Assembly: GCF_019880225.1 (NCBI RefSeq)
Contig: NZ_CP082284.1
Location: 496,001-560,000, forward strand
From: Halobaculum rubrum
Lineage (GTDB): Archaea; Halobacteriota; Halobacteria; Halobacteriales; Haloferacaceae
Direction: 5' to 3'
Length of the DNA stretch: 64,000 bases
Under the pieces are notes generated by a model that saw only the letters and a list, made by a program, of their open reading frames with translations, had not been told where the DNA came from and did no database searches. The first letter of the stretch is position 1; each line of letters begins with the position of its first letter. A program made the position numbers and the translations under genes. This document shows, in pieces, positions 1-64,000 of the stretch.

Positions 1-647
1 TCCACGGGCTGGAGGGCGAGACCAGCGAGACGTTCGAGCACAACAAGGACTTCCTCGATTCCGTGATGGACGCGGGGCTCATGCTCCGCCGGGTGAACGT
101 CAGGCAGGTGATGGCGTTCGAGGGCACCGAGATGGCCGAGACGGGCGCGCGCCTCGCCCGCGAGCACAAGAAGGAGTTCCGGGCGTACAAACGCGAGGTG
201 CGCGAGACGGTCGACCGCCCGATGCTGGAGCGCGTGATGCCCACGGGAACCGTCCTCCCGGACGTGTACCTGGAGTACCACGAGGACGGCACCACCTTCG
301 GTCGACAGCTCGGCACCTACCCGATCCTCGTCGGCATTCCCGGCGAGCGCGAACTGGGCCGAACCGTCGACGTGGCCGTCGTCGACTGGGGCTACCGCTC
401 GGTGACGGGCGTGCCGTATCCCCTCGACCTGAACGGCGCCTCGATGGACGAACTGACCGCGATCCCGGGAATCGCCAAGGGAACTGCGGGCGACCTGGTC
501 GTGAATCGCCCGTACGCGAGCGCCGCCGACGCCGCCGAGATCGCCGGCACCGACGTCGACCTGACCCGCTTCGCCGACGCCGGCGTCCCCGGCGTCGACG
601 CCGACGCGGAGTACCCCGGAGCGCCGGCGCCGGGGAGCGCGGACTGA
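1..647 (+). CDS. Radical SAM/helix-hairpin-helix protein, C-terminal part (5' end outside window)
   Basis: The reading frame is open from base 3, so this is the last ~214 residues of a longer protein. A methionine at base 63 is internal, because the frame continues upstream without a stop. Near the C-terminus the segment LNGASMDELTAIPGIAKGTA is a helix-hairpin-helix motif. The region before it (RRVNVRQVMAFEGTEMAETG) resembles the tail of archaeal radical SAM proteins of the MJ0103-like type that end in such a nucleic-acid-binding hairpin. The radical SAM cysteine motif itself would lie outside the window, so the family call rests on recall of the C-terminal part. The stop overlaps the next start (TGATG), so the two genes are probably co-transcribed. 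The substrate is unknown. Confidence 0.6.
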   Translation, partial: HGLEGETSETFEHNKDFLDSVMDAGLMLRRVNVRQVMAFEGTEMAETGARLAREHKKEFRAYKREVRETVDRPMLERVMPTGTVLPDVYLEYHEDGTTFGRQLGTYPILVGIPGERELGRTVDVAVVDWGYRSVTGVPYPLDLNGASMDELTAIPGIAKGTAGDLVVNRPYASAADAAEIAGTDVDLTRFADAGVPGVDADAEYPGAPAPGSAD

Positions 648-1456
648 TGAGCGGGTCACAGGGCGGCGGCGGGGCCGGCACGCACGTCGACCGCTTCTCG
701 ATCCCCGTCGACACTCGCGCACCGGGCGGGACGACGAACGCGTACGTCGTCGGGACCGACGAGACGCTGCTCGTCGACCCGGCGGCCCGCACCGACACGC
801 TGGACACCGTCGTCCGCGAGAAGGTCGCCGACCACGTCGCGGTCACGCACACCCACCCGGACCACGTCGGCGCGGTCGCGGCGTACGCCGCCGAGACGGA
901 CGCGACCGTCTGGGCGCGACGGGGGTACGAGGAGCGCTTCGCCGACGCGACCGGCGTCACCCCCGACCGCACGTTCGTCGCCGGCGACCGCGTCGGTCCG
1001 GCGACGGCCGTCGACCTCCCCGGCCACGCCCCCGACGGGGTCGGGTTCCGGACCCGGAACGGCGTCGTCTGCGGCGACGTGGCCGTCGCCGAGGGGAGCG
1101 TCGTCGTCGCGGCGCCCGAGGGGGACATGCGCGCGTACCTCACGACGCTCCGTCGCCTCCACGCCCGCGATCCGCCCGCGCTGTTTCCCGGGCACGGCCC
1201 CCGGATCGACGACCCGCGGGGCGTGTGCGCCCGACTGATCGACCACCGGCTCGCCCGCGAGCGCGCCGTGCTCGCGGCGGTTCGAGGCGGCGCGGCCGAT
1301 CCGGACGAGGTGCTGGAGGCGGCCTACGAGAAGGACCTCACGGGCGTCAGCGATCTCGCTCGCGCGACGGTGCGAGCGCACGTCGAGAAGTTGGCGCACG
1401 AACGGCGCGTGCGCTGGGAGGCGTCGACGGGGACGGTCGAAGCCGCCGGCGAGTGA
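647..1456 (+). CDS. MBL-fold metallo-hydrolase
   Basis: Metallo-beta-lactamase fold hydrolase of 269 residues. The metal-binding signature HTHPDH lies near residue 67. Further ligand motifs are PGHAPDGVGF, the Asp in CGDVAV, and a late FPGHGP histidine, giving a complete binuclear site. The last ~60 residues (ARATVRAHVEKLAHERRVRW) look like a winged helix, as in LACTB2-like MBL hydrolases that act on nucleic acids or thioesters. The start ATG overlaps the stop of the radical SAM gene, which implies translational coupling. The exact substrate cannot be read from the sequence; RNA or thioester hydrolysis are both possible. Confidence 0.85.
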   Translation: MSGSQGGGGAGTHVDRFSIPVDTRAPGGTTNAYVVGTDETLLVDPAARTDTLDTVVREKVADHVAVTHTHPDHVGAVAAYAAETDATVWARRGYEERFADATGVTPDRTFVAGDRVGPATAVDLPGHAPDGVGFRTRNGVVCGDVAVAEGSVVVAAPEGDMRAYLTTLRRLHARDPPALFPGHGPRIDDPRGVCARLIDHRLARERAVLAAVRGGAADPDEVLEAAYEKDLTGVSDLARATVRAHVEKLAHERRVRWEASTGTVEAAGE

Positions 1457-1486
1457 GTATCGCCGCGGGGGTCGGCGGTTGTCGGC

Positions 1487-1699
1487 TTAGCGGGCGTCGT
1501 CGAGCGCGACGAGGCAGTCGGCGTCGACCGAGAGCCACGTCGTCACGAGATCGGCATCGTCGGCGTCCTCGGGGTACAGCGTACACCGGTCCGGCTCGCC
1601 GTCGTGGCGAACCACCGCCGCTCGGAGGCCCGAGGGGGCCGAGAAGCGGGGGTCGGGCGTGCGCACGTCCTCGGGTGACCGGTCGGATGCGGCCGACAT
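1487..1699 (-). CDS. Small haloarchaeal protein, DUF7511-type
   Basis: A 70-residue acidic protein with the core GLRAAVVRHDGEPDRCTLYPEDADD followed by a TTWLSVD segment; I recognise this as the haloarchaeal DUF7511 type. The frame is open further upstream, but ATG at 1697-1699 is chosen because a TATA-like element (minus-strand GTTTAAGTAT, 1721-1730) sits ~27 bases upstream, which would make the transcript leaderless at exactly this codon. The upstream extension is also rich in Ser/Arg, unlike real haloarchaeal coding sequence. No catalytic motif is visible and the function is unknown. It is divergent from the YkgJ-type gene. Confidence 0.7.
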   Translation of the reverse strand: MSAASDRSPEDVRTPDPRFSAPSGLRAAVVRHDGEPDRCTLYPEDADDADLVTTWLSVDADCLVALDDAR

Positions 1700-1720
1700 A
1701 CTCGTGTCAAACCGGCGAAC

Positions 1721-1730
1721 ATACTTAAAC
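1721..1730 (-). promoter_or_regulatory. TATA box for the DUF7511-type gene
   Basis: Minus-strand GTTTAAGTAT is centred ~27 bases from the ATG at 1699. This is the usual spacing for a leaderless haloarchaeal transcript. Confidence 0.5.
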
Positions 1731-1841
1731 CTCGCTAAGACAGGATCGGGCCGATACCGAGCAGTACCGAGGACTCGAGAGCTGTCAGATCCCGACGGGC
1801 CGCCCGACGACGTTTTGTCCGTGAGGGCCCCACGACGGAAC

Positions 1842-2642
1842 GTGCAGCCGTTAGAGGACGAACTGGAGCGCGCGCGGGCCCTCGAGGTGGACGAGTTGGC
1901 CGACGCCGTGGAGGCGATCGGCTTCGAGTGCACGCGCTGTGGAGCGTGCTGCAAGAGCGAGGCCGACGACCCTCACACCGCGACCGTGTTCCCGGACGAG
2001 GTGCGGCGGCTCCAAGCCGCGAGCGTCGCGGACACGTCCGCCGGCGACGAGAGCGGCGAGGGCGACGACGGCGACGCCCGCGACTGGCGCGACGTGGCCC
2101 GTCCGATGCCGTACGGACTGACCGAGGGCGACGAGGGGCCGGAGGGGGAGACGTTCGAGTGGGCGCTGCAGACGGATTCCTGTGGCGACTGCGTGTTTTA
2201 CGAGGCGCCGGAGGCGCCTCCCGAAGACGGCGAAGCCGTCGGAGCCGACGACGGCGTCGGCGCCTGCGGCGTCCACGCCGACCGGCCGCTCATCTGCGAG
2301 ACGTACCCGTTCTCGGTCGACCTCGGCGGCACGAGCCAGCCGATGGGGGAGGTGGTCGACAGCGTCGCGCTGGGAGCACAACGGGAAGCCCGTGGAGTCG
2401 ACGACGTCGACGGAACCGTCCGCGCCCACGAGTGTGAGGGACTCGGCCGCGACATCGACCGCGGGGACGCCGAGTCGCTGGCGGCCGCGCTGAAGGAGCG
2501 AGCGGTTCGCGAACTGGCGGAGGCGATCGGCGTCCGCGACGCCTACGAGCCCGTGTCCGCGGACCCGGGGGAAGTCGTCGTTCACGACTCGGAGGGGACC
2601 AAGCGTCCAGACGGGAGCCGGACCGACGAGGGACGCGACTGA
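1842..2642 (+). CDS. YkgJ-family cysteine cluster protein
   Basis: A 266-residue protein of the YkgJ / PF03692 type (putative metal- or Fe-S-binding cysteine cluster). The signature cysteines are CTRCGACC near the N-terminus, a DSCGDCVFYE pair in the middle, and GACGVHADRPLICETYPF further on. The CxxCxxCC plus distal C...RPxxCxxYPF arrangement is typical of the family. An acidic insert (about residues 60-85) separates the motifs, as is common in haloarchaea. GTG 1842 is chosen because homologues start just before a ...LEDELERAR... helix; an in-frame GTG at 1821 is the alternative. The physiological role is not established. Confidence 0.8.
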   Translation: MQPLEDELERARALEVDELADAVEAIGFECTRCGACCKSEADDPHTATVFPDEVRRLQAASVADTSAGDESGEGDDGDARDWRDVARPMPYGLTEGDEGPEGETFEWALQTDSCGDCVFYEAPEAPPEDGEAVGADDGVGACGVHADRPLICETYPFSVDLGGTSQPMGEVVDSVALGAQREARGVDDVDGTVRAHECEGLGRDIDRGDAESLAAALKERAVRELAEAIGVRDAYEPVSADPGEVVVHDSEGTKRPDGSRTDEGRD

Positions 2643-2756
2643 CGGGGGAATCGTGGCGCAACCGGCCAGGGGATCGGTTCACCGCGCGGACGGACACGGG
2701 GGTCGGGTCGCTCCCGTGCGGCGGTAGCTATATGTCACATCGCCCGAACGTGCCGG

Positions 2757-2763
2757 TGGAGGA
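2757..2763 (+). promoter_or_regulatory. Ribosome binding site deciding the TRAM gene start
   Basis: GTGGAGGA lies ~9 bases upstream of GTG 2772. A TATA-like GCTATATG at 2728-2735 would give a start of transcription near 2758, so this gene appears to have a short leader. Confidence 0.4.
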
Positions 2764-2771
2764 ATATATCC

Positions 2772-3179
2772 GTGGAAATCTCCGACGAGCTCATCTGTCT
2801 GTTCAGCGCGGACGTCCGCGAGGACGGCGACCGATACACGATCGAGATCCCGAAGCGCGAGGTCGACTCCGGGTCGGTGGCCCCCGGCGACGTGTACCGC
2901 GTGGCGCTCATCGAGCGCGACGGGGCCGACGGCGGCGGGGACGACGCCGACGCGACGGGGGCGACCGCGACCGTCGACGGGCCGCAACCGCCGGTCGAGC
3001 GCGGCGAGATCCGCTACGTCGAGATAGAGGACCTCGGGAAGCAGGGCGACGGGATCGCCCGCGTCGAGCGCGGGTACGTGATCATCGTCCCCGACACCGA
3101 GGTCGGCGAGCGCGTGAAAATCGAGGTCAGCGAAGTGAAGTCGAACTTCGCCGTCGGCGAAGTCATCGACGACGAGTGA
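2772..3179 (+). CDS. TRAM domain protein
   Basis: A 135-residue protein with a C-terminal TRAM domain (GDGIARVERGYVIIVPDTEV then GERVKIEVSEVKSNFAVGEV). TRAM is a small beta-barrel RNA-binding fold also found in tRNA-modifying methylthiotransferases; stand-alone TRAM proteins are common in haloarchaea and may act as RNA chaperones. The N-terminal ~75 residues are a separate segment (MEISDELICLFSADV..., IEIPKREV) with an acidic, Gly-rich linker. GTG 2772 is supported by the Shine-Dalgarno-like sequence just upstream. The next gene downstream is on the opposite strand, so this is probably a single-gene unit. Confidence 0.85.
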   Translation: MEISDELICLFSADVREDGDRYTIEIPKREVDSGSVAPGDVYRVALIERDGADGGGDDADATGATATVDGPQPPVERGEIRYVEIEDLGKQGDGIARVERGYVIIVPDTEVGERVKIEVSEVKSNFAVGEVIDDE

Positions 3180-3255
3180 CCACGCCGCCGGGTACTATTT
3201 CAGCACGACTGACGAGCGGCTGCGCCGCCGGCGCGGACGTGGTCGATCGTCCTCG

Positions 3256-3798
3256 TTATCGCCGTCTGTAGACGATCCCGGCGATGACCGCCAGCGACCC
3301 GACGAGCGCCGCGAGCGCGTACTCCGGCGTGTCGATGCCGCCGCCGAGCCCCTGCCGCTCGACGGTGACGCTCATCGGCTCGGAGGTGTCGAAGCGGTGC
3401 GCGTAGCCGTCGCCGTACACGACCACCTGCAGCCCGTGGTCCCCGGGCGTGCTCGCGTCGACCGACTGCGTGACCGACAGCGTCTCGCCGGGCGCCAGCG
3501 ACTGTTTGCGCAGTTCGTAGGAGTTCGTCTCGTTGTCGGGACTCACGACGTTGAGGACGACGATCGCCGTCGTACGCTCCTCGCCGGTGTTCTCGACAGT
3601 TACCGACAGCTCCGTCGACTCCCCGGCGGTCAGGGTCTCCCCGTCGAGCGACGCCTCGGTGAGACACACCTGTTGGTTCCCGTTCGACTGACACGACGCC
3701 GCCTGTGCGCCGACCGTTCCCCCGACGGCCGGACCCACGAGCAGGGCCGCGATGACCAGTACGACTGCGCCGCGAACGACCGCGCTCCGCGCTCCCAT
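3256..3798 (-). CDS. Secreted, membrane-anchored CARDB-like protein
   Basis: A 180-residue protein. The N-terminus (MGARSAVVRGAVVLVIAALL) is a signal peptide with a plausible cleavage after VGAQA. The middle (about residues 45-150) has the beta-sandwich pattern of CARDB/Ig-like domains (TAGESTELSVTVENTGEERT, LAPGETLSVTQSVDAST). The C-terminus is one hydrophobic helix ending in YRRR, a stop-transfer anchor, so the sandwich would sit outside the cell. There is no PGF-CTERM signature. The start at 3798 is set by the signal peptide; the longer frame upstream is antisense to the Usp gene. Ligand and partner are unknown. Confidence 0.75.
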   Translation of the reverse strand: MGARSAVVRGAVVLVIAALLVGPAVGGTVGAQAASCQSNGNQQVCLTEASLDGETLTAGESTELSVTVENTGEERTTAIVVLNVVSPDNETNSYELRKQSLAPGETLSVTQSVDASTPGDHGLQVVVYGDGYAHRFDTSEPMSVTVERQGLGGGIDTPEYALAALVGSLAVIAGIVYRRR

Positions 3799-3884
3799 AC
3801 CCGCATTCGGTTCGGGATCCGACCTAAACCCTCGCCCGCGGCTATCGAAGTTGAGACCGTGCCGGCGCGGACCGCGCGGTCGCC

Positions 3885-4310
3885 TCACCTGACGACCGTC
3901 ACCGGAACCGGGGCGTTGCGGACGACGGCCTCCGCGACGCTGCCGAGCACGATCCGCGAGATCCCGCCTCGACCGTGGCTTCCCACCACGATGTGGTCTG
4001 CGTCGTGGTCGCCCGCGTACTCCACGATGGCGGCCGCGGGCTTGCCGACGGCGGTGTCGGTCTCCACCGAACCGTCGACGTCGAGCGACTCGGCGGCGTC
4101 CGCCAGCAGCGCTTCCGCGTCGGACTTGCGGCGCTCGTACCACTGCTCGGCGCCGCTGGGGATCCCCGCGCCGGCCGCGTGTCCCGCCTCCGCCGGGTCG
4201 ATAACGGTCACCAAGAGCAGATCGGCGTCGCCCCACTCGTCCGCCGCGAACGAGAGTGCGGCGCTCGCCTGCTCGGAATCGTCCACGCCGATCACGATGC
4301 GTTCAGTCAT
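3885..4310 (-). CDS. Universal stress protein (UspA family), ATP-binding type
   Basis: A 141-residue single-domain Usp. The N-terminal strand is RIVIGVDDSEQASAAL. The C-terminal nucleotide motif GSHGRGGISRIVLGS fits G-x2-G-x9-G-S, so this copy belongs to the ATP-binding class. The start at 4310 gives the usual Usp length; upstream in-frame sequence is not Usp-like. It stands between a secreted protein and HerA with no overlap, so co-regulation cannot be inferred. A second Usp at 30696-31187 lacks this motif. Confidence 0.9.
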   Translation of the reverse strand: MTERIVIGVDDSEQASAALSFAADEWGDADLLLVTVIDPAEAGHAAGAGIPSGAEQWYERRKSDAEALLADAAESLDVDGSVETDTAVGKPAAAIVEYAGDHDADHIVVGSHGRGGISRIVLGSVAEAVVRNAPVPVTVVR

Positions 4311-4427
4311 ACCCGGACGATCCCGGTGCGACGAGAAAAAGGTCCTCCCGGCGGCGACGGAACCGCCGGTCGAGCGCGGGCACACGCGGTACGTGCGGCG
4401 AACCGCGGTTCGCCTCCCCGCCGACGG

Positions 4428-6353
4428 TTACTCTCCGTGACGGGTGAGACAGATCGGCAGCCCCGTCACCTCGACCGGCTCGGAGTTGTCCGGGGAGTAG
4501 ACGACCTGCTGGCCCTTCTCCATGTACGGGACCTTCCTCGCGAGCGACGGCGGGATGTTGACCGACGAGATCGCCTCCTCGTCGCCGAGGTTGAGTACGA
4601 GCCGGGTGTTCACCTGCTTGAACACGGGGTCGGCGATGTCCTGCGGGTCCTGCGTGACGAGGAACAGCCCGAGTCGCTCCTTGCGCCCCTGCTTGGCCGC
4701 CTCGGTGAACGTCGAAACCACCTGGCGTGCCTGGACGTTGTCGGCCCCCGAAAGGAAGTTGTGCGCCTCGTCCATGCCGAGCACGAGCGGCGTCTCGTCG
4801 ATGCGGGCGCTCCGCGGCGAGTTCGAGAGCTTGTCGTCGACGAGCATCGCCGACACCGCGAGCACGAACATCTCCTTGGCGCGCGCCGACGAGAGGTGGT
4901 ACGTGGGCACGACCGTCAGCCCGCCGGGGCGCACGAGCGTCGTGTCCAGCTCCGTGATCGGCTTGGCGTCCTGATCGAACACGCCGGAGGGAACGCCCCG
5001 CACGCGTCGCTTCACCGCGTCGAACGTCGCCTCGTGGACCCGGCCGGTCTCGTCGAGCTCCTCCTTCAACGCCGGGTCGTCGAGGAAGTTCAGGAACTGC
5101 TGGTAGGTGCCGCCGTCGTAGTTGCGGAAGAAGCGGTTGATGAGCGTGAGCAGCGCGGGGTACTGGTTCTCGTTGAGCGAGGCGCCGGCGACGAGCCACG
5201 GCATGTCGTACTCGTCGACGACCGAGAACGGGATCGTGAACTCGACCTGCTCGGCGCGGTGGCCCCGGCCGGGGTAGGTGACGCCCGCCTCCGTCGGCAC
5301 GAGCGCGACGGTGTCGTCGTGGCCGCCGTAGGCGATGTTCTCGCGCTCCAGCCGCCGCGCCCACTCACCGTCGAGGGCGGGGTTGTCGTCGTGCATCTGG
5401 GCGTACTCGTCCTGCGGGTCGAACATCACGACCGCCGCGCGCGCGTCGCGCCCGTCGTCGGTCTCGTAGGTCCGGCCGAGGTACTGCCGGAGGACGTTCT
5501 TCGCGCCGTGGGTCTTCCCCGACCCCGTGCCGCCTGCGACGAGCGTGTGCCGGAACACCAGCGGGTCGCCGTCCGCGTAGTCGTCCTTCAGCCGGTAGTC
5601 GACCGTCGGCGGCTCGGCCGCGGTCCGGACCGTCTCGCCGCCGACCGAGAGGTGACCCAGAAAGACGCCCTCCTCCGGGATCGCGAGTCCGGTTTTGATC
5701 TGCTCGGCGTCGCTGGCCTGGCGGACGAGCGCGCCCGGCTTGGGAACCCGATCGACCATCCGGCGCTTGAGGTCGTCGCCTTCGGAGAACAGGACGGCCA
5801 CCGGCGACAGCTCCGCGATGTACTTGTAGTCAGCCTCGGTGAAGTCGCCGGGGCCCGTCCGCATCCGCCGTCGCGCGGTCAGCTCCGTCGCGTCGTCGGT
5901 GCGGAACTCCTGGTCGTATTCGAGCGCCGTGATCCGGCAGAACAGCTGCTCTCCGTCGGGGTACGGGACGAGCAGGTATTTCCCGATCCTGACGTCCTCT
6001 CGGTTGCCGGCGGTGACGAACGCCTTCAGGCTCGTCTCGTCGTCGTCCTCGGCCACGCGCAGCCCCTGCGCGACCGAGACTGTCCCGATGCCGTCGGCGG
6101 TGGCCGCCTCCGCGGCGTCCATCGCGTACCGGGCGAACCCGGAATCCGCGTCGTCCGGCGCGTCGGGGTCGGCAGCGCCGGCGCCCGACTCGACGCCCGC
6201 GTCCGCCTCGCTGTCGCCGCCGGCGGTCGCGTCGGCGTCGCCCGTCCGCCCCTCGGCGTCGTCGCCGGCGGCCCCCCTGTCCCCGCCGGTCGCGTCGTCG
6301 AATCGCCCGGGGTCCTCGAAGTCGCCGAGGTTCGGCTCTCCGGCGTCTGTCAT
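4428..6353 (-). CDS. herA: HerA-type ATP-dependent DNA translocase/helicase
   Basis: A 641-residue FtsK/HerA-superfamily ATPase. Residues 1-70 are an acidic, probably disordered tail; a beta-barrel (HAS-barrel-like) region follows to about residue 260. Walker A is GGTGSGKT (274-281). Walker B is LGMDEAHNFL with Asp528-Glu529, followed by the sensor segment LFLVTQDP. HerA works with the nuclease NurA in archaeal DNA-end resection, and nurA lies two genes away on the same strand, which supports the call over a generic DUF87 ATPase. ATG 6353 is chosen because the upstream extension (MEPTAAGQ...) is Arg-rich and not haloarchaea-like. Confidence 0.85.
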   Translation of the reverse strand: MTDAGEPNLGDFEDPGRFDDATGGDRGAAGDDAEGRTGDADATAGGDSEADAGVESGAGAADPDAPDDADSGFARYAMDAAEAATADGIGTVSVAQGLRVAEDDDETSLKAFVTAGNREDVRIGKYLLVPYPDGEQLFCRITALEYDQEFRTDDATELTARRRMRTGPGDFTEADYKYIAELSPVAVLFSEGDDLKRRMVDRVPKPGALVRQASDAEQIKTGLAIPEEGVFLGHLSVGGETVRTAAEPPTVDYRLKDDYADGDPLVFRHTLVAGGTGSGKTHGAKNVLRQYLGRTYETDDGRDARAAVVMFDPQDEYAQMHDDNPALDGEWARRLERENIAYGGHDDTVALVPTEAGVTYPGRGHRAEQVEFTIPFSVVDEYDMPWLVAGASLNENQYPALLTLINRFFRNYDGGTYQQFLNFLDDPALKEELDETGRVHEATFDAVKRRVRGVPSGVFDQDAKPITELDTTLVRPGGLTVVPTYHLSSARAKEMFVLAVSAMLVDDKLSNSPRSARIDETPLVLGMDEAHNFLSGADNVQARQVVSTFTEAAKQGRKERLGLFLVTQDPQDIADPVFKQVNTRLVLNLGDEEAISSVNIPPSLARKVPYMEKGQQVVYSPDNSEPVEVTGLPICLTRHGE

Positions 6354-6503
6354 GTCACGTCCTGTGGGGCGCGGGGTGAAAACCGTATCCGTCGCCCGCC
6401 GCGGTCTGCGGCTCCGCCCGGATCGACCGGTTGCCTGGCCCGCCGCGGTCGGTTCCATCGTCCGATGCGACCGCTTTTCCGACTCGGTCGGCTACCTTCG
6501 GAT

Positions 6504-6836
6504 ATGTTACTGGTCCGCGGGAGCGGCGGCGGCACGGCGCTCACCGGCACGATCTACGAGCGCGGCGAGGAGGCGCCGTCGTTCAAGGGCGCGCCCGACG
6601 AGGACGCGCCCTACGTGTGGGTGTGCGACGCGTTCTACGAGGTCGAGTCCGGCGGCTCGGAGCTGGTCGTCGACGGCGACCCCATCCGCGTCGCCTTCGA
6701 GTCGCCGACGCCCCGCGGCTTCGACACCCGCGAGCAGGCGGTCGCCGCCGCCGAGGAGCACGTCCGCACGCAGTTCGCCCGCGTCGGCGTTCCCGAAGCC
6801 GACGTGGAGATCGACGTCGAGAAGACGGATCCGTAG
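6504..6836 (+). CDS. Haloarchaeal hypothetical protein (DUF7113-type)
   Basis: A 110-residue acidic, soluble protein. Visible segments are MLLVRGSGGGTALTGTIYER, a YVWVCDAFYEVESGG core and a C-terminal helix rich in Ala/Glu ending in DVEIDVEKTDP. It resembles the haloarchaeal DUF7113 group, from recall. The ATG at 6504 follows an AT-rich GGATATG context; longer upstream frames are antisense to herA. It sits on the opposite strand between herA and nurA, an unusual position for such a pair. No catalytic motif is visible. Confidence 0.65.
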   Translation: MLLVRGSGGGTALTGTIYERGEEAPSFKGAPDEDAPYVWVCDAFYEVESGGSELVVDGDPIRVAFESPTPRGFDTREQAVAAAEEHVRTQFARVGVPEADVEIDVEKTDP

Positions 6837-6881
6837 CGGATCGAGCCGCTCACTCGCTCACGTCGTTCGCTCCGCTCACGC

Positions 6882-7004
6882 CTCGCCGGTTTTTGGACGG
6901 CTCGGCACGGAGACCTCGCCGTCGTGATCCGAGCCGTTCGCTCCGTTCACGACTCGCCGGTTTTTGGACGGCTCGGCACGGAGACCTCGCCGTCGTGATC
7001 CGAG
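6882..7004. repeat. Two-copy tandem direct repeat (71-base period) downstream of nurA
   Basis: A segment of ~52 bases beginning CTCGCCGGTTTTTGGACGGC is present at 6882-6933 and again at 6953-7004, an essentially exact copy 71 bases later. Both copies contain a short T-run (GGTTTTTGG). The block lies between the convergent ends of the DUF7113-type gene and nurA, so it may serve as a terminator region. The flanks are built of TCGCTC/TCGTTCGCTCC motifs. Confidence 0.85.
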
Positions 7005-7016
7005 TCGCTCACTCGG

Positions 7017-8291
7017 TCACTCCGTTCGCTCCGTTCGCGACTCGCCGTCCCCCCACCGGACGTCGTCGTACGTCCGTAGCTGTTCCGCGCCGAACCGCTC
7101 CTCGAACTTCCGGCGCAGCGCCTCCGTCTCGCCGACGCCGATCCGGGCCAGCTCGTCGGCCTTCGCGACCGGCGTCGGCGGCCCGGCCTCCGCGGCGACC
7201 TCAGAGACGACCTGCCGGGTGAGCCGATCGCGCGTCTCCGGATCGCGCGTGAACGCCGCCGGCGCCTCCACCTTGAACAGCACGTCCTCGCGGGGTTCGT
7301 ACACGTGCATGTACGTCACCTCGTACCGCTCGGGGGCCGCGGTTCGCTCGACGCCGAGCGCGTCGCCGTCGCTCGCCAGCGGCGCGTCGGAGCCCCCCCG
7401 CGACCGCAGCCACGAGGTGAACGTGATCGCGTCGTCCGCGCGGTCGCCGTCCGGACGCCGCTCAAGCAGCCGGGTGAACAGCGCGGCGTCGTCGGGCCAC
7501 GGCGCCTCCACACCCTTGCGGTCGAGCGTCCGAGTGACGTACCCCGAGGTCGGGTTCTTCACGAAGCCAAGCACGGGCACGTCGCGCTCGATGCACGACT
7601 CCACGAGCCGGACGTACGTCCGGACGGCCTCCCGAACCGTCTCGCCGTGGGCGACCTCTCGAAGCTCGCTGTCGCGGGTCGCCCAGTTCAGCAGGCGCTT
7701 GGGGTACAGCGGCCCGTCGAGCACGAGGAGGTCCGACACCTCGCCGCGTTCGAGATGCTTGCGGGCGTGGTGTGACTCCGCCAGCGACAGCGCCAGTTCG
7801 TGGACCATCTCGTCGGCGAACCGGCGGCTCCGGGGCACCTTGAGCACCCGACGCTCGGAGTTGCCGTCATCGTACGGCATCCAGCCGTCGGGCACGTCGG
7901 GGAAGAACACCGTCGCGTCGTTGGCGTGAACCGTGACGACGATCGAGCGCGCGCGGTGGAGGTCGAGATCCGTCGGCTCGGCGCCCATCGCCGCCTGCGC
8001 CACGTCGAGCACGAGCCCGTTCTTGAACGACGTGGGGTTCAGCGTGCCGGAGTCGACGCCGTGGCTCGTCGCGAAGGGCCGGTCCGCGAGCGCGGCGTCC
8101 TCGACGGGCGTCCGTCGGAGTTCGTGGTCGCCGAGCGCCTCCAGCACGACCCGCCCGTCGTCGTGGAGCGGGTCGAGCCACTCCCCCCAGGCCGTGCCCG
8201 CGAGGTCGTCGTGGTCGGCGTCGTCGACCCCGTCGGCGATGGCCGAGGCGAGGTACGCGATGGTGTCGACGTGTACGGGGTCCAGCGTCAC
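7017..8291 (-). CDS. nurA: DNA double-strand break repair nuclease NurA
   Basis: A 424-residue NurA-family nuclease, which degrades 5' strands in complex with HerA during end resection. The Mn-binding acidic motifs are GVDSG (Asp80) and LDGPLYP (Asp192), the family hallmark. GTG 8291 is chosen because family members begin with a ...LDPVHV... strand/helix and the upstream residues are an Arg-run. It is on the same strand as herA; the two are separated by an opposite-strand gene and the tandem repeat, so they are probably transcribed from separate promoters. Confidence 0.9.
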   Translation of the reverse strand: MTLDPVHVDTIAYLASAIADGVDDADHDDLAGTAWGEWLDPLHDDGRVVLEALGDHELRRTPVEDAALADRPFATSHGVDSGTLNPTSFKNGLVLDVAQAAMGAEPTDLDLHRARSIVVTVHANDATVFFPDVPDGWMPYDDGNSERRVLKVPRSRRFADEMVHELALSLAESHHARKHLERGEVSDLLVLDGPLYPKRLLNWATRDSELREVAHGETVREAVRTYVRLVESCIERDVPVLGFVKNPTSGYVTRTLDRKGVEAPWPDDAALFTRLLERRPDGDRADDAITFTSWLRSRGGSDAPLASDGDALGVERTAAPERYEVTYMHVYEPREDVLFKVEAPAAFTRDPETRDRLTRQVVSEVAAEAGPPTPVAKADELARIGVGETEALRRKFEERFGAEQLRTYDDVRWGDGESRTERTE

Positions 8292-8395
8292 GCCCGAACG
8301 CGGGCGCCGGCGGCGCAAAAGCGGTGCGGTCGGCGCCGTGGCGGGACCCCGTCGGCGCCGCTGTCTTCATACCCTCCCGTGCCCATCTCCCGCTC

Positions 8396-9061
8396 GTGAT
8401 ACGCGCGGTCGGATTCGACCTCGACGACACGCTCGCCGTCCCCGAGCGCTCGCGGACCCGGCTGCTTGCGGACGCGCTCGACGCCGGCGGCGCCCCGGAG
8501 TTGACCGGCGCCGTCGACCGGGCGGCGTACCTCGACGCCCACGCCAACCACCGCACTGCGGACAGCAGAGTGCCCGTCTTCGCGGAGCTGCTCGACCCCC
8601 ACGACGTCGAGGCGGACCCTGTCGCCCTCGCGGACGCCTACCGCGAGGCAGTGACGACCGCGCTCGTCCCGGTTCCCGGCGTACGCGACCTCGTCGCGGA
8701 CCTGCGCGAGACGTACCGCGTCGGCCTGCTCACTAACGGTCCGGTGCGCGCGCAGTCGGCGAAGCTCGACTATCTCGGCTGGTGGGACGCGTTCGACACC
8801 GTCCACATCTCCGGCGACCTCCCGGCCGGAAAGCCCGACAGGCGCGCGTTCGCGGCGCTGCTCGACGGGCTCGGAAGCGACCCGTCGGAGACGGCGTTCG
8901 TCGGCGACCATCCGGAGGAGGACATCCGGGGCGCCGCCGCGGCGGGGCTACAGACCGTCCACGTCCTCGGCGAGAACGACGATCCAGCACCCGAGGCCGA
9001 CGAAACGGTCGCACGCGACCGGCTGGCCGCGGAGCTTCCGGGGATCCTTCGGGGCCTGTGA
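8396..9061 (+). CDS. HAD-superfamily hydrolase
   Basis: A 221-residue haloacid dehalogenase-type phosphatase. All four HAD motifs are present: GFDLDDTLA (nucleophile Asp, motif I), LLTNG (motif II), the Lys in GKPDRRAF (motif III) and FVGDHPEEDI (motif IV). A helical C1 cap lies between motifs I and II, as in phosphoglycolate phosphatase or 2-haloacid-type members. The start is GTG 8396, directly before IRAVGFDLDDT; the longer frame upstream overlaps the divergent nurA promoter. The substrate is not determined by the sequence. Confidence 0.88.
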   Translation: MIRAVGFDLDDTLAVPERSRTRLLADALDAGGAPELTGAVDRAAYLDAHANHRTADSRVPVFAELLDPHDVEADPVALADAYREAVTTALVPVPGVRDLVADLRETYRVGLLTNGPVRAQSAKLDYLGWWDAFDTVHISGDLPAGKPDRRAFAALLDGLGSDPSETAFVGDHPEEDIRGAAAAGLQTVHVLGENDDPAPEADETVARDRLAAELPGILRGL

Positions 9062-9096
9062 GGGCCGTGGACCGTTCGGCGGTCGCTCCGGCCGCG

Positions 9097-9495
9097 TTAC
9101 GCCGAGTTCCTCACGACCGCACGAAACACGGGGAGCACCCGCTTCACCTGCGCGCCGTCCTCGACGAACACGACGGTCCGCGGGGGTGAGACCGCCTTCG
9201 GGCGAACGCGTAGGCCGGCGTCCTCCGCGGCCGAGGCCGCGGCGTCGGGCGCGGCGACGAACTCGACGCGCACGCGGTCCGGGTGGAGGGACACCTCCGC
9301 GATCGGGCGCTCAGAACTCGACGCGTCGCCGACATCGACCCGGACGCGATACGCGAGCGCCCCCTGGGTCGTCGGCTCCACGTCCGGATCGGCATCGCTC
9401 ACGCCCACTTCCGCGAGGCTGTCGTGGTCGCCGACGAGCTCGGAGGCGAGCAGCTGCGCGATACGGACCCCGTCGGTCGTTCGGTCGGCGACCAT
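9097..9495 (-). CDS. Conserved haloarchaeal hypothetical protein
   Basis: A 132-residue soluble protein without a family I can name with confidence. It has an N-terminal helix (RIAQLLASELVG), a central beta-rich part (LAYRVRVDVGD, AEVSLHPDRVRVEFV) and a C-terminal basic segment with AQVKRVLPVFRAVV. ATG 9495 shares bases with the stop of the DUF2240 gene (TGATG overlap), so the two are almost certainly one transcript and translationally coupled; GTG at 9498 is an alternative start. The tight coupling suggests a shared process, otherwise unknown. Confidence 0.7.
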   Translation of the reverse strand: MVADRTTDGVRIAQLLASELVGDHDSLAEVGVSDADPDVEPTTQGALAYRVRVDVGDASSSERPIAEVSLHPDRVRVEFVAAPDAAASAAEDAGLRVRPKAVSPPRTVVFVEDGAQVKRVLPVFRAVVRNSA

Positions 9496-9998
9496 CACGG
9501 CCCCTCCGCGTCGTCGCCGGCGGCGTCCCCGCCCTCCGACCCGAAGTCGTCACCGACCAGCAACTCCTCGCGTGCCGCATCGGCGACAGCGTCAAGCTCG
9601 ACGCCGCGCTCGCGCGCGACGAGCACCGCAGCCGTCTCCAGCGTCACGCCGACCTCGCGCTGCCTGCGGTTCGCGGCGGCGACGGCCTCGCGCTTCTCCG
9701 TCCCCTCGGCGACGATCGCGTCGAGCGCCCGCTCGAACGTCGACTGTTCCCGGAGGATCGACTCGTCGGGGACGAAATCGGCGGGAACGTGCACCTCCGC
9801 GGGGTCGAACGCAGCTACTAGATCGCCGCCGTCCTCGGTGAGCAGCCCCCTCGCCGTCGCGATGTCGACGAGGCGCTTCGCCTGGTCGGGGGAGAACCAG
9901 TCGCGGTCGAGCGAGAGCGCGACGACGAACTTCCCTTCGCCCATCCGGTCGGTGCCCGCGCCGCGAAACGGCGCGGCGACGGCGGCCTCCAGCGTCAT
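9495..9998 (-). CDS. DUF2240 family protein
   Basis: A 167-residue archaeal DUF2240 protein, recognised by FVVALSLDRDWFSPDQAKRL, the winged-helix-like segment after it (ARGLLTEDGGDLVAAFDP) and the FVPDESILREQSTFERALDA block. The family is archaea-specific and of unknown biochemical role; the DxxxF...A(K)RL region resembles a winged helix, so nucleic acid binding is possible but unproven. It is the upstream gene of a two-gene unit with the 132-residue protein. An acidic Gly/Asp tail ends the protein. Confidence 0.85.
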   Translation of the reverse strand: MTLEAAVAAPFRGAGTDRMGEGKFVVALSLDRDWFSPDQAKRLVDIATARGLLTEDGGDLVAAFDPAEVHVPADFVPDESILREQSTFERALDAIVAEGTEKREAVAAANRRQREVGVTLETAAVLVARERGVELDAVADAAREELLVGDDFGSEGGDAAGDDAEGP

Positions 9999-10097
9999 AC
10001 CAGTCGGTTCGCCGCCTGCACCAAAAGCCGCTCGTTGCGAGACGCTCGCGCTGGTGAGGGGAATCGAACCGTGGGAAAACGGGGGGAGACGACCCGA

Positions 10098-11315
10098 TTA
10101 CGCGAACGCGAGCGAGTCGTCGGCGTCGGTTCCCTCGGCCTGGGAGGTCTTCTCCCAGGCGCTGCGGAAGTCCGTCATCGTGATCTCGGTGCGGTCCTCG
10201 CGGATCGCGAACATGCCGGCCTCGGTGCAGACGGCCTTCACGTCCGCGCCGGAGGCGCCCTCGGTGAGCTCCGCAAGCTCCGCGAAGTCCACGTCGTCGG
10301 CGACGTTCATGTCGCGAGTGTGGATCTTGAAGATGAGCTCGCGGCCCTCGGCCTCCGGCTTGGGTACCTCGATGAGCCGGTCGAAGCGACCCGGACGGAG
10401 GATCGCCGGGTCGAGCATGTCGAAGCGGTTCGTCGCCGCGATGATGCGGATCTCGCCGCGCTCGTCGAAGCCGTCCATCTCGGCGAGCAGCTGCATCATC
10501 GTGCGCTGGACCTCGGCGTCGCCGGAGGTCTTCGAGTCCGTGCGCTTGGAGGCGATGGCGTCGATCTCGTCGATGAAGATGACCGCCGGCTCGTTCTCGC
10601 GGGCGACCTCGAACAGGTCGCGCACGAGCTTCGCCCCCTCGCCGATGAACTTGTGGACCAGCTCGGAGCCGGCCATCTTGATGAACGTCGCGTCGGTCTG
10701 GTTCGCGACGGCCTTCGCGAGCATCGTCTTCCCCGTGCCGGGCGGCCCGTGGAGCAGGACGCCGCTGGGCGGCTGGATGCCCACCTCGGTGAACATCTCC
10801 GGGCTCTTCAGCGGCATCTCGACGGTCTCGCGCACCTCGTTCATCTGCTCGTCGAGCCCGCCGATGTCCTCGTAGGTGACCTCGGGCGAGTGCTCGACCT
10901 GCATGACGCGGGCGCGCACGTCCGTCTCCTTCTCCAGCTTCTTCACCACCGACAGGGAGTTGTTGACGGCGACGCGGTCGTCCGGGTCGAGGTCCTCGCG
11001 CATCTCGTCGGTGACCTCGGTCAGCGCCTCCTGATTGTTGCCGTGCTGTTTGATCACGACGCCGTCGCCCGTCAGCTCCTGTACCGTCGCGACGAACAGC
11101 GGCGACTGCTTGAGCTTCTTGTTCTCGTGGGTAAGCCGCTCGAGCTTCTGCTGGTACTTGTTGTTCTCCGCGTTCGCGTCCAGGAGCTTGTCGCGCATCT
11201 CCTCGTTTTGCCCCTCGAGAACGTCGAGGCGCTCCTGGAGGGCCTCGATCTTCTCCTGCTGCGACGTCGCTTCCTCCTCGTACGGGAGGTCGACGTCGTC
11301 AACGGTGTCAGTCAT
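10098..11315 (-). CDS. pan: Proteasome-activating nucleotidase (PAN)
   Basis: A 405-residue AAA+ ATPase that unfolds proteins and feeds them to the 20S proteasome. Residues 15-70 are a coiled coil, followed by an OB domain (about 72-140). The AAA module has Walker A GPPGTGKT (190-197), Walker B FIDEID (Asp249-Glu250) and the second region of homology ATNRFDMLDPAILRPGRFDR. The protein ends in AFA rather than a canonical hydrophobic-Tyr-X tail. The start at 11315 fits a TATA-like CTTAGTAC (about 11336-11343, minus strand), giving a leaderless mRNA. The proteasome subunits are not in the window. Confidence 0.97.
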   Translation of the reverse strand: MTDTVDDVDLPYEEEATSQQEKIEALQERLDVLEGQNEEMRDKLLDANAENNKYQQKLERLTHENKKLKQSPLFVATVQELTGDGVVIKQHGNNQEALTEVTDEMREDLDPDDRVAVNNSLSVVKKLEKETDVRARVMQVEHSPEVTYEDIGGLDEQMNEVRETVEMPLKSPEMFTEVGIQPPSGVLLHGPPGTGKTMLAKAVANQTDATFIKMAGSELVHKFIGEGAKLVRDLFEVARENEPAVIFIDEIDAIASKRTDSKTSGDAEVQRTMMQLLAEMDGFDERGEIRIIAATNRFDMLDPAILRPGRFDRLIEVPKPEAEGRELIFKIHTRDMNVADDVDFAELAELTEGASGADVKAVCTEAGMFAIREDRTEITMTDFRSAWEKTSQAEGTDADDSLAFA

Positions 11316-11442
11316 CGCCGAAACTAGGGCGGTGAGTACTAAGAGACTTCGGGTCGGGGTGACGATCGTGAGAATTGAATGTTCAAAAGTAATATCTTAG
11401 ATAGAAACTATTAACAAGCGGCATCGCATGTGTCGAGACAGC

Positions 11443-11709
11443 ATGAGCGCATCCGACGCCGAGGCCGTCGCCGACGACGCCTCGATCGATCGATGGGAAC
11501 GCGTCCGCGACCTGCCGCCGAGCGCGAAGCTGGTCGCGAAGGTGCTGGACTACGAGGACACGTTGAGCCAAAGCGAGCTCGCCGAGGAGACGCTGCTCCC
11601 GCCGCGGACCGTCCGCTACGCGCTGACTCGGCTGGAGGACGCGGACGCGGTCGAGTCTCGGTTCTCCTTCACCGACGCGCGCAAGCGGCTCTACACGCTG
11701 GACTTGTAG
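11443..11709 (+). CDS. Small winged-helix transcriptional regulator (MarR/TrmB-like)
   Basis: An 88-residue DNA-binding protein made of one winged helix: LPPSAKLVAKVL (helix 1), SQSELAEETLLP (helix 2), RTVRYALTRLEDADAV (recognition helix) and the wing FSFTDARKRLYTLDL. There is no sensor domain. It is a close paralogue of 28821-29093, sharing the PPSAKLVAKVL, RTVRYAL and F.DARK..Y.L blocks. ATG 11443 is preferred over 11428 because the paralogue starts at the matching MSxS and a TATA-like CTATTAAC lies about 30 bases upstream; ATG 11428 remains possible. It is divergent from pan, separated by 127 AT-rich bases. Confidence 0.85.
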   Translation: MSASDAEAVADDASIDRWERVRDLPPSAKLVAKVLDYEDTLSQSELAEETLLPPRTVRYALTRLEDADAVESRFSFTDARKRLYTLDL

Positions 11710-11760
11710 GCACTCCCCGCTGGATCTGTTGGCCGACCGCCCACGGGTCCGTTCACCCGT

Positions 11761-12534
11761 TCACAGCGTCGATTCCTCCCTCACGTCCACCCCGTGAAGC
11801 AGTTCGGCGATCGCCTCGACCCCGTCGACCAGCCGCGGGCTCGGCTGGTTCAACAGCGAGTCGTCGATCACGTGAACCGCGGGATCGATGTCCCAACCGC
11901 GGTCGGCGAGCGGCTCGGATCCGGGTTCGCGGTCGGTGCCACACCAGTGGAGCACCGCGTGGTCCGGATCCGCGCGCTCGACCGCCGCGGCGTCGACCTC
12001 CCGCGATCGCTGGCCCGCCGGGACGAACGGACAGCGCCCGCCGGCGGCGGCGACGGCGTCGGGAACCCAGTTGCCGGCGGCCATCGGGGGCTCGCCCCAC
12101 TCCTCGGCGTAGACCACCGGACGCTCCGCCGGGTCCTCGGGAACCGCCGCTCGAACCCGGTCGACGCGGTCGCGCAGGTCGCTCGTGAGTCGCCTGCCCG
12201 CGTCCTCGCGGCCGACCGCCGCCCCCACGTCCGCGACGTATCCAAACACGTCCGCCAGTCGGGTCGGCTCGGCGTGAACGACCTCGAGTCCCCGGTCCCG
12301 TAGCGCGTCGGCGGTCTCCCGCTGCAGCGGGTCGCACGTCAACACGACCGTCGGCTCCAGCCGCTCGACGCCGTCGAGGTCCGGGTTCGGCCAGCCGCCG
12401 ACGACCGACGGCCGCGACCCCGCGTCCGACCGATCGCAGGCGTGGGTCACCCCCACGAGCACCTCGGTCGCGTTCAACGCCGCGACCGTCGCCGTCGCGC
12501 TCGGCGCCAGCGAGACGATCCGCTCGGTCACCAT
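11761..12534 (-). CDS. BtuF-like periplasmic-binding-fold protein without signal peptide
   Basis: A 257-residue protein of the cobalamin/siderophore-binding (type III periplasmic-binding) fold: RIVSLAPSATATVAALN at the N-terminus, GVTHACDRS, and PVVYAEEWGEPPMAAGNWVPDAV in the second lobe. Members are usually ABC-transporter lipoproteins, but this one starts directly with the first strand of the fold and has no signal peptide or lipobox, so it is probably cytoplasmic. Similar soluble proteins exist in haloarchaea and bacteria and are linked to cobalamin metabolism. No transporter genes are adjacent. The start at 12534 fits the TATA element at 12574-12582; there is no in-frame start codon just upstream. 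Confidence 0.75.
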   Translation of the reverse strand: MVTERIVSLAPSATATVAALNATEVLVGVTHACDRSDAGSRPSVVGGWPNPDLDGVERLEPTVVLTCDPLQRETADALRDRGLEVVHAEPTRLADVFGYVADVGAAVGREDAGRRLTSDLRDRVDRVRAAVPEDPAERPVVYAEEWGEPPMAAGNWVPDAVAAAGGRCPFVPAGQRSREVDAAAVERADPDHAVLHWCGTDREPGSEPLADRGWDIDPAVHVIDDSLLNQPSPRLVDGVEAIAELLHGVDVREESTL

Positions 12535-12560
12535 CGCGGAACGTTCACCATCGATACAGT

Positions 12561-12575
12561 GTGAGACTCGCTCAC
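12561..12575. promoter_or_regulatory. Inverted repeat abutting the BtuF-like gene's TATA box
   Basis: GTGAGACTCGCTCAC has 5-base arms GTGAG/CTCAC around a 5-base spacer. It touches the TATA element, on its transcription-start side, where a bound repressor would block initiation. Confidence 0.35.
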
Positions 12576-12582
12576 ATAAATA
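12574..12582 (-). promoter_or_regulatory. TATA box for the BtuF-like gene
   Basis: Minus-strand CTATTTATG lies ~43 bases before the ATG at 12534, giving a short leader. Confidence 0.5.
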
Positions 12583-12731
12583 GCTCCCGTCGGGCGGTTT
12601 CGAGATCACGTGACGGCGTAGCACTGTCGTCGCGACACCGTTTGTTTTTTGTACTGATCGCGCTTCCGTTTGGCACAGAGTCACCCGGGGTTTTTTGTAT
12701 CCCCTTTCGGGCTCCCGCCCCCTCAGACGCA

Positions 12732-13730
12732 ATGAGCGAGAACACACACACCCGACGCCGACCCGCCGGGCGCGAACGACGAACAGCACACGAACACCAG
12801 GACGAATCCGAGCAGGAGGAGCAGTCGGGCGACGAGCTCGCGTGCCCCGAGTGCTCGGGGAACGTCATCACCGACGAGGAGCACGGCGAGACGGTCTGTG
12901 AGGAGTGCGGCCTCGTTATCGACGAGGACTCCGTCGACCGTGGCCCCGAGTGGCGCGCGTTCGACGCCGCCGAGAAGGACCAGAAGTCCCGCGTCGGCGC
13001 CCCCACGACGAACACGATGCACGACAAGGGGCTGTCGACCAACATCGACTGGCGCGACCAGGACGCCTACGGCCGCTCGCTGGGCGCCCGCCAGCGCCAG
13101 AAGATGCGCCGCCTGCGCAAGTGGAACGAGCGGTTCCGCACGCGCGACTCCAAGGAGCGAAATCTCAAGCAAGCGCTCGGGGAGATCGACCGGATGGCCT
13201 CGGCGCTGGGGCTCCCGGACAACGTCCGCGAGACCGCTTCGGTCATCTACCGCCGCGCGCTCGACGAGGACCTCCTCCCGGGCCGCTCCATCGAGGGCGT
13301 CTCCACCTCCTGCGTGTACGCCGCCGCCCGTATGGCCGGCGTCCCGCGCAGCCTCGACGAGATCGCGGAGGTCTCCCGCGTCGGCAAAGACGAGGTCGCG
13401 CGCACGTACCGCTACGTGGTGCGCGAGCTGAAGCTGGAAGTCAAGCCCGCCGACCCCGAGCAGTACGTCCCACGGTTCGCCTCCTCGCTGGAACTGTCCG
13501 ACGAGTCGGAGATGCGCGCGAAGCAGCTCCTGCGGAACGCGAAGGACAAGGGCGTCCACTCGGGCAAGTCGCCGGTCGGTCTCGCGGCCGCGGCCGTCTA
13601 CGCCGCCGCGCTGCTCACCAACGAGAAGACGACGCAGGCGGCCGTCTCGGAGATCGCGGACATCTCCGAGGTCACGATCCGCAACCGCTACCACGAACTG
13701 CTCGAGGCCGAGGACGGCCTCGTCGCGTAA
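12732..13730 (+). CDS. tfb: Transcription initiation factor IIB (TFB)
   Basis: A 332-residue archaeal TFIIB homologue, which bridges TBP-DNA and RNA polymerase. The N-terminal zinc ribbon has Cys38, Cys41, Cys56 and Cys59 (CPEC...CEEC). The B-finger/linker follows (RGPEWRAFDAAEKDQKSRVG). Two cyclin repeats occupy about residues 130-230 and 235-325. The first 35 residues are a charged, Glu-rich tail typical of haloarchaeal TFBs, which occur as multiple paralogues per genome, so the specific copy cannot be named. ATG 12732 is preceded by a T-rich GTTTTTTGTATC (~12690-12700) suitable as a TATA element. Confidence 0.96.
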   Translation: MSENTHTRRRPAGRERRTAHEHQDESEQEEQSGDELACPECSGNVITDEEHGETVCEECGLVIDEDSVDRGPEWRAFDAAEKDQKSRVGAPTTNTMHDKGLSTNIDWRDQDAYGRSLGARQRQKMRRLRKWNERFRTRDSKERNLKQALGEIDRMASALGLPDNVRETASVIYRRALDEDLLPGRSIEGVSTSCVYAAARMAGVPRSLDEIAEVSRVGKDEVARTYRYVVRELKLEVKPADPEQYVPRFASSLELSDESEMRAKQLLRNAKDKGVHSGKSPVGLAAAAVYAAALLTNEKTTQAAVSEIADISEVTIRNRYHELLEAEDGLVA

Positions 13731-13788
13731 CGCCGCCCGCCGGCTCGCGACCACCCACGGTTTTGCGTGTCGCCGACCTTCGCCGACC

Positions 13789-14496
13789 ATGAGCGACGCG
13801 TTCGCCGTCGACCTCGACTCGTTCTCGCTGTGTGCGAGCACCGCCGACCTCTCGGGGGAGCCGGTCGCCCGCGAGCACGCCGACCTGATCGAGTTCCGGA
13901 TGGACCTCGCCGACGAGCCGCTGGCCGCCCTCGCCGACTACGACGGCGATCTCCCGTTGCTCGTGACGAACCGCCCGCGCTGGGAGGGCGGGGAAACCGC
14001 CCCGTACGGTCGGCTCGATGCCCTCGCTGCGGCGGTCGAGCACGAGGCAGTCGCCGCCGTCGACGTCGAACTGGCGACGCTGCGCGGCCGACCGGCGGGG
14101 ACGAATGAGGTCGACGCGGCGGAACTGACCGCACACGCCCGCGAGCACGGGGCCGCGGTCGTCGCGTCGGTCCACGACTTCGACCGGACACCCGCGCCGG
14201 AGACGCTCGACGGCCTGCTCCGCGCGGCGGCAGGCGCCGGCGACGTGGGGAAGTTGGCGGTCACCGCGCGGACGACCGGGGAGGCGCTCGACCTGCTGGC
14301 GGCGACCCACCGCGCGACGATCCGCGGCGACCGCGTGGCGACGATGGCGATGGGCGAGCACGGGAGCCACACGCGCGCCGTCGCGCCGGTGTACGGCTCG
14401 CGGCTCGGCTACGCCCCCATCGACGCCGCCGACGCGACCGCGCCGGGCCAGTACGATCTCGCGACGCTTCGGCGGCTCGTCGACGACCTCCGGTGA
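13789..14496 (+). CDS. aroD: Type I 3-dehydroquinate dehydratase
   Basis: A 235-residue type I dehydroquinase, third step of the shikimate pathway (3-dehydroquinate to 3-dehydroshikimate by a Schiff base). Family motifs are present in order: IEFRMDL (substrate Glu/Arg), VASVHDF (catalytic His), GKLAVTART (Schiff-base Lys) and HTRAVAPVYGSRLGYA (substrate-binding Arg). The two preceding archaeal enzymes of the pathway lie at 15038-17192 on the opposite strand, so the pathway is clustered but not in one operon. Confidence 0.93.
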   Translation: MSDAFAVDLDSFSLCASTADLSGEPVAREHADLIEFRMDLADEPLAALADYDGDLPLLVTNRPRWEGGETAPYGRLDALAAAVEHEAVAAVDVELATLRGRPAGTNEVDAAELTAHAREHGAAVVASVHDFDRTPAPETLDGLLRAAAGAGDVGKLAVTARTTGEALDLLAATHRATIRGDRVATMAMGEHGSHTRAVAPVYGSRLGYAPIDAADATAPGQYDLATLRRLVDDLR

Positions 14497-14599
14497 CCCG
14501 GTCGGCCGGCGACCGAGACGACGCGCGGCCGTCGTCGGGCGGACGCCCGTCTGACGGCCCGCACGAAGGTTGATACCGGTGGGACGGCTGTTACGGCGC

Positions 14600-14992
14600 A
14601 TGCAACGCCGACCCGTCGTCGCGGCGGCGCTGGCGGTCGTCCCCGCGCTCGGGCACGCGTACCTGCGCCGATGGAGCCGCGCTGTCGCATGGCTGTCGCT
14701 GCTGGTCGGCTCGGCGCTCGTGTTTGCGGGGCTGTCCGGGGGCGGGGTCGGCGACCCGCTGGCGTCGGTGGGGATCTCGACGGCGGCGCTCCCGACCGCG
14801 GCGGCCGGCCCGGCGGCGCTCGTCGTCCCGCTGGGCGTCGTCATCGCGCTGTCGGCGGCCGACGCGTACGTTCTCGCCAGGAGAGAGGGCCGACAGGGCG
14901 TCCTCACGTGTCCGCGGTGCGGCCGCGGCGTCGACCTGTCGCTGCACTTCTGTTGGTACTGCTCGGTGGAGTTCGAGTACGTCGAACGGTAG
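14600..14992 (+). CDS. Membrane protein with C-terminal zinc ribbon
   Basis: A 130-residue protein with about three hydrophobic segments (VVAAALAVVPALGHAYL, AVAWLSLLVGSALVFAGL, ALVVPLGVVIALSAADAYVL) followed by a zinc ribbon: CPRCGRGV and HFCWYC supply four cysteines. The ribbon lies after the last membrane segment and is probably cytoplasmic. I recognise the layout as a haloarchaeal zinc-ribbon membrane protein but not its function. ATG 14600 is chosen over an in-frame TTG at 14570. Confidence 0.75.
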   Translation: MQRRPVVAAALAVVPALGHAYLRRWSRAVAWLSLLVGSALVFAGLSGGGVGDPLASVGISTAALPTAAAGPAALVVPLGVVIALSAADAYVLARREGRQGVLTCPRCGRGVDLSLHFCWYCSVEFEYVER

Positions 14993-15037
14993 GCGTGTCG
15001 CGGTGCGTGGTGGGGGGTCGCCCGCCCGCGCGGCGGC

Positions 15038-16231
15038 TTACTGCTCGATGATCGACTCCTCGACGGCCTCGCCGAAGTGGCGGGCCACGTCCTCGTAGTA
15101 GACGAGCACCTCGTCGCCCTCCGCGAGGTCGGTGACGGCTTTCCGCCCCGCGGTGGTCGCGACCTTCACCGTCTCGGCGTTCTGGATCAGCGTCTCGACG
15201 CGGTCGACCTCCCCCGACTCCGTCTCGACCTTAGCCTGCACGCGGAACATGGGACGCTTCTCGATCTTCACGCGGCCGACGACGGCCTCGCGGGTCTTCC
15301 CGTCGGTGTCGAGCAGCTGCACCTCGTCGCCCGAGCGCAGCTCCGAGAGGTACTTGGTGCCGCCGTCGGGCGTGCGCACGTACGCGTGGACGGCGCCGGC
15401 GTTGACGCGGAACGGTCTGGAGGCGACGTACGGCGAGTCGGCCGTCTCGGCGTGGACGAAGAACAGCCCGCGCGACATCGACCCGACGAGCATCCCCTCG
15501 TCGTGGTCCATCATCGTGCCGGTGTCGACGCAGACGCGGTCGGCCGAGCCCGTGCGCTCGATGGCGGTGACGGTCGCGGTCGTGAGATCGAGCGTCTCCC
15601 GGTCGGCCTCGTCGCGGACCTCCACGGTCTCGCGGATCTCGTCGGGGTCGTCCGTGTCCAGCAGGACGCCCTCCGCGCCGAGTTCGAGCGTCTCGAAGGC
15701 GGTGCGCGCCTCCTCGGCGGTCGTCGCGCCGGCGACGAGGGTGGTGTCGTCGCCGATCCGGGCGATGAGGTTCTCGAGGGGAATGATCTCCCAGTTCTCG
15801 CTGGCGACGACGACGAACTCCGCGTCGCGGGCGGCGGCCTCGGCGAACGCCTCGTACTCCTCGTCGAAGATGCGGACGAACGCGCCCTGCGCGCGGTTGT
15901 CGTCGCGGCGGAGCGTCGAGAGGTCCGCGGAGCCGGAGAAGTCGGCGGGAAGATCGACCGTGCCGTCGCCCTCGCCGTTCTTGCCGACGATGTAGGCGTC
16001 CGCGACCGCCTCGTCGCCGGACTCGGCGTCGTCGATCACGTCGACGTCGGCGTCCGAGCGGAACGCCGCGACGTTCACGTCGCCCAACTCGCGCACCTTC
16101 GCCACGTCGCGCTCGTCGACGAGCACCCAGTCGACGCCGGCCTCGAGGCCCGCGGTGATCCGTTCGCGTCGCGTGTTCCAGTCGCCCACGTCGCCGTCGG
16201 CGCGGATCCAGACGGACCGCGTTCGTGTCAT
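15038..16231 (-). CDS. aroB': 3-dehydroquinate synthase II (archaeal)
   Basis: A 397-residue archaeal-type DHQ synthase, unrelated to bacterial AroB; it converts the ADTH synthase product by NAD-dependent oxidative deamination and cyclisation to 3-dehydroquinate. Recognisable blocks are [20 protein letters not shown] at the N-terminus, [27 protein letters not shown] and [14 protein letters not shown]. The length matches the family with an acidic haloarchaeal insert near residue 80. It lies 163 bases after the ADTH synthase gene on the same strand, giving consecutive enzymes in pathway order. Confidence 0.95.
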
Positions 16232-16394
16232 TGTCGGTCGCTATCGCGGACGGCGCTTCAAGTTGGCGGATACGGTGACGACGGCGGCGGAACCGCACAC
16301 CGAACGGTCCCCGTCGGCCGCCGCGTCGCTCCGGGGGTCATCGCGGGACGGAGGGCGCAGGGGAAACTGACAGAACAGCCGCTTCGATGCCTCG

Positions 16395-17192
16395 CTACAG
16401 CCCCGACGCCGACAGCGCGTCCTCCGCGTCGGCGTCGTCGTGGACGACGGCCGACACCGCCGCGGTCATCGCCTCCGGGTCGTCGTGCTGGAAGATGGTG
16501 CGCCCCATCGAGACGCCGGCGCCGCCGGCGTCCATCGCGCCGCGAACGTTCTCCAGGGTCCGGCGGTCGCCCGACGGGGAGCCTCCGGCGATGATGACCG
16601 GCAGGCGCGTCGACTCACAGACGTGCTCGAAGCTCGCGGCGTCGCCGGAGTAGGCGGTCTTCACCACGTCGGCGCCGCACTCCTCGGCCAGTCGGACGGC
16701 GTGCCCGAGGTACTCGGCGTCGTGCTCGGGGTCGTCGCCCTCCAGGTTCGCGCCGCGGGCGTACGCCATCGCGAGGACGGGCACGCCGTAGTCGCCGGCC
16801 TCCTCGCACAGTTCCGAGAGGAACGTCATCTGTTCGGGCTCGTAGTCGGAGCCGACGTTGATGTGCATCGAGACGGCGTCGGCGCCCGCGCGGATGGCGG
16901 CCTTCACGGTGCCCGTGGGTCGTTTGTCGTTGCTCTCGGGACCGACCGACGTGGAGGCGTTCAGGTGGACGACGTAGCCCGCGCCGTTCAGGTTCGCGTG
17001 AACGCGGGGGGCGATCCCCTTCTGGGTGAGCACCGCGTCGGCGCCGCCGCTCGTCACGGCGTCGATGGTCGACTCGATGTCCTTCAGGCCCGTCACCGCG
17101 CCGAGGGTGATGCCGTGGTCCATCGGTACCATGAGAATTCGGTCGTCCGTGGAGATGCGATCCAGTCGTGCGGCGAGTCCGGCGTGTTCCAT
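16395..17192 (-). CDS. aroA': 2-amino-3,7-dideoxy-D-threo-hept-6-ulosonate synthase (ADTH synthase)
   Basis: A 265-residue class I aldolase-type (beta/alpha)8 enzyme, the first step of the archaeal shikimate entry route (6-deoxy-5-ketofructose 1-phosphate plus aspartate semialdehyde). Motifs are RILMVPMDHGITLG, the lysine of DVVKTAYSGD (Schiff base), IIAGGSPSGDRRT and GGAGVSMGRTIFQ (phosphate binding). A TATA-like CCATTTAGGC ~28 bases upstream of the ATG suggests its own leaderless promoter inside the trpA-aroA' gap, so it need not depend on read-through from trpCBA. Confidence 0.93.
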   Translation of the reverse strand: MEHAGLAARLDRISTDDRILMVPMDHGITLGAVTGLKDIESTIDAVTSGGADAVLTQKGIAPRVHANLNGAGYVVHLNASTSVGPESNDKRPTGTVKAAIRAGADAVSMHINVGSDYEPEQMTFLSELCEEAGDYGVPVLAMAYARGANLEGDDPEHDAEYLGHAVRLAEECGADVVKTAYSGDAASFEHVCESTRLPVIIAGGSPSGDRRTLENVRGAMDAGGAGVSMGRTIFQHDDPEAMTAAVSAVVHDDADAEDALSASGL

Positions 17193-17214
17193 TGGTGTGG
17201 TATGGCGTGATCGG

Positions 17215-17224
17215 GCCTAAATGG
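17215..17224 (-). promoter_or_regulatory. TATA box for the ADTH synthase gene
   Basis: Minus-strand CCATTTAGGC is centred ~28 bases from the ATG at 17192, consistent with a leaderless transcript separate from trpCBA. Confidence 0.4.
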
Positions 17225-17236
17225 CTTGCGAACGGC

Positions 17237-18196
17237 TCAATCGGAAGTACCTTCGGGTGCCGGCGTCCGTCGCCCGTATCCGTCGACGGCACCCTGCTTC
17301 AGTTCGCGCGCCTTCGTTTCGAGGCGAGCCGCGGTCTCCTCGGTCGGTTCGTCCCGCTCGTGGCCCTCGGCCACGATGTCGACGAGCGCGGATCCGACGA
17401 TGATACCGTCGGCGCCCGCCTCGACGATCGTCGCGGCCTGCTCGCCCGAGGAGATGCCGAACCCGACCGCCTTCGGGAGGTCCACGTCCGAGAGCCGCGC
17501 GAGCGACTCGCCCGTCCGGTCGGACACCGACGACGACGCCCCGGTGACGCCCAGTCGCGCCTGCACGTAGAGGTACCCCGAGGACACCTCGACCAGCTGG
17601 TCCAGCCGCTCCTCGTCGGTCGTCGGCGCGACGATGGAGATCAGGTGGAGGCCGAACTCGTCGCACGCCTCCCGGAGGGGCCCGGCCTCCTCGGCCGGGA
17701 GGTCGGGAACGACGAACCCGGAGATGCCGACGGAGGCCGCCTTCTCGACGAACGGCCGCGGTCCCTTGCTCGCGGGTCGTTCCTCCCCGTCGTCGCGCGG
17801 CTTCGCCGCTCGACTGTTCGCGGAGCTTCGCTCCGCGCTACTCGCATCCGAGACGCTTCGCGCCTCGCTTTCCCCGTACTGGTAGATCAGGTTGTAGTAC
17901 GTCATGCACACGAGCGGCACGTCGACGTCCACCTCCTCCACGAACTCGAAGAAGCGCGTCGGTGTCATACCCGACTCCAGCGCGCGCACGACGGCGTTCT
18001 GGATCGTCGGCCCCTCGGCGATGGGCTCGGAGAATGGGAGTCCGAGCTCGATCACGTCGGCGCCGCCCTCGGCGAGCGCCTCGACGTACGCCAGCGACGA
18101 CTCGTAGTCCGGGTCGCCGACGGCGAGATAGGGGACGAACGCCGGGCCGTCGGCGAACGCGGCGGCGACACGGTCGGACGCTCCATCGTCGCTCAT
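17237..18196 (-). CDS. trpA: Tryptophan synthase alpha subunit, with an unusual internal insertion
   Basis: A 319-residue TrpA, about 35-40 residues longer than usual. It cleaves indole-3-glycerol phosphate. The active-site block is [20 protein letters not shown]: Glu50 matches the conserved catalytic Glu, while the position of E. coli Asp60 is Glu61 here. Phosphate-binding segments near the C-terminus ([19 protein letters not shown]) are intact. About residues 109-145, between YYNLIYQYG and [11 protein letters not shown], are a Ser/Arg/Ala/Asp-rich insert with no counterpart in ordinary TrpA, encoded by hairpin-rich DNA. The start overlaps the trpB stop (ATGA). Confidence 0.95.
17797..17866. 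repeat. Three consecutive TTC-loop hairpins inside trpA
   Basis: The + strand holds GCGGC-TTC-GCCGC (17797-17809), CGCGGAGC-TTC-GCTCCGCG (17819-17837, perfect 8-base stem) and GAGACGC-TTC-GCGCCTC (17850-17866, one mismatch). All three encode part of the in-frame insert in TrpA. Confidence 0.8.
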
Positions 18197-19530
18197 CGCA
18201 GTCCCCCCTCGAACATCGACATGTCCGGCGCGTTCGGGATGTCCCGTTTCGTGGTCTCCTCGATGGCCGTGTCGAGGTCCTTGTCGCCGCGCCCGGAGAC
18301 GTTGATCACGGTCACGTCGCCGAGTTCGTCGTGGTGCTCGTGGAGGTAGCCGAACGCGTGGGCCGTCTCCAACGCCGGGATGATCCCCTCCTCTTGGGAG
18401 AGCCGGTGGAACCCTTCCAGCGCCGCGTCGTCGTCGACGTTCACCGGGGTGACGCGCCCCTCGTCGACGAGGTGCGCGAGCTCCGGTCCGACGCCGGCGT
18501 AGTCGAGGCCGGAGGAGACGGAGTGGCTCTCGACGATCTGGCCGTCGTGATCCTGCAGGAGCTTCGTGCGCGCGCCGTGGAGCACGCCCTCGCTTCCGGT
18601 CGACAGCGACGCGGAGTTGGGCGCGACGCCCTCCTCGGCGTCCACCGCGAGCGAGGAGCCGCCGGCCTCGACGGCGAACAGGTCGACCGCCTCGTCGCCG
18701 ATGAAGTTGTGGAACGTGCCCATCGTGTTCGATCCGCCGCCCGCGCAGGCGACGACCGAGTCGGGCAGGGCTCCGGTCCGGTCGACGATCTGTTCGCGCG
18801 CCTCCTCCGAGATGAGCGACTGGAAGTCGCGCACCATCCGCGGGAACGGGTGCGGGCCGACGACGCTGCCGATGACGTAGTGGGTGTCCTCGACGTTCGT
18901 CGCCCAGTCGCGCATCGTCTCGGAGATGGCCTCCTTCAGCGTCCCGCGACCCGTCGTCACCGGTGTGACCGCCGACCCGTTGATCTTCATCCGGAAGACG
19001 TTCGGCCGCTGGCGGTTGATGTCGCGCTCGCCCATGTACACCTCGCAGGGCATGTCGAGGTGGGCCGCCGCCATCGCGGTCGCGGTGCCGTGCTGCCCGG
19101 CGCCGGTCTCGGCGATGATTCGCTCCTTGCCCATGTACTTCGCGAGCAGGACCTGCCCGAGCGCGTTGTTCAGCTTGTGTGCGCCGCCGTGGAGCAGGTC
19201 CTCGCGCTTGAGGTACACCTCGGTGTCGTAGCGCTCGGAGAGCCGGTCCGCCCGCTGGAGCGGGGTGGGTCGCCCGCCGAACTCGCGGATGCGCCGGCGG
19301 AACTCGTCCATGAAGCCGCCCTCGTTGTTGAGGACGTACCGCTCGTAGGCGTCCGTCAGCTCCCCGATCGCGGGCATCAGCGCCTCGGGCACGTACTGAC
19401 CCCCGTAGCGGCCGAACTTCCCGTCGCCGGCGGAGACGTGGTCCCCGTCGCCGCCGTCGCGGCCGTTCTCGCGGGTCGCCTTGCTTCCCGCTCGATCCGA
19501 GGCCTCGCTCCGCTCGCCCTCGCTGCTCAT
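18193..19530 (-). CDS. trpB: Tryptophan synthase beta subunit
   Basis: A 445-residue TrpB, the PLP enzyme that joins indole and serine. The PLP lysine lies in [12 protein letters not shown], and the phosphate cup is [25 protein letters not shown] is the substrate carboxylate loop. The [16 protein letters not shown] start of the conserved fold begins near residue 37, so the first ~36 residues are a Ser/Glu/Arg/Gly-rich extension. Both ends overlap neighbours by ATGA (with trpC and trpA), so the three genes are translationally coupled. Confidence 0.96.
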
Positions 19531-20333
19531 AGCTCCCCCTCGGACTCCGCGGCCGTAAACCGACGGGTGTTGGCAGAAACGTCGCCGCCGGTGCCGGCCT
19601 CGTCGCTCCCCTCGGCGTCCATGATCGCCGAACCGATGAGCAGGCCGTCCGCGCCCGCCTCGCGCATCCGCCGCGCGTCCGCGGGCGTCGTGATCCCCGA
19701 TTCGGCGATCAGCGTCACGCGGTCGGGCGCCTCCGGAGCGAGCGTCTCGAACGTCGAGAGATCGACCTCCAGCTTCCCGAGGTCACGATTGTTGACGCCG
19801 ACTAGGTCCGCGCCGGCCGCGAGCGCCGCCGCGAGCTCCTCGCGGGTGTGCACCTCGACGAGCGGCTGGAAGCCGCGGTCGCGGGCGGCCGCCACGAGCT
19901 CCGCGAGGTCGTCCTCGACGAACCGCGCGATGAGCAGCACTGCGTCCGCCTCGGTGGCGTCCAGTTGGTCCTCGCGGACGAGGAAGTCCTTGCGGAGGAC
20001 CGGCACGTCGACCGCCTCGCGAACGCGCCGGAGGGTCTCGACGGAGCCGTCGAAGTGCTCCGGCTCGGTCAGCACCGACAGCGCCGCCGCGCCGCCCTCG
20101 ACCATCGCCGCCGCGAGCTCGACCGGGTCGTCGCGACGCGCGCCGTCGGTCGTCGGACTCGTCGGCTTCACCTCGGCGATCACCGGTACTCGTCCGTCGG
20201 CTTCGGCGGCCGCGAACGCCCCCGGCAACGATCGCGCGTCGACCGACACCCGCTCGTCGCCGCCGGACCGCTCGGCCGCGGCCTCGAGGATCGAGCGCAC
20301 CGCCGGCGCGAGGTCCTCGGCTTGTGTGTTCAT
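19527..20333 (-). CDS. trpC: Indole-3-glycerol phosphate synthase
   Basis: A 268-residue (beta/alpha)8 enzyme that converts CdRP to indole-3-glycerol phosphate. Motifs are [13 protein letters not shown] (catalytic Glu and Lys), [10 protein letters not shown] (general-acid Lys), [11 protein letters not shown] and [10 protein letters not shown] (conserved Glu/Ser). The DNA between VKPTSPT and DPVELA encodes a short haloarchaeal loop. It is the first gene of trpCBA; the leader upstream carries a minus-strand CTTTTGAACG that could act as the TATA element. Other trp genes (trpDFEG) are not in the window. Confidence 0.95.
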
Positions 20334-20479
20334 CTATGTACATCGGTGGGCTCTTTCGTTCAAAAGTGTTGCGTCGGCGCGGTTCCGGAGCGGACGTCAT
20401 CGGTGCCGCGGTCGCTCTCGGGGGGCGTCAGCGACCGCCCAGGCCGGGATTGAAGCGGCCTCGTCGCGTTCGCTCGGAC

Positions 20480-20971
20480 ATGACTGCGACCATCGGCGGC
20501 GGCCCGGGCGACACCGGCGTGTTCGGGCGCCAGTACGACGCGATCGACCGGGCGGTAGAACTGGGGACCGCGAGCGGGCGACTCATCTCCGTCTCGTTCC
20601 CCGAGACGCTCCCGTCGGACGCCGACGGCGAGCACCCGCTGTTGGACCGCGTTCACGAATACCTCGACGGCGCCGAGGACGACTTCGCCGACGTCGAGGT
20701 CGCCATCACCGTCCCGACCGACCAGCGGTCGGTGCTGGAGTCCGTTCGGAACGTTCCGTACGGCGAATCGGTCGATATCGAACGGATCGTGAAGATGACC
20801 GGCGGCCTCGACCACGAGGAAGACGAGGATCTGCGAACAGCTCGGGAGGCACTGCGCGCGAACCCGGTGCCGCTCGTCGTTCCGGATCACCGCGTCCGGA
20901 ACGCCGAGGGGGCGACGCCCGAGACGGTGGCCGCTCGCCTGAGAGATATCGAGGGCGTCAGGTCGGTCTGA
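20480..20971 (+). CDS. MGMT/ATL-family protein lacking the alkyl-acceptor cysteine
   Basis: A 163-residue protein with the winged-helix domain of O6-alkylguanine-DNA alkyltransferase (RNVPYGESVDIERI, then TAREALRANPVPLVVPDHRV). In active enzymes the acceptor motif is PCHRV; here it is PDHRV (Pro135-Asp136-His137-Arg138), so the cysteine is replaced by aspartate and repair by alkyl transfer is impossible. Alkyltransferase-like (ATL) proteins, which have Trp or Ala there, bind O6-alkylguanine and flag it for excision repair; that is the best guess for role. ATG 20480 is preferred to upstream starts because the latter lie in the trpC promoter. Confidence 0.8.
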   Translation: MTATIGGGPGDTGVFGRQYDAIDRAVELGTASGRLISVSFPETLPSDADGEHPLLDRVHEYLDGAEDDFADVEVAITVPTDQRSVLESVRNVPYGESVDIERIVKMTGGLDHEEDEDLRTAREALRANPVPLVVPDHRVRNAEGATPETVAARLRDIEGVRSV

Positions 20972-20997
20972 CGGGAAATCGATCGGACGGTCGACCG

Positions 20998-21345
20998 CTA
21001 TCGACCGTACGCGCGGACGAGATAGTACGCGACGGCGATGAGAAACAGCGCCTCTCCCGCGGTTTCGAGGGGGGTGACGCCGACCGCGACGCCGCCGATC
21101 TTCGCGCCCGCCGCGAGCCCGAACAGCCCGGCGTTCGAGAGCGCGCCGGCCTCGGTGGGCGCGCTGTGCAGCCACATCGTTCGGTGGCTCGCGAGGACAC
21201 CGACCGCCAGCATCGCCGCTCCGACCGCCATGTTCGCGGGAACCTGGCCACGGACCCACCCACCGATGCCCGCGACGACGGCGGCGCAGGCGAGAAACAC
21301 CGCCGCGCCCGCCGACAGGCCTGCCTTCCGGTTCGACGCGTACAT
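20998..21345 (-). CDS. Small membrane protein, unknown function
   Basis: A 115-residue protein with three to four hydrophobic segments (AGAAVFLACAAVVAGIGGW, MAVGAAMLAVGVLASH, NAGLFGLAAGAKIGGVAVG, ALFLIAVAYYLVRAYG). The N-terminus MYASNRKAG is short and basic, so the N-terminus is probably cytoplasmic. I do not recognise the family. It lies 123 bases downstream of the CPBP protease gene on the same strand and may be part of the lonB unit, but the gap is large enough for its own promoter. Confidence 0.65.
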   Translation of the reverse strand: MYASNRKAGLSAGAAVFLACAAVVAGIGGWVRGQVPANMAVGAAMLAVGVLASHRTMWLHSAPTEAGALSNAGLFGLAAGAKIGGVAVGVTPLETAGEALFLIAVAYYLVRAYGR

Positions 21346-21468
21346 ACCGCATGACGGGAGCGGGACGTAGGTAAGCGTGGCGTCGCCGTCCGCCGATCGT
21401 CAGCCGTCCGTCCGACGTGTGGGTGGCTGTCGTCGTCACCGGTCAGGGGCCGAGCGTTGGACGATGGG

Positions 21469-22377
21469 CTACCGGCGGACGCCGAGGGCGGCGAGGTCGA
21501 ACTCGTGTACGACGAGCGTGAGCGCGTTCACCACGTAGTGTGCGACGGCGACGAGCGCGAAGCTGTCGGTGAGGACGAACGCCCCCGCGAGCACGAATCC
21601 GAGCAGGCCCGTGGCGACGATCCCGGCACGTCCCTGGGCGCCGTGTCCGAGCGCGAACGTGACCGAGGAGCCGCCCGCGAGCACCCACGGCCACGGGTCG
21701 GTCCCGACGACCGTCGCCGGGAGCCACGCCGGCGCGTCGAATCCCGCCGAGAGCGCGCCGACCAGGGCCGCGCGAAAGAGGAACTCCTCGAACAGCGCGA
21801 CGATCGGAAGCACGGCGAGGAGCAACACCGCCCATCCGACGGCGGTGTCGGGCGCGAGCGCGCCCCGGAGGGCCTCGTTCACCTCGACGCCGGCCCACTC
21901 CGCGATCCGACCGGCCGCCTCGCTGGCGAGCCACAGCGCCACACCGAGCCCGACGCCGAGCGCAACGTCCGTCGCCGTCGCGACCGGGACGAGCCCCAGC
22001 GCCGCCGCGGGCACGTCGGCCCACACCGCGGCGGCGACGAGCATCGCGCCGAACAGCCCCTGCGAGAGCGCGACGTTCGCCAGCAGCGCACCCGGCGACA
22101 TCGTCGCCCGCGTCTCCGCGGCGGCGACGGGACTGCGTTCGGGCGTGGAGAGGCTCGAGTCCGTCCCGCTGACGGACTGATACCGCGACGGCGCCGCGGG
22201 CGCTGCGTCCTCCGGTCCCCACCTGAGGTCTTCGTCCCCGTCACCGTCGCCGCCGACACGCTCGCGGCGGTCGAGCTGTGGCGTCGAGGAGAACTGCGCG
22301 GCCGAAAGCCGCGCGAGACCGAGCAACAGGATCAGGACGACGCCCGTCAGGCCGGCGAACGCCGTCCAGCGCGTCAC
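21469..22377 (-). CDS. CPBP-family intramembrane metalloprotease (Rce1-like)
   Basis: A 302-residue polytopic membrane protease. The three CPBP/Abi motifs are present: FEEFLFR (EExxxR), FALGH (FxxxH) and HYVVN (HxxxN), which form the intramembrane metal site. A hydrophilic, Asp/Gly/Ser-rich segment of ~60 residues follows the first membrane helix (about residues 32-95). The start is GTG 22377. It begins only 9 bases after the lonB stop, so the two membrane proteases are one operon. The substrate (CAAX-like processing, bacteriocin immunity or other) is unknown. Confidence 0.9.
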   Translation of the reverse strand: MTRWTAFAGLTGVVLILLLGLARLSAAQFSSTPQLDRRERVGGDGDGDEDLRWGPEDAAPAAPSRYQSVSGTDSSLSTPERSPVAAAETRATMSPGALLANVALSQGLFGAMLVAAAVWADVPAAALGLVPVATATDVALGVGLGVALWLASEAAGRIAEWAGVEVNEALRGALAPDTAVGWAVLLLAVLPIVALFEEFLFRAALVGALSAGFDAPAWLPATVVGTDPWPWVLAGGSSVTFALGHGAQGRAGIVATGLLGFVLAGAFVLTDSFALVAVAHYVVNALTLVVHEFDLAALGVRR

Positions 22378-22386
22378 GTCGGGTCG

Positions 22387-24513
22387 CTACTGCGGGCTGG
22401 GGCTGGTCGGGCCGGCGCCGGCGCCCTCGCCGGTTTTCTCCAGCGCGGAGCCGGTGATGCTCTTGAGGCGCGCGACGAGCGAGTCCTTCTCGGGCTCGCC
22501 CTCCAGCGCGATGTCGAGCACCTCCGAGATGTGCGACACCGGGATGATGTCGACCATCTCCTTGTACTCGTCCTCGATCATCACGTCCTGCTCGTTGGCC
22601 TTCGGGATGATGACCGTGTCACAGCCGGACTTGGCGGCCGCCTCGATCTTGTGGGTGACGCCCCCGACCGGGAGCACGTCGCCCCGGACCGACAGCGAGC
22701 CCGTCATCGCGAGGTTCTGGTCGACGCCCATCTCCTCCAAGGCGGAGATGACGGCGGTCGCGACCGTGATGGACGCGGAGTCGCCGTCGACGCCCTGCTG
22801 ACCGGTCTGGATGAACTGGATGTGGATGTCCTTCTCGGTGATGTCCTCGTCGGAGAACTTCTTGATGATCGCCGAGACGTTCTGGACGGACTCCTCGGCC
22901 ATCTCCTGGAGTTGACCGGTGGCGATCACCTGGCCGGGCCCCTGCGAGGGCGTGACCTCGGCCATGACCGGAAGCATGATCCCCGAGTCCTGCCCCATGA
23001 CGGCCAGTCCGTTCACGCGGCCGACCTGGTAGCCGTCGGCGACCTGGAGCTCGTAGTCCTTGCGCCGCTCGATGTAATCGTCGGCGAGCTGCTGCTCGAT
23101 GGAGCGCGAGCGGCCCTTCGCCTGGAGCACGTGGTCGCGAGTGACCCGGTCGGCGTCCTCGCCGCGGGCGATGTCGCCCGAGACGCGGACCAGCCCGCCG
23201 AGGTTCCGCAGCTCCAGGGTGAGGTGGCCCTTCCGACCGGCGCGGCGGCGCGCGGTGAGGATGACCTCCTCGATTGCCTCCTGGCTGAACGCCGGCAGAC
23301 GGCCGTCCTTGGCGACCTCCTGGGCCACGAAGCGGGCGTACTTGCGGCGCATCTCCGGGGTGTCGTCGATGGTGTCGTCCATGTACACCTCGTAGCCGTA
23401 CCCCTTGATGCGCGAGCGCAGCGCCGGGTGCATGTTCTCCATCGCGTCGAGGTTCCCCGCCGCGATCATGATGAAGTCCGTCGGGACCGGCTCCGTCTGG
23501 ACCATCGCGCCCGAGGAGCGCTCGGACTGCCCGGTGATGGAGAACTCGCCCTCCTGGATCGCCGTCATCAGCTTCTGCTGGGAGCGGATGTCGAGGGTGT
23601 TGATCTCGTCGACGAAGAGGACGCCCTTGTTCGCCTTGTGGATGGCGCCGGCCTCGACGCGGTCGTGGCTTGGCGTCTCCATCCCGCCCGACTGGAACGG
23701 GTCGTGGCGCACGTCGCCCAGCAGCGCGCCGGCGTGGGCGCCGGTTGCGTCCTCGAACGGCGCCGACTTCTCGTCGGCGTTGTTGACGAGGAGGTTCGGG
23801 ATCATCGAGTCGCTGCCGCGCGAGCCGTAGCGGAACGCGAGGTAGATGATACCGGCCGCGAGGATGCCCAGCAGGATGTTGCTCACGACGAGCAGCGAGT
23901 AGCCCAGCACCACCGCGATGATGATCCACATGAGGAAGCTGCGCATCTGGTTGCGCTTTCTGGCTTCCTCCTTGTGGGCCTCGACGATCTGTTCGCCCTT
24001 GCCCGAGGGGACCGTCCGCACCTTGGGGTTGTTGCCGTCGTCGGGGTTGTGATACACGAGCACGTCCTGCAGCTCCTCTTTGGGGAGCAGCTCGGACATC
24101 GCCTTCGCGAGCATCGACTTGCCCGTCCCGGGCGAGCCGATCATCATCACGTGGCGCCGCTGTTTGGCGGCTTTCATCACCACGTCGCGGGCGTGCTCTT
24201 GCCCGATCACCTGGTCGACCAGACGATCGGGGACCTCGATGTCGTCCGTCGAGTCGATCAGGAGGCCGCCGAGGAGGTGGTCGTCCGCGATCTCCTCGTC
24301 GATCTCGGCGTCGATCTCGACGTCGCTCCCGAGGTCGTCGATGTCGGCGTCCTGATCGGAAGGATCGTTGGAGGCACCGACCGACCGGCCGCCGGTCGTG
24401 CCGCCGGACCGCCCGCCGTCGACCCCGTTCGACTCGGGGTCGCGATCCGTAGGGGCGTCCTCCGGATCCAGGACATCACCGCCGTCCCGGCTGTCGTTTC
24501 GATCGTTGCTCAT
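22387..24513 (-). CDS. lonB: Membrane-anchored ATP-dependent protease LonB
   Basis: A 708-residue archaeal Lon. Residues 1-80 are an acidic Gly/Asp-rich tail. Walker A is GSPGTGKS (126-133), followed by an inserted pair of membrane helices (about 193-227) that anchors the ATPase to the membrane, then Walker B VLFVDEINTL. The C-terminal peptidase has the Ser579 (GDSAS) and Lys622 (THKIEAA) dyad, 43 residues apart as in other Lon proteases. ATG 24513 is chosen because the TATA box overlaps the alternative ATG at 24552. It controls membrane-protein and carotenoid-pathway turnover in haloarchaea (established for the family). Confidence 0.97.
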   Translation of the reverse strand: MSNDRNDSRDGGDVLDPEDAPTDRDPESNGVDGGRSGGTTGGRSVGASNDPSDQDADIDDLGSDVEIDAEIDEEIADDHLLGGLLIDSTDDIEVPDRLVDQVIGQEHARDVVMKAAKQRRHVMMIGSPGTGKSMLAKAMSELLPKEELQDVLVYHNPDDGNNPKVRTVPSGKGEQIVEAHKEEARKRNQMRSFLMWIIIAVVLGYSLLVVSNILLGILAAGIIYLAFRYGSRGSDSMIPNLLVNNADEKSAPFEDATGAHAGALLGDVRHDPFQSGGMETPSHDRVEAGAIHKANKGVLFVDEINTLDIRSQQKLMTAIQEGEFSITGQSERSSGAMVQTEPVPTDFIMIAAGNLDAMENMHPALRSRIKGYGYEVYMDDTIDDTPEMRRKYARFVAQEVAKDGRLPAFSQEAIEEVILTARRRAGRKGHLTLELRNLGGLVRVSGDIARGEDADRVTRDHVLQAKGRSRSIEQQLADDYIERRKDYELQVADGYQVGRVNGLAVMGQDSGIMLPVMAEVTPSQGPGQVIATGQLQEMAEESVQNVSAIIKKFSDEDITEKDIHIQFIQTGQQGVDGDSASITVATAVISALEEMGVDQNLAMTGSLSVRGDVLPVGGVTHKIEAAAKSGCDTVIIPKANEQDVMIEDEYKEMVDIIPVSHISEVLDIALEGEPEKDSLVARLKSITGSALEKTGEGAGAGPTSPSPQ

Positions 24514-24548
24514 AGAATCGTCGCTACCGTGAAACAGGGTCCGTCGAT

Positions 24549-24557
24549 TCATATACT
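24549..24557 (-). promoter_or_regulatory. TATA box for lonB
   Basis: Minus-strand AGTATATGA is ~40 bases before the ATG at 24513. It covers an in-frame ATG at 24552, excluding that codon as the start. Confidence 0.5.
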
Positions 24558-24648
24558 TTCTCCCCCTGTGAGCCGCGCCCACCCGAACGCGAACCGGCGA
24601 TAGCGGCGCTGAAACCGGCGCTCGGAGACGCCCGCGTCACTCGCCGGG

Positions 24649-24656
24649 CTTTTAAA
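24649..24656 (+). promoter_or_regulatory. TATA box for nadM
   Basis: CTTTTAAA lies ~27 bases before ATG 24680, predicting a leaderless transcript. The promoter is back-to-back with that of lonB. Confidence 0.55.
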
Positions 24657-24679
24657 CTCGCCGCGAGATACGTCCACGC

Positions 24680-25243
24680 ATGCGGGGGTTCTACATCGGG
24701 CGGTTCCAGCCGTACCACAACGGCCACCACCACATGGTCGAGGAGATCGCCGACGAGGTGGACGAACTCGTCTTAGGCATCGGCTCCGCGGGCGACTCAC
24801 ACACCCAACGAAACCCGTTCACCGCCGGCGAGCGCGTCATGATGGTGACGAAAGCGCTGGCGGATCTGGACGTGACCACCTACGTGGTTCCGATCGAGGA
24901 CCTGGAGCGCAACTCGGTGTGGGTGAGCCACGTCCGGTCAATGTCGCCGAAGTTCGACGTGGCGTACTCGAACAATCCCCTCGTGGTCCGCCTGTTCGAG
25001 GAGGCCGGCGTCGAGGTGCGCTCCTCCCCGATGTTCCGGCGCGAGGTACTGGAGGGAAGCGAGCTCCGCCAGCGCATGATCCGCGGCGACGGCTGGGAGG
25101 AGCTCGTCCCCGCCGAGGTGGCCGAGACGATCGCCGAGATCGACGGCGTCGACCGCATCCGACAGGTGTCGTCCTCCGACGCCAACGGATCGGGTGACTC
25201 CCTCGATTTCGACCACGAGAGCTCGTCGGCCGACCCGGCGTGA
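24680..25243 (+). CDS. nadM: Nicotinamide-nucleotide adenylyltransferase
   Basis: A 187-residue archaeal NMN adenylyltransferase that makes NAD from NMN and ATP. The Rossmann-type nucleotidyltransferase signature is GRFQPYHNGHHHMVEEI with the HxGH-type HNGH. GIGSAGDSHTQRNPFTAGER and LEGSELRQRMIRGDGWEEL are family blocks near the active site. The last ~20 residues are an acidic Ser-rich tail. It begins a tightly spaced three-gene unit with the SAM hydroxide adenosyltransferase (7 bases) and the TRIC-type channel. Confidence 0.95.
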   Translation: MRGFYIGRFQPYHNGHHHMVEEIADEVDELVLGIGSAGDSHTQRNPFTAGERVMMVTKALADLDVTTYVVPIEDLERNSVWVSHVRSMSPKFDVAYSNNPLVVRLFEEAGVEVRSSPMFRREVLEGSELRQRMIRGDGWEELVPAEVAETIAEIDGVDRIRQVSSSDANGSGDSLDFDHESSSADPA

Positions 25244-25250
25244 TCCCCCG

Positions 25251-26084
25251 ATGCTGACGCTCGCCTCCGACTTCGGCTCGCCGTACCCCGCCGCGATGAA
25301 AGGTGTGCTCAGATCGCATGGTATCACGGACCTCGTCGACGTGGCCCACGACCTCCCGCAGGGCGACCCCCGCGCGGCCGCGTTCTGGCTCCGCTTCGTC
25401 CTCCCGGAGTTCCCCCCGGGCGTTCACCTCGTCGTCGTCGATCCCGGCGTCGGCACCGACCGCGCGGCCGTCTGCGTCCGCGCCGGCGACCACGCGCTCG
25501 TCGGCCCCGACAACGGCTGCCTGCTCCCGCCGGCGAGGGCGCTGGCCGACGCTAGCGTCGCCCCCGACACCGATCCCGCGGAGGCGATCGAGGTGTTCGC
25601 GGTCGAGGACGACGACCCGCGATCCAGCACGTTTCACGGACGCGACGTGTTCGCGCCGGCGGCCGCCCGCGTCCACGAGGCCGGCGTCGACGGGATCGGG
25701 TCGCTCGACGGGTTCGTCCCGGTCGACGACTACGACGACTACGCGATCCCGACCGCGTGGGTGGAAGCCGAGACGGCCGCCGGCGAGGTGCTCGTCGTCG
25801 ACGACTTCGGCAACGCCGTCACGAACGTCCCCGGCTCGTTCCTCGACGGCCGCGTCGGCGAGCCGATCGCCGTCGAGACCGCCGCCGGGACCCGAGCGGT
25901 GCCCGTCGTCGAGACGTTCGCCGACGTGGACAAACACGACCCGCTGGTCACCGTCGGCAGCCACGGCTTCGTCGAGTGTGACGCGAACCAGGGGCGCGGC
26001 GACGAAGCGTTCGATCTGGCGCCGGGGCGGGCCGTGACCCTCTCGTTCGAGGAGGCCGTCGCGGCGACGGTCCCGACGGACTGA
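25251..26084 (+). CDS. SAM hydroxide adenosyltransferase (DUF62/SAM hydrolase family)
   Basis: A 277-residue member of the DUF62 fold related to fluorinase/chlorinase; members hydrolyse S-adenosylmethionine to adenosine and methionine. The N-terminal motif is LTLASDFGSPYPAAMKGVL; other conserved parts are HLVVVDPGVGTDR, LVGPDNGCLLP, STFHGRDVFAPAA and VVDDFGNAVTNV, which line the SAM site. There is no fluorinase-specific loop evident. ATG 25251 is 7 bases after nadM stops and its stop is 3 bases before the next start, so it is co-transcribed. Linking to NAD synthesis suggests an adenosine/methionine salvage role (inference). Confidence 0.9.
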   Translation: MLTLASDFGSPYPAAMKGVLRSHGITDLVDVAHDLPQGDPRAAAFWLRFVLPEFPPGVHLVVVDPGVGTDRAAVCVRAGDHALVGPDNGCLLPPARALADASVAPDTDPAEAIEVFAVEDDDPRSSTFHGRDVFAPAAARVHEAGVDGIGSLDGFVPVDDYDDYAIPTAWVEAETAAGEVLVVDDFGNAVTNVPGSFLDGRVGEPIAVETAAGTRAVPVVETFADVDKHDPLVTVGSHGFVECDANQGRGDEAFDLAPGRAVTLSFEEAVAATVPTD

Positions 26085-26087
26085 CCC

Positions 26088-26720
26088 GTGGGCGTCGTCT
26101 CCGCCGCCGCCGCGGTCGCCGCGATGAACCTCGTCGGACTGCTGGCGTTCGCGGTCGCGGGCTCGCTCAAGGGCGCCGACGCGGACCTCGACCCGTTCGG
26201 CGTCGCGACGCTGGGCGTCCTCACCGCGCTCGGCGGCGGCACCATCCGCGACGTGCTCGTCGGCCGCGTCCCCGCCGCGCTCCGCTCGACGGGCGACGTG
26301 CTCGTCGTCCTCGCGGGCGTCGGCGTCGGCCTCCTCGTCGCGTGGGCGCTGTCCGGGGGAACCGGCCGTGTCCGCGACCACCCGGCGTTCCTCGTCGCCG
26401 ACGCCGTCGGGCTCGCCGCCTTCGCCGCCTCCGGCGCGGCCGTCGGCGCCGACGCCGGCCTCTCGGCGTTCGGTATCGTCGTCACCGCGACGCTCACCGG
26501 CGTCGGCGGCGGCTCCCTGTCGGACCTGTTACTCGCGAGGGTTCCCGTCGTGCTCCGGGAGGACGTCTACGCGACGCCCGCGCTGCTCGGCGGCGTCGCC
26601 TACGTCGTCGCCGCGGCGGTCGGGGTTCGCGGCGCGACGGCGACGCTCGGCGTCGCAGTCGGCGTGTTCGCCCTCCGAGTTGTCGCGGTACGGCGCGGGT
26701 GGTCGCTGCCGAGGGTCTGA
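26088..26720 (+). CDS. TRIC-type cation channel (UPF0126) membrane protein
   Basis: A 210-residue membrane protein of the UPF0126/TRIC family with an internal duplication: GLLAFAVAGSLKGADADLDP with GGGTIRDVLVGRVP in the first half, and GLAAFAASGAAVGADAGLSA with GGGSLSDLLLARVP in the second. Each half has three helices, and the two GGG motifs sit at the pseudo-symmetric kinks seen in TRIC channels. A seventh C-terminal helix ends in RRGWSLPRV. GTG 26088 starts 3 bases after the previous gene. In bacteria and archaea the family is K+-permeable; selectivity here is inference. Confidence 0.9.
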   Translation: MGVVSAAAAVAAMNLVGLLAFAVAGSLKGADADLDPFGVATLGVLTALGGGTIRDVLVGRVPAALRSTGDVLVVLAGVGVGLLVAWALSGGTGRVRDHPAFLVADAVGLAAFAASGAAVGADAGLSAFGIVVTATLTGVGGGSLSDLLLARVPVVLREDVYATPALLGGVAYVVAAAVGVRGATATLGVAVGVFALRVVAVRRGWSLPRV

Positions 26721-26893
26721 TTCGGCGCTCGAGTGAACCACTGGAGGCGATTCACGGGGTCCTTCGCGCGTCCACGGCGCGCGTTCGTGCCTGACCGCCA
26801 CGTCCGACCGTCACGCGCCCGTCCGCCAGGCGGTTCGATCGCGCACCCGGAGACTGCAACACTCAAGTCGAGCGCGTCGTTGAGGAGTGATAG

Positions 26894-27727
26894 ATGCTGG
26901 AGTTGGAGCACGGGTTCCGCGCGGTCGACGTGCACGCCCGCCTCGATCCCGACGACGGAGCGGTTGTCGCCTCCCGCGGGCGCGACATCTCCCCCGAGCG
27001 GCTCCAGCGCGAGATGCACCAGGCGGGCGTCGTGCAGTCGGCGGTCGCGCCGGGGCCGCGCCCGGCGGGCGAGGGGTACCTCCGCGCAAACAACGCCGTC
27101 GCACGCCTCTCGGTCGACCGACCGTTCCGCGCGATGGCCCGGCTGAACGGTCCCCGCGATCCCGGCGACTCCGCGGTCTCCCGGCTGCGAAACCTCACCG
27201 CCGCTCCCGCGGATCACCACACCGACCCCGGCGACGTGGAGCAGTACGCCTACGACAGCCGCCTCCACGGCTTCGTGCTCGACCCGGTGAACGACGGACT
27301 CCCCACGGAGGCGACGCTCGAACAGATCGCGGCCGCCGACGAGCCCGTGCTCGTGCACGCCGGACGCGGCTATCCGCCCGACGCCGTCGCCGAGACGGTG
27401 CTGTCGTACGGCTTCCCGACGATCCTCTCGTCGTTCGGCGGCTACCCGCTCGATCGGGCGCTGATGGACGAGGCGCTGGAGCTGTTGGACTCCTACGACG
27501 ACCTCTACCTCGACACGGCGTTCGTTCGGTTCCGGGACGTCCTCGAACGCGGCCTGCTGGAGCATCCCGACCGCGTCCTGTTCGGCTCGGGCGCGCCCGA
27601 CACCCATCCCGACGTGGGCGTGATGGAGGTGCTCACGCTCGACGTGCCCGAGGACCTGCTCGACCGCGCGCTCTCGAAGAACGCCGCGCGCGTCATCGAG
27701 GGACTGGCGCCCGGCGCCGACGCCTGA
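26894..27727 (+). CDS. Amidohydrolase-fold protein with an altered metal motif
   Basis: A 277-residue TIM-barrel protein resembling the amidohydrolase_2 (TatD/ACMSD-like) group: LEHGFRAVDVHARLDPDD at strand 1, DSRLHGFVLDPVND, EPVLVHAGRGYPP with a conserved His, and VLFGSGAPDTHPDV with the late Asp. In most members strand 1 reads DxHxH; here it is DVHAR, so the second His is Arg and binuclear metal binding is doubtful. A GAGGAG ribosome-binding-like sequence precedes ATG 26894. No operon partner is adjacent. Confidence 0.75.
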   Translation: MLELEHGFRAVDVHARLDPDDGAVVASRGRDISPERLQREMHQAGVVQSAVAPGPRPAGEGYLRANNAVARLSVDRPFRAMARLNGPRDPGDSAVSRLRNLTAAPADHHTDPGDVEQYAYDSRLHGFVLDPVNDGLPTEATLEQIAAADEPVLVHAGRGYPPDAVAETVLSYGFPTILSSFGGYPLDRALMDEALELLDSYDDLYLDTAFVRFRDVLERGLLEHPDRVLFGSGAPDTHPDVGVMEVLTLDVPEDLLDRALSKNAARVIEGLAPGADA

Positions 27728-27769
27728 CTCCGGATCGACCGCTGGTCGCTTCTGTTCCCGTATAACCGC

Positions 27770-28684
27770 CTAGTCCGTTCGTCGGTCGTACCGCGCGACG
27801 GCCCGGTCGGCACGCGCGGTGACACCGTTCGGGTTCCGCTTCGGGGAGCGATCGCGCGCACGAGCGACGAGCCCGTCCGACGCGCCCGCGGAGATCCCCG
27901 CGACCACGTCGCGCCCGTTTCGCACCCACGAGGTGGGGGTCGCGTCGCCGCCGAGCACGTCACGCATCGCGCCCGCGGCGTCGCCGGCGGCGTGGCCGAT
28001 CGTCCGGCGCAACACCGTCGGGCGAATCCCGTAGTTCTTCGTGAGCCGGTACGCGAGCGCTCGATACTTCCACCCGAGATCGCGGCGCTCGATCCCCCCG
28101 TCGGTGGCCTCCGTGCGGCGTCGAGCCGCGACAGCGGCGCTCCAGGTCACGTCCACGTCCATCCCCGCGAGGCGGTGTGCGGCGTCGCGGGCGCCGCCGG
28201 TCTCGAGGTACTCGTCGAAGCCGTCCAACTCCTCCAGCACGGGCCGCGCGAGGACGACGTTGCGGCCGTTGAAGTACGACACCTCCCGGTCGGCGATGCG
28301 TCGACGCTCCAGCCCGTCGCTGGTCGCGCCGCCGCGCACCGTCCGCCGAAGCGGTCCGGTGACGACGGACGCACCCTCGGCGAACGCCTCGTCGACGGCC
28401 TCGCGCCACCCCGGCTCCGGCTCGTAGTCGTAGCCGAGGAACGCGACCGCGTCCCCGTCGGCCACCTCGAGGCCCGCGTTGCGGGCGACGTTCACGTTGC
28501 GCGCCGCGATCTCGACGAGGACGTCCACGTCGTCGCGGTCGCGAACCATCCCGGTCGTCCCGTCGGCGGAGGGGCCGTTCACGACGATCACCTCCACGTC
28601 CGGCGCGACGGCCGCCAGCGCGTCGAGGGCGGTCGCCAGCCTCTCCCGACCGTTGAGTGTCGGGACGACCACCGAGAGCTCCAT
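27770..28684 (-). CDS. Family 2 glycosyltransferase
   Basis: A 304-residue GT-A-fold glycosyltransferase. The N-terminal strand is ELSVVVPTLNGRERLATALD, followed by VEVIVVNGPSADGTT. Donor contacts are ARNVNVARNAGLEVADGD and the variant acidic motif GYDYEPEPGW, where usual GT2 enzymes have a DxD. FNGRNVVLARPVLEELDGFDE and GMDVDVTWS are acceptor-side segments. There is no membrane helix, so it is cytoplasmic or peripheral. Specificity is unknown; surrounding genes do not form a glycosylation cluster. Haloarchaeal relatives commonly add sugars to S-layer glycans or lipids. Confidence 0.85.
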   Translation of the reverse strand: MELSVVVPTLNGRERLATALDALAAVAPDVEVIVVNGPSADGTTGMVRDRDDVDVLVEIAARNVNVARNAGLEVADGDAVAFLGYDYEPEPGWREAVDEAFAEGASVVTGPLRRTVRGGATSDGLERRRIADREVSYFNGRNVVLARPVLEELDGFDEYLETGGARDAAHRLAGMDVDVTWSAAVAARRRTEATDGGIERRDLGWKYRALAYRLTKNYGIRPTVLRRTIGHAAGDAAGAMRDVLGGDATPTSWVRNGRDVVAGISAGASDGLVARARDRSPKRNPNGVTARADRAVARYDRRTD

Positions 28685-28820
28685 AGCTCACGGTAGGAAG
28701 TCGGAGACTTAAAAGGGGGGATTCCGACCGGTGTCCGAACCGAACGCACGGTCGTCGGCGACGGCCGCAAGCGGCCGCCGAAGCGTTCGAACGGGGGCGC
28801 TCCGGGTGTGCGTCGACCGA

Positions 28821-29093
28821 TCAGCGGTTCAGGTAGTAGACCTGCTTGCGCGCGTCCTTGAACGAGTAGCGCGAGCCGACGAGCCCCTGCTCTTCCAGCC
28901 GGTTGAGCGCGTAGCGTACGGTGCGGTCGGGGAGCAGCGACTCCTCGGCCAGTTGGCCCTGCGAGAGCGGCGCGTCGCCCTCGAGAACCTTGGCGACGAG
29001 CTTCGCGCTCGGCGGCAGATCGCTGAGGAGATCGCGATATTCGGTGTCGGTGAGCGCGTCTGCGGCGTCCGGGTCCGCGGTACTGGTGCTCAT
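28821..29093 (-). CDS. Small winged-helix transcriptional regulator (MarR/TrmB-like)
   Basis: A 90-residue single-domain winged-helix protein: LPPSAKLVAKVLEG (helix 1), SQGQLAEESLLP (helix 2), RTVRYALNRLEEQGLVG (recognition helix), then the wing YSFKDARKQVYYLNR. It is a paralogue of the protein at 11443-11709. It has no ligand-binding domain, so it may act as a DNA-bending co-regulator or respond through dimerisation. It is divergent from the PPOX gene across a 330-base AT-rich spacer that contains several candidate TATA elements. Confidence 0.88.
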   Translation of the reverse strand: MSTSTADPDAADALTDTEYRDLLSDLPPSAKLVAKVLEGDAPLSQGQLAEESLLPDRTVRYALNRLEEQGLVGSRYSFKDARKQVYYLNR

Positions 29094-29423
29094 ACCCGTC
29101 CGGAGTTCGAGGGTGGTGGTAAAGGTTGCCTCAATACAAGCCCAACTCGTGCATATCCCTTATACGTATTATATCATGCCGTCGATTCGAGCGATATCGG
29201 CCTCTTCAGCCCGACTCGTGCGCGAGAACGTCGGATTCCGGTTTGCCGGCGTCGGACGACCGGACGATCGACCTCGGAAACGAGTCAGCGGACAGTATAC
29301 TACACGACGACACGTTTGGCCGGTGTCTGGTCACGGCCGTCTGCTTCATCGGTCACGATCTCGTCCGGTTGGATCGGCGTGTTCGACGCCAACGACCAAG
29401 TGGATCCCGGGCGAGGAACGCAC
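29094..29423. other. Intergenic spacer of 330 bases with divergent promoters
   Basis: No gene is supported. The stretch is unusually AT-rich for this chromosome around 29150-29180 (GCATATCCCTTATACGTATT) and at 29293-29302 (AGTATACTAC). The first fits a minus-strand promoter for the winged-helix gene, the second a plus-strand promoter for the PPOX gene. Nothing else coding is visible. Confidence 0.5.
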
Positions 29424-29816
29424 GTGATTCCCGAGTCGCACGTCGACATCTTCGAGTCGGAGTCGTTCGCTCACCTCTCCACGGTCATGCCCGACGGCAC
29501 GCCCCAGGTCACGCCGGTGTGGGTCGACCACGAGGACCGCGAGTACGTGCTCGTGAACACCGCCCGCGGGCGCCGCAAGGAACGAAACATCCGGAACAAC
29601 CCGAAGGTCGGGCTCTCCGTCACCGACCCCGACGACCCGTACCGCTACGTGTCGGTCATGGGCGAGGCCGAACTCACGGAGGAAGGTGCCGTCGAACACA
29701 TCGACGAACTGGCGAAGCGCTACTTCGACGTCGACGAGTACCCCCACCACGGCGAGGAGTCCGGACCGCGCGTCATCGTCCGCATTCCGACGGAGAAGAT
29801 CACCACCAGCGGATGA
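29424..29816 (+). CDS. PPOX-class F420- or FMN-dependent oxidoreductase
   Basis: A 130-residue split-beta-barrel flavin/deazaflavin protein. Family blocks are FAHLSTVMPDGTPQVTPVWVD, the basic helix TARGRRKERNIRNNPKVGLS (cofactor phosphate binding) and YRYVSVMGEAELTEEGAVEHI. The length matches PPOX-class F420-dependent enzymes, which are common in haloarchaea. GTG 29424 is chosen because relatives start (M)IPxSHxDxFES; an in-frame GTG at 29379 is possible. The substrate is unknown. Confidence 0.88.
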   Translation: MIPESHVDIFESESFAHLSTVMPDGTPQVTPVWVDHEDREYVLVNTARGRRKERNIRNNPKVGLSVTDPDDPYRYVSVMGEAELTEEGAVEHIDELAKRYFDVDEYPHHGEESGPRVIVRIPTEKITTSG

Positions 29817-29936
29817 GCGATCCGGCGATCGCGAATCCGAGTCCGATCGACCCCGAGGGGCGAGGCCGGCAGACTGCACCCCGGTCGTCGGGGTATCAGT
29901 ATCGTTTTACCGCTCGCCCGAGCATCCCGAGGTAGT

Positions 29937-30641
29937 GTGAAGGGCCAGGAGTGGTACCAGGCCGACTCGGTCGCCGAGGAGTACGACGACAAGCGGTTCT
30001 CGAAGGGCGGACGACTCATCGACCGCCGCGAGAAGCGTGCCGTACTCGAGGCGCTCGGGCCGGTCGAGGACGAGCGTGTGCTCGAGATCGCCTGCGGCAC
30101 CGGACGGTTCACCGTGATGCTCGCCGAGCGGGGCGCCGACATCGTCGGCCTCGACATCTCCGACGCGATGCTGGCGCAGGGTCGCGAGAAGGCGCGCCGA
30201 GCCGGCCTGGAGTCGACCGTCGAGTTCATGCGTGGCGACGCCGCCCGGCTGCCGTTCCCCGACGATCACTTCGACGCCGTGTTCGCGATGCGCTTTTTCC
30301 ACCTCGCGGACACGCCCGCGAAGTTCCTCGCGGAGATGGCGCGCGTCTCGAAGGACGTCGTCTTCTTCGACACGTTCCGCGGATCCTCCTTCCGCGTGCT
30401 GTACAACTGGGCGTTGCCGATGGGCTCGCGACTGTACGGGCGAGAGGAGGTCGATCGGCTCGTCGACGGCGCCGGCCTGCGTCTCCGCCGCGCCGATCAC
30501 GACTTCGTGTTCCCGTACGGCTTCTACCGCGAGGTTCCCAACGCCGTCGCCGACCCGTTCTGGTCGCTCGATCGGACCATCGGAGGCAACGCGATCGGGG
30601 AGAAACTCTCGTCGGTCTCCTACTGGACCGCCGAGGTCTGA
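29937..30641 (+). CDS. Class I SAM-dependent methyltransferase
   Basis: A 234-residue methyltransferase. Motif I is VLEIACGTGRFTVMLAERG, with the acidic ribose contact in IVGLDIS; motif IV-like DHFDAVFAMRFFHL follows. The N-terminal EWYQADSVAEEYDDKRFSKG resembles UbiE/small-molecule methyltransferases. The C-terminal half has several aromatic residues and no known substrate domain. GTG 29937 is preceded by a T-rich ATCGTTTTAC (about 29901-29910) suitable as TATA. The substrate is unknown. Confidence 0.88.
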   Translation: MKGQEWYQADSVAEEYDDKRFSKGGRLIDRREKRAVLEALGPVEDERVLEIACGTGRFTVMLAERGADIVGLDISDAMLAQGREKARRAGLESTVEFMRGDAARLPFPDDHFDAVFAMRFFHLADTPAKFLAEMARVSKDVVFFDTFRGSSFRVLYNWALPMGSRLYGREEVDRLVDGAGLRLRRADHDFVFPYGFYREVPNAVADPFWSLDRTIGGNAIGEKLSSVSYWTAEV

Positions 30642-30695
30642 GACGCGCGATCGGCGGCGGATTCCTCGGTTCGAACGACCAGCTGCCGCCGTCCG

Positions 30696-31187
30696 TTACT
30701 CGTTCGTCGGCACGGACACCACCGGCACGTCAGTCGCATCCCGTACGTTGCTCGCCAGATTCGACGGGGAGAACAACCGCGTGAGCCCGCTCCGGTCCGG
30801 CTCGGCGACGACGACGAGGTCGACGTCGTTGCCGTCGGCGTACACGCCGATCTCCTCGGCCGGCGTGCCGTAGCGGAGTCGTTTGCGTACCGGGAGGTCC
30901 GCCGCTCGACCGGCGTCGCCGACGGCGTCGAGCGCCGTCTCCGCCTCGTCCTCGCGCCGCTCGACGACCATGTCCCAGTGGTCCACCGACGCGTCCATCG
31001 GGACGACCGACAGCGCGTCCAACTCCGCGCCGTGTGCGGCCGCCAACGAGACTGCTACCTCGTGTACCCGTTCGTTCGTATCGTCGTCGACCGCGAGAAG
31101 CACGCGGTCGAACCCGCCGACCGGTGACGCACTCGATTCGACCGCCCGCTCGTCCGCCGTGTCGATACTCGAACTCGTAGTTGCCAT
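30696..31187 (-). CDS. Universal stress protein, without ATP-binding motif
   Basis: A 163-residue Usp-fold protein: FDRVLLAVDDDTNERVHEVA is the first strand/helix, GNDVDLVVVAEPDRSGLTRL the fourth strand region. The ATP motif G-x2-G-x9-G-S of the class at 3885-4310 is absent (the segment reads AEPDRSGLTRLFSPS), so this belongs to the non-nucleotide class. The first ~22 residues are a Ser/Ala/Asp extension. The start at 31187 has a strong TATA candidate 27-35 bases upstream (minus-strand AAATATTTGC). Confidence 0.82.
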   Translation of the reverse strand: MATTSSSIDTADERAVESSASPVGGFDRVLLAVDDDTNERVHEVAVSLAAAHGAELDALSVVPMDASVDHWDMVVERREDEAETALDAVGDAGRAADLPVRKRLRYGTPAEEIGVYADGNDVDLVVVAEPDRSGLTRLFSPSNLASNVRDATDVPVVSVPTNE

Positions 31188-31211
31188 TACGACACCGATA
31201 TGGCTCTATAG

Positions 31212-31222
31212 GCAAATATTTG
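31212..31222 (-). promoter_or_regulatory. TATA box for the Usp gene
   Basis: Minus-strand CAAATATTTGC is centred ~30 bases from the ATG at 31187. The same bases are palindromic. Confidence 0.5.
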
Positions 31223-31250
31223 TCCATTTTTGTTCGGAAGAACTCGTTGG

Positions 31251-31270
31251 TATAGACTACTATAGACTGT
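31251..31270. repeat. Tandem TATAGACT repeat upstream of the Usp gene
   Basis: TATAGACTAC is followed immediately by TATAGACTGT, two 10-base units sharing eight bases, in an AT-rich island. Confidence 0.6.
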
Positions 31271-31471
31271 ATACAGGATGAACGTCCAATACATTGCCGA
31301 CGTCCGTGATAGATCGGGGTTCGGAATCGCCGGGGTGACATGTCGGCTGCCACGACGGAGGCATGTTCGCCGAGGAAGGTGCGGGGCAGACGGTCCGGGA
31401 GGGGCGCGCGGCGACCGTTCCCGTCGGTCGGCGGCGGCGACCGAGGACCGCTCCGTCGTGAAATCGGGCCG

Positions 31472-32896
31472 TCAGAAGATGTTCGCCTGTCGATACACCG
31501 AGATCCCGTCGTCCATGATCTCGTAGGGCTTCGTCTCGCGCGAGTGGTTGGCGTCGCGGATCTTCTGGATCTCGATCGCGAGACGGGTCTCCCGGAAGTC
31601 CGACGGGCGCACGTACCGGAGGACGAACACCGCGTCGGTGAGGTACTCCACGATGCCGTGGCGGGAGGCGAAGGCGTTCTCCTCGGAGGCCTCGCTCGTC
31701 AGCATCGTCGTCACGCCCGCCTCCTTCAGCGAACGCGCGAAGTCGAACACCTCCGAGCGGCGCTTGCTCGGGTGGTCGTACATCATCTCAAGCAGGGAGA
31801 CGGAGTCGAGCACGAGGCGGTCGGCCCCGAACTCGGTGACGAGCCGGGAGATGTCGTCTCGGATGGAGTCCAGCGAGTTCGCCATCTCGATGGGGTCCAT
31901 CGCGACGACCGCGAGGCGGTCCGCCTCGGCGTGCCGGCGGAACTCCCAGCCCTTCTCCTCGGCCGTCGAGAGGATCGCCTCGCGCGACTCCTCCAGCGTG
32001 ATGTAGATGCCGTTGCCGCCGTCCTCCAGCACCTCGTTGAGGAACTGGAGCGCGAACGTCGTCTTTCCGGTTCCCGCGCTCCCGATGACGGCCATCAGCG
32101 ACCGCTCGGGAATGCCGCCGAGGATCATCTCGTCGAGCCCCTCGATACCGAGGTCGATGCGAGGGATGTTCGACTCGAACTCCTCCTCGTCGAAGTCGGG
32201 GGAGCCGCCGCCGGGCTCGCCGCCACCGAACCCGCCCTCGAAATCGCCGCCGAAGTCCCCGAATCCGCCGTCGAAGTCGTCGCCGCCGCCTCCTCCCGGC
32301 CCGTCGGTTCCGGGTGCACCCTGCATCGCCGCGCCGAAATCGTCGCCGAACGGATCGTCCGCGGGACCGCCGTCCCCGTCGGCGGGAGCGGGATCGGGAG
32401 CCACGTCCCCGTCCGGATCTTCGCTCACGCCGCCGAAGGGGTCGGCGTCGTGCGGCGTGTCCGGCTCCGCCGACCGCTCCGATCCCGCGTCGCCAGTCGA
32501 TCGATCCGGAGTCTCGCCGTCGGCGCCGTCGTCGACGCCGCCGCTCCCGTCGGGGCCGCCGAACTCGTCGCCGCCGAACTCGTCGCCGCCGGTAGTGTCG
32601 GGCTCCCCCGCGTCGTCGGCCGCCTCGTCGAAGTCACCGCCGACGCCGGCGCCGAACGAGCCGTCGTCGATATCGTCGAACCCCTCCTCGGTCGATGCGA
32701 ATCCGGAATCGACCGGGCGATCGCTCGGTTCCGCGTCCCCGTGCTCGTCGTCGGACGCGTCCTCGCCGCGCTGTCGTTCGTCGTTCGCCCCGTCGTTGGG
32801 GGCGTCAGTGGCGTCCTCGCCGTCGTCCGCTCCGGCATCGCCGTCGTCCTGCTCGGCCTCACGGAGCGCGCGTTCGAACCAATCGTCGTCGCTCAC
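31472..32896 (-). CDS. KaiC/RadA-type RecA-like ATPase with long disordered N-terminus
   Basis: A 474-residue protein. Residues 1-10 form a short start ([10 protein letters not shown]), residues ~11-240 are Asp/Gly-rich and disordered with many Phe-Gly contacts ([20 protein letters not shown]), and residues ~243-474 form a KaiC/RecA ATPase. Walker A is GSAGTGKT (272-279), Walker B is [13 protein letters not shown], and the C-terminal [20 protein letters not shown] is typical of archaeal KaiC-like proteins. The start is GTG 32896, preceding MSDDDW. It resembles archaeal KaiC-domain signalling ATPases rather than FlaH; its output is unknown. It is divergent from NAD kinase. Confidence 0.85.
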
Positions 32897-33098
32897 AGTC
32901 GATCCCCCCCGCGAGTCCGACCGACCGACGCCCGCCGTAGCTGGTCGCAGGCACCGTGCGCCGCCGTCGGCCGTACGGTCATCGTCGTTCCGGAGACGGT
33001 CCGCGGACATGAATGTTCCCCAGCGGGCCGTCGGATCCGCGCGCGGGCGGTGGGCCGCTGTCGGATGGCTTTTTGCCCGGGGACGGCGACGTGCGCGT

Positions 33099-33920
33099 AT
33101 GGAAGTCGGGATCGTCGCCCAGAAGGGGAACAACCGCGCGGCGTTCCTCGCCGAGGAGCTGCGCGACAGGCTCCACGAGGTCGACGTGCGCGTCGTCGTC
33201 GACGAGGCGACCGCCGACACGCTCGATCTCGACGGGGTCCCCGTCGCCGCGATGGACGGCGTCGACCTCGTCGTCTCCGTCGGCGGCGACGGGACGTTCC
33301 TGTTCGCGGCCCGCGGCGCCGGCGACGTCCCGATACTCGGCGTGAACCTCGGCGAGGTGGGATTCCTCAACGCCGTCGCCCCCGATGAGGCCGTCGACAC
33401 CGTGCTCGCGGAAGTCGCCGCCTTTCGCGACGACGGGATGCGGGTCCGCGAGGCACCCCGTATCGCCGCCAGCTGTGACGGCTGGCGCTCGGAACCGGCG
33501 GCCAACGAGGTCGTCGTCCAGGGCGGTCGCCGGGGCCGCGGCGGCGGCGTCGGCTACGAGGTTCGCGTCGACGGCTCGCTGTACTCCGGCGGCCACGCCG
33601 ACGGCGTGCTCGTCGCGACCCCGACCGGGTCGACCGCGTACAACCTCTCGGAGGGCGGCCCCCTCGTCCACCCGTCGGTCGACGGCCTGGTCGTCACCGA
33701 GATGTGCGCCGAAGGGGGGATGCCGCCGCTGCTTGCGGACCCCGACGCCGCGGTGAGCGTCACGCTCACTGACGCTGACGAGGCGGTCGTCATCACCGAC
33801 GGCCGGGGACAGCGCACCCTCGACGTACCCACGGACGTGACCGTCGCGGCGACCGAACCGCCGGTCAGGATCGCCGGCCCCTCCTCGGACTTCTTCGAGG
33901 CGCTCGGGAAACTGCAGTAA
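33099..33920 (+). CDS. nadK: NAD(+)/NADH kinase
   Basis: A 273-residue NAD kinase, source of NADP. The catalytic GGDGTFL motif has Asp64; the conserved NE/D block is [15 protein letters not shown], and [21 protein letters not shown] is the signature dinucleotide-binding motif. The C-terminal FFEALGKLQ closes the family-typical beta sandwich. ATG 33099 follows a T-rich CTTTTTGCCC. The divergent KaiC-like gene shares the 202-base intergenic region. Adenylate-dependent versus polyphosphate-dependent use cannot be decided by eye. Confidence 0.95.
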
Positions 33921-33955
33921 CCAGTATCGGCCGGAACAGCCCCGACCGTTCCGGT

Positions 33956-34624
33956 TCACGCGTCGCGCAAGTCCGCCAGCGCCCGCGATCGGATCGCCGC
34001 GGCGGCGACCTCGTCCGCGCGCTTCACGACCTCGGCCTCCAGCGTCGCGGGCTCCACGCTCGTTCGTCCGGTGTGCGAGAGCACGATGTGCGACAGTTCG
34101 ACCGGCAGCCCGGCCGCCTCACAGACGTGGACGCCGACGTACGGGTGTCCGAGGAGGTCGTAGTAGTCGGTGCCATGCGAGCCGCCGTCGTCGTGCGCTG
34201 TGTCTCCGGCGGAGTCTCCGGTGCCGTCGCCGTGGGCGGCGTCCTCGGGGGAGAACTCGTACAGCTTGCTGATGTCATGGACGAGCGCGCCGGCGACGAC
34301 GAGGTCACGGTCGAGCCCGAGGTCCGGTCGACGGTCGAGCAGCCCGTCAGCGAGCGCCGTCGCCAGCGCGGCCACGTCGGTGACGTGCTCGACGTTCGTC
34401 TCGTCGGGGAGCCCGAGGCGCGCCTGCTCGTCCGAGAGCCACGGGACTGCCCGGAGGTCGTCCCACTCGGTCTCGGCAAGCGCGAGCGCATACGCGTCGC
34501 GAACGCCGGCACGAAGGCCGGGATCCTCGATCCCGTCGTACGACGGGAACACGTCGCCGAGATCCGCAGGTAGCGGAGCCGAACCGTCCGGAGCGCCCGC
34601 AGGGCCGGTCGAGTCGTCGCTCAT
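33956..34624 (-). CDS. HD-domain phosphohydrolase
   Basis: A 222-residue protein of the HD superfamily: NVEHVTDVAALATALADG, the HD pair in ALVHDISKLYEF, and the later ELSHIVLSHTG histidine form the metal site. An acidic insert with many Asp/Gly residues (GDGTGDSAGDTAHDDGGSHG) interrupts the domain. The N-terminal 30 residues are Gly/Ala/Asp-rich. ATG 34624 gives the complete domain; the longer frame upstream is Arg-rich and not haloarchaea-like. The substrate is unknown. Confidence 0.85.
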   Translation of the reverse strand: MSDDSTGPAGAPDGSAPLPADLGDVFPSYDGIEDPGLRAGVRDAYALALAETEWDDLRAVPWLSDEQARLGLPDETNVEHVTDVAALATALADGLLDRRPDLGLDRDLVVAGALVHDISKLYEFSPEDAAHGDGTGDSAGDTAHDDGGSHGTDYYDLLGHPYVGVHVCEAAGLPVELSHIVLSHTGRTSVEPATLEAEVVKRADEVAAAAIRSRALADLRDA

Positions 34625-34728
34625 GTGCGGTCGTACGCGGGAGACGGTGAAAAAACGGCCCACGGTCCGCGGTCCACGGCTACGGCCGACTGGCCGCGGC
34701 GTTCCTCGCGCGCCGCAGTCGTCGCGGC

Positions 34729-37700
34729 TCAGTCGTCCGCGCGTCCCCACGCCTCCAAGCGACGGGGGCGCTCCGAGACCGAGAGCACGTCGAGGTCCTC
34801 GCCGCGGGAGGCGAGCGCCTCCAGCGACGCCTCGACGGACTCGGTCGTCGAGAGGTACGCGACTTCCTCGGTGACGGCCGCGCGCAGCGCGTCGACCTCG
34901 TCGGAGATCAGCAGGTCAACGTCGCCGCGGCGCAGCGCCCCCTCGATGTCGCCGATGGGCTCGATATCGTAGTACTCCTCCAGCCCCGCGCGAAGGTGCT
35001 CGTACTCCTCGGCCCCCTTCAGCGGGAGCGTGTCGCCGACTGTCTCGAGGGCGACCGTGCCGCCGTCGGGGAGCCGCTGGCCGGCGGCGTCGAGCGCCTT
35101 CCCGTAGGCGACGCCGAAGTCACTCGCCGTGCCCATCACCTCGCCCGTCGACTTCATCTCGGGACCGAGGCGCGGGTCCGAGTTCGGCAGACGGTCGAAC
35201 GGGAGGACGACCTCCTTCACGGAGAAGTGCTCGGGGACGGCCTCGTCGACGTCCATGTCGGCCAGCGACTCGCCGGCCATCACGCGCGCGGCGAGCTTCG
35301 CGATCGGGACGCCCGTCGCCTTCGAGACGAACGGGACCGTGCGCGAGGAGCGCGGGTTCGCCTCCAGCACGTACACCTCGCCGTCACGGACGGCCAGTTG
35401 GACGTTCATGAGACCGACCGTATCGAGCGCGTCGGCGATCTCCTCGGTCACCTCGCGAACGCGCGTCATCGTCTCGGCGTCCAGCGAGCGCGGCGGGATG
35501 ACGCACGCGGAATCACCCGAGTGGACGCCCGCGGCCTCGACGTGCTCCATCACGCCGCCGACGAGCACGTCCTCGCCGTCGGAGACGGCGTCGACGTCGA
35601 GTTCGATCGCGTCCGCGAGGAACTCGTCGACGAGGATCGGCTTGTCCGGGGAGACGCGGACAGCCTCCTCGATGTACTCCTTCAGCTCCGCGTCGTCGTC
35701 GACGACGCGCATCGCGCGACCGCCGAGGACGTAGCTCGGGCGGACCAGTACCGGGTAGCCCAGTTCCCGAGCGAGATCCAGCGCCTCCGCCTCGCTGGTG
35801 GCGCTGCCGCCCTCAGGCTGGGCGATGCCGCGCTCGTCCATGAGGCGGTTGAACCGGTCGCGGTCCTCCGCCAGGTCCATCGCCTCGACCGAGGTACCCA
35901 TGATGTCGCAGTCGACGCCGCGGCGCTCCAGTTCGTCGCGCAGCGGCTCGCCGATGTCGACGGAGGTCTGCCCGCCGAACTGGATCATCACGCCGTCGGC
36001 GGCGGTGGCCTCGATCACGTCGGCGACCTCCTCGGCGGTGATGGGCTCGAAGAACAGCCCGTCGGAGGTGTCGTAGTCGGTGGACACCGTCTCGGGGTTG
36101 TTGTTGACGACGTGCGCCTCGATGCCCTGTTCGCGCAGCGCGCGCACCGCGTGGACCGAGCAGTAGTCGAACTCGACGCCCTGCCCGATGCGGATGGGAC
36201 CGCCGCCCACGACGACCACGCTCTCGGCGTCGCGGTCGACACGGAGTTCACCGCCCGCGGCCTCGCCCTCGTAGGGACCGGAGAACCACTCCGGCTTGCG
36301 CGAGGAGTAGTAGTACGGCGTCGACGCCTGGAACTCGCCGGCGCAGGTGTCGACCTGCTTGTACGTCCGGCCGGGGACGTTCGCCTCGACCTGACCGACC
36401 CCGGCGCGGGCGGCCGAGACAGGGACCCCGTCGTCGGTGGTCTCGATGCCGGCGGCGCCGGCGGCGGCCGCCTCCGTCGCCTCCGCGGTGCGCCACGCGC
36501 CGCGCGTCTCGGGCAGCCACGTGAGGCTGCTGTCCTCGAAGACGTTGCCCGCGAGCGCCGAGATCTCCGCGTTCGTGAAGCCGGCGGTCGCCGCGGGCGT
36601 GAACTCGCCGTCGACGACCTCCTTGCTCGCCTCGACGATGCGGGCGAACCGCTCGACGTACCACTCGTAGATGCCCGTCGCCTCGACGACCTCCTCGACC
36701 GAGAAGCCGCGTTCGAACGCCTCGAACATCGCGTACGGCCGGTCGGGGCTGGGACGGACGAGGTACTCCTCGCGCAGTTCCTCTTCCTCCAGGTCGCCGA
36801 AATCGACGGCGGGGTCGTAGTCGGAGGAGCGAAGCGCCTTCAGGAGGCTCTCCTCGAAGGTCCGGCCGATCGCCATCGCCTCGCCGGTCGACTTCATCGC
36901 CGTCGAGAGCGTGAAGTCGGTGTCGTCGAACTTGTCGATGGGCCAGCGCGGCACCTTCGTGACGACGTAGTCGATGGCGGGCTCGAAGGCGGCGGTCGTC
37001 TCGCCGGTGATCTCGTTGGTGATCTCGTGGAGGCGCTTGCCGAGCGCGACCTTCGCGGTGACGCGGGCGATGGGGTAGCCCGTCGCCTTCGAGGCCAGCG
37101 CCGACGAGCGCGAGACGCGCGGGTTCACCTCGACGACACGGTACTCGCCGCCGGGGGTGCCGTCGTCGTGCCACGCGAACTGGATGTTACACCCGCCCTG
37201 AATACCGAGGTCGCGGATCACTTCGAGCGCGGCGTCGCGCATCTCCTGGTGGCCGTCGTCGGGGATGACCTGCGAGGGCGTGACGACGGTGGACTCGCCC
37301 GTGTGGATCCCCATCGGGTCGAGGTTCTCCATGTTGCAGATGATGACACAGGAGTCGTCCGCGTCGCGCATCACCTCGTACTCCAGTTCGACCCACCCGG
37401 AGATGGACTCGGTGATGAGCACCTCCGAGTTGCGCGAGAGACGCAGCCCCTTCCGCACGCGGTCGATCAGCTCCTCCATGTCGTCGACGACGCCCGACCC
37501 GCTCCCCCCGAGGGTGTAGGTCGTGCGCGCGATGACAGGGAGCCCGCCGACGGCGTCGACGGCGTCCTCGACGCGCTCGCGCAGGTCGGCCTCGGTCAAC
37601 TGGGCCACCTCCTCGCCCTCGTCGAGCGAGATGGTCGTCGAGGCGGGGACCGGCTGGCCCAACTCCTCCATCCGCTGGCGGAACAGGTCGCGGTCCTCGG

Positions 37701-38082
37701 TCGCGTAGATGGTGTCCAGCGGCGTACCCATGATATCCACGTCGTACTCCTCGAGCACGCCTTCCTCGGCCAGCTCGGCGGTGACGTTGAGGCCGGTCTG
37801 ACCGCCGAGGCCGGCGATGACGCCGTCCGGCTCCTCCGTCGCGATGACCTCGGAGATGGCCTCGACCGTGATCGGCTCGATGTACACCTTGTCCGCCATC
37901 TCCGGGTCCGTCATGATCGTCGCCGGGTTGGAGTTGACGAGGACGACTCGCGCGCCCTCCTCCTGCAGCGCGCGACACGCCTGCGCGCCGGAGTAGTCGA
38001 ACTCTGCCGCCTGTCCGATCTGGATGGGCCCGCTGCCGATGAGGAGGATAGTGCGGTCCTCCCCGTCGGTGTCCTGACTCAT
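34729..38082 (-). CDS. carB: Carbamoyl-phosphate synthase large subunit
   Basis: A 1117-residue CarB that makes carbamoyl phosphate for arginine and pyrimidines. It has two homologous ATP-grasp halves: GGQTGLNVTAEL with ARTTYTLGGSGSG in the first, and FGGQTSVDIGEPL with RPSYVLGGRAMRVV in the second. Each has the conserved ENxNPxxVxxTD-type segments (LVNSNPATIMTD, VNNNPETVSTD). The C-terminal ~140 residues form the allosteric MGS-like domain. carA is not in the window, so the operon is broken or the subunit gene lies elsewhere. A TATA box just upstream predicts a leaderless mRNA. Confidence 0.97.
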   Translation of the reverse strand: MSQDTDGEDRTILLIGSGPIQIGQAAEFDYSGAQACRALQEEGARVVLVNSNPATIMTDPEMADKVYIEPITVEAISEVIATEEPDGVIAGLGGQTGLNVTAELAEEGVLEEYDVDIMGTPLDTIYATEDRDLFRQRMEELGQPVPASTTISLDEGEEVAQLTEADLRERVEDAVDAVGGLPVIARTTYTLGGSGSGVVDDMEELIDRVRKGLRLSRNSEVLITESISGWVELEYEVMRDADDSCVIICNMENLDPMGIHTGESTVVTPSQVIPDDGHQEMRDAALEVIRDLGIQGGCNIQFAWHDDGTPGGEYRVVEVNPRVSRSSALASKATGYPIARVTAKVALGKRLHEITNEITGETTAAFEPAIDYVVTKVPRWPIDKFDDTDFTLSTAMKSTGEAMAIGRTFEESLLKALRSSDYDPAVDFGDLEEEELREEYLVRPSPDRPYAMFEAFERGFSVEEVVEATGIYEWYVERFARIVEASKEVVDGEFTPAATAGFTNAEISALAGNVFEDSSLTWLPETRGAWRTAEATEAAAAGAAGIETTDDGVPVSAARAGVGQVEANVPGRTYKQVDTCAGEFQASTPYYYSSRKPEWFSGPYEGEAAGGELRVDRDAESVVVVGGGPIRIGQGVEFDYCSVHAVRALREQGIEAHVVNNNPETVSTDYDTSDGLFFEPITAEEVADVIEATAADGVMIQFGGQTSVDIGEPLRDELERRGVDCDIMGTSVEAMDLAEDRDRFNRLMDERGIAQPEGGSATSEAEALDLARELGYPVLVRPSYVLGGRAMRVVDDDAELKEYIEEAVRVSPDKPILVDEFLADAIELDVDAVSDGEDVLVGGVMEHVEAAGVHSGDSACVIPPRSLDAETMTRVREVTEEIADALDTVGLMNVQLAVRDGEVYVLEANPRSSRTVPFVSKATGVPIAKLAARVMAGESLADMDVDEAVPEHFSVKEVVLPFDRLPNSDPRLGPEMKSTGEVMGTASDFGVAYGKALDAAGQRLPDGGTVALETVGDTLPLKGAEEYEHLRAGLEEYYDIEPIGDIEGALRRGDVDLLISDEVDALRAAVTEEVAYLSTTESVEASLEALASRGEDLDVLSVSERPRRLEAWGRADD

Positions 38083-38105
38083 TACCGCTACCGAGTGCGC
38101 TCATC

Positions 38106-38113
38106 GTAATAAG
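38106..38113 (-). promoter_or_regulatory. TATA box for carB
   Basis: Minus-strand CTTATTAC is centred ~27 bases from the ATG at 38082, predicting a leaderless transcript. Confidence 0.55.
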
Positions 38114-38145
38114 GACCACGACTTGTGCCGATTTTCGCAGCGACG

Positions 38146-38160
38146 TTACGAAATTCGTAA
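38146..38160. promoter_or_regulatory. Palindromic operator candidate upstream of carB
   Basis: TTACGAAATTCGTAA is a perfect 7-base palindrome around one central base. It lies ~43 bases upstream of the carB TATA element, in an otherwise GC-rich sequence. Confidence 0.5.
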
Positions 38161-38258
38161 TGCGACGGTGTGTCACACCGCGCTGCACGGACGCACTCCT
38201 GGTCGCCGTCGCGATCGAGTCCGTACCCGAGACCGAAACGAAACCGCCGCTCGCGGGG

Positions 38259-38792
38259 TCAGACGTACACGTCGTCGGCGTCGAGGTCGCGCTCCGCGCG
38301 GTACTGGTCGACGAACTCCGCCACGTCGAACTGCAGCATCTTCTCCTCGAACTGCGTCATCGCGGTCGAGTCGTCGGCGTGACTCACCGCGTGCTCCATC
38401 AGCTCGATCACCAACTCGACGATGGTCTCGTGGAGGCGCCGGGAGTCGAACTCGGTCACCCACAGCATCGAGTACCCCATGTCGGGATTCTCGCTGGCGT
38501 CGACGGCCGTCACCCGTTCGGGGAACTCCTCCAGCACGACGCCCATCAGGTGCGGGGTGCCGAACTCGGGCATCTCCTCGCTGGTCGTCTCGACGGCCTC
38601 CCGCAGCGTCGTCACGAGGAACTCCGGGAGGAAGCGCTCGGGCGGGTTCACGTCGGTGACGACGCCGTGGCTCGCCCCGCACGCGCAGTCGTACTCGCGC
38701 ATGCCGAGGTCGAACACCGACATCGGCCGCGTCTCGCCGCACGGCAACTCGACGGCGTCGTCCCCGCCTCCGGGGACGCGCGGTTCGCTCAT
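38259..38792 (-). CDS. DUF5815-type haloarchaeal protein
   Basis: A 177-residue protein with a zinc-binding-like N-terminus (PCGETRP, then YDCACGASHG) and a helical remainder: ERFLPEFLVTTLREAVETTS, VVLEEFPERVTAVDASENPD, and YSMLWVTEFDSRRLHETIVE. I associate this with the haloarchaeal DUF5815 family. The three Cys plus one His in CxxxxxCACGxSH could hold a metal. The C-terminal helix ends DLDADDVYV. Function is unknown. It lies 176 bases upstream of carB on the same strand. Confidence 0.75.
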   Translation of the reverse strand: MSEPRVPGGGDDAVELPCGETRPMSVFDLGMREYDCACGASHGVVTDVNPPERFLPEFLVTTLREAVETTSEEMPEFGTPHLMGVVLEEFPERVTAVDASENPDMGYSMLWVTEFDSRRLHETIVELVIELMEHAVSHADDSTAMTQFEEKMLQFDVAEFVDQYRAERDLDADDVYV

Positions 38793-38884
38793 ACCCGTCG
38801 TTGGCGCCCGCGTGGGTTAAAAATCGCGTTCGGCGACGCGGGCCATCCACAAGCGACTTGCCACGCCGTCGCGCACGCACCGAC

Positions 38885-40264
38885 ATGATCGCTATCGTCG
38901 GCGGCGGTATCGCGGGGTTGGCCGCCGCGCGTCGCCTGCGCGCGAACGGGCGCGAGGTGACGGTGTACGAGGCCGGCGGGGAGGACGCGCTGGGGGGACT
39001 CGCGCGCACCTACGGGACCGCGGGCGACGACATCGAGCAGTTCTACCACCACCTCTCGAAGTCCGAGGAGACGATCGTCGAGTTGGCCGAGGAACTGGGA
39101 CTGGGCGACCGCCTGGAGTGGCTCGTCGGAAAGAACGCGTACTACGTCGACGGCGTCGTCCACCCGCTGGACACCCCGTGGCAGATCCTCGCGTACCCGC
39201 ACATGAGCGTGTACGACAAGTTCCGCCTCGGGATGCTCACCCTCGAGATCGACGTTCGCGGCGGGATCCCCTCGTTCGACACGTACGACGACCTCGCGGA
39301 CTTCGAGGACGTGCCGATCAGGGACTTCCTGCTGGATCACACCTCCCGCGGCGTCTACGAGAACTTCTTCGAGCCGCTGCTGGACGCGAAGTTCGGCTCG
39401 CGAAAGGACGACGTGAGCGCGGCGTGGCTGCTCGGTCGGGTGAAGTTCCGCGGCGAGCGCGACCTGCTTCGCGGGGAGATCCTCGGCTACTTCGACGGCG
39501 GCTTCGCGCCCGTCATCGACGCACTGATCGACGACGTAGGACGCGAGCACATCGAGACGAACGCGCGTGTCGTCGACCTCGACACCGACGATGTCGGCGG
39601 CAACCTCGGCGGCGACGGGGGAGGAGACGGGGATATGATCGGGGACGGGAACGCCGGCACTGTCTCCACGATCACCGTCGAACAGGACGGCGAGACGCGA
39701 ACGGAGGCCGTCGACGGCGTCGTCGTCGCGACGATGCCGAACGTGCTGGAGGAGCTCACCGGCTACGGCTGCGACATCGACTTCCAGGGCGCCGTCTGTG
39801 CGGTCGCGACCATGGACGAGCCGCTGACGGACACCTACTGGCTCAACATCGGCCACGACGCCCCGTTCGGGGCGCTCATCGAGCACACCAACTTCGTGCC
39901 GCCAGAGCGCTACGGCGGCGACCACCTCCTGTACGTCGCAAGCTACGTCCAGTCGCCCGACGAGTGGCTCTGGGACGCGAGCGACGCGGAGGTGGAAGAG
40001 CGCTGGCTCGACCACGTCGAGGAACTGTTCCCGAACTTCTCGCGCGACTCGGTCTCACAGTTCCGCATCGCTCGCGCGCCGCGGGCGGCGCCCGTCTACG
40101 AGCGCGGCTATCTCGACATGGTCGTTCCCTACGACCTCGCGGACGAGGTCGCCGACGGGCTGTACTACGCGGGAATGGCCAGCGAGGCGCAGTACCCCGA
40201 ACGGAGCCTGAACGGCGGGGTCGTCGCGGGCTACGAGTGTGCCGACCGGATCCTCGGGAACTGA
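38885..40264 (+). CDS. FAD-dependent amine-oxidase-like oxidoreductase
   Basis: A 459-residue flavoprotein with an N-terminal FAD dinucleotide motif MIAIVGGGIAGLAAARRL and second-motif GGLARTYGTAG. Amine-oxidase/protoporphyrinogen-oxidase family features are the early Glu in VYEAGG, DGVVVATMPN and the C-terminal AGMASEAQYPERSLNGGVVA. An Asp/Gly-rich insert (residues ~235-260) breaks the middle. Haloarchaeal relatives act on carotenoids, UDP-sugars or porphyrins; the substrate is not decided. The gene is preceded by 92 bases with the divergent DUF5815-type gene. Confidence 0.85.
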   Translation: MIAIVGGGIAGLAAARRLRANGREVTVYEAGGEDALGGLARTYGTAGDDIEQFYHHLSKSEETIVELAEELGLGDRLEWLVGKNAYYVDGVVHPLDTPWQILAYPHMSVYDKFRLGMLTLEIDVRGGIPSFDTYDDLADFEDVPIRDFLLDHTSRGVYENFFEPLLDAKFGSRKDDVSAAWLLGRVKFRGERDLLRGEILGYFDGGFAPVIDALIDDVGREHIETNARVVDLDTDDVGGNLGGDGGGDGDMIGDGNAGTVSTITVEQDGETRTEAVDGVVVATMPNVLEELTGYGCDIDFQGAVCAVATMDEPLTDTYWLNIGHDAPFGALIEHTNFVPPERYGGDHLLYVASYVQSPDEWLWDASDAEVEERWLDHVEELFPNFSRDSVSQFRIARAPRAAPVYERGYLDMVVPYDLADEVADGLYYAGMASEAQYPERSLNGGVVAGYECADRILGN

Positions 40265-40446
40265 TCGGTTCCGAAACCTCTCCGCCGTGTGGGCGCGCGA
40301 CGGTCCCCGTCCGTATGGCCGTCGCTCACGCCTGTACGCACACGGCGATAACCGGAAGAACTGCGGTGCGGTCGTGGACGCGCCGCGAACGGCGAGCGGG
40401 CGCTATCGGGTTCGATCGATGCGTCCGAGCCAGTTTGGGGACCCGC

Positions 40447-41712
40447 TTACGCGAGGTCGCGGATGCGCTCGACGACCTCCTCGGCGAACTCCGAGGTGGC
40501 GAGCTTCGTGGCGCCCTCGCGCTGCCGCTCGAGGTCGTAGGTGACGCGACCCTCGCTGATCTGCTGCTCGACGGCGTCGCGGACGAGGTCAGCGGCGTCG
40601 TTCCAACCGAGGTACTCGAGCATCTCGCGGCCCGAGAGGATCATCGCGGTCGGGTTGACCTTGTCCTCGCCGGCGTACTTGGGGGCGGAGCCGTGGACGG
40701 GCTCGGCCAGCGCCATGCCGTCGCCGTAGTTGACGCCGGGGGCGATGCCGAGGCCGCCGATCTGGGCGCCGGCGGCGTCGGACATGTAGTCGCCGTTGAG
40801 GTTCATCGTCGCGATGACGTCGTACTCGTCGGTCCGCGTGAGGATCTGCTGGAGCATGTTGTCGGCGATGCGGTCTTTGACAACCACGGTTCCCTCGGGC
40901 TGCTCGCCGTCGTGCTCGTCCCACAGCTGGTCCTCGGTGATGACGTCCTCGCCGTACTCCTCTTCGGCCAGTTCGTAGCCCCAGTCACGGAACGCGCCCT
41001 CGGTGAACTTCATGATGTTCCCCTTGTGGACGAGCGTGACCGAGTCGCGGTCGTCGTTGTTCACGGCGTAGTCGATGGCCTGGCGGATGAGGCGCTTTGA
41101 GCCGAACTCCGAGATGGGCTTGACGCCGATGCCGACCGGACCGTCGTGAATGGTCGAATCGAAGCCCATGTCGTCCTCGACGAACTCGCGGACCTCCTCG
41201 ACCTCGTCGGTGCCGGCCTCCCACTCGATGCCGGCGTACACGTCCTCGGTGTTCTCCCGGAACGTGATCATGTCCATCTCCTCGGGGTTCTTGACCGGCG
41301 ACGGGACGCCGTCGAGATAGTACGTCGGCCGGACGTTGGCGTACAGGTCGAGCGTCTTCCGCAGGGCGACGTTGAGCGAGCGGAAGCCGGATCCGACGGG
41401 CGTCGTCAGCGGTCCCTTGATGCCGACGCGGAACTCGCGGAACGCCTCGACGGTCTCCTCGGGGAGGTTCTCGTCGTACTTCTCGCGGGCGGACGCGCCG
41501 GCGTATACGCGCATCCACGCGATGGAACGGCCCGTCTCCTCGGCGGCCGCGTCCAGTACCGTCTGGGCCGCGGGGCCCACGTCGGTACCGATCCCGTCGC
41601 CGTGGATGATCGGGATGATCGGGTCGTCGGGAACGTCGAGTTCGCCGGTTTCCTCGTCGGCGAGGGTGATGACCTCGCCGTCCTCGGGACGTTCGGCAAT
41701 GTCGTAGCTCAT
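40447..41712 (-). CDS. icd: Isocitrate dehydrogenase (NADP+)
   Basis: A 421-residue TCA-cycle enzyme (isocitrate to 2-oxoglutarate). The N-terminus has PIIPIIHGDGIGTDVG; GPLTTPVGSGFRSLNVALRK binds substrate (the phosphorylatable-type Ser segment), and TFRENTEDVYAGIEW plus VHKGNIMKFTEGAFRDWGYE are family hallmarks. GSAPKYAGEDKVNPTAMILS carries the Lys-Tyr pair typical of NADP specificity. The start is ATG 41712; the longer upstream frame is not haloarchaea-like. The divergent fusion gene shares a 121-base intergenic region. Confidence 0.96.
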   Translation of the reverse strand: MSYDIAERPEDGEVITLADEETGELDVPDDPIIPIIHGDGIGTDVGPAAQTVLDAAAEETGRSIAWMRVYAGASAREKYDENLPEETVEAFREFRVGIKGPLTTPVGSGFRSLNVALRKTLDLYANVRPTYYLDGVPSPVKNPEEMDMITFRENTEDVYAGIEWEAGTDEVEEVREFVEDDMGFDSTIHDGPVGIGVKPISEFGSKRLIRQAIDYAVNNDDRDSVTLVHKGNIMKFTEGAFRDWGYELAEEEYGEDVITEDQLWDEHDGEQPEGTVVVKDRIADNMLQQILTRTDEYDVIATMNLNGDYMSDAAGAQIGGLGIAPGVNYGDGMALAEPVHGSAPKYAGEDKVNPTAMILSGREMLEYLGWNDAADLVRDAVEQQISEGRVTYDLERQREGATKLATSEFAEEVVERIRDLA

Positions 41713-41833
41713 AGCACGTTCGCGTTCCGACGGCGCGCGAAAAAGCCTGCCGTTCTCCGTCTCCGCCCCGATCCGCCGGAGGGCGCGCCGGTCCGACCTC
41801 CGGTTATTTGTCCGACCGGGACGTGTCACGACC

Positions 41834-43909
41834 GTGAACTGCCTGTTCGTCGGCGCTGGCGCCGTCGCGCGTCGGTACGCCGCCGGCCTCGCGGACTCGC
41901 CGCTGTCGCTGACGGCCGTCTGTGACCTCGACCGCGACCGAGCGGAGTCGTTCGCCGACGCCGTCGTCGACGGCGCCCGCCACGCGGACGACGACGGCAC
42001 CGACGCCGCCCAGCTCCGCGACACGCCCGCCGTCTATTCCGACCTCGACGCGATGCTCGACGCCGAGTCGGCCCCGATCGTCGTGAACCTCACGAGCCAC
42101 GCCGCCCACGCGCAGGTGACCCGGACCTGCCTGGAGGCGGGGAGACACGTCTTCTCCGAGAAGCCGCTGGCGCTCGATCCCGCGGCGGCCGACGACCTTC
42201 TCGCGCTCGCTCGCGATCGCGACCTCGCGCTCGGTTGTGCGCCGATCGCCCCCGACTGCGACGCTCAGTGCCACGCGCGGACGCTCCTGTCGGACGGCCG
42301 CCTCGGCGACGTGGGGCTCGTATACGCGACGGCCCACGTCGGCCGCGTGACCGAGTGGCACGAGCGACCCGACTCCTTCCTCTCGGTCGGCCCGCTGTTC
42401 GACGGCGCGGTGTACCCGCTGTCGGTCCTCGTCGACTGGTTCGGCCCGGTCGCGCGGGTTCGTTCGGCGGACGCCGTCGACGCCTGGCCCGAGCGCGAGG
42501 AGCGACGGCCGGAGGCGCCCGCGCACGTCGAGGCGACCGTCGAGTTCGTCGACGGGCCGGTCGTCTCCCTGCGCGCGAGCCTGTACGCCGACCACCGCAG
42601 CCGCGAGTTCTACTCGCTGGAGTGTCACGGGGACGACGGCACCCTCTATCTGGCCGACGCCGGCGCGATGGCCGCCGACCGCGACGCGGTCCGGGTCCGC
42701 GGCGGCGACCGCGACTCGGTGTCCGCGCCGCAGCCGCGCCCGCGACGCGAGCGCTCGCACCTCGACGGCCCCGAACGGCTCGCCCGGGCGGTCGACCGCG
42801 GCGACCGTCCGCGAGCGTCGGCGCGGCGCGCGGCACACGTCGTCGCCGTCTGCGCCGCGATCGAGGCGGAGGCGACCGAACCGGAGACGACAGCTTCGGA
42901 CGGGACGGGCCGTGCGATCGGCGGCATCGACACGAGCGGAACGAACGACCGCGACCTCGCCGCCCCCGTCGGTGTCGGTTCGCGATCGGCTCCGACCGTC
43001 CGACCGCCCGGCTCCGGGGTGCCCGACGGCGCCGCGCTCCGTCTGCCCCCGGTGGGATTCGGCTGCTCGCGCTACCGGGACGGCGAGTACGTCGACCGGG
43101 TCGAGTCGATCGGAACCGCGCTCGACGCGGGGTACCGCCTGCTCGACTCGGCGGAGCTGTACGGCAACGAGTCGCGGATCGGCGACCTGCTCGCGTCGCC
43201 GGGGACGCCCGATCGCGAGGGCCTGTTCCTCCTCGGGAAGGCGTGGAACACGAACCACAGCCACCTCCGGGAGGCGTGCGAGGGGTCGCTCTCGGAGCTG
43301 GGCGTCGACGCGTTCGACTGCTACGCGCTCCACTGGCCCGACGCCTGGGCGTATCAGGGACCCCTCCGCGAACTGGCCGAGCGCCCGGTCGACGAACAGG
43401 AAGCGCTGACGTTCCCGACCGACGACAGGGGGGAGCGTGCGACCGCCGACCGCGACCTCGCGGACACGTGGCGCGACCTCGCCGCGCTCCGCGAGGACGG
43501 GCTCGCCCGAACCATCGGCATCTGCAACGTCGACCTGGACGGTCTGCGTGACCTCGTCGCCGAGACGGGTATCCGGCCGGCGCTGGTGCAGGTGGAGCGG
43601 CATCCGTACGCGCCGAAGGCGGACCTCGTCGACTGGTGTCACGAGCGAGGGATCCGGGTGGTCGCACACTCGCCGCTGTCGGCGCCGGGGCTGCTGGAGG
43701 ACTCCCTCGTCACCGCGGTCGCCGAGGAGGCGGACGCGACGCCCGCAGAGGCCGTCCTCGCGTGGAACGTCGCCGCCGGCGTCGTCCCCATCCCCGCAAG
43801 TACGGACCCCGACCACGTCGTCTCGAACCTCGCGGCCGCGCGAGTCGAACTGACCACCGACCAGCGCGCGCGCCTCGACACGCTCGCCGACCCCGACTTC
43901 GAACGATGA
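41834..43909 (+). CDS. Fusion: Gfo/Idh/MocA oxidoreductase + aldo/keto reductase
   Basis: A 691-residue two-domain oxidoreductase. The N-terminal Rossmann fold starts FVGAGAVARRYAAGLADS, with EKPL (Glu109-Lys110-Pro111), the Gfo/Idh/MocA signature, and a C-terminal alpha/beta part to about 330. After a Ser/Gly/Thr linker (~350-400), residues ~404-691 are an aldo/keto reductase with the complete tetrad: Asp438 and Tyr443 (LLDSAELYGNE), Lys469 (LGKAWN) and His500 (LHWPD). Both enzymes use nicotinamide cofactors, so the fusion could channel an intermediate (inference). GTG 41834; ATGA overlap with the CDP-alcohol transferase. Confidence 0.88.
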   Translation: MNCLFVGAGAVARRYAAGLADSPLSLTAVCDLDRDRAESFADAVVDGARHADDDGTDAAQLRDTPAVYSDLDAMLDAESAPIVVNLTSHAAHAQVTRTCLEAGRHVFSEKPLALDPAAADDLLALARDRDLALGCAPIAPDCDAQCHARTLLSDGRLGDVGLVYATAHVGRVTEWHERPDSFLSVGPLFDGAVYPLSVLVDWFGPVARVRSADAVDAWPEREERRPEAPAHVEATVEFVDGPVVSLRASLYADHRSREFYSLECHGDDGTLYLADAGAMAADRDAVRVRGGDRDSVSAPQPRPRRERSHLDGPERLARAVDRGDRPRASARRAAHVVAVCAAIEAEATEPETTASDGTGRAIGGIDTSGTNDRDLAAPVGVGSRSAPTVRPPGSGVPDGAALRLPPVGFGCSRYRDGEYVDRVESIGTALDAGYRLLDSAELYGNESRIGDLLASPGTPDREGLFLLGKAWNTNHSHLREACEGSLSELGVDAFDCYALHWPDAWAYQGPLRELAERPVDEQEALTFPTDDRGERATADRDLADTWRDLAALREDGLARTIGICNVDLDGLRDLVAETGIRPALVQVERHPYAPKADLVDWCHERGIRVVAHSPLSAPGLLEDSLVTAVAEEADATPAEAVLAWNVAAGVVPIPASTDPDHVVSNLAAARVELTTDQRARLDTLADPDFER

Positions 43910-44745
43910 TCCCTGGCCCGGTCGCCGTCGCGACCGTGTTCGCGATCGCACTCACGATCGGCGCCGGAGCGATAACCGCCGGTTTCGGGTCCGAAACCGC
44001 CGGCGCGTGGGTGGTTCCGGCGGCCGTCGTCGTCGCCTGGGAGAGCGTGTTCTTCTTCCGTCGAACCGGGCTGAATCACCCGCCGGACGACCCTGACGCG
44101 CTCGCCGACGAGATCGGCGTCGCGAACGCGGTGACGCTCGGGCGGGGGCTGCTGTACGCCGGCGTCGCCGGGTTCGTCCTGACCGGGCCGCTCGCGGGAC
44201 CGTGGGCGTGGGCGCCGGCGCTGTTATACGGGTCGGGCGCGGCGCTGGATGCCGTCGACGGCGCGCTCGCGCGCCGACTCGGTCGTCAGACCGTCCTCGG
44301 GGAGAAGCTGGACATGGGGATCGACACCCTCGGGTTCCTCGTCGCGCCGCTGGCGGGGGTCGCGTGGGGTCGGATCCCGATCTGGTACCTGACGCTGTCG
44401 GTCGCGCGCTACCTGTTCAAACTGGGTCGCTGGCGCCGCGGTCGGCGCGATCTTCCCGTGTACGACCTCCCGTCGAGTCGGGTCCGTCGGCCGCTGGCAG
44501 GGGTCCAGATGGCGTTCATCGCCGTCGCGCTCGCGCCCGTGCTCCCGGCCTCGGTGGTCGCCGTGATCGCCGGCGTCGTCGTCGTCCCCTCGCTCGCGGT
44601 GTTCGTGCGCGACTACCTCGTCGTCGCGGGGCACCTCGGGGACAGCGATGACGATGCCAGAGAACCCGGCGGCGACGGGAGAGAGGACACGGGCGACGAG
44701 GGGCCGGCGAGCGCGAGCGACGTGGCCGGCGCCGGCGACGACTGA
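43906..44745 (+). CDS. CDP-alcohol phosphatidyltransferase family membrane protein
   Basis: A 279-residue integral membrane enzyme of the CDP-alcohol phosphotransferase superfamily. The signature D-x2-DG-x2-AR-x8-G-x3-D-x3-D is complete in DAVDGALARRLGRQ and GEKLDMGID. About six hydrophobic helices follow the usual pattern, and the C-terminal ~40 residues are an acidic hydrophilic tail. Members transfer a CDP-alcohol headgroup to another alcohol in polar lipid synthesis. The ATG overlaps the stop of the Gfo/AKR fusion, so the two are translationally coupled; the alcohol acceptor may be made by the fusion (inference). Confidence 0.9.
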   Translation: MIPGPVAVATVFAIALTIGAGAITAGFGSETAGAWVVPAAVVVAWESVFFFRRTGLNHPPDDPDALADEIGVANAVTLGRGLLYAGVAGFVLTGPLAGPWAWAPALLYGSGAALDAVDGALARRLGRQTVLGEKLDMGIDTLGFLVAPLAGVAWGRIPIWYLTLSVARYLFKLGRWRRGRRDLPVYDLPSSRVRRPLAGVQMAFIAVALAPVLPASVVAVIAGVVVVPSLAVFVRDYLVVAGHLGDSDDDAREPGGDGREDTGDEGPASASDVAGAGDD

Positions 44746-44817
44746 CCGACCGTCTTCGTGCCCCTTCGCCGCGCCGGTTCCCGTGGATTGATGCGGGGCG
44801 GCGCCGCCGGGACTCCC

Positions 44818-45681
44818 ATGCGAGTCATCTGCCACGGCGGCGCCGGCGGCGTCCCCGACGAACCGGAACCCCGACAGGCGGTCCTCGACGACGCCGCCGA
44901 GACCGGCGCGGACGAGTCGACCGTCGTCGACGCGGTCGTCTCGGCGGTCGAGGTGCTGGAGGAGTCGCCGCGCTTCAACGCCGGCTACGGCGGCGCGGTC
45001 CAGTCCGACGGCGTCGTCCGAACCGACGCGGGGATCATGACCGAGGAGCGCGAGGCCGGCGCCGTCGCGTCGATGCCGGGCGTCGCGAACGCGGCCGCGG
45101 TCGCGCGCGTCGTCATGGAGGAGACGCCCCACGTGTTCGTCTCGGGCGTCCACGCGGTCGACCTCGCCGACGACTTCGGGGTCGAGGTCGAGCGCGAACT
45201 GCTGACCGACGACGGACGCGACGACTACGAGGACGCCGACCCGCCGGCGCACGACGGCGGACCGCAGGCCCACCTGGAGTGGTTAGAGGAGAAGTTCGGC
45301 GGCCACGACACGGTCGGCGCGGTCGCACACGATCCCGGGGCGGACACCTTCGCGGCGTGCACCTCCACCGGCGGGCGCACGTTCGCGCTCGCGGGCCGCG
45401 TCGGCGACGTGCCACAGATCGGCTCGGGGTTCTTCTGTGCGCCCGCGGGCGGCGCCAGCGCCACCGGCGCCGGCGAGGACATCGCGAAGGCGACGCTCAC
45501 GCGACGGGCGGTCCGCCACCTGGAGGACGGGCTGGACGCGCAGGCCGCGGCCGACCGCGCGATCGCGGAGTTCGGCGAGCTGACCGGCTCCTCGGCGGGC
45601 GTCATCGTCCTCGACGGGGCGGGCGCGGGGTCGGCGTACAACTCCGAGGGGATGCAAACGAGCGTCGCGACCGACGAGTAG
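44818..45681 (+). CDS. Asparaginase/isoaspartyl peptidase (Ntn-hydrolase)
   Basis: A 287-residue plant-type L-asparaginase/isoaspartyl dipeptidase. The precursor self-cleaves before a Thr nucleophile, here Thr165 in GGHDTVGAVAHD. Upstream blocks are VICHGGAGGVPDEP and RFNAGYGGAVQSDGVVRTDAG; downstream STGGRTFALAGRVGDVPQIG and GEDIAKATLTRRA. The family usually has Gly before the catalytic Thr, while this has Asp164, which is frequent in archaeal members. It acts in the cytoplasm. It is preceded by 72 bases from the CDP-alcohol gene and could be in the same transcript. Confidence 0.9.
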   Translation: MRVICHGGAGGVPDEPEPRQAVLDDAAETGADESTVVDAVVSAVEVLEESPRFNAGYGGAVQSDGVVRTDAGIMTEEREAGAVASMPGVANAAAVARVVMEETPHVFVSGVHAVDLADDFGVEVERELLTDDGRDDYEDADPPAHDGGPQAHLEWLEEKFGGHDTVGAVAHDPGADTFAACTSTGGRTFALAGRVGDVPQIGSGFFCAPAGGASATGAGEDIAKATLTRRAVRHLEDGLDAQAAADRAIAEFGELTGSSAGVIVLDGAGAGSAYNSEGMQTSVATDE

Positions 45682-45719
45682 CAGGCTGCGTTCGGTCGTT
45701 CGCCCCGTTTGCCTCGGTT

Positions 45720-46577
45720 CTACGCGACTTCGACCGCGAACAGCAGCGCGTTGTGGACGCCCGGGCCCAGCCCGACGGCCGTCACGAGCGCGAGCAGCGC
45801 GTGGCCGTAGCGTGGCTCCTCGCGCACCGTCGGCGCGACGGCGACGACGACCAGACACGCGACCGCGAGCTTCACCAGCACGAACAGCCAGCCGGCACCC
45901 AGCGCGTCCGCCGTGGGCAGGCCGGCAGCGAACTCGATGATCAGCCGGGAGGCGGGCGTTCGTTCCCCGAACCCGAGCAGGTCGATCCCGACGGCGGTCG
46001 TGACGCCGTCGATGCCGTGGGCGGCGACCGCGAGCAGTCCAGCACGGCCGGCGATCCGGACCGACTCGCGGACGTGGTACAGGAGCACTCCGACGCCGAC
46101 GCCGAGGGCGGCGCCGCCGACGAGTCCGGCGGCGGGGAGCAGGGGAGAGAGGGTTCCGTTCGAGAGCCCGTGGTCGACGACGCCGGCGACCGTCGGGACG
46201 AGCGCGAGCGTGCCGGCGAGGCCGAGCGCGAGGGCGTCGTCGCCGGCGCGGTCGACGGAGAGCGCCGCGAGCCACACGGTCCCCGCGACCGCCGCGGTCG
46301 TGAGGTACGCGCTCGGCGTGCCGAACAGTGGCATGACGGCAGCCGGAAGCGCGCCGAGGGCGTACAGGACGTGGCCGGCGGCGCCGACGCACATCCACGG
46401 CACCAGCGCGAGCACGTGGCGGCCGCCGAAGTCGGGGTCGCGCCGCCGGAGGCCGAGACCGACGGCCGCGAGCGCGGCCGCGAGCGCGAGAAGGTACGGC
46501 AGCGGCGGCAGCCCGAAGCCGGCCGGGAGCAACTGCCCCGGGAGCGCGGGCCGGCGGATGAGGGCGAGAGCGTCCAT
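45720..46577 (-). CDS. DUF63 family membrane protein
   Basis: A 285-residue archaeal DUF63 protein with about nine hydrophobic helices. The signature histidines and aspartates are HGIDGVTTAVGIDLLGFGE and the conserved GPGVHNALLFAVEVA at the C-terminus, plus VVDHGLSNGTLS. DUF63 proteins have an archaea-wide but undescribed role. ATG 46577 gives the family length; upstream residues (RRAPTG) are not hydrophobic. It is convergent with the asparaginase-like gene. Confidence 0.88.
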   Translation of the reverse strand: MDALALIRRPALPGQLLPAGFGLPPLPYLLALAAALAAVGLGLRRRDPDFGGRHVLALVPWMCVGAAGHVLYALGALPAAVMPLFGTPSAYLTTAAVAGTVWLAALSVDRAGDDALALGLAGTLALVPTVAGVVDHGLSNGTLSPLLPAAGLVGGAALGVGVGVLLYHVRESVRIAGRAGLLAVAAHGIDGVTTAVGIDLLGFGERTPASRLIIEFAAGLPTADALGAGWLFVLVKLAVACLVVVAVAPTVREEPRYGHALLALVTAVGLGPGVHNALLFAVEVA

Positions 46578-46679
46578 GCCCGTGGGGGCACGCCGGCAGG
46601 TGAAAGCGTTGGGGAAATCGACGCGCCCGCGACGGATCGGACCGACACAGTTAGGCGCCTCGTCCGACCCGGTGGAGGC

Positions 46680-46853
46680 GTGTACCCGCTCGTTCGCGCC
46701 CTCCTCGCGCTCGCTGTGGCACCCGTGACCCTCGCCCTCTCGTTCGTCATCGCTCCGGATCCGACCGGAGTGACGCCGGTCCTCGTCGGGGTCGGGGGAT
46801 CGATCCTCGGCGTCCCGATCGCCTACCGCGCGCTCGCTCGCGCCGAGGCGTGA
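46680..46853 (+). CDS. Small membrane protein, 57 residues
   Basis: Two hydrophobic helices ([18 protein letters not shown] and [20 protein letters not shown]) form a helical hairpin, with a short acidic C-terminus. GTG 46680 is the only plausible start. There is no named family. It is followed 62 bases later by deoC on the same strand. Support comes from consistent haloarchaeal codon use and the clean hydrophobic pattern, but small size limits confidence. Confidence 0.55.
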
Positions 46854-46915
46854 CCGGCGAGTCGCGATCGCCGACACTCGGTAGCTTTTCCGGGCGTCGC
46901 GTCGGAGTGACGGGC

Positions 46916-47617
46916 ATGACCGACGACGCCGACGCTGCCGACGGGTTCGACGCACACGCCATCGACGACCCCGCGTCGCTCCCGTTCGCGGCGTTCGCCG
47001 CGACGATCGACCACACCGTGCTCGGCCCGGAGACGACGCTCGCGGACGTGGAGCGCGTCCTCGACGAGGCGGAGGAGGACGGCATGAACGCCTGCATTCC
47101 CCCGTGTTACGTCGCCGAAGCCGTCGAGTACGCCCCCGACGTGACGATCGCGACGGTGGTCGGCTTCCCGCACGGACACCACACCCCGGCGGCCAAGCGC
47201 GCCGAGGCGGAGGACGCCTGGCGCGCGGGCGCCGACGAACTCGATCTGGTGATCAACGTCGGCCGCCTGAAGGCGGGCGACGACGACGCCGTCCGCGGGG
47301 AGATCGCCGAGGTCGTCGCGGCGGTCCCCCTTCCGGTGAAGGTGATCGTCGAGACCGCGCTGCTCACCGACGAGGAGAAGCGGCGTGCGTGTGCTGCCGC
47401 CCGCGACGCCGACGCCGCGATAGTGAAGACCTCAACCGGGTTCGCAGATGGGGGCGCCACCGTCGCCGACGTGGAGCTGATGAGCGAGTACCTCCCCGTG
47501 AAAGCCAGCGGCGGCGTCGGCAGCTACGAGGAGGCGATCGCGATGCTGGAGGCGGGCGCCGTCCGCATCGGCGCCTCGTCGGGCGTCGCCATCGTCGACG
47601 GCCACCCGGACGCCTGA
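46916..47617 (+). CDS. deoC: Deoxyribose-phosphate aldolase
   Basis: A 233-residue class I aldolase that splits deoxyribose 5-phosphate into acetaldehyde and glyceraldehyde 3-phosphate. The Schiff-base lysine lies in [14 protein letters not shown]; other hallmarks are [12 protein letters not shown] at the N-terminus, [34 protein letters not shown] and [20 protein letters not shown]. The N-terminal ~25 residues are a haloarchaeal acidic extension. ATG 46916 is preferred to upstream starts because it begins the conserved module with the least extra sequence. Confidence 0.95.
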
Positions 47618-47660
47618 GCGTCCTCAACACCCGCGGGCGTGACCGCGGTGGCGCCGGCGA

Positions 47661-48848
47661 TCACTCCAACACGACGACACCGGAGGAGCCGTCGAGGTCG
47701 TCGGACGCGACGACGAGCGCCCCGTCCCCGATCGCGAGGGTTCTGACGGGAAGCTCGCGGCGCCACCGCTCCACGTCCGCCCGGTAGGGGCCGACGCCGA
47801 CGCCGCCGCCGAGCGCGTACGCCCGGAGCGCCCCGCCGACGCCGGCGTACAGCGTGTCGCCCGCGGCGACCGCCGGGGACACCGGAGCGACGCGGTCGAC
47901 GGCGACGCGCCACCGCCGCGTGCCGTCGGCGGCGCCGAACGCCGAGACGCCCTCCGAGCCCGCGCCGGCGACGAGCCCGCCGGCGTGCACGAGCGCGTCG
48001 GTCACCGTCGGCGCGTCCGGCGCGTGCCACTCCGTGCGTCCGGCCGCGGCGCCAGTCGCGAGTCGGGCGATCCCGCCCCCGAAGGTGGCCGCGTACACCG
48101 ACCCGGGCGCCGCCGTCAGCGCGCGGACGGTTCCGGGGAGCTTGCGGCGCCACAGCGGGACGCCCCGGTGGTCGCCCGCCTCGGTCTCGACGACGTGTAG
48201 CTCGTACGCCTCGCCGCCGGTGGTCCCGACGTAGATCCGGTCGTCGCGCGCCGCGAGCGAGTAGACGCCGGTGAACGCCTCGAACGTCCAGCGGGGCTCC
48301 CCGGTTCGGGGCGCCAGCGACGCGACTCGCCCGTCCGTGTCGCCGACGATCACCGCGTCGGCGGCGGGCGCGGGCAGCGGCGCGGCCGCGAAGTCGCCGC
48401 TCGTCTCGACGCGCCAGCGCATCTCGCCGGTGTCGGCCTCGAAGGCGTACACGAGCGGCTCCGAACGACTCGACGCGTACGCGACGCCGTCGGCGACCGC
48501 GACGCCGTACGGCCGGATCGGAACGTGCCAGCGCTCGTCGCCGTCGCGCAGGCGCAGCGCGTGCAGGCCGTCCTCGGCGGGGACGAACACCGTCCCGTCG
48601 GCGACGACGACCCGTCCGACCGCCGGTCCCGTCTCCGCGCGCCAGCGCTCGGTGGGCGGCGTGCGCGGCGCGACGGCGTCGGGAACGTAACTCCGCGCGC
48701 GCGGGCCGTGCCCCGGGAGCGGCCACTCCGTGTTCGACTCGCGCCCGGGTGAGAAGTTCGTGCCGCGGGAGCCGCCCCCGGCGCAGCCCGCCAACCCCGC
48801 GGCTCCGACGGCTGCGAGCCCGGAGAGGAGCCGGCGGCGAGAGGGCAT
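47661..48848 (-). CDS. PQQ-repeat beta-propeller lipoprotein (Tat-exported)
   Basis: A 395-residue protein. The N-terminus MPSRRRLLSGLAAVGAAGLA followed by Cys22 (GLAGC) is a twin-arginine signal with lipobox, so the mature protein is lipid-anchored outside the cell. The rest has 7-8 PQQ-like repeats of the form W.....G.V...V..GTVFVP (e.g. VGRVVVADGTVFVPAED, VSPAVAAGDTLYAGVGG), forming a beta-propeller. There is no catalytic signature; it may be a scaffold, dehydrogenase accessory or outer-envelope protein. ATG 48848 is the second possible start; one at 48893 would add 15 residues. Confidence 0.8.
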   Translation of the reverse strand: MPSRRRLLSGLAAVGAAGLAGCAGGGSRGTNFSPGRESNTEWPLPGHGPRARSYVPDAVAPRTPPTERWRAETGPAVGRVVVADGTVFVPAEDGLHALRLRDGDERWHVPIRPYGVAVADGVAYASSRSEPLVYAFEADTGEMRWRVETSGDFAAAPLPAPAADAVIVGDTDGRVASLAPRTGEPRWTFEAFTGVYSLAARDDRIYVGTTGGEAYELHVVETEAGDHRGVPLWRRKLPGTVRALTAAPGSVYAATFGGGIARLATGAAAGRTEWHAPDAPTVTDALVHAGGLVAGAGSEGVSAFGAADGTRRWRVAVDRVAPVSPAVAAGDTLYAGVGGALRAYALGGGVGVGPYRADVERWRRELPVRTLAIGDGALVVASDDLDGSSGVVVLE

Positions 48849-49010
48849 CGGTTCGCCGGATCCTTCGACGGACGGCGTATATCCGTTTCCCATCCGACGG
48901 GCGGTACCGATCGAACGGGACGTCCCCCGAGCCGCACGCTCACCTCGAATCCCACACTCACTCTGGACCGCACCCCTTAACCTCGCGCGCGGGTAGATCC
49001 GTTCACGCGA

Positions 49011-50261
49011 ATGGCGACGTACCACATCGAGACCTACGGCTGCACGTCCAACCGGGGTGAGAGCCGCGAGATCGAGCGCCGGCTCCGCGACGGCGGCCAC
49101 CGCCCCGTGGACGGGCCGGCCGAGGCGGACGTGGCCATCCTCAACACCTGTACGGTCGTCGAGAAGACCGAGCGCAACATGCTGCGTCGGGCCGAGGAGC
49201 TGTCCGAGGAGACGGCCGACCTCATCGTCACCGGCTGCATGGCGCTCGCGCAGGGCGAACAGTTCGCCGAGGCGGACGTGGACGCGCGGGTGCTCCACTG
49301 GGAGGACGTCCCCACGGCCGTCATGAACGGGGAATGCCCGACTGCGACGGAGGGGACCGCCCCCGTCCTCGACGGGGAGGTCGGCATTCTCCCCATCGCC
49401 CGCGGCTGCATGAGCAACTGCTCGTACTGTATCACGAAGTTCGCGACCGGCCGGATCGACTCCCCGCCGGTCGCGGAGAACGTCGAGAAGGCACGGGCGC
49501 TCGTCCACGCCGGCGCCACCGAGATCCGCGTCACCGGGCAGGACACCGGCGTGTACGGCTGGGACGAGGACGAGCGGAAGCTCCCCGAGCTGCTCGACCG
49601 CGTCTGCGACATCGACGGCGAGTTCCGCGTGCGCGTCGGGATGGCGAATCCCGGCGGGATCCACGGCATCCGCGAGGAACTGGCGGACGTGTTCGCCCGC
49701 AACGAGAAGCTGTACGACTTCATCCACCTCCCGGTGCAGTCCGGCAGCGACGAGGTGCTGGAGGAGATGCGCCGACAACACCGCGTCGAAGAGTTCCTCG
49801 AGATCGTCGAGACGTTCGACGAGCGCCTCGACGAGTGGACCCTCTCGACGGACTTCATCGTCGGCTTCCCCACCGAGACCGACCACGACCACGAGCAGTC
49901 GATGGCGCTGCTGCGGGAGATCCGCCCCGAGAAGGTGAACGTCACCCGGTTCTCCAAGCGCCCGGGCACCGAGGCGGCCGACCTGAAGGGGCTTGGCGGC
50001 CAGACGAAGAAGGACCGCTCGAAGGAGATGAGCGCGACCAAACGCGAGATCGTCGGCGAGGCGTACGAGTCGATGGTCGGCTCCCGACGCCGCGTGCTCG
50101 TCGTCGAGGAGGGCACCGGCGACTCCGTGAAGTGTCGCGACGGCGCCTATCGCCAGGTGATCGTCCAGCACGCCGACGACTACGGCGTCGAACCCGGCGA
50201 GTTCCTCGACGTGGAGGTCACCGGACAGAACACGATGTACGCCTTCGGCGAGCCGGTCTGA
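49011..50261 (+). CDS. tRNA (N6-threonylcarbamoyladenosine37-C2)-methylthiotransferase
   Basis: A 416-residue e-MtaB-type methylthiotransferase. It has an N-terminal UPF0004 domain with three Cys (YGCTSNRGE, NTCTVV, TGCMAL), a radical SAM core with CxxxCxxC at Cys133, Cys137 and Cys140 (GCMSNCSYC), and a C-terminal TRAM domain (about residues 350-416). It makes ms2t6A on ANN-decoding tRNAs. Length and motif order match the archaeal/eukaryotic MtaB group rather than MiaB. It is divergent from the lipoprotein gene. Confidence 0.93.
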   Translation: MATYHIETYGCTSNRGESREIERRLRDGGHRPVDGPAEADVAILNTCTVVEKTERNMLRRAEELSEETADLIVTGCMALAQGEQFAEADVDARVLHWEDVPTAVMNGECPTATEGTAPVLDGEVGILPIARGCMSNCSYCITKFATGRIDSPPVAENVEKARALVHAGATEIRVTGQDTGVYGWDEDERKLPELLDRVCDIDGEFRVRVGMANPGGIHGIREELADVFARNEKLYDFIHLPVQSGSDEVLEEMRRQHRVEEFLEIVETFDERLDEWTLSTDFIVGFPTETDHDHEQSMALLREIRPEKVNVTRFSKRPGTEAADLKGLGGQTKKDRSKEMSATKREIVGEAYESMVGSRRRVLVVEEGTGDSVKCRDGAYRQVIVQHADDYGVEPGEFLDVEVTGQNTMYAFGEPV

Positions 50262-50350
50262 CGCGGCGAACGCCGGCCGCACTCCCATGTCTCGGACGGT
50301 CTGGCCGGTTCCACCCGAAGACTGATTCGTTCCCGCCCGTACCTCCGGTC

Positions 50351-50929
50351 GTGATCCGCGCCCTTCGACAGGCTCTCCGCGACGCCGCGAGCACGGCGCT
50401 GGCGGTGGCTCTCGTCGCGGCGCTGCTGTTCGCCGTCGGCGGCGTGTGGCCGCCGATGGTGGCCGTCCAGTCGGGCAGCATGGAGCCGCACATGGAGCGG
50501 GGCGACCTGGTCGTCGTCTCCGAGCCGGCCCGCTTCGGCGCCGACGGCACGGCGGCCGGCGTTCGAACCGCCCGCGAGGCGCCGCCCGAAAGCCGGACGT
50601 TCGGCGCGCGCGGCGACGTGATCGTGTTCTCATCGCCCGCGCTGCCCGGGACGCCGATCATCCACCGAGCGCACGTCCACGTCGAGCGCGGGGAGAACTG
50701 GTACGACGAGGCGAACCCCGAGTATCTTCCGGCCGGCGTCGACTCCTGTGCGGAGTTGACTCGCTGTCCGGCGCCACGGACTGGGTTCATCACCAAGGGC
50801 GACGCAAACGGACGCTACGACCAGGTGAACGGCAACTCCCCGATCGTCACCGCAGACCGGATCCGAGCGGAGGCACGCGTCAAGATCCCGCTGCTCGGCC
50901 ACGTCCGGCTCGCGCTCACCGGCGCCTGA
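50351..50929 (+). CDS. Signal peptidase I (S26, archaeal Ser-His type)
   Basis: A 192-residue membrane serine protease. The N-terminal helix (STALAVALVAALLFAVGG) anchors it; the nucleophile is Ser43 in VQSGSMEPHM, and His105 in IIHRAH replaces the bacterial Lys, as in ER-type/archaeal signal peptidases. The late acidic ITKGDANGRYD block is present. There is a haloarchaeal insert between the two catalytic motifs (about residues 60-95). GTG 50351 precedes the anchor. It removes Sec signal peptides. Confidence 0.88.
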   Translation: MIRALRQALRDAASTALAVALVAALLFAVGGVWPPMVAVQSGSMEPHMERGDLVVVSEPARFGADGTAAGVRTAREAPPESRTFGARGDVIVFSSPALPGTPIIHRAHVHVERGENWYDEANPEYLPAGVDSCAELTRCPAPRTGFITKGDANGRYDQVNGNSPIVTADRIRAEARVKIPLLGHVRLALTGA

Positions 50930-51043
50930 GACCTCGGGTGCCCTCGGAAACGCTCGGGAACACTCGGGGGAGTATCCGGACGCACGGGCGCAGCCGACAC
51001 CGGTGACGGCGACGGGCCTCCCACCCGGATTGCCGCCGGGTTG

Positions 51044-51532
51044 ATGCCCGATGACAACGTGTTGATACTCATGGGCTCGCCTCGCCGAGAGGGCCTGGCG
51101 AACGACCTGGGCGCCGCACGGACCGAGCGCACGCTCCGGGACGTTCTCCACGAGATCCCGGTCGACGCGCTCGTTCCGGCGGGGTGGCGCGTCGGCACCG
51201 AGGTGGTACAGTTCCGGGAGCGGCTCCCCGCCGACGGCGTCACGCTCCGCCACCCGGACTACCCGCGCGATCTCGTGATCTCCGAGGCGGGTGCCGGCGA
51301 CGGCGAGGCGCTCGCGGTCCACGAGCGCGACCGCGTCGTCGGGCGTCGGACCGCAGTCGCGGGGGTTTCGACGATCGACGACGACCGCGGGGAGTTGACG
51401 GCGGCGATCCGTGCGGCGAGCCGGCTGGCCGCGCGCATCGAGACGGGCGTCTCGGGCGAGACGACCGTCGACCGGGCGGATCCGTCGGTGTCGCTGTCGG
51501 GCGACGACGGTCGGCAGGTGAACGTCTACTGA
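51044..51532 (+). CDS. Conserved haloarchaeal hypothetical protein
   Basis: A 162-residue soluble protein that I do not recognise. It starts VLILMGSPRREGLAND, which looks like a flavodoxin-type NADPH:FMN reductase N-terminus, but the following sequence (RTERTLRDVLHEIPVDALVP, GVTLRHPDYPRDLVISEAG) does not continue that fold. The middle is rich in Asp/Gly/Ala; the C-terminus is acidic. ATG 51044 and ATG 51071 are both in frame, and nothing in the upstream sequence decides between them. It is convergent with the CDF transporter. Confidence 0.6.
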   Translation: MPDDNVLILMGSPRREGLANDLGAARTERTLRDVLHEIPVDALVPAGWRVGTEVVQFRERLPADGVTLRHPDYPRDLVISEAGAGDGEALAVHERDRVVGRRTAVAGVSTIDDDRGELTAAIRAASRLAARIETGVSGETTVDRADPSVSLSGDDGRQVNVY

Positions 51533-51567
51533 CCGCGCGACTCGAGGGCGGAACCGAGTCGCAGCAC

Positions 51568-52533
51568 CTACCGATCGGCGGCGTCGGGCGGACGGACGTC
51601 CGGGTCGGTGCCGCCGGCTTCCTCGGCGGCGATCCGCGCGTCGTCGGCCTCCTTCCACTCGCCGAGCTCTTTCGGGTCCACGTGCACGAACACGTCGTCG
51701 ACGGCGGCGATCGCCCGGATCGACTCGACCACCTCGGTCTCGATGTCGTGGGCGTCGAACAGCGAGCGCTCGCCCTCGACCTCGATGTGGAGGCTCACGT
51801 CGACCTCGGGGCCGACGTAGTGGGCGACCACGTCGTGAGCGCCCCGGACCTCCGGATGTGAAAGCGCCCGGTCGAGGATCTCCACGCGCAGATCCTCCGG
51901 CGGCGCCGCGCCGACCAGATAGCCGACGTTGTCGCGGACGATCTCATACCCCGTGTAGAGGATGCCGACGGAGACGGCCACCGCCGCGAGCGGGTCGAGC
52001 ATCGGATATCCCGCTGCCGCCCCGAGGACACCGATCAGCGCCGCGAACGCGGTGAGCGTGTCGTTGCGGTTGTCGAGGGCGGTCGCGACCAGCGCCGGTG
52101 ACTCTCGGCGTCGACCGACGCGCACGCAGTAGCGGTACAGGAGGAGTTTCACCGCCCCCGTGGCGACGAGCACCCCGACCGCGAGGGGACCGCCGGTGAC
52201 GGTTCGCGGCGGGCCGGTCGAAAGCAGCGCCGTGATACCGGAGTAGGCGACGGCGATCCCCGCGACGAACACCCCGGCGGCGACGAACAGCGAGACGAAC
52301 GGCTCGATACGTTCGTGGCCGTGGGGGTGCTCGAAGTCCGGGGGTTGGGTCGTGAGAAACAGTCCGGCGACCACGACCGCGGAGTAGGCCACGTCCGCGA
52401 TCGAGTTCACCGCCTCCGACCCCACGGCGAGGCTCCCGGTCACGTACCAGACGACCGCCTTCGCGACCGCCAACAGCAGGTTGGCGATGAGAATGACGAC
52501 GCCGACCCGACGGACGGTCGCGCGGCGGTCCAT
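51568..52533 (-). CDS. Cation diffusion facilitator transporter
   Basis: A 321-residue CDF protein with six helices and a ~90-residue cytoplasmic domain. The metal site in helix II is NSIAD (Asn/Asp) and in helix V DNRND (Asp/Asp), differing from the HxxxD of zinc exporters such as YiiP. HPHGHERIEP near the start and the C-terminal VDVSLHIEVEGERSLFDAHD are conserved. The substitution suggests Mn/Fe/Co-type specificity (inference). ATG 52533 starts right before the first helix. Confidence 0.9.
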   Translation of the reverse strand: MDRRATVRRVGVVILIANLLLAVAKAVVWYVTGSLAVGSEAVNSIADVAYSAVVVAGLFLTTQPPDFEHPHGHERIEPFVSLFVAAGVFVAGIAVAYSGITALLSTGPPRTVTGGPLAVGVLVATGAVKLLLYRYCVRVGRRRESPALVATALDNRNDTLTAFAALIGVLGAAAGYPMLDPLAAVAVSVGILYTGYEIVRDNVGYLVGAAPPEDLRVEILDRALSHPEVRGAHDVVAHYVGPEVDVSLHIEVEGERSLFDAHDIETEVVESIRAIAAVDDVFVHVDPKELGEWKEADDARIAAEEAGGTDPDVRPPDAADR

Positions 52534-52635
52534 ACCGGCAGTGGGATCGCGGGCGATGAAAAGCGCTCCGCACCGTGGGCCGGGACGGAGCGGAGACGTG
52601 AAGCCCCCGTGGCGACGACGCCGAGATCGGAGGGG

Positions 52636-52899
52636 CTACGCGGACGAGGACGACTCGCGGATCTGGTTGAGCGCCGGGACCAACACCCAGAACGTCAACG
52701 CCCCGAGGATCGCCGTCCAGAAGAACACGTCGTTGAGAAAGATACTGACGGCGTCGAAGACGGTGTTCGGCTCGGGGGGCGCCGCGATCAGCTGTCGGGG
52801 GCTCTCGAACGAGGGCGTCCGGTACCAGCCCGCGAGCACCATCCACGCGAGGCCCGCGCCGCAGAACAGCCCGAGGCCCTTGATAAACTCGTCTGCCAT
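52636..52899 (-). CDS. Small membrane protein of the cytochrome b locus (DUF7314-type)
   Basis: An 87-residue protein with two hydrophobic segments (FIKGLGLFCGAGLAWMVLAG and FFWTAILGALTFWVLVPAL) and a short Ser-rich tail. It ends the cytochrome cluster: its start is only 4 bases from the end of the DUF7315-type gene. Haloarchaeal homologues keep this position (from recall of the family names). There is no cofactor motif. It could be a small structural subunit of the complex (inference). Confidence 0.75.
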   Translation of the reverse strand: MADEFIKGLGLFCGAGLAWMVLAGWYRTPSFESPRQLIAAPPEPNTVFDAVSIFLNDVFFWTAILGALTFWVLVPALNQIRESSSSA

Positions 52900-52903
52900 T
52901 GTC

Positions 52904-53368
52904 CTACACTTCGTCGTCGTCGTCTTGAGCGTTTCCGTTCTCCACGCCCATCCCGGCCGCTCGAAACCGCGACCCGAGCACGTACACGCCGGCGCCGAAC
53001 GCGATCGACCCCAGGCCGACGAGCGAGAACAGCGCCGTCAGGACGGTCTCCGGGGGGACGATCCCGACGACGCCCGCGGCGGCCACCACGAACCGCCGCG
53101 TCAGCGACACCTGCAGGGTCGCCGCGTCGAGCATGACGAACCCGAGAACGACCGCGACGACCGCCGCCAGCGTCGAGTACGCGGTGACTCGCTTGTACAA
53201 CGCGATCGGGACGACCACGTCGCGGGCGCGACCCTCGCCGCTCGCGACCGGCGCGTCGGGCTCGGACGTGTCGTCTCGTGTGGTCGCGGCGTCGGCACTC
53301 GCCGTCGTCCCCGGCGGACCGTCGTCGGACGCGGCCGCGGTCTCTCTTCCGGGGGACGTGTCGCTCAT
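52904..53368 (-). CDS. Membrane protein of the cytochrome b locus (DUF7315-type)
   Basis: A 154-residue protein with a long N-terminal acidic/Ser-rich tail (residues 1-55) and two to three helices (AYSTLAAVVAVVLGFVMLDA, FVVAAAGVVGIVPP, ALFSLVGLGSIAFGAGVYVL), then an Asp-rich tail. It is the first gene after a 206-base gap from petD and is followed 4 bases later by the DUF7314-type gene. The start at 53368 uses the most downstream ATG that keeps the acidic tail. There are no Cys/His motifs, so cofactor binding is unlikely. Confidence 0.75.
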   Translation of the reverse strand: MSDTSPGRETAAASDDGPPGTTASADAATTRDDTSEPDAPVASGEGRARDVVVPIALYKRVTAYSTLAAVVAVVLGFVMLDAATLQVSLTRRFVVAAAGVVGIVPPETVLTALFSLVGLGSIAFGAGVYVLGSRFRAAGMGVENGNAQDDDDEV

Positions 53369-53574
53369 ATGTTCTGGGAGGGGCTCGACGGTACTATGTC
53401 CTGCGGCATCGCCCGTGCGAGAGTCGATCGGCGGGGCGGTGCCCTGAACGAGGGGGCCGCTCACGGCACTCACGAAGCAGTGGCGGTGGGAACGGAACGG
53501 GCCGGTACCCCTGTGCGGCCGCGAGATCGGGGAAAATCGCAAAGAAGAGCCGGATCCGACGCGCCCGAGGGCGT

Positions 53575-54348
53575 CTACTTCGGGGGACGCAGGCGGTAGT
53601 ACCGACGGTTGAGGTCGTACATGTACCCCTCCCGCATCGTCTTCAGCACCGCGTAGGTGATCGCGGCGACGACCGGCGGGACGAGGAACGTCAGGTCGAA
53701 CAGCAGGTGGATGTCCATCGGCATGAGGTTCTTCACCGACAGCATCGACAGCGTGAACGCGAGGGTCACGCCGAACATGCCGACGGCCGCCCAGAACGGC
53801 TGCTCGACGGGCCGGCGCGCGCTCCCCTTGTTGATGAAGGGAACGACGGTGATCGCGCCGACGATGACACCGTTGGCGAGCACGCCGTACGTCCGGTCGG
53901 CCATCAGCTTCTGGCCGCCGAGGATGGCCAACTCGGGGTTGAGCGGGCCGAGCTTGAGCAGGCCGAACGACCAGTAGAGGTACCAGTCGGGCAGGATGAT
54001 CGCCGGCGTGGAGTTGGGGTTCGCCGGCGCGCCGATGTGCGGCGGCAGCGTCGCCGACAGGAACATGATCATCCCGACGAAGAAGCTGGTGAGCGCGAGG
54101 TTGCGAACCGTCTCGTGGGGCCACGTCGGGAACGCGAGCACGTCGCGCTCGACGTAGTCGGACTCGCGGCGCAGCGACTCGTCCTCGCTGCGCGCTCGCT
54201 CGAAGTACTCGTAGGTCAGCCGGGAGAGCCCCTCGGTGCGCTCCTTCCGCTCGCGCCACGTCGGGGTCTCGTCGTCCGGCGCGACGATACCGGTACCGCC
54301 GCCGTCCGTCCGTGGTTCGTCGTCCGTGTTGGTGTTGTCGTCAGTCAT
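53575..54348 (-). CDS. petD: Cytochrome b C-terminal subunit (PetD/subunit IV-like)
   Basis: A 257-residue membrane protein corresponding to subunit IV of b6f-type complexes, the C-terminal half of mitochondrial cytochrome b. The quinol-site motif ILPDWYLYWSFGLLKL is the PDWY variant of PEWY. Three to four helices follow. The N-terminal ~70 residues are an acidic extension. It starts 7 bases after petB, so the two halves are co-translated. No heme ligands are needed in this half. Confidence 0.93.
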   Translation of the reverse strand: MTDDNTNTDDEPRTDGGGTGIVAPDDETPTWRERKERTEGLSRLTYEYFERARSEDESLRRESDYVERDVLAFPTWPHETVRNLALTSFFVGMIMFLSATLPPHIGAPANPNSTPAIILPDWYLYWSFGLLKLGPLNPELAILGGQKLMADRTYGVLANGVIVGAITVVPFINKGSARRPVEQPFWAAVGMFGVTLAFTLSMLSVKNLMPMDIHLLFDLTFLVPPVVAAITYAVLKTMREGYMYDLNRRYYRLRPPK

Positions 54349-54355
54349 TGGTGTA

Positions 54356-55162
54356 TTAGTGCGGCTCCGCGATGCCCTGCACCCACACGATGCCGATGTG
54401 GATCGCGATGAGCGTCGTCACCACGAACGGGAGCAGGAACACGTGCAGGATGTACATGCGCTGCAGCGTCGCCTGGCTCAGCGAGAACCCGCCGAACAGG
54501 AGCTGCGCGACCCATTCGCCGATGAGCGGGATCGAGAGGCTCATCTCGACGCCGATCTGGCCGGCCCAGAACGCCAGCTGGTCCCACGGCAGGAGGTATC
54601 CGGAGTAGCCGAACACCATCGTCAGCGAGATGAGCACGATGCCGAGCAGCCAGTTCAGCTCGCGCGGCTCCTTGTACGCGCCCGTGAAGTAGACGCGCAG
54701 CATGTGTAGGAAGACCGCGGCGGTCATCACCTGCGCGGACCATCGGTGGATGGACCGCAGCATGAAGCCGAACTGGAGGTCGCGCATGATGAACGCGATC
54801 TGGCTGTACGCGATCGACGCCTCGCCCGGGCCCGCCGAGCCGACCGCCGGGACGTAGTAGAATCCCAGTAGCGCGCCCGATATCGCCGCGACGACGTACG
54901 CGAGCGTACTGAAGAAGCCCAGCGTGTACAGCGCGTACCAGTACCAGAACTTGTTGTCCAGGTCGTACTGCTCCGTGTGCGACTTCGGCATCTGGAGGTT
55001 CGACCGGTAGTACAGCGACTCCAGCAGTTCGAGGTAATCGACGATGCGGAGACGCTTGTCGACCCAGATGAGCGCGGTGAGGAACGTCGCCTCCACCGGC
55101 GTGAGGTCCTTGCTCTCGAGCCAGTTCTTGTGGTCGTACTCGTCTTTCTTTTCCAGACTCAT
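54356..55162 (-). CDS. petB: Cytochrome b N-terminal subunit (PetB-like)
   Basis: A 268-residue diheme cytochrome b N-half. The four axial histidines are His139 and His153 (x13 spacing) and His240 and His255 (x14 spacing), the spacing seen in b6. Other hallmarks are FGFMLRSIHRW, GYSGYLLPWDQLAFWA and IPLIGE. It moves electrons across the membrane between quinone and the high-potential partner. The gene lies 4 bases after the DUF7318-type gene. Together with petD it replaces single-chain cytochrome b. Confidence 0.95.
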   Translation of the reverse strand: MSLEKKDEYDHKNWLESKDLTPVEATFLTALIWVDKRLRIVDYLELLESLYYRSNLQMPKSHTEQYDLDNKFWYWYALYTLGFFSTLAYVVAAISGALLGFYYVPAVGSAGPGEASIAYSQIAFIMRDLQFGFMLRSIHRWSAQVMTAAVFLHMLRVYFTGAYKEPRELNWLLGIVLISLTMVFGYSGYLLPWDQLAFWAGQIGVEMSLSIPLIGEWVAQLLFGGFSLSQATLQRMYILHVFLLPFVVTTLIAIHIGIVWVQGIAEPH

Positions 55163-55166
55163 CGTC

Positions 55167-55553
55167 TCACCGTTTGTAGTAGGGATAGACGGCGCGTTTC
55201 ACCTGCTCCCACGCGTCGCCGCCGAGCGTCTCACCGTCCACGTCGTCCCCGCGGATGTACAGGTCCTCCCACTTGCGACGCCGTTTCTTCACGATCACGA
55301 CGTCCGGGAGGAACTCCTTGCGGTACAGCGCCAGGATGAACGCCAGGTCGATGAATATCACCGCGAGGATGCCGCCGAGGAACATGTTCCCCGTGTCCGA
55401 GAGGCCCCAGCCGTTGACGAGGCCGTAGGTGAACATGAACACGAACACGACCTCCACGACCGTCAGGAGGACGATCGCGATGGCCGCGGCGGTGCTCTCG
55501 CGCGCCGGTTCGTAGCGGTGGATATCGCCGTAGGTTGATCCGGTACTTGACAT
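55167..55553 (-). CDS. Membrane protein of the cytochrome b locus (DUF7318-type)
   Basis: A 128-residue protein with two helices (AIAIVLLTVVEVVFVFMFTY and MFLGGILAVIFIDLAFILAL) and a charged C-terminus (KEFLPDVVIVKKRRRKWEDL, ending YPYYKR). The basic segment after the second helix places the tail in the cytoplasm. It sits between the halocyanin and petB genes with 3- and 4-base spacing, a firm link to the complex. No cofactor motif; a structural subunit is likely (inference). Confidence 0.8.
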   Translation of the reverse strand: MSSTGSTYGDIHRYEPARESTAAAIAIVLLTVVEVVFVFMFTYGLVNGWGLSDTGNMFLGGILAVIFIDLAFILALYRKEFLPDVVIVKKRRRKWEDLYIRGDDVDGETLGGDAWEQVKRAVYPYYKR

Positions 55554-55556
55554 CGG

Positions 55557-56195
55557 TTACCTCCCCGTCCCCGTGTGTGCGGACTCCCCGTACTTCACCA
55601 GGTAGAACGTGAATATCACGCTCATGATGATGCCGAGGATGGTCGCCGCGCCGACCCAGTGGGCCTGGATGGCGACGCCCAGATCGTGCAGTTCCTTCGG
55701 ACCGCCGCCGCCGCCGCCGGTGGACACGGTCGGAACGTCGCCGCCGACGGCGATGGCGCCGAGCATCCCCAGCGCCTTGTGCGGCTGGCAGAAGTACTTG
55801 TAGATCCCGCCGGTGTCGAACGTGACCGAAAACGAGAAGCCCTCGTCCTCGAGCGGTTCGTGGCCGGACACGCCCGCGTCGGAGGGTTGCTCCTCGAACA
55901 GCACGTTGTGGCCCCCGGAGGCCCACTCGAACGTGACGGTCGTCCCGGTGTCGATCCACAGGTCCGTCGGCAGGTACGCGAGGCCCCCGCCGCCGCCGAC
56001 CTCGACGGTCACCTCGGACTCGCCGCGGGCGTCGAGGTACTCGCCGCCTTTGGCGCCGTCGGTGTAGCCGCCGAAGTCGGGCCGTTGGCCGCCGCCGCCC
56101 TCCTGGGCCGCGGCGGTGCCGGCCGTCGCGGTCGCGCCCGCCCCGATGGCGGCCGTCGCACCGCCGGCCTGTCGCATAAAGTCCCGCCTCTTCAT
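55557..56195 (-). CDS. hcp: Halocyanin (type I blue copper protein), membrane-anchored
   Basis: A 212-residue protein. The N-terminus (MKRRDFMRQAGGATAAIGAG) is a twin-arginine signal. The copper fold has His96 (GGHNVLFEE), Cys136 and His139 (YKYFCQPHK) and Met144 (GMLGAI), the complete type I site. A Gly-rich linker and a C-terminal helix (about 183-201) anchor it, so copper would sit outside the membrane. It is co-transcribed with petBD, so it is the likely mobile or bound electron acceptor. The start is ATG 56195. Confidence 0.93.
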   Translation of the reverse strand: MKRRDFMRQAGGATAAIGAGATATAGTAAAQEGGGGQRPDFGGYTDGAKGGEYLDARGESEVTVEVGGGGGLAYLPTDLWIDTGTTVTFEWASGGHNVLFEEQPSDAGVSGHEPLEDEGFSFSVTFDTGGIYKYFCQPHKALGMLGAIAVGGDVPTVSTGGGGGGPKELHDLGVAIQAHWVGAATILGIIMSVIFTFYLVKYGESAHTGTGR

Positions 56196-56272
56196 GGGTG
56201 TTTGAGGGTCGGGGTTGGGCGCGCATAAACCCACCGACCTCTCGGCCGGCGCGTTGCCCATACAACGGCCCG

Positions 56273-57166
56273 CTATCCGTCGGTTTCGGGGCCGCTCGGG
56301 TCTGCGGACGCGCCGACGGACTCCCCGGCGTCGTCCCCGGGTGACACGCTCGTGTCGAGGGACCGGGATCCCTCGCCACGGGCGGCCGCGAGCGCCTCCT
56401 CGGCGACCTCCTCGAACGGAACGAACTCGGCGTCCTCGCCCGGGTCGGTGATACCGGCCGCGCGGAGTCGGTCCCGGTACTCCTCGGCGCGGAACCGGTC
56501 GGACAGCCTGGCGTTCGCGACCAACCCGAACAACAGCACTCCCAAGATGAGGAAGAACCCGCCCATGACGGGCGCGACGATCGTCTCGACGCCCAGGAAC
56601 AGCCACGCGACGAACAGCCCCAGTCCGCCGAGGATCTGCATCGCCGCGACCGCCTGGATCATCAGGTTCCCGAACTCGCCGGTCCCTCCCTCGACCTCCT
56701 CGGGCGTCGGAAGCTCGTACGCCTCGGGCGGGTCGCGGACCTCGTAGGAGTCCATCGAACACAGCGCCACGGTCGGTTTCACGTCCCTGAGCACCGTCCC
56801 CTCCCCCTCGACGCTGCCGTCCTCGTAGACGACCGCCCATCCCTCGTCGGAGTAGGCCACCACCGACGGCGGGTCGGTACGCCGGTCGAGCACCGCGAAC
56901 ACCTCCCGGGACGCGATCTGGTTTCGCAGGTCCCGTTCGACGCGGTCGAGCAGATTCCGCCCCGTGATCCACGCGTCCGGGTCGAACGCCGCGTTCCACT
57001 CCTCGGCGGTCATCTCGGCCATGTCGGCCGGGCCGAAGTCGTCGAAGTCGTACTTCTCCTCGACTTCGGCGCGAAGCGCCTCGATGGAATCGTCGGCGGC
57101 CCCGTCGTCCGCCGATCCGGAATCGACGGCGCGCGCACCCGTCGGCTCGTCCGAGGCGTCGGTCAT
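56273..57166 (-). CDS. Large membrane subunit of the cytochrome b locus (DUF7319-type)
   Basis: A 297-residue protein. The first ~55 residues are an acidic tail; residues ~60-170 are soluble (WNAAFDPDAWITGRNLLDRV, VFAVLDRRTDPPSVVAYSDE) and two helices follow (LMIQAVAAMQILGGLGLFVA, IVAPVMGGFFLILGVLLFGL), ending in a soluble region rich in Ala/Glu. It is the first gene of the leftward cytochrome operon. The DUF7319 label is by recall. There are no cysteine pairs of a Rieske [2Fe-2S] centre. Confidence 0.75.
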   Translation of the reverse strand: MTDASDEPTGARAVDSGSADDGAADDSIEALRAEVEEKYDFDDFGPADMAEMTAEEWNAAFDPDAWITGRNLLDRVERDLRNQIASREVFAVLDRRTDPPSVVAYSDEGWAVVYEDGSVEGEGTVLRDVKPTVALCSMDSYEVRDPPEAYELPTPEEVEGGTGEFGNLMIQAVAAMQILGGLGLFVAWLFLGVETIVAPVMGGFFLILGVLLFGLVANARLSDRFRAEEYRDRLRAAGITDPGEDAEFVPFEEVAEEALAAARGEGSRSLDTSVSPGDDAGESVGASADPSGPETDG

Positions 57167-57300
57167 CCTCCGGACGTCGGTGCTGTAGGCGCATAAGCGC
57201 CGCGACGTTCGGCGGCGAGCGAGGCGAGCGAGCGTCGCCGCCGCGAGGATGCGCCCGCCGTCGGAGGGCTTAGGGAGTCCCCGCCCCGAGAGCCGGACGG

Positions 57301-57786
57301 ATGGTCTCCGATGCGACGACGGCGACGGCGGCCGCGGCGATGGTGACCGCGAGTCTGCCGTTTTACCTCTACGGGGCGTGGATCATGGTCGGACGAGACC
57401 AGGACCACGTCACCTGGGATCGACTCATGCGCCACCTTCGGATCATCGTCCCGGGGTTGGTGCTCAACACGATCCCCGTCGCCCTCTGGATGGCGCCGCG
57501 GCTGCTCGACCAGTTCGGCGGCGTCGCCGCGCTGCACGCGTTTCTCGGCCTGCAGGCGTACGCGCTGCTCGCGTTCGGGCTGACCGGCATCGTCCGGATC
57601 TTCCAGGTGAAGCGCGACGCCGACCTCTACGACCTCGAGGACCCCAACACGAGCCTCAACGACCTCCACGAGAACATGGCCGCCTGGCGCGGGCGCCTGC
57701 GGATCGGCGTGTTCGGGTACGTGCTGTTCTGGCTGTTCGCGTACGTCGTCGGACTGTACCGCTACTACGGACTGTACATCGCGTGA
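57301..57786 (+). CDS. Membrane protein (DUF7321-type), divergent from the cytochrome locus
   Basis: A 161-residue protein with four helices (AAAMVTASLPFYLYGAWIMV, IIVPGLVLNTIPVALWMA, AFLGLQAYALLAFGLTGIV, IGVFGYVLFWLFAYVVGLYRYY). The loop between helices three and four has DLYDLEDPNTSLNDLHENM. ATG 57301 starts immediately before the hydrophobic part. It is divergent from the DUF7319-type gene, 134 bases away, so both probably share a bidirectional promoter. Likely part of the same respiratory system (inference). Confidence 0.75.
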   Translation: MVSDATTATAAAAMVTASLPFYLYGAWIMVGRDQDHVTWDRLMRHLRIIVPGLVLNTIPVALWMAPRLLDQFGGVAALHAFLGLQAYALLAFGLTGIVRIFQVKRDADLYDLEDPNTSLNDLHENMAAWRGRLRIGVFGYVLFWLFAYVVGLYRYYGLYIA

Positions 57787-57885
57787 GACGATAGCGAGGC
57801 GGAGTCGTCTCGTCGCTCCGTCACACGCCGCCACGGGTGCTTCAAGTCGGCCGAAGCCGACGGCCGTTCGGTTCGACCGCGAAAG

Positions 57886-58569
57886 TCACCACGGCTCGCC
57901 GCTGGCGAGGTCGACGTCGGCGTCGGCCCGTTCGGACGGGCAGATATCCGCGAGCACGCAGTCGTCGCAGTCGGGACTTCTGGCCGTGCAGGTCGCCCGC
58001 CCGTGGCTGATGAGCAGGTGGGTGAGCATCCGCCAGTCCGGTTCGGGAACGATATCGACGAGGGCCGTCTCGATCGCTTCGGGACGCTCCTCCTCGGTGA
58101 TCCCGAGGCGCCGCGAGATGCGCCGGACGTGTGTGTCGACGACGATCCCCTCGGTCACGTCGTGCGCGTGCTGGAGGACGACGTTCGCCGTCTTCCGACC
58201 GACGCCGGGGAGGTCGGTCAGCTCGCTCATCGTGTCGGGGACCTCGCCGTCGTGCTCAGCGACGAGGATCTCGCCGATCCCCTTCAGGTAGCCGGCCTTG
58301 TTGTTGTGGAAGGTGATCCCGTAGATGTCCTCCGCGAGCTCCTCCTCGCTCGCACCGGCGTAGTCCTCCGGGGTGCGATATTTCTCGAACAGGTCCACAC
58401 AGACCTCGTTCACCCGCTCGTCGGTGCACTGTGCCGAGAGGACGACCGCGACGAGCAGCTCCAGCTCCGTCGAGAAGTTCAGCGAGATGTCCGTGTCGGG
58501 GTACTCCTCGTAGAGCCGATCGAGCACCTCGACGACCTGCGCCTCGCGCGAATCCAGCGGCGTTCCCAT
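57886..58569 (-). CDS. nth: Endonuclease III
   Basis: A 227-residue base-excision DNA glycosylase/AP lyase. The helix-hairpin-helix LTDLPGVGRKTANVVL carries the catalytic Lys, and the catalytic Asp is in IVVDTHVRRI. The [4Fe-4S] loop is C-x6-C-x2-C-x5-C (CTARSPDCDDCVLADIC). It acts on oxidised pyrimidines. The start at 58569 gives a normal length with a haloarchaeal tail after the cluster. No partner genes are adjacent. Confidence 0.96.
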   Translation of the reverse strand: MGTPLDSREAQVVEVLDRLYEEYPDTDISLNFSTELELLVAVVLSAQCTDERVNEVCVDLFEKYRTPEDYAGASEEELAEDIYGITFHNNKAGYLKGIGEILVAEHDGEVPDTMSELTDLPGVGRKTANVVLQHAHDVTEGIVVDTHVRRISRRLGITEEERPEAIETALVDIVPEPDWRMLTHLLISHGRATCTARSPDCDDCVLADICPSERADADVDLASGEPW

Positions 58570-58718
58570 AGTCTCTTCTGCGGTGCCGCGGGCTTCAACG
58601 GTTCGGACCCGGGCGACCGACCGTGGCGCCGCCGGCGGGTATCGACGGACGTCACGGACGCCGCGGCGCCCCCGCCGTCGAGGGGAACGACTTAGTCGAG
58701 CCCCCCGAATCGAGGGAC

Positions 58719-58853
58719 ATGAACATCGATCTCGGCTCCCTCGATCACGAGTCGTTTCGCGCGGCCGCCGGCACCGTCGCCGGCTACGGTGCGATCCTCG
58801 CAGTCATGACGCTCCTGTTGTTCGGCGTTCCGTACCTCCTGTTCAGTCTCTGA
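58719..58853 (+). CDS. Microprotein, single membrane helix (44 residues)
   Basis: A 44-residue peptide, MNIDLGSLDHESFRAAAGTV then a hydrophobic helix (GYGAILAVMTLLLFGVPYLL). The ATG follows GAGGGAC. Such one-helix peptides are conserved but undescribed in haloarchaea. It is followed 37 bases later by a second microprotein on the same strand, supporting a small transcription unit. Too short for gene finders that require 60 codons. Confidence 0.6.
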   Translation: MNIDLGSLDHESFRAAAGTVAGYGAILAVMTLLLFGVPYLLFSL

Positions 58854-58890
58854 GCGTCACCGTTTTGACGGTCCCGGCGAAGTGACCGGT

Positions 58891-58974
58891 ATGGACCGCC
58901 AGCAGCTGCTCGCGTTGTTTCTCGTCGGCCTGATGGTGTTCTCGTCGTTCGCGTACGCCGTGTCGTTCCTCTGA
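58891..58974 (+). CDS. Microprotein, hydrophobic (27 residues)
   Basis: A 27-residue hydrophobic peptide starting MDRQQLLALFLVG and ending VSFL. The charged start and continuous hydrophobic stretch make it a one-pass membrane peptide. ATG 58891 is preceded by GTGACCGGT, and its stop lies 6 bases before the end of the convergent 100-residue gene. I recall near-identical tiny peptides in haloarchaea, but cannot test this here. Confidence 0.5.
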   Translation: MDRQQLLALFLVGLMVFSSFAYAVSFL

Positions 58975-58980
58975 CTCGAC

Positions 58981-59283
58981 TCAGTACAGCGGCTCCGGCT
59001 CGTCGTCCTCGACGGGCTCGACGCCGAGCGCGTCGGCGATCGCCTGCAGTTCCGGCTTCGAGAAACTCCCGGTGTCGGCCCCGTCGTTCGTCTCGGCGAT
59101 CCCGACGGCAACCCTCACCGCCGCGCGGGTCGCCTCGTTCGTCGACCGGTGGCGTGCGGGGACGTCGAGCGCGTCCGCGACCGCCGCCAGCTCCTCTTTG
59201 GTGAACGTCGCGGTCGTCTCGCGCTTGAACCGGCCGACGCCGTCCCGGATGCCGTTGCGGATGTCGTGAACGGTGAGTGTCAT
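58981..59283 (-). CDS. Small protein with a duplicated helical motif
   Basis: A 100-residue protein with two related motifs: FTKEELAAVADALDVP (about residues 27-42) and FSKPELQAIADALGVE (about 74-89). The spacing between them (about 47) suggests a duplicated helical unit, similar to a SAP-like or DNA-binding helical repeat, though this is by eye. The N-terminus is basic (HDIRNGIRDGVGRFKRE). The family is not recognised. ATG 59283 is the first start in frame. Confidence 0.65.
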   Translation of the reverse strand: MTLTVHDIRNGIRDGVGRFKRETTATFTKEELAAVADALDVPARHRSTNEATRAAVRVAVGIAETNDGADTGSFSKPELQAIADALGVEPVEDDEPEPLY

Positions 59284-59525
59284 GGCGGGAGATCGACCCG
59301 AGCGGTCAAAACGTCGCCGGCAACGGACGCGACGACGAGCGGTCACGTTCCACGCGATGTTTCCGAACCGGGACGACGGGACGTAACCGGCCGGTTCGGC
59401 GCACGGTGTCGAAGCGATCGCGTCAGCGGGGGTCGGACGGGACGTCCTCCGCGTTCGCCCCGGCGGTCCGCCGGGTCATCGTGATCCGTGGGCCCGCTCG
59501 TCGTCGCCGACGCGCGACCCCTCGA

Positions 59526-59870
59526 TCACCGACGCCCGTCCGGTTCGGTCGGCTCGTAGACGTGGACCCAGCCGTCGCTCCCGATGTTGACGAGGTACTC
59601 GGCGTATCGGAACTCGACGCGCGCCGTCCCGTCCCGAGTCCCCGCGTTCGTGTCGGACCCGAAGAACGCCCGTTCGATCCCGTCGGCGTCGATGACGTCG
59701 TACAGCGGGGGTGTCAGTTCCGTCGGGTCGCCGTCACCGATGGCGAACGCGATCGCCGTCGCGAGTTCGCTCTCGCCGCCGGGTTCGTACAGCCGTCGCG
59801 CGACGTGGTTCCAGCGGACGGCTTGACCGAGCGTCGGCGTGTTGGGGGTCCCGGGACCTCTCTCAGCCAT
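59526..59870 (-). CDS. HalOD1 output-domain protein
   Basis: A 114-residue protein matching the haloarchaeal HalOD1 domain: LATAIAFAIGDGDPTELTPP with PPLYDVIDADGIERAF, and the C-terminal strand pair ARVEFRYAEYLVNI. HalOD1 is usually fused to or next to receiver or PAS modules; here it stands alone. It is on the same strand as the peroxiredoxin gene, 69 bases after it. ATG 59870 is preferred to the Arg start upstream. Confidence 0.75.
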   Translation of the reverse strand: MAERGPGTPNTPTLGQAVRWNHVARRLYEPGGESELATAIAFAIGDGDPTELTPPLYDVIDADGIERAFFGSDTNAGTRDGTARVEFRYAEYLVNIGSDGWVHVYEPTEPDGRR

Positions 59871-59939
59871 CCGTCTCACCGACCGGGGTACCCGGTGGGA
59901 CCGAACTGCCGGTCGTCAACCGCCGAAACGCGGGGCCCA

Positions 59940-60431
59940 TCACCGGGCGGCTCCGTCGAGAAGCGAGAGCACGCTCTGTTCGAGTTCGTCCATGTCGGGC
60001 GTCTCGTACGCGTCTTCCGTCTGCCACTTGTAGCAGATGTCGTGGGACTCGTCGAGCGTTACGAGCGCTCGTTTCGGAACGTCCCGGTGGTAGTCCCACT
60101 CGTCGTACATCACGTCGAACTGCTCGATTACCTCCCCCTGAGTGTCACTCAGGAGCGGAAAAGAGAGGTTGTACTCCTCAATGAACCGCTTGTGAGCGTA
60201 ACACGAGTCCCGGGAGATGCCGAGTACGTCGACGTTCTCAGTGAAGGAGAGCCACTCGGCGTCGCGAAATCCGCAGATCTCCGCGGTACAGACGGGACTG
60301 AAATCGAACGGATAGAACACGAGCACCGCCGCCCCGCCGGCCGTGTGGTCGCTCAACCGGTACTCGCTGATCTCGTCGCCCTCCGTGCCCGGCAACGAGA
60401 AATCGAGGCTTAACTCGGTAGATCTGCTCAT
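59940..60431 (-). CDS. Peroxiredoxin, BCP/PrxQ type
   Basis: A 163-residue thioredoxin-fold peroxidase. The peroxidatic Cys48 and resolving Cys53 lie in SPVCTAEICGF, the C-x4-C pattern of BCP/PrxQ, so a single-subunit disulfide is expected. LGISRDSCYAHKRF and FPLLSDTQGEVIEQF are family blocks. It removes hydrogen or organic peroxides with thioredoxin. The start at 60431 fits a strong TATA box ~55 bases upstream. It lies just upstream of the tRNA-Gln gene on the same strand, separated by 184 bases. Confidence 0.9.
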   Translation of the reverse strand: MSRSTELSLDFSLPGTEGDEISEYRLSDHTAGGAAVLVFYPFDFSPVCTAEICGFRDAEWLSFTENVDVLGISRDSCYAHKRFIEEYNLSFPLLSDTQGEVIEQFDVMYDEWDYHRDVPKRALVTLDESHDICYKWQTEDAYETPDMDELEQSVLSLLDGAAR

Positions 60432-60482
60432 ACCGTATCCCCGTTTCACCGGACCATGCCCCTGTGGGATGGCCCACAAGGC

Positions 60483-60492
60483 TATTTATATC
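60483..60492 (-). promoter_or_regulatory. TATA box for the peroxiredoxin gene
   Basis: Minus-strand GATATAAATA is a near-consensus archaeal TATA, one of the strongest in the window. It predicts a short leader before the ATG at 60431. Confidence 0.6.
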
Positions 60493-60615
60493 TCTTATGA
60501 ATACTGATACGATGTCTCTCGGAATCCAGTTACTACCCGACTCGTGATTCGTCCGGGGACGTCGGGTAACGCCAGTACAAAAACAGTCTCCGATGGAGCG
60601 TCGTAGCCCCGAGAA

Positions 60616-60688
60616 TAGTCCCGGGCGGATTCGAACCGCCGTCGAGGGCTCCAAAGGCCCTCATGATTGGCCACTACACCACGGGACT
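60616..60688 (-). tRNA. tRNA-Gln (anticodon UUG)
   Basis: A 73-base cloverleaf. The acceptor stem pairs AGTCCCG with CGGGACT; the anticodon loop is CTTTGGA, so the anticodon is TTG (UUG, Gln); the T-loop is TTCGAAT. There is no intron and CCA is not encoded (TTC follows the discriminator A). A TATA-like element at 60713-60722 lies about 28 bases upstream. Confidence 0.93.
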
Positions 60689-60712
60689 GCGTACTCGCCC
60701 GTACTGGACCGA

Positions 60713-60722
60713 CGTACAATAG
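60713..60722 (-). promoter_or_regulatory. TATA box for tRNA-Gln
   Basis: Minus-strand CCTATTGTAC is ~28 bases before the tRNA 5' end. Confidence 0.45.
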
Positions 60723-60909
60723 GATTGCCTTCCGCACTCGTCGACCTCGCCCGACGACCGACGGTATCCGATCGGCCATCTGGCTCCCCTTAGGCTTCGG
60801 GGACAGACGGCTCGCACTCACAGCTAGCGAAGCGAAAGCCCACCCGTGTACTCCCGCCGAGTCGCCGAGACGGGACACGTTCGATCGAGGAGGCGGCGCA
60901 CCCGCGCGG

Positions 60910-61347
60910 TCAGTCGGCCGGGTTCTCCGACTCGACTTCCGCGAGGTACTTGCAGGCGTCCGTCTCGGCGTCGAAGCAGTCGGGACACTCCGAGGAGCGG
61001 TCGATGATTGTGTCGAGGCGCTCGGCGACGGTGTCGTCGATGACCGCCTCCAGCGAGCGCGCCTCCGCGCGGAACTCCTCGACCTCGAGGACGTTCGCGA
61101 GGAACCGCTCGATGATGCAGTAGTTCGACAGCGCCTCGCGGGCCCGGACGATCCCCTCGTCGGTGAGCGAGACGCCCTTGTACTTCTCGTGTTCGGCGAG
61201 GCCGCGCCCCTCGAGTTTGCCGATCATCTCGTTGGCGGAGGCGGGGCTCACGTCGAGCGCGTCCGCGACCGCGCCCGTCGAGGCGGGGCCGTCCTCCATC
61301 TCCTGGACGAGATAGATGGCTTTCAGGTACTGATCTGCCGTGTTCAT
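60910..61347 (-). CDS. SirR/DtxR-family metal-dependent regulator
   Basis: A 145-residue iron-dependent repressor. The winged helix spans about residues 1-65 (YLKAIYLVQEMEDGPASTGA, SPASANEMIGKLEGRGL), followed by a helical dimerisation/metal domain with NYCIIERFLANVLEVEEFR. The SH3 domain of long DtxR proteins is absent; a Cys-rich tail (CPDCFDAETDAC) replaces it. ATG 61347 is 2 bases from the end of the ferritin-like gene, so both are one unit. Metal identity (Fe or Mn) is not decided. Confidence 0.9.
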   Translation of the reverse strand: MNTADQYLKAIYLVQEMEDGPASTGAVADALDVSPASANEMIGKLEGRGLAEHEKYKGVSLTDEGIVRAREALSNYCIIERFLANVLEVEEFRAEARSLEAVIDDTVAERLDTIIDRSSECPDCFDAETDACKYLAEVESENPAD

Positions 61348-61349
61348 CG

Positions 61350-61835
61350 TTATCGCCGCTCCATGATCTCCGTTACCTCCTCGACGCCCGCTTCCTCCTC
61401 CGCGCGGATCCCCCGGAGCGTGTCGAGCACCCGGTCGCGGTCGACGGAGAACGACGAGTCGCTCCCCTCGATCGCCTCGATGAGGTCGTCGTAGAACTTG
61501 TAGGCCGTCTCCTCGTTACACAGCTGGTCGTACAGCACGCCGTCGAAGTCCTCCGGCTTCGTCTTCCCGTACTGCGCCTCGACGAGCGCCTCGATCTCCT
61601 CGTAGGAGACGGACTCGGCGTCGAGTTCGCCGATGAGCGCCTCGAGCCGGTCGCGGTGGTCGGCCGACTCCTCGGCCGCGTGCCGCAACAACGCCTCGAT
61701 CTCGGCGTCGCCGTCGCCGACCATCTCACGGTGGTGCTGGGTCGACCGCGCCTCCACGACCTCCTCGAGCACCACGCCGATCTGGAGGAGCCGGGCGAGC
61801 TGGTGATCGGAGGTGACCCGCTGTCCCACGCTCAC
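61350..61835 (-). CDS. Ferritin-like four-helix protein
   Basis: A 161-residue protein with ferritin/rubrerythrin-type helices. Metal ligands appear in LEEVVEARSTQHH, AAEESADHRDRLEAL, and ETAYKFYDDLIEAIEGS (Glu/His spaced as in ferritin-like folds). Overall the pattern fits iron storage or detoxification in the DUF2383/ferritin-like group. GTG 61835 is the start. It is the first gene of the unit with the SirR-type regulator, linking the pair to iron homeostasis. Confidence 0.8.
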   Translation of the reverse strand: MSVGQRVTSDHQLARLLQIGVVLEEVVEARSTQHHREMVGDGDAEIEALLRHAAEESADHRDRLEALIGELDAESVSYEEIEALVEAQYGKTKPEDFDGVLYDQLCNEETAYKFYDDLIEAIEGSDSSFSVDRDRVLDTLRGIRAEEEAGVEEVTEIMERR

Positions 61836-62019
61836 GGGCGATCACCCGTCGGCGTGACGGCGAGGGCCCCGTCGCCGATCGGTTCCACGGTCATCGATTG
61901 GGCGTCGGAGGACAGCGACCGTAAGCCTTCCCCTCGCCCTCCGCGGGTGCCGCCACCTCCCGAAGCCCGCACCGTCCCGACGCCGAACGCTCAAGCCGGC
62001 CGGCGTCCAACGGCCCCCG

Positions 62020-63333
62020 ATGGCAGCCCCGAGCGACGAGCAGTCGGCGACGACGACCCCGGCCAGCGACCGCCGCGAACGGGTGGCGCTCGCGCTCGTC
62101 GTGTACGCCGTGTTGCTCGCGCAGACGCTCGTGTATCCCGGCGTCGACCTGCTCACGGCCGAGTTCGGCGGACGCGGCGTCGCCGGGCCGACGCTGTTTC
62201 TCGCCGTCGAGTTCGCCGCCTTCGCGCTGTTTGCCGGCCCCTGGGGGACGCTCTCCGACCGGCTCGGCGAGCGGCGCCGGCTGGTCGCGGTCGCGGCCGG
62301 CGGCGGCGCGGCCGGCTACCTCGCGCTCGCGGCCGTCGCCGGCGGCGGACCGTCCTTCCTGGCGGCGCTGCTGCTGCGGGGGATCCAAGGTGCGATGACC
62401 GTCGGCGCGCTCTCGCTCGCGATCTCGGCGCTCGCGGACCGCTCGGGCGGCAACGGGCGGAACATGGGCGTCGCCGGCATCGCGATCGGTCTCGGGACCG
62501 CGACCGGCGCGCCGCTGGGCGGCCAGCTGTTCGAGATCGGCGCGACCGTCCCGCTGTACGCCGCCGCCGGACTGCTCGGCATCGCCGCGGCGGGGTCGCT
62601 CGCGATCCCCGATAGGCCGCCGGCTCCGACGCGAGCGACGGGGGACGGTCCGACCGCCGACGCCGCCACCGATGCCGCCGCCGGCGACGATGGCAGCCAC
62701 CCCGACCACGGCGGACTGACGGCGCTGCTCTCGGGTCTGCGGGATAGACGCGAGCTCGCCGTCCCGTACGCGTTCGCGTTCGCCGACCGCCTCGTCGCCG
62801 GCTTCTTCGCGCTCGTGGGAACGCTGTACTTCCGCGAGGCGTTCGGGCTCGGACCCGGGGCGACGGGGCTGCTGCTGGCGGCGTTTTTCGCGCCGTTCGC
62901 GCTGCTGCAGTACCCGTTCGGCCTGCTCTCGGACCGGATCGGCCGGGTTGTTCCCATCGGTGCCGGGTCGGCCGTCTTCGGCCTCGCCGTGATCGCGGTC
63001 GGCTTCGCGCCGTCGGTGCCGGCGGTCGCCGCGACGATGGTCGTCGTGGGCGTGCTCGGCGCGCTGATGGCGCCGGCGACGCTCGCGCTCGTCGTCGACC
63101 TGGGGGGCGAGGACGGCCGCGGCGCCGCAGTCGCGGGGTTCAACGCCGCCGGCAGCCTTGGCTTCCTCGCGGGGTCGCTGGTCGGGGGCGCCGTCGCCGC
63201 CGAGTTCGGCTTCGCCGCCGCGTTCGTCGTCGCCGGCGGGAGCGAGTTCCTCCTCGCGGTGGCGACGCTGCCGGCGCTGGTCCGGCTGGGTCGCCGGAGC
63301 GGACGGACGGCGGTGTTCAGCGGCGGCGACTGA
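62020..63333 (+). CDS. MFS transporter
   Basis: A 437-residue major facilitator with ~12 helices and a hydrophilic loop after helix 6 (residues ~198-232, Asp/Thr/Ala-rich). The signature between helices 2 and 3 is GPWGTLSDRLGERRRL, and the repeat in the second half is GLLSDRIGRVV. The substrate is not decided; drug or sugar efflux are possible. The gene is divergent from the ferritin-like gene across 184 bases. Confidence 0.9.
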   Translation: MAAPSDEQSATTTPASDRRERVALALVVYAVLLAQTLVYPGVDLLTAEFGGRGVAGPTLFLAVEFAAFALFAGPWGTLSDRLGERRRLVAVAAGGGAAGYLALAAVAGGGPSFLAALLLRGIQGAMTVGALSLAISALADRSGGNGRNMGVAGIAIGLGTATGAPLGGQLFEIGATVPLYAAAGLLGIAAAGSLAIPDRPPAPTRATGDGPTADAATDAAAGDDGSHPDHGGLTALLSGLRDRRELAVPYAFAFADRLVAGFFALVGTLYFREAFGLGPGATGLLLAAFFAPFALLQYPFGLLSDRIGRVVPIGAGSAVFGLAVIAVGFAPSVPAVAATMVVVGVLGALMAPATLALVVDLGGEDGRGAAVAGFNAAGSLGFLAGSLVGGAVAAEFGFAAAFVVAGGSEFLLAVATLPALVRLGRRSGRTAVFSGGD

Positions 63334-63461
63334 GCCGGACAGTAACTGAGCGGCGGCGGCGACTGAGCCGGGCGACGACCACGTCGGACGACGACAGTGG
63401 CCGGCGGCGGCGTTCGGCAGGCAAGGCTGATGCCCGAGGCCGTCGACCGTCCACGTAACCG

Positions 63462-64000
63462 ATGCCAGACCGCGAGTACGACGTCGTCCTCTGGGGCGCC
63501 ACCGGGTTCACCGGCCGGCTCGTCGCCGAGTACCTCGCCGACAGCTACGGCGCGAGCGACCTCGACTGGGCGCTGGCCGGGCGCAGCGAGGAGCGACTCG
63601 CCGGCGTCCGCGACGAGTTGGCCGCCCGCGACGACGCCCTCGCCTCGCTCGACCTCCTCACGGGCGACGCGTTGGACCGCGAGAGCCTCGATCGGATCGC
63701 GGCACGCACCGCAGTGGTCTGCACGACCGTCGGTCCCTACGCGAAATACGGCTCCGACCTCGTCGCCGCCTGCGTCGAACACGGGACGAACTACTGCGAC
63801 CTCTCGGGCGAAGTCCACTGGATGCGCCGGACGATCGACGAACACCACGAGCGTGCTCGCGAGACCGGCGCGCGGATCGTCCACGGCTGTGGCTTCGACT
63901 CGGTGCCGAGCGACCTCGGCACGCTGTTGCTCCAGACGCACGCAGACGAGGAGTTCGGGACCTCCTGCGACGAGGTGCGCGGGTTGGTCTCGATCCGCGG
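63462..64000 (+). CDS. Saccharopine dehydrogenase-family oxidoreductase, N-terminal part (3' end outside window)
   Basis: The frame stays open to the window end, giving the first 179 residues. The NAD(P) motif is VVLWGATGFTGRLVAEYLAD, with WALAGRSEERL and the substrate-pocket block NYCDLSGEVHWMRRTIDEHH, followed by IVHGCGFDSVPSDLGTLLL. These are typical of the saccharopine dehydrogenase/trans-acting enoyl reductase family. ATG 63462 follows a haloarchaeal intergenic stretch of 128 bases. The reaction is unknown without the C-terminus. Confidence 0.88.
   Translation, partial: MPDREYDVVLWGATGFTGRLVAEYLADSYGASDLDWALAGRSEERLAGVRDELAARDDALASLDLLTGDALDRESLDRIAARTAVVCTTVGPYAKYGSDLVAACVEHGTNYCDLSGEVHWMRRTIDEHHERARETGARIVHGCGFDSVPSDLGTLLLQTHADEEFGTSCDEVRGLVSIR

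Follow-up and report, generated by a model that had tools for sequence, protein, structure and literature searches.

The locus

The window is the whole 64,000-nucleotide stretch of Halobaculum rubrum DNA that was analysed. It contains a two-gene unit in which a Gfo/Idh/MocA oxidoreductase fused to an aldo/keto reductase (AKR) is followed directly by a CDP-alcohol phosphotransferase (Table 1). A first-pass annotation had described the fused 691-residue chain, its active sites and the overlap of its stop with the start of the transferase, and all three are borne out: both domains are present, the Glu-Lys-Pro corresponds to E109-K110-P111, the AKR tetrad was correctly assigned and the overlap comprises 4 bases. 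In the list of open frames, the transferase can also be opened from a GTG upstream of its ATG.

Table 1. Features of the fusion–transferase unit and its neighbours (positions in the window)
Feature	Position	Strand	Remarks
NADP isocitrate dehydrogenase, divergent neighbour	40447..41712	-	Outside the unit; same place in L038-L040
Gfo/Idh/MocA–AKR fusion gene	41834..43909	+	GTG start, 691 aa, TGA stop
Gfo/Idh half, residues ~1-349	41834..42880	+	Rossmann domain, D31 after beta2, E109-K110-P111, D190-x3-Y194
Linker, residues ~350-395	42881..43018	+	Low model confidence; pLDDT <50 at residues 368-384
AKR half, residues 396-691	43019..43906	+	D438, Y443, K469, H500; A655 replaces NADP-clamp lysine
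Stop/start overlap of fusion and transferase	43906..43909	+	ATGA
CDP-alcohol phosphotransferase	43906..44745	+	ATG at 43906, 279 aa, 8 predicted long helices
Asparaginase_2 family, downstream neighbour	44818..45681	+	Outside the unit; same place in L038-L040

The fusion is an established gene

Each Pfam domain of the fusion scores above its curated cut-off: GFO_IDH_MocA (PF01408, residues 1-132) with 62.4 bits (cut-off 24), GFO_IDH_MocA_C3 (PF22725, residues 148-271) with 43.3 bits (27) and Aldo_ket_red (PF00248, residues 407-685) with 132.9 bits (24). The AlphaFold2 model has a pLDDT of 85.4 and a pTM of 0.85. The Gfo/Idh/MocA family is defined by the lysine of (E/Q)KP and a D-x3-(H/Y) pair, and the N-terminal half has both, in a Rossmann domain followed by an alpha/beta C-terminal domain. 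The C-terminal half is a (beta/alpha)8 domain with the full D-Y-K-H tetrad, which places it in the AKR family.

Full-length fused frames occur in 75 loci, some of them from the same genome, and represent 60 distinct sequences; 12 partial frames (9 loci) were excluded before residues were counted. K110, P111, D190, Y194, D438, Y443, K469 and H500 are each kept in 59 of the 60, and position 109 is Glu in 47 and Gln in 12. With this many full-length loci and distinct sequences, and with the catalytic residues kept, the fused frame is not a product of chance; it is an established haloarchaeal gene.

Of 195 genomes sampled from the window's order, 34 carry the fusion. It also occurs in Halorubrum saccharovorum DSM 1137 (L069). 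In a sample of the phylum, 7 of 196 genomes match at E 1e-40, all within that same order, a threshold that leaves room for weaker or wider relatives. A search for fused and separate versions in other archaea had been proposed in the first-pass annotation. The fused form was found, and there was no convincing case of separately encoded Gfo and AKR versions at the cut-offs used. Some copies are broken: a frame break is the apparent cause in L066, L068 and L071, the last near the linker, and a deletion in L070, L076 and L131. The L073-L075 loci of genus g9 retain the Gfo half, the transferase and a dehydrogenase but only an eroded AKR half, which is therefore dispensable in that genus. No evident paper on the fusion or on DUF7475, a family of the wider cluster described below, was found among open-licence papers.

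Cofactor preference and predicted chemistry

D31, which closes beta2 of the Rossmann domain, is present in 60/60 distinct fusions. In NADPH-dependent AKRs, the lysine of the IPKS motif contacts the 2'-phosphate of NADP. This clamp lysine (position 655) is missing from 60/60 fusions, where Ser (37), Ala (21) or Thr (2) takes its place, and the signature of an NADPH-dependent AKR is therefore lacking. It is present in all four aligned stand-alone AKR paralogues from the same genome, which also has two weaker AKR-like matches at C1:2897-2899 kb. H661 was considered as a cofactor change peculiar to the fusions and rejected, as the AKR paralogues of this genome also have His there.

These residues suggest that both halves use NAD(H), and with NAD(H) predicted in both, a redox-neutral epimerisation or isomerisation appears likelier than two steps that add up to an oxidation or a reduction. 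The first-pass annotation had proposed a two-step sugar or polyol oxidation/reduction. The sugar- or cyclitol-type chemistry is supported for the Gfo half by its modelled fold, and net redox is disfavoured by the cofactor residues.

Among solved structures, the Gfo half comes nearest in fold to 1,5-anhydrofructose reductase, levoglucosan dehydrogenase and glucose-fructose oxidoreductase (Z ~34, up to 34.4), and most of its fold neighbours act on sugars or cyclitols. Levoglucosan dehydrogenase, 1,5-anhydrofructose reductase and the inositol dehydrogenases are close in fold (Z 31.9-34.4) but share only 17-21% identity, and the NCBIfam scores for IolG (34.4 of 355 bits) and levoglucosan dehydrogenase (33.5 of 650 bits) are far under cut-off. 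The neighbours of the AKR half are broader and include aldehyde and steroid reductases besides sugar enzymes. This half shares sequence, fold and the D-Y-K-H tetrad with 2,5-diketogluconate reductases, aldose-6-phosphate reductase and the AKR1 family; it differs from them in having Ala, Ser or Thr for the clamp lysine and in being joined to a Gfo/Idh domain. The DkgA and DkgB equivalog cut-offs of NCBIfam were not reached (142.6 of 425 and 136.4 of 327 bits).

Glucose-fructose oxidoreductase of Zymomonas (Z 33.9, 1h6d_A) and aldose-aldose oxidoreductase of Caulobacter (Z 33.1, 5a03_C) resemble the Gfo half in fold. Both couple an oxidation to a reduction via one nicotinamide pool and run the two steps in a single active site. 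They share with the fusion a D-x3-Y pair in place of D-x3-H. The fusion differs in carrying a further active site, that of an unrelated AKR domain, and in its predicted cofactor, NAD(H).

The CDP-alcohol phosphotransferase

The CDP-OH_P_transf domain (PF01066) covers residues 72-224 of the transferase with 51 bits (cut-off 22). The motif reads D115-x2-D118-G119-x2-A122-R123-x8-G132-x3-D136-x3-D140, followed by T141, and its residues are kept in 43/43 trimmed rows (one short row omitted). The full motif lies in a membrane helical fold, as in other CDP-alcohol phosphotransferases. In a fold search, 19 of the 19 listed entries at Z of at least 8 belong to this family; neighbours include PgsA, PIPS, IPCT-DIPPS and AF2299, and the closest solved structure is a phosphatidylglycerophosphate (PGP) synthase.

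The residue that follows the fourth Asp gives a hint of the acceptor. In enzymes of the PIPS type it is always Lys or Arg, R94 in M. tuberculosis PgsA1, according to PMC6506517. Here, Lys or Arg is found in 0 of 73 rows with a readable motif (76 rows in total, some from repeated genomes), and among rows of at least 230 bits the residue is Thr in 46, Ser in 5 and Leu in 1. A paralogue in the same genome, L135, does have Arg. The signature of phosphatidylinositol-phosphate synthases is thus lacking, and the archaetidylinositol phosphate synthase model NF040950 (NCBIfam) gives 22 of 180 bits. An inositol-phosphate acceptor is weakened by these counts, with some room left by R235, which is conserved in 29/29 rows and could still serve a phosphate group. 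As the basic residue of the inositol-phosphate enzymes is missing, the sequence hints at a free, non-phosphorylated alcohol as acceptor. With archaetidylserine and phosphatidylserine synthases the transferase shares an uncharged residue past the fourth Asp and an F-x2-A-P at +4/+7/+8, features also present in the paralogue L134 of the same genome and in PDB 7b1k; however, its overall similarity to these synthases is low (pssA model, 19.9 of 107 bits).

Coupling of the fusion and the transferase

The coupling of the two genes is strong. Among the 195 genomes of the order, a transferase is held by 32 of the 34 with the fusion versus 50 of the 161 others (Fisher p 3e-12, a value that overstates independence as the genomes are related). 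Wherever both genes lie on the same contig in this sample they are within 900 bp (27/27 genomes, not counting G151, where a contig end cuts through the fusion), and 28 of the 33 transferases of at least 230 bits come from fusion genomes. The 4-base ATGA/GTGA overlap is found in 29/32 direct loci, or 27/30 without two repeated genomes (L051/L098, L059/L085), direct loci being those with AKR and transferase each above 200 bits and a gap below 450 bases. The association also persists through several different gene orders.

In the transferase tree, all 44 rows from loci with a Gfo half fall on one branch of 49 rows (support 97/92), which counts as a clade only with the root outside it, the tree of 73 rows (identical and short ones removed) being midpoint-rooted. 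Of the five other rows nested inside, one is from a locus with the AKR half only and one from a locus with an AKR remnant. On this tree, the fusion-linked transferases form one supported branch, with later losses.

The functional tie put forward in the first-pass annotation is supported by these results. Wide separation of the pair, named there as evidence against such a tie, was seen in a minority only: in 4 of the 34 fusion genomes (G223, G236, G246, G264) the sole transferase is a weaker homologue on another contig, the three of these placed in the tree (L100, L101, L102) sitting outside the fusion branch, and in 2 of the 34 (79% and 72% complete) no transferase was detected. Among distinct fusion loci, 12/57 have no transferase in the available stretch, which in 4 of these extends less than 2.8 kb downstream; the eight with none within several kilobases are L060, L077, L078, L079, L086, L090, L093 and L094. 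As 23 of these 57 were hand-picked, several as outliers, the 195-genome sample gives the less biased linkage figure. Since relatives of the transferase occur in 50/161 fusion-less genomes, the chemistry of its family does not require the fusion.

The wider cluster

The transferase is part of a wider cluster with a zinc dehydrogenase, a PTPS-family protein, a glycosyltransferase (GT4), a SAM methyltransferase and a DUF7475 membrane protein, to which the fusion is an add-on; gene neighbourhoods here are HMM calls on open frames, made without a gene finder. GTP cyclohydrolase III is also linked at some loci. By eye, the gap frames of 10 loci with fusion-less clusters held no obvious Gfo or AKR gene as a substitute. 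A possible connection to halopterin yielded nothing to the point in a literature search.

Alternative readings

The transferase could be the PGP synthase itself, with the linked methyltransferase leading to PGP-Me and the fusion incidental. In Table 7 of PMC8305020, HVO_1136 of Haloferax volcanii, a species whose laboratory strain appears to lack the fusion, carries the name pgsA1, and HVO_1135 is given as a SAM-dependent methyltransferase. This pairing is matched by L127 and L128, where a transferase and a methyltransferase of the cluster families adjoin, facing each other; the closest solved fold points the same way. From this gene order and that table, HVO_1136 is probably a fusion-less relative of the window's transferase, which differs in sitting on the fusion-linked branch; the same table credits HVO_1136 with 'only distant partial matches' to characterised proteins. 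Against this, PMC6423904 describes PGP-Me as the headgroup that dominates throughout Halobacteria, and its PGP synthase would be expected almost everywhere, yet the transferase is found in only 82/195 genomes (profile built from 23 transferase rows, E 1e-15) and is missing at this threshold from G004, a 99% complete genome of the same genus. The three NCBIfam matches of the transferase include no PGP synthase model, and Lys or Arg past the fourth Asp is absent. A gene this patchy is hardly the PGP synthase of PGP-Me, and this reading, weakened or rejected by distribution and residue signature, is highly improbable.

The remaining alternatives concern the fusion. Two successive oxidations or reductions, for example of a dicarbonyl or keto-sugar, with separate cofactor pools and a product passed to the transferase, would explain the linkage equally well, and NCBIfam does match the AKR half, weakly, with 2,5-diketogluconate reductases. 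Those scores are far beneath the curated cut-offs, and a clamp lysine missing from every fusion and present in the four aligned paralogues makes a biosynthetic NADPH reductase less likely, so that this net redox is unlikely. That the fusion is a catabolic or detoxifying bifunctional oxidoreductase, beside the transferase for historical reasons, is quite unlikely: it would account for the eight loci without a nearby transferase, but not for the conserved overlap, the single transferase branch and an association that holds across differing gene orders. Alternatively, the fusion might make a sugar or cyclitol for the GT4 of the cluster, as acceptor or modified sugar, while the transferase acts in another step. 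GT4 is present in 10/57 distinct fusion loci, and the window's genome has DUF7475, PTPS, GT4 and methyltransferase together at a separate site; however, GT4 is missing from the available stretch in 47/57, and the overlap is kept with the transferase rather than with GT4, which makes this very unlikely.

A proposed route to a polar-lipid headgroup

The reading preferred, tentatively and at somewhat below an even chance, is that the fusion modifies a sugar, polyol or cyclitol while recycling its own NAD(H) and supplies the product as acceptor to the coupled transferase, for a haloarchaeal polar-lipid headgroup that is not universal. Using NAD+, the Gfo/Idh half would oxidise a single hydroxyl group on a free sugar or polyol, and the AKR half would reduce the resulting carbonyl, or an isomer of it, with the NADH just formed, giving an epimer or isomer with no net redox. 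This product, probably non-phosphorylated, would be the acceptor alcohol that the translationally coupled transferase joins to CDP-archaeol. The linked methyltransferase and, where present, the glycosyltransferase could then decorate the headgroup. Net epimerisation, the CDP-archaeol donor, and the existence and nature of the lipid are what we infer from the genes.

More doubtfully, the pair may make the headgroup in a haloarchaeal lipid pathway that is still undescribed, and whose other genes would be the zinc dehydrogenase, PTPS, GT4, SAM methyltransferase, DUF7475 and sometimes GTP cyclohydrolase III. There, the two NAD(H) active sites of the chain would act on a cyclitol, sugar or aminopolyol in free form, perhaps even one derived from GTP; once epimerised or isomerised, it would be attached to archaeol and receive methyl or glycosyl groups.

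Haloarchaeal polar-lipid headgroup biosynthesis is only partly resolved, according to section 3.7 of PMC8305020. Patchy distribution and residues argue against PGP synthase as a name for this transferase, and a conserved, coupled pair with predicted self-contained redox offers a small, directly testable entry into a still unassigned part of archaeal membrane chemistry.

Architecture and distribution of the fusion

The first-pass annotation described one fused chain of 691 residues overlapping the start of the transferase, which was confirmed; the catalytic residues that it named for both halves were correct on re-reading. Full-length fused frames occur at 75 loci and represent 60 distinct sequences, a count from which 12 partial frames (9 loci) were excluded. 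The Gfo-half residues K110, P111, D190 and Y194 and the AKR-half residues D438, Y443, K469 and H500 are each present in 59 of these 60. The AlphaFold2 model, built from a family alignment, is of good quality (pLDDT 85.4, pTM 0.85).

Fusion pair and related genes in the Halobaculum rubrum genome (window positions unless stated)
Feature	Location	Remarks
Gfo/Idh/MocA-AKR fusion ORF	41834-43909	691 residues
Gfo/Idh/MocA Rossmann and C-terminal domains	fusion residues 1-271	linker after
Aldo/keto reductase (AKR) domain	fusion residues 407-685	
CDP-alcohol phosphotransferase	43906-44745	279 residues; ATG overlapped by fusion stop codon
DUF7475-PTPS-GT4-methyltransferase (L141)	G000:C1:1310116-1313644	second site, distant from fusion pair
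Zinc dehydrogenase	C1, about 913-914 kb	

The fusion is a haloarchaeal gene, patchily retained across several families, as seen from matches in 74 of 148 genomes of the family sample (E 1e-40, some partial), 34 of 195 of the order sample (E 1e-60) and 7 of 196 of the phylum sample (E 1e-40), every one of the last in the order of H. rubrum. The window as a whole is haloarchaeal, with Halobaculum as its closest named relatives. Elsewhere in the window (38885-40264, plus strand), an FAD oxidoreductase matches NCBIfam PRK07233 at 514 bits (cut-off 252), a model described only as "hypothetical protein"; it adjoins icd at loci L038-L040 too.

Coupling to the transferase

A functional tie between the fusion and the transferase is supported. 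In the order sample, the transferase (E 1e-15) is present in 32 of 34 fusion genomes versus 50 of the 161 others, and fusion genomes contribute 28 of the 33 transferases scoring at least 230 bits. Where both genes share a contig, they are less than 900 bp apart (27/27). Gene neighbourhoods were tallied for 57 distinct loci carrying the fusion, of which 23 had been picked by hand. The transferase lies downstream on the same strand within 1.5 kb at 43 and upstream within the same cluster at two (Halolamina). A 4-base overlap, ATGA or GTGA, is found in 29 of 32 direct-order loci (27 of 30 minus two repeated genomes). The tie is weakened by several fusions without a transferase nearby: none was found in the stretch examined at 12 of the 57 loci, which covered less than 2.8 kb downstream in four.

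In a midpoint-rooted tree of 73 transferases, one branch of 49 rows (support 97/92) takes in all 44 from loci with a Gfo half. The other five are nested inside it, and two of these (L070, L131) retain the AKR half or a remnant. Counting against a single fusion-linked branch are L100, L101 and L102, which fall outside it and come from fusion-positive genomes (G223, G236, G264) in which the two genes are on different contigs. A weak point for the fusion-transferase reading is genus g9, where the Gfo half and transferase are kept and the AKR half is eroded (frames read in L073 and L075); AKR scores are low in L074. There are also natural half-losses: the Gfo half is missing at L070, both AKR half and transferase are missing at L076, and L131 has only an AKR remnant adjoining the transferase.

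The wider cluster

The pair is accompanied, in varying order, by a zinc dehydrogenase (MDR), a PTPS-family protein, a SAM methyltransferase and GTP cyclohydrolase III (ArfA). Further members are a GT4 glycosyltransferase, a sulfatase-like protein, DUF7475, PAP2 and a small membrane protein without a Pfam match, labelled YdjM-like in this account. At least one of MDR, PTPS and methyltransferase lies in the stretch examined at 32 of 57 fusion loci, ArfA at 16 and GT4 at 10. The sulfatase-like family also occurs as four tandem copies at G028:C17:464241-467936 and three at G249:C1:1507516-1510282 (genome:contig:positions). Nine loci (L114-L117, L119-L123) with no fusion in the stretch examined keep a co-directional transferase-MDR-PTPS-GT4-methyltransferase cluster, so the fusion looks like a later addition to a pre-existing cluster. 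In H. rubrum the cluster is split across sites. The neighbours need not all share one pathway, since in Haloferax deletion of ArfA is described as causing riboflavin auxotrophy (PMC8305020).

Cofactor and acceptor

In structural comparisons the Gfo half falls mostly beside enzymes acting on sugars and cyclitols, and the AKR half beside aldose, aldehyde, sugar-phosphate and AKR1C reductases; the fusion falls short of the curated scores for IolG and DkgA/B. An Asp closing the second Rossmann strand generally favours NAD(H), and D31, at this position, is invariant in all 60 distinct fusions. In AKRs, one lysine binds the NADP phosphate. This position is Ala, Ser or Thr in 60/60 fusions, but the four stronger stand-alone AKR paralogues encoded by H. 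rubrum, when aligned, all have Lys there. Because D31 is invariant and the lysine replaced, both halves look NAD(H)-dependent. If so, the cofactor spent in one half could be restored by the other, giving a redox-neutral epimerisation or isomerisation.

The transferase model (AlphaFold2, family alignment) is also of good quality, with eight long helices (pLDDT 88.5, pTM 0.83), and the catalytic motif is complete in 43/43 trimmed rows. Inositol-phosphate enzymes are described as always having K or R after the fourth Asp (PMC6506517). Neither occurs in the 73 of 76 transferase rows with a readable motif: rows of at least 230 bits have T (46), S (5) or L (1), and the 21 others A, G, S or T. The sequence thus favours a free acceptor, with some doubt from R235, conserved in 29/29 rows. 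The own-genome paralogue L135 has R after the fourth Asp, and a second, L134, resembles serine-type enzymes. The curated score for archaetidylinositol phosphate synthase was not reached. Alternatively, the transferase could be the PGP synthase; this is not likely, as just 82 of 195 genomes of the order have the transferase (E 1e-15), whereas PGP-Me is described as the dominant headgroup in Halobacteria (PMC6423904). From gene order and spacing, we infer that genus g28 is Haloferax and its transferase HVO_1136.

The first-pass proposal, a two-step redox reaction making the acceptor alcohol for a lipid headgroup, is in part supported and is sharpened to a fusion that may recycle its own NAD(H) and would supply a free acceptor to the transferase. 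The fused architecture and the coupled pair are best regarded as a variation on known enzyme families.
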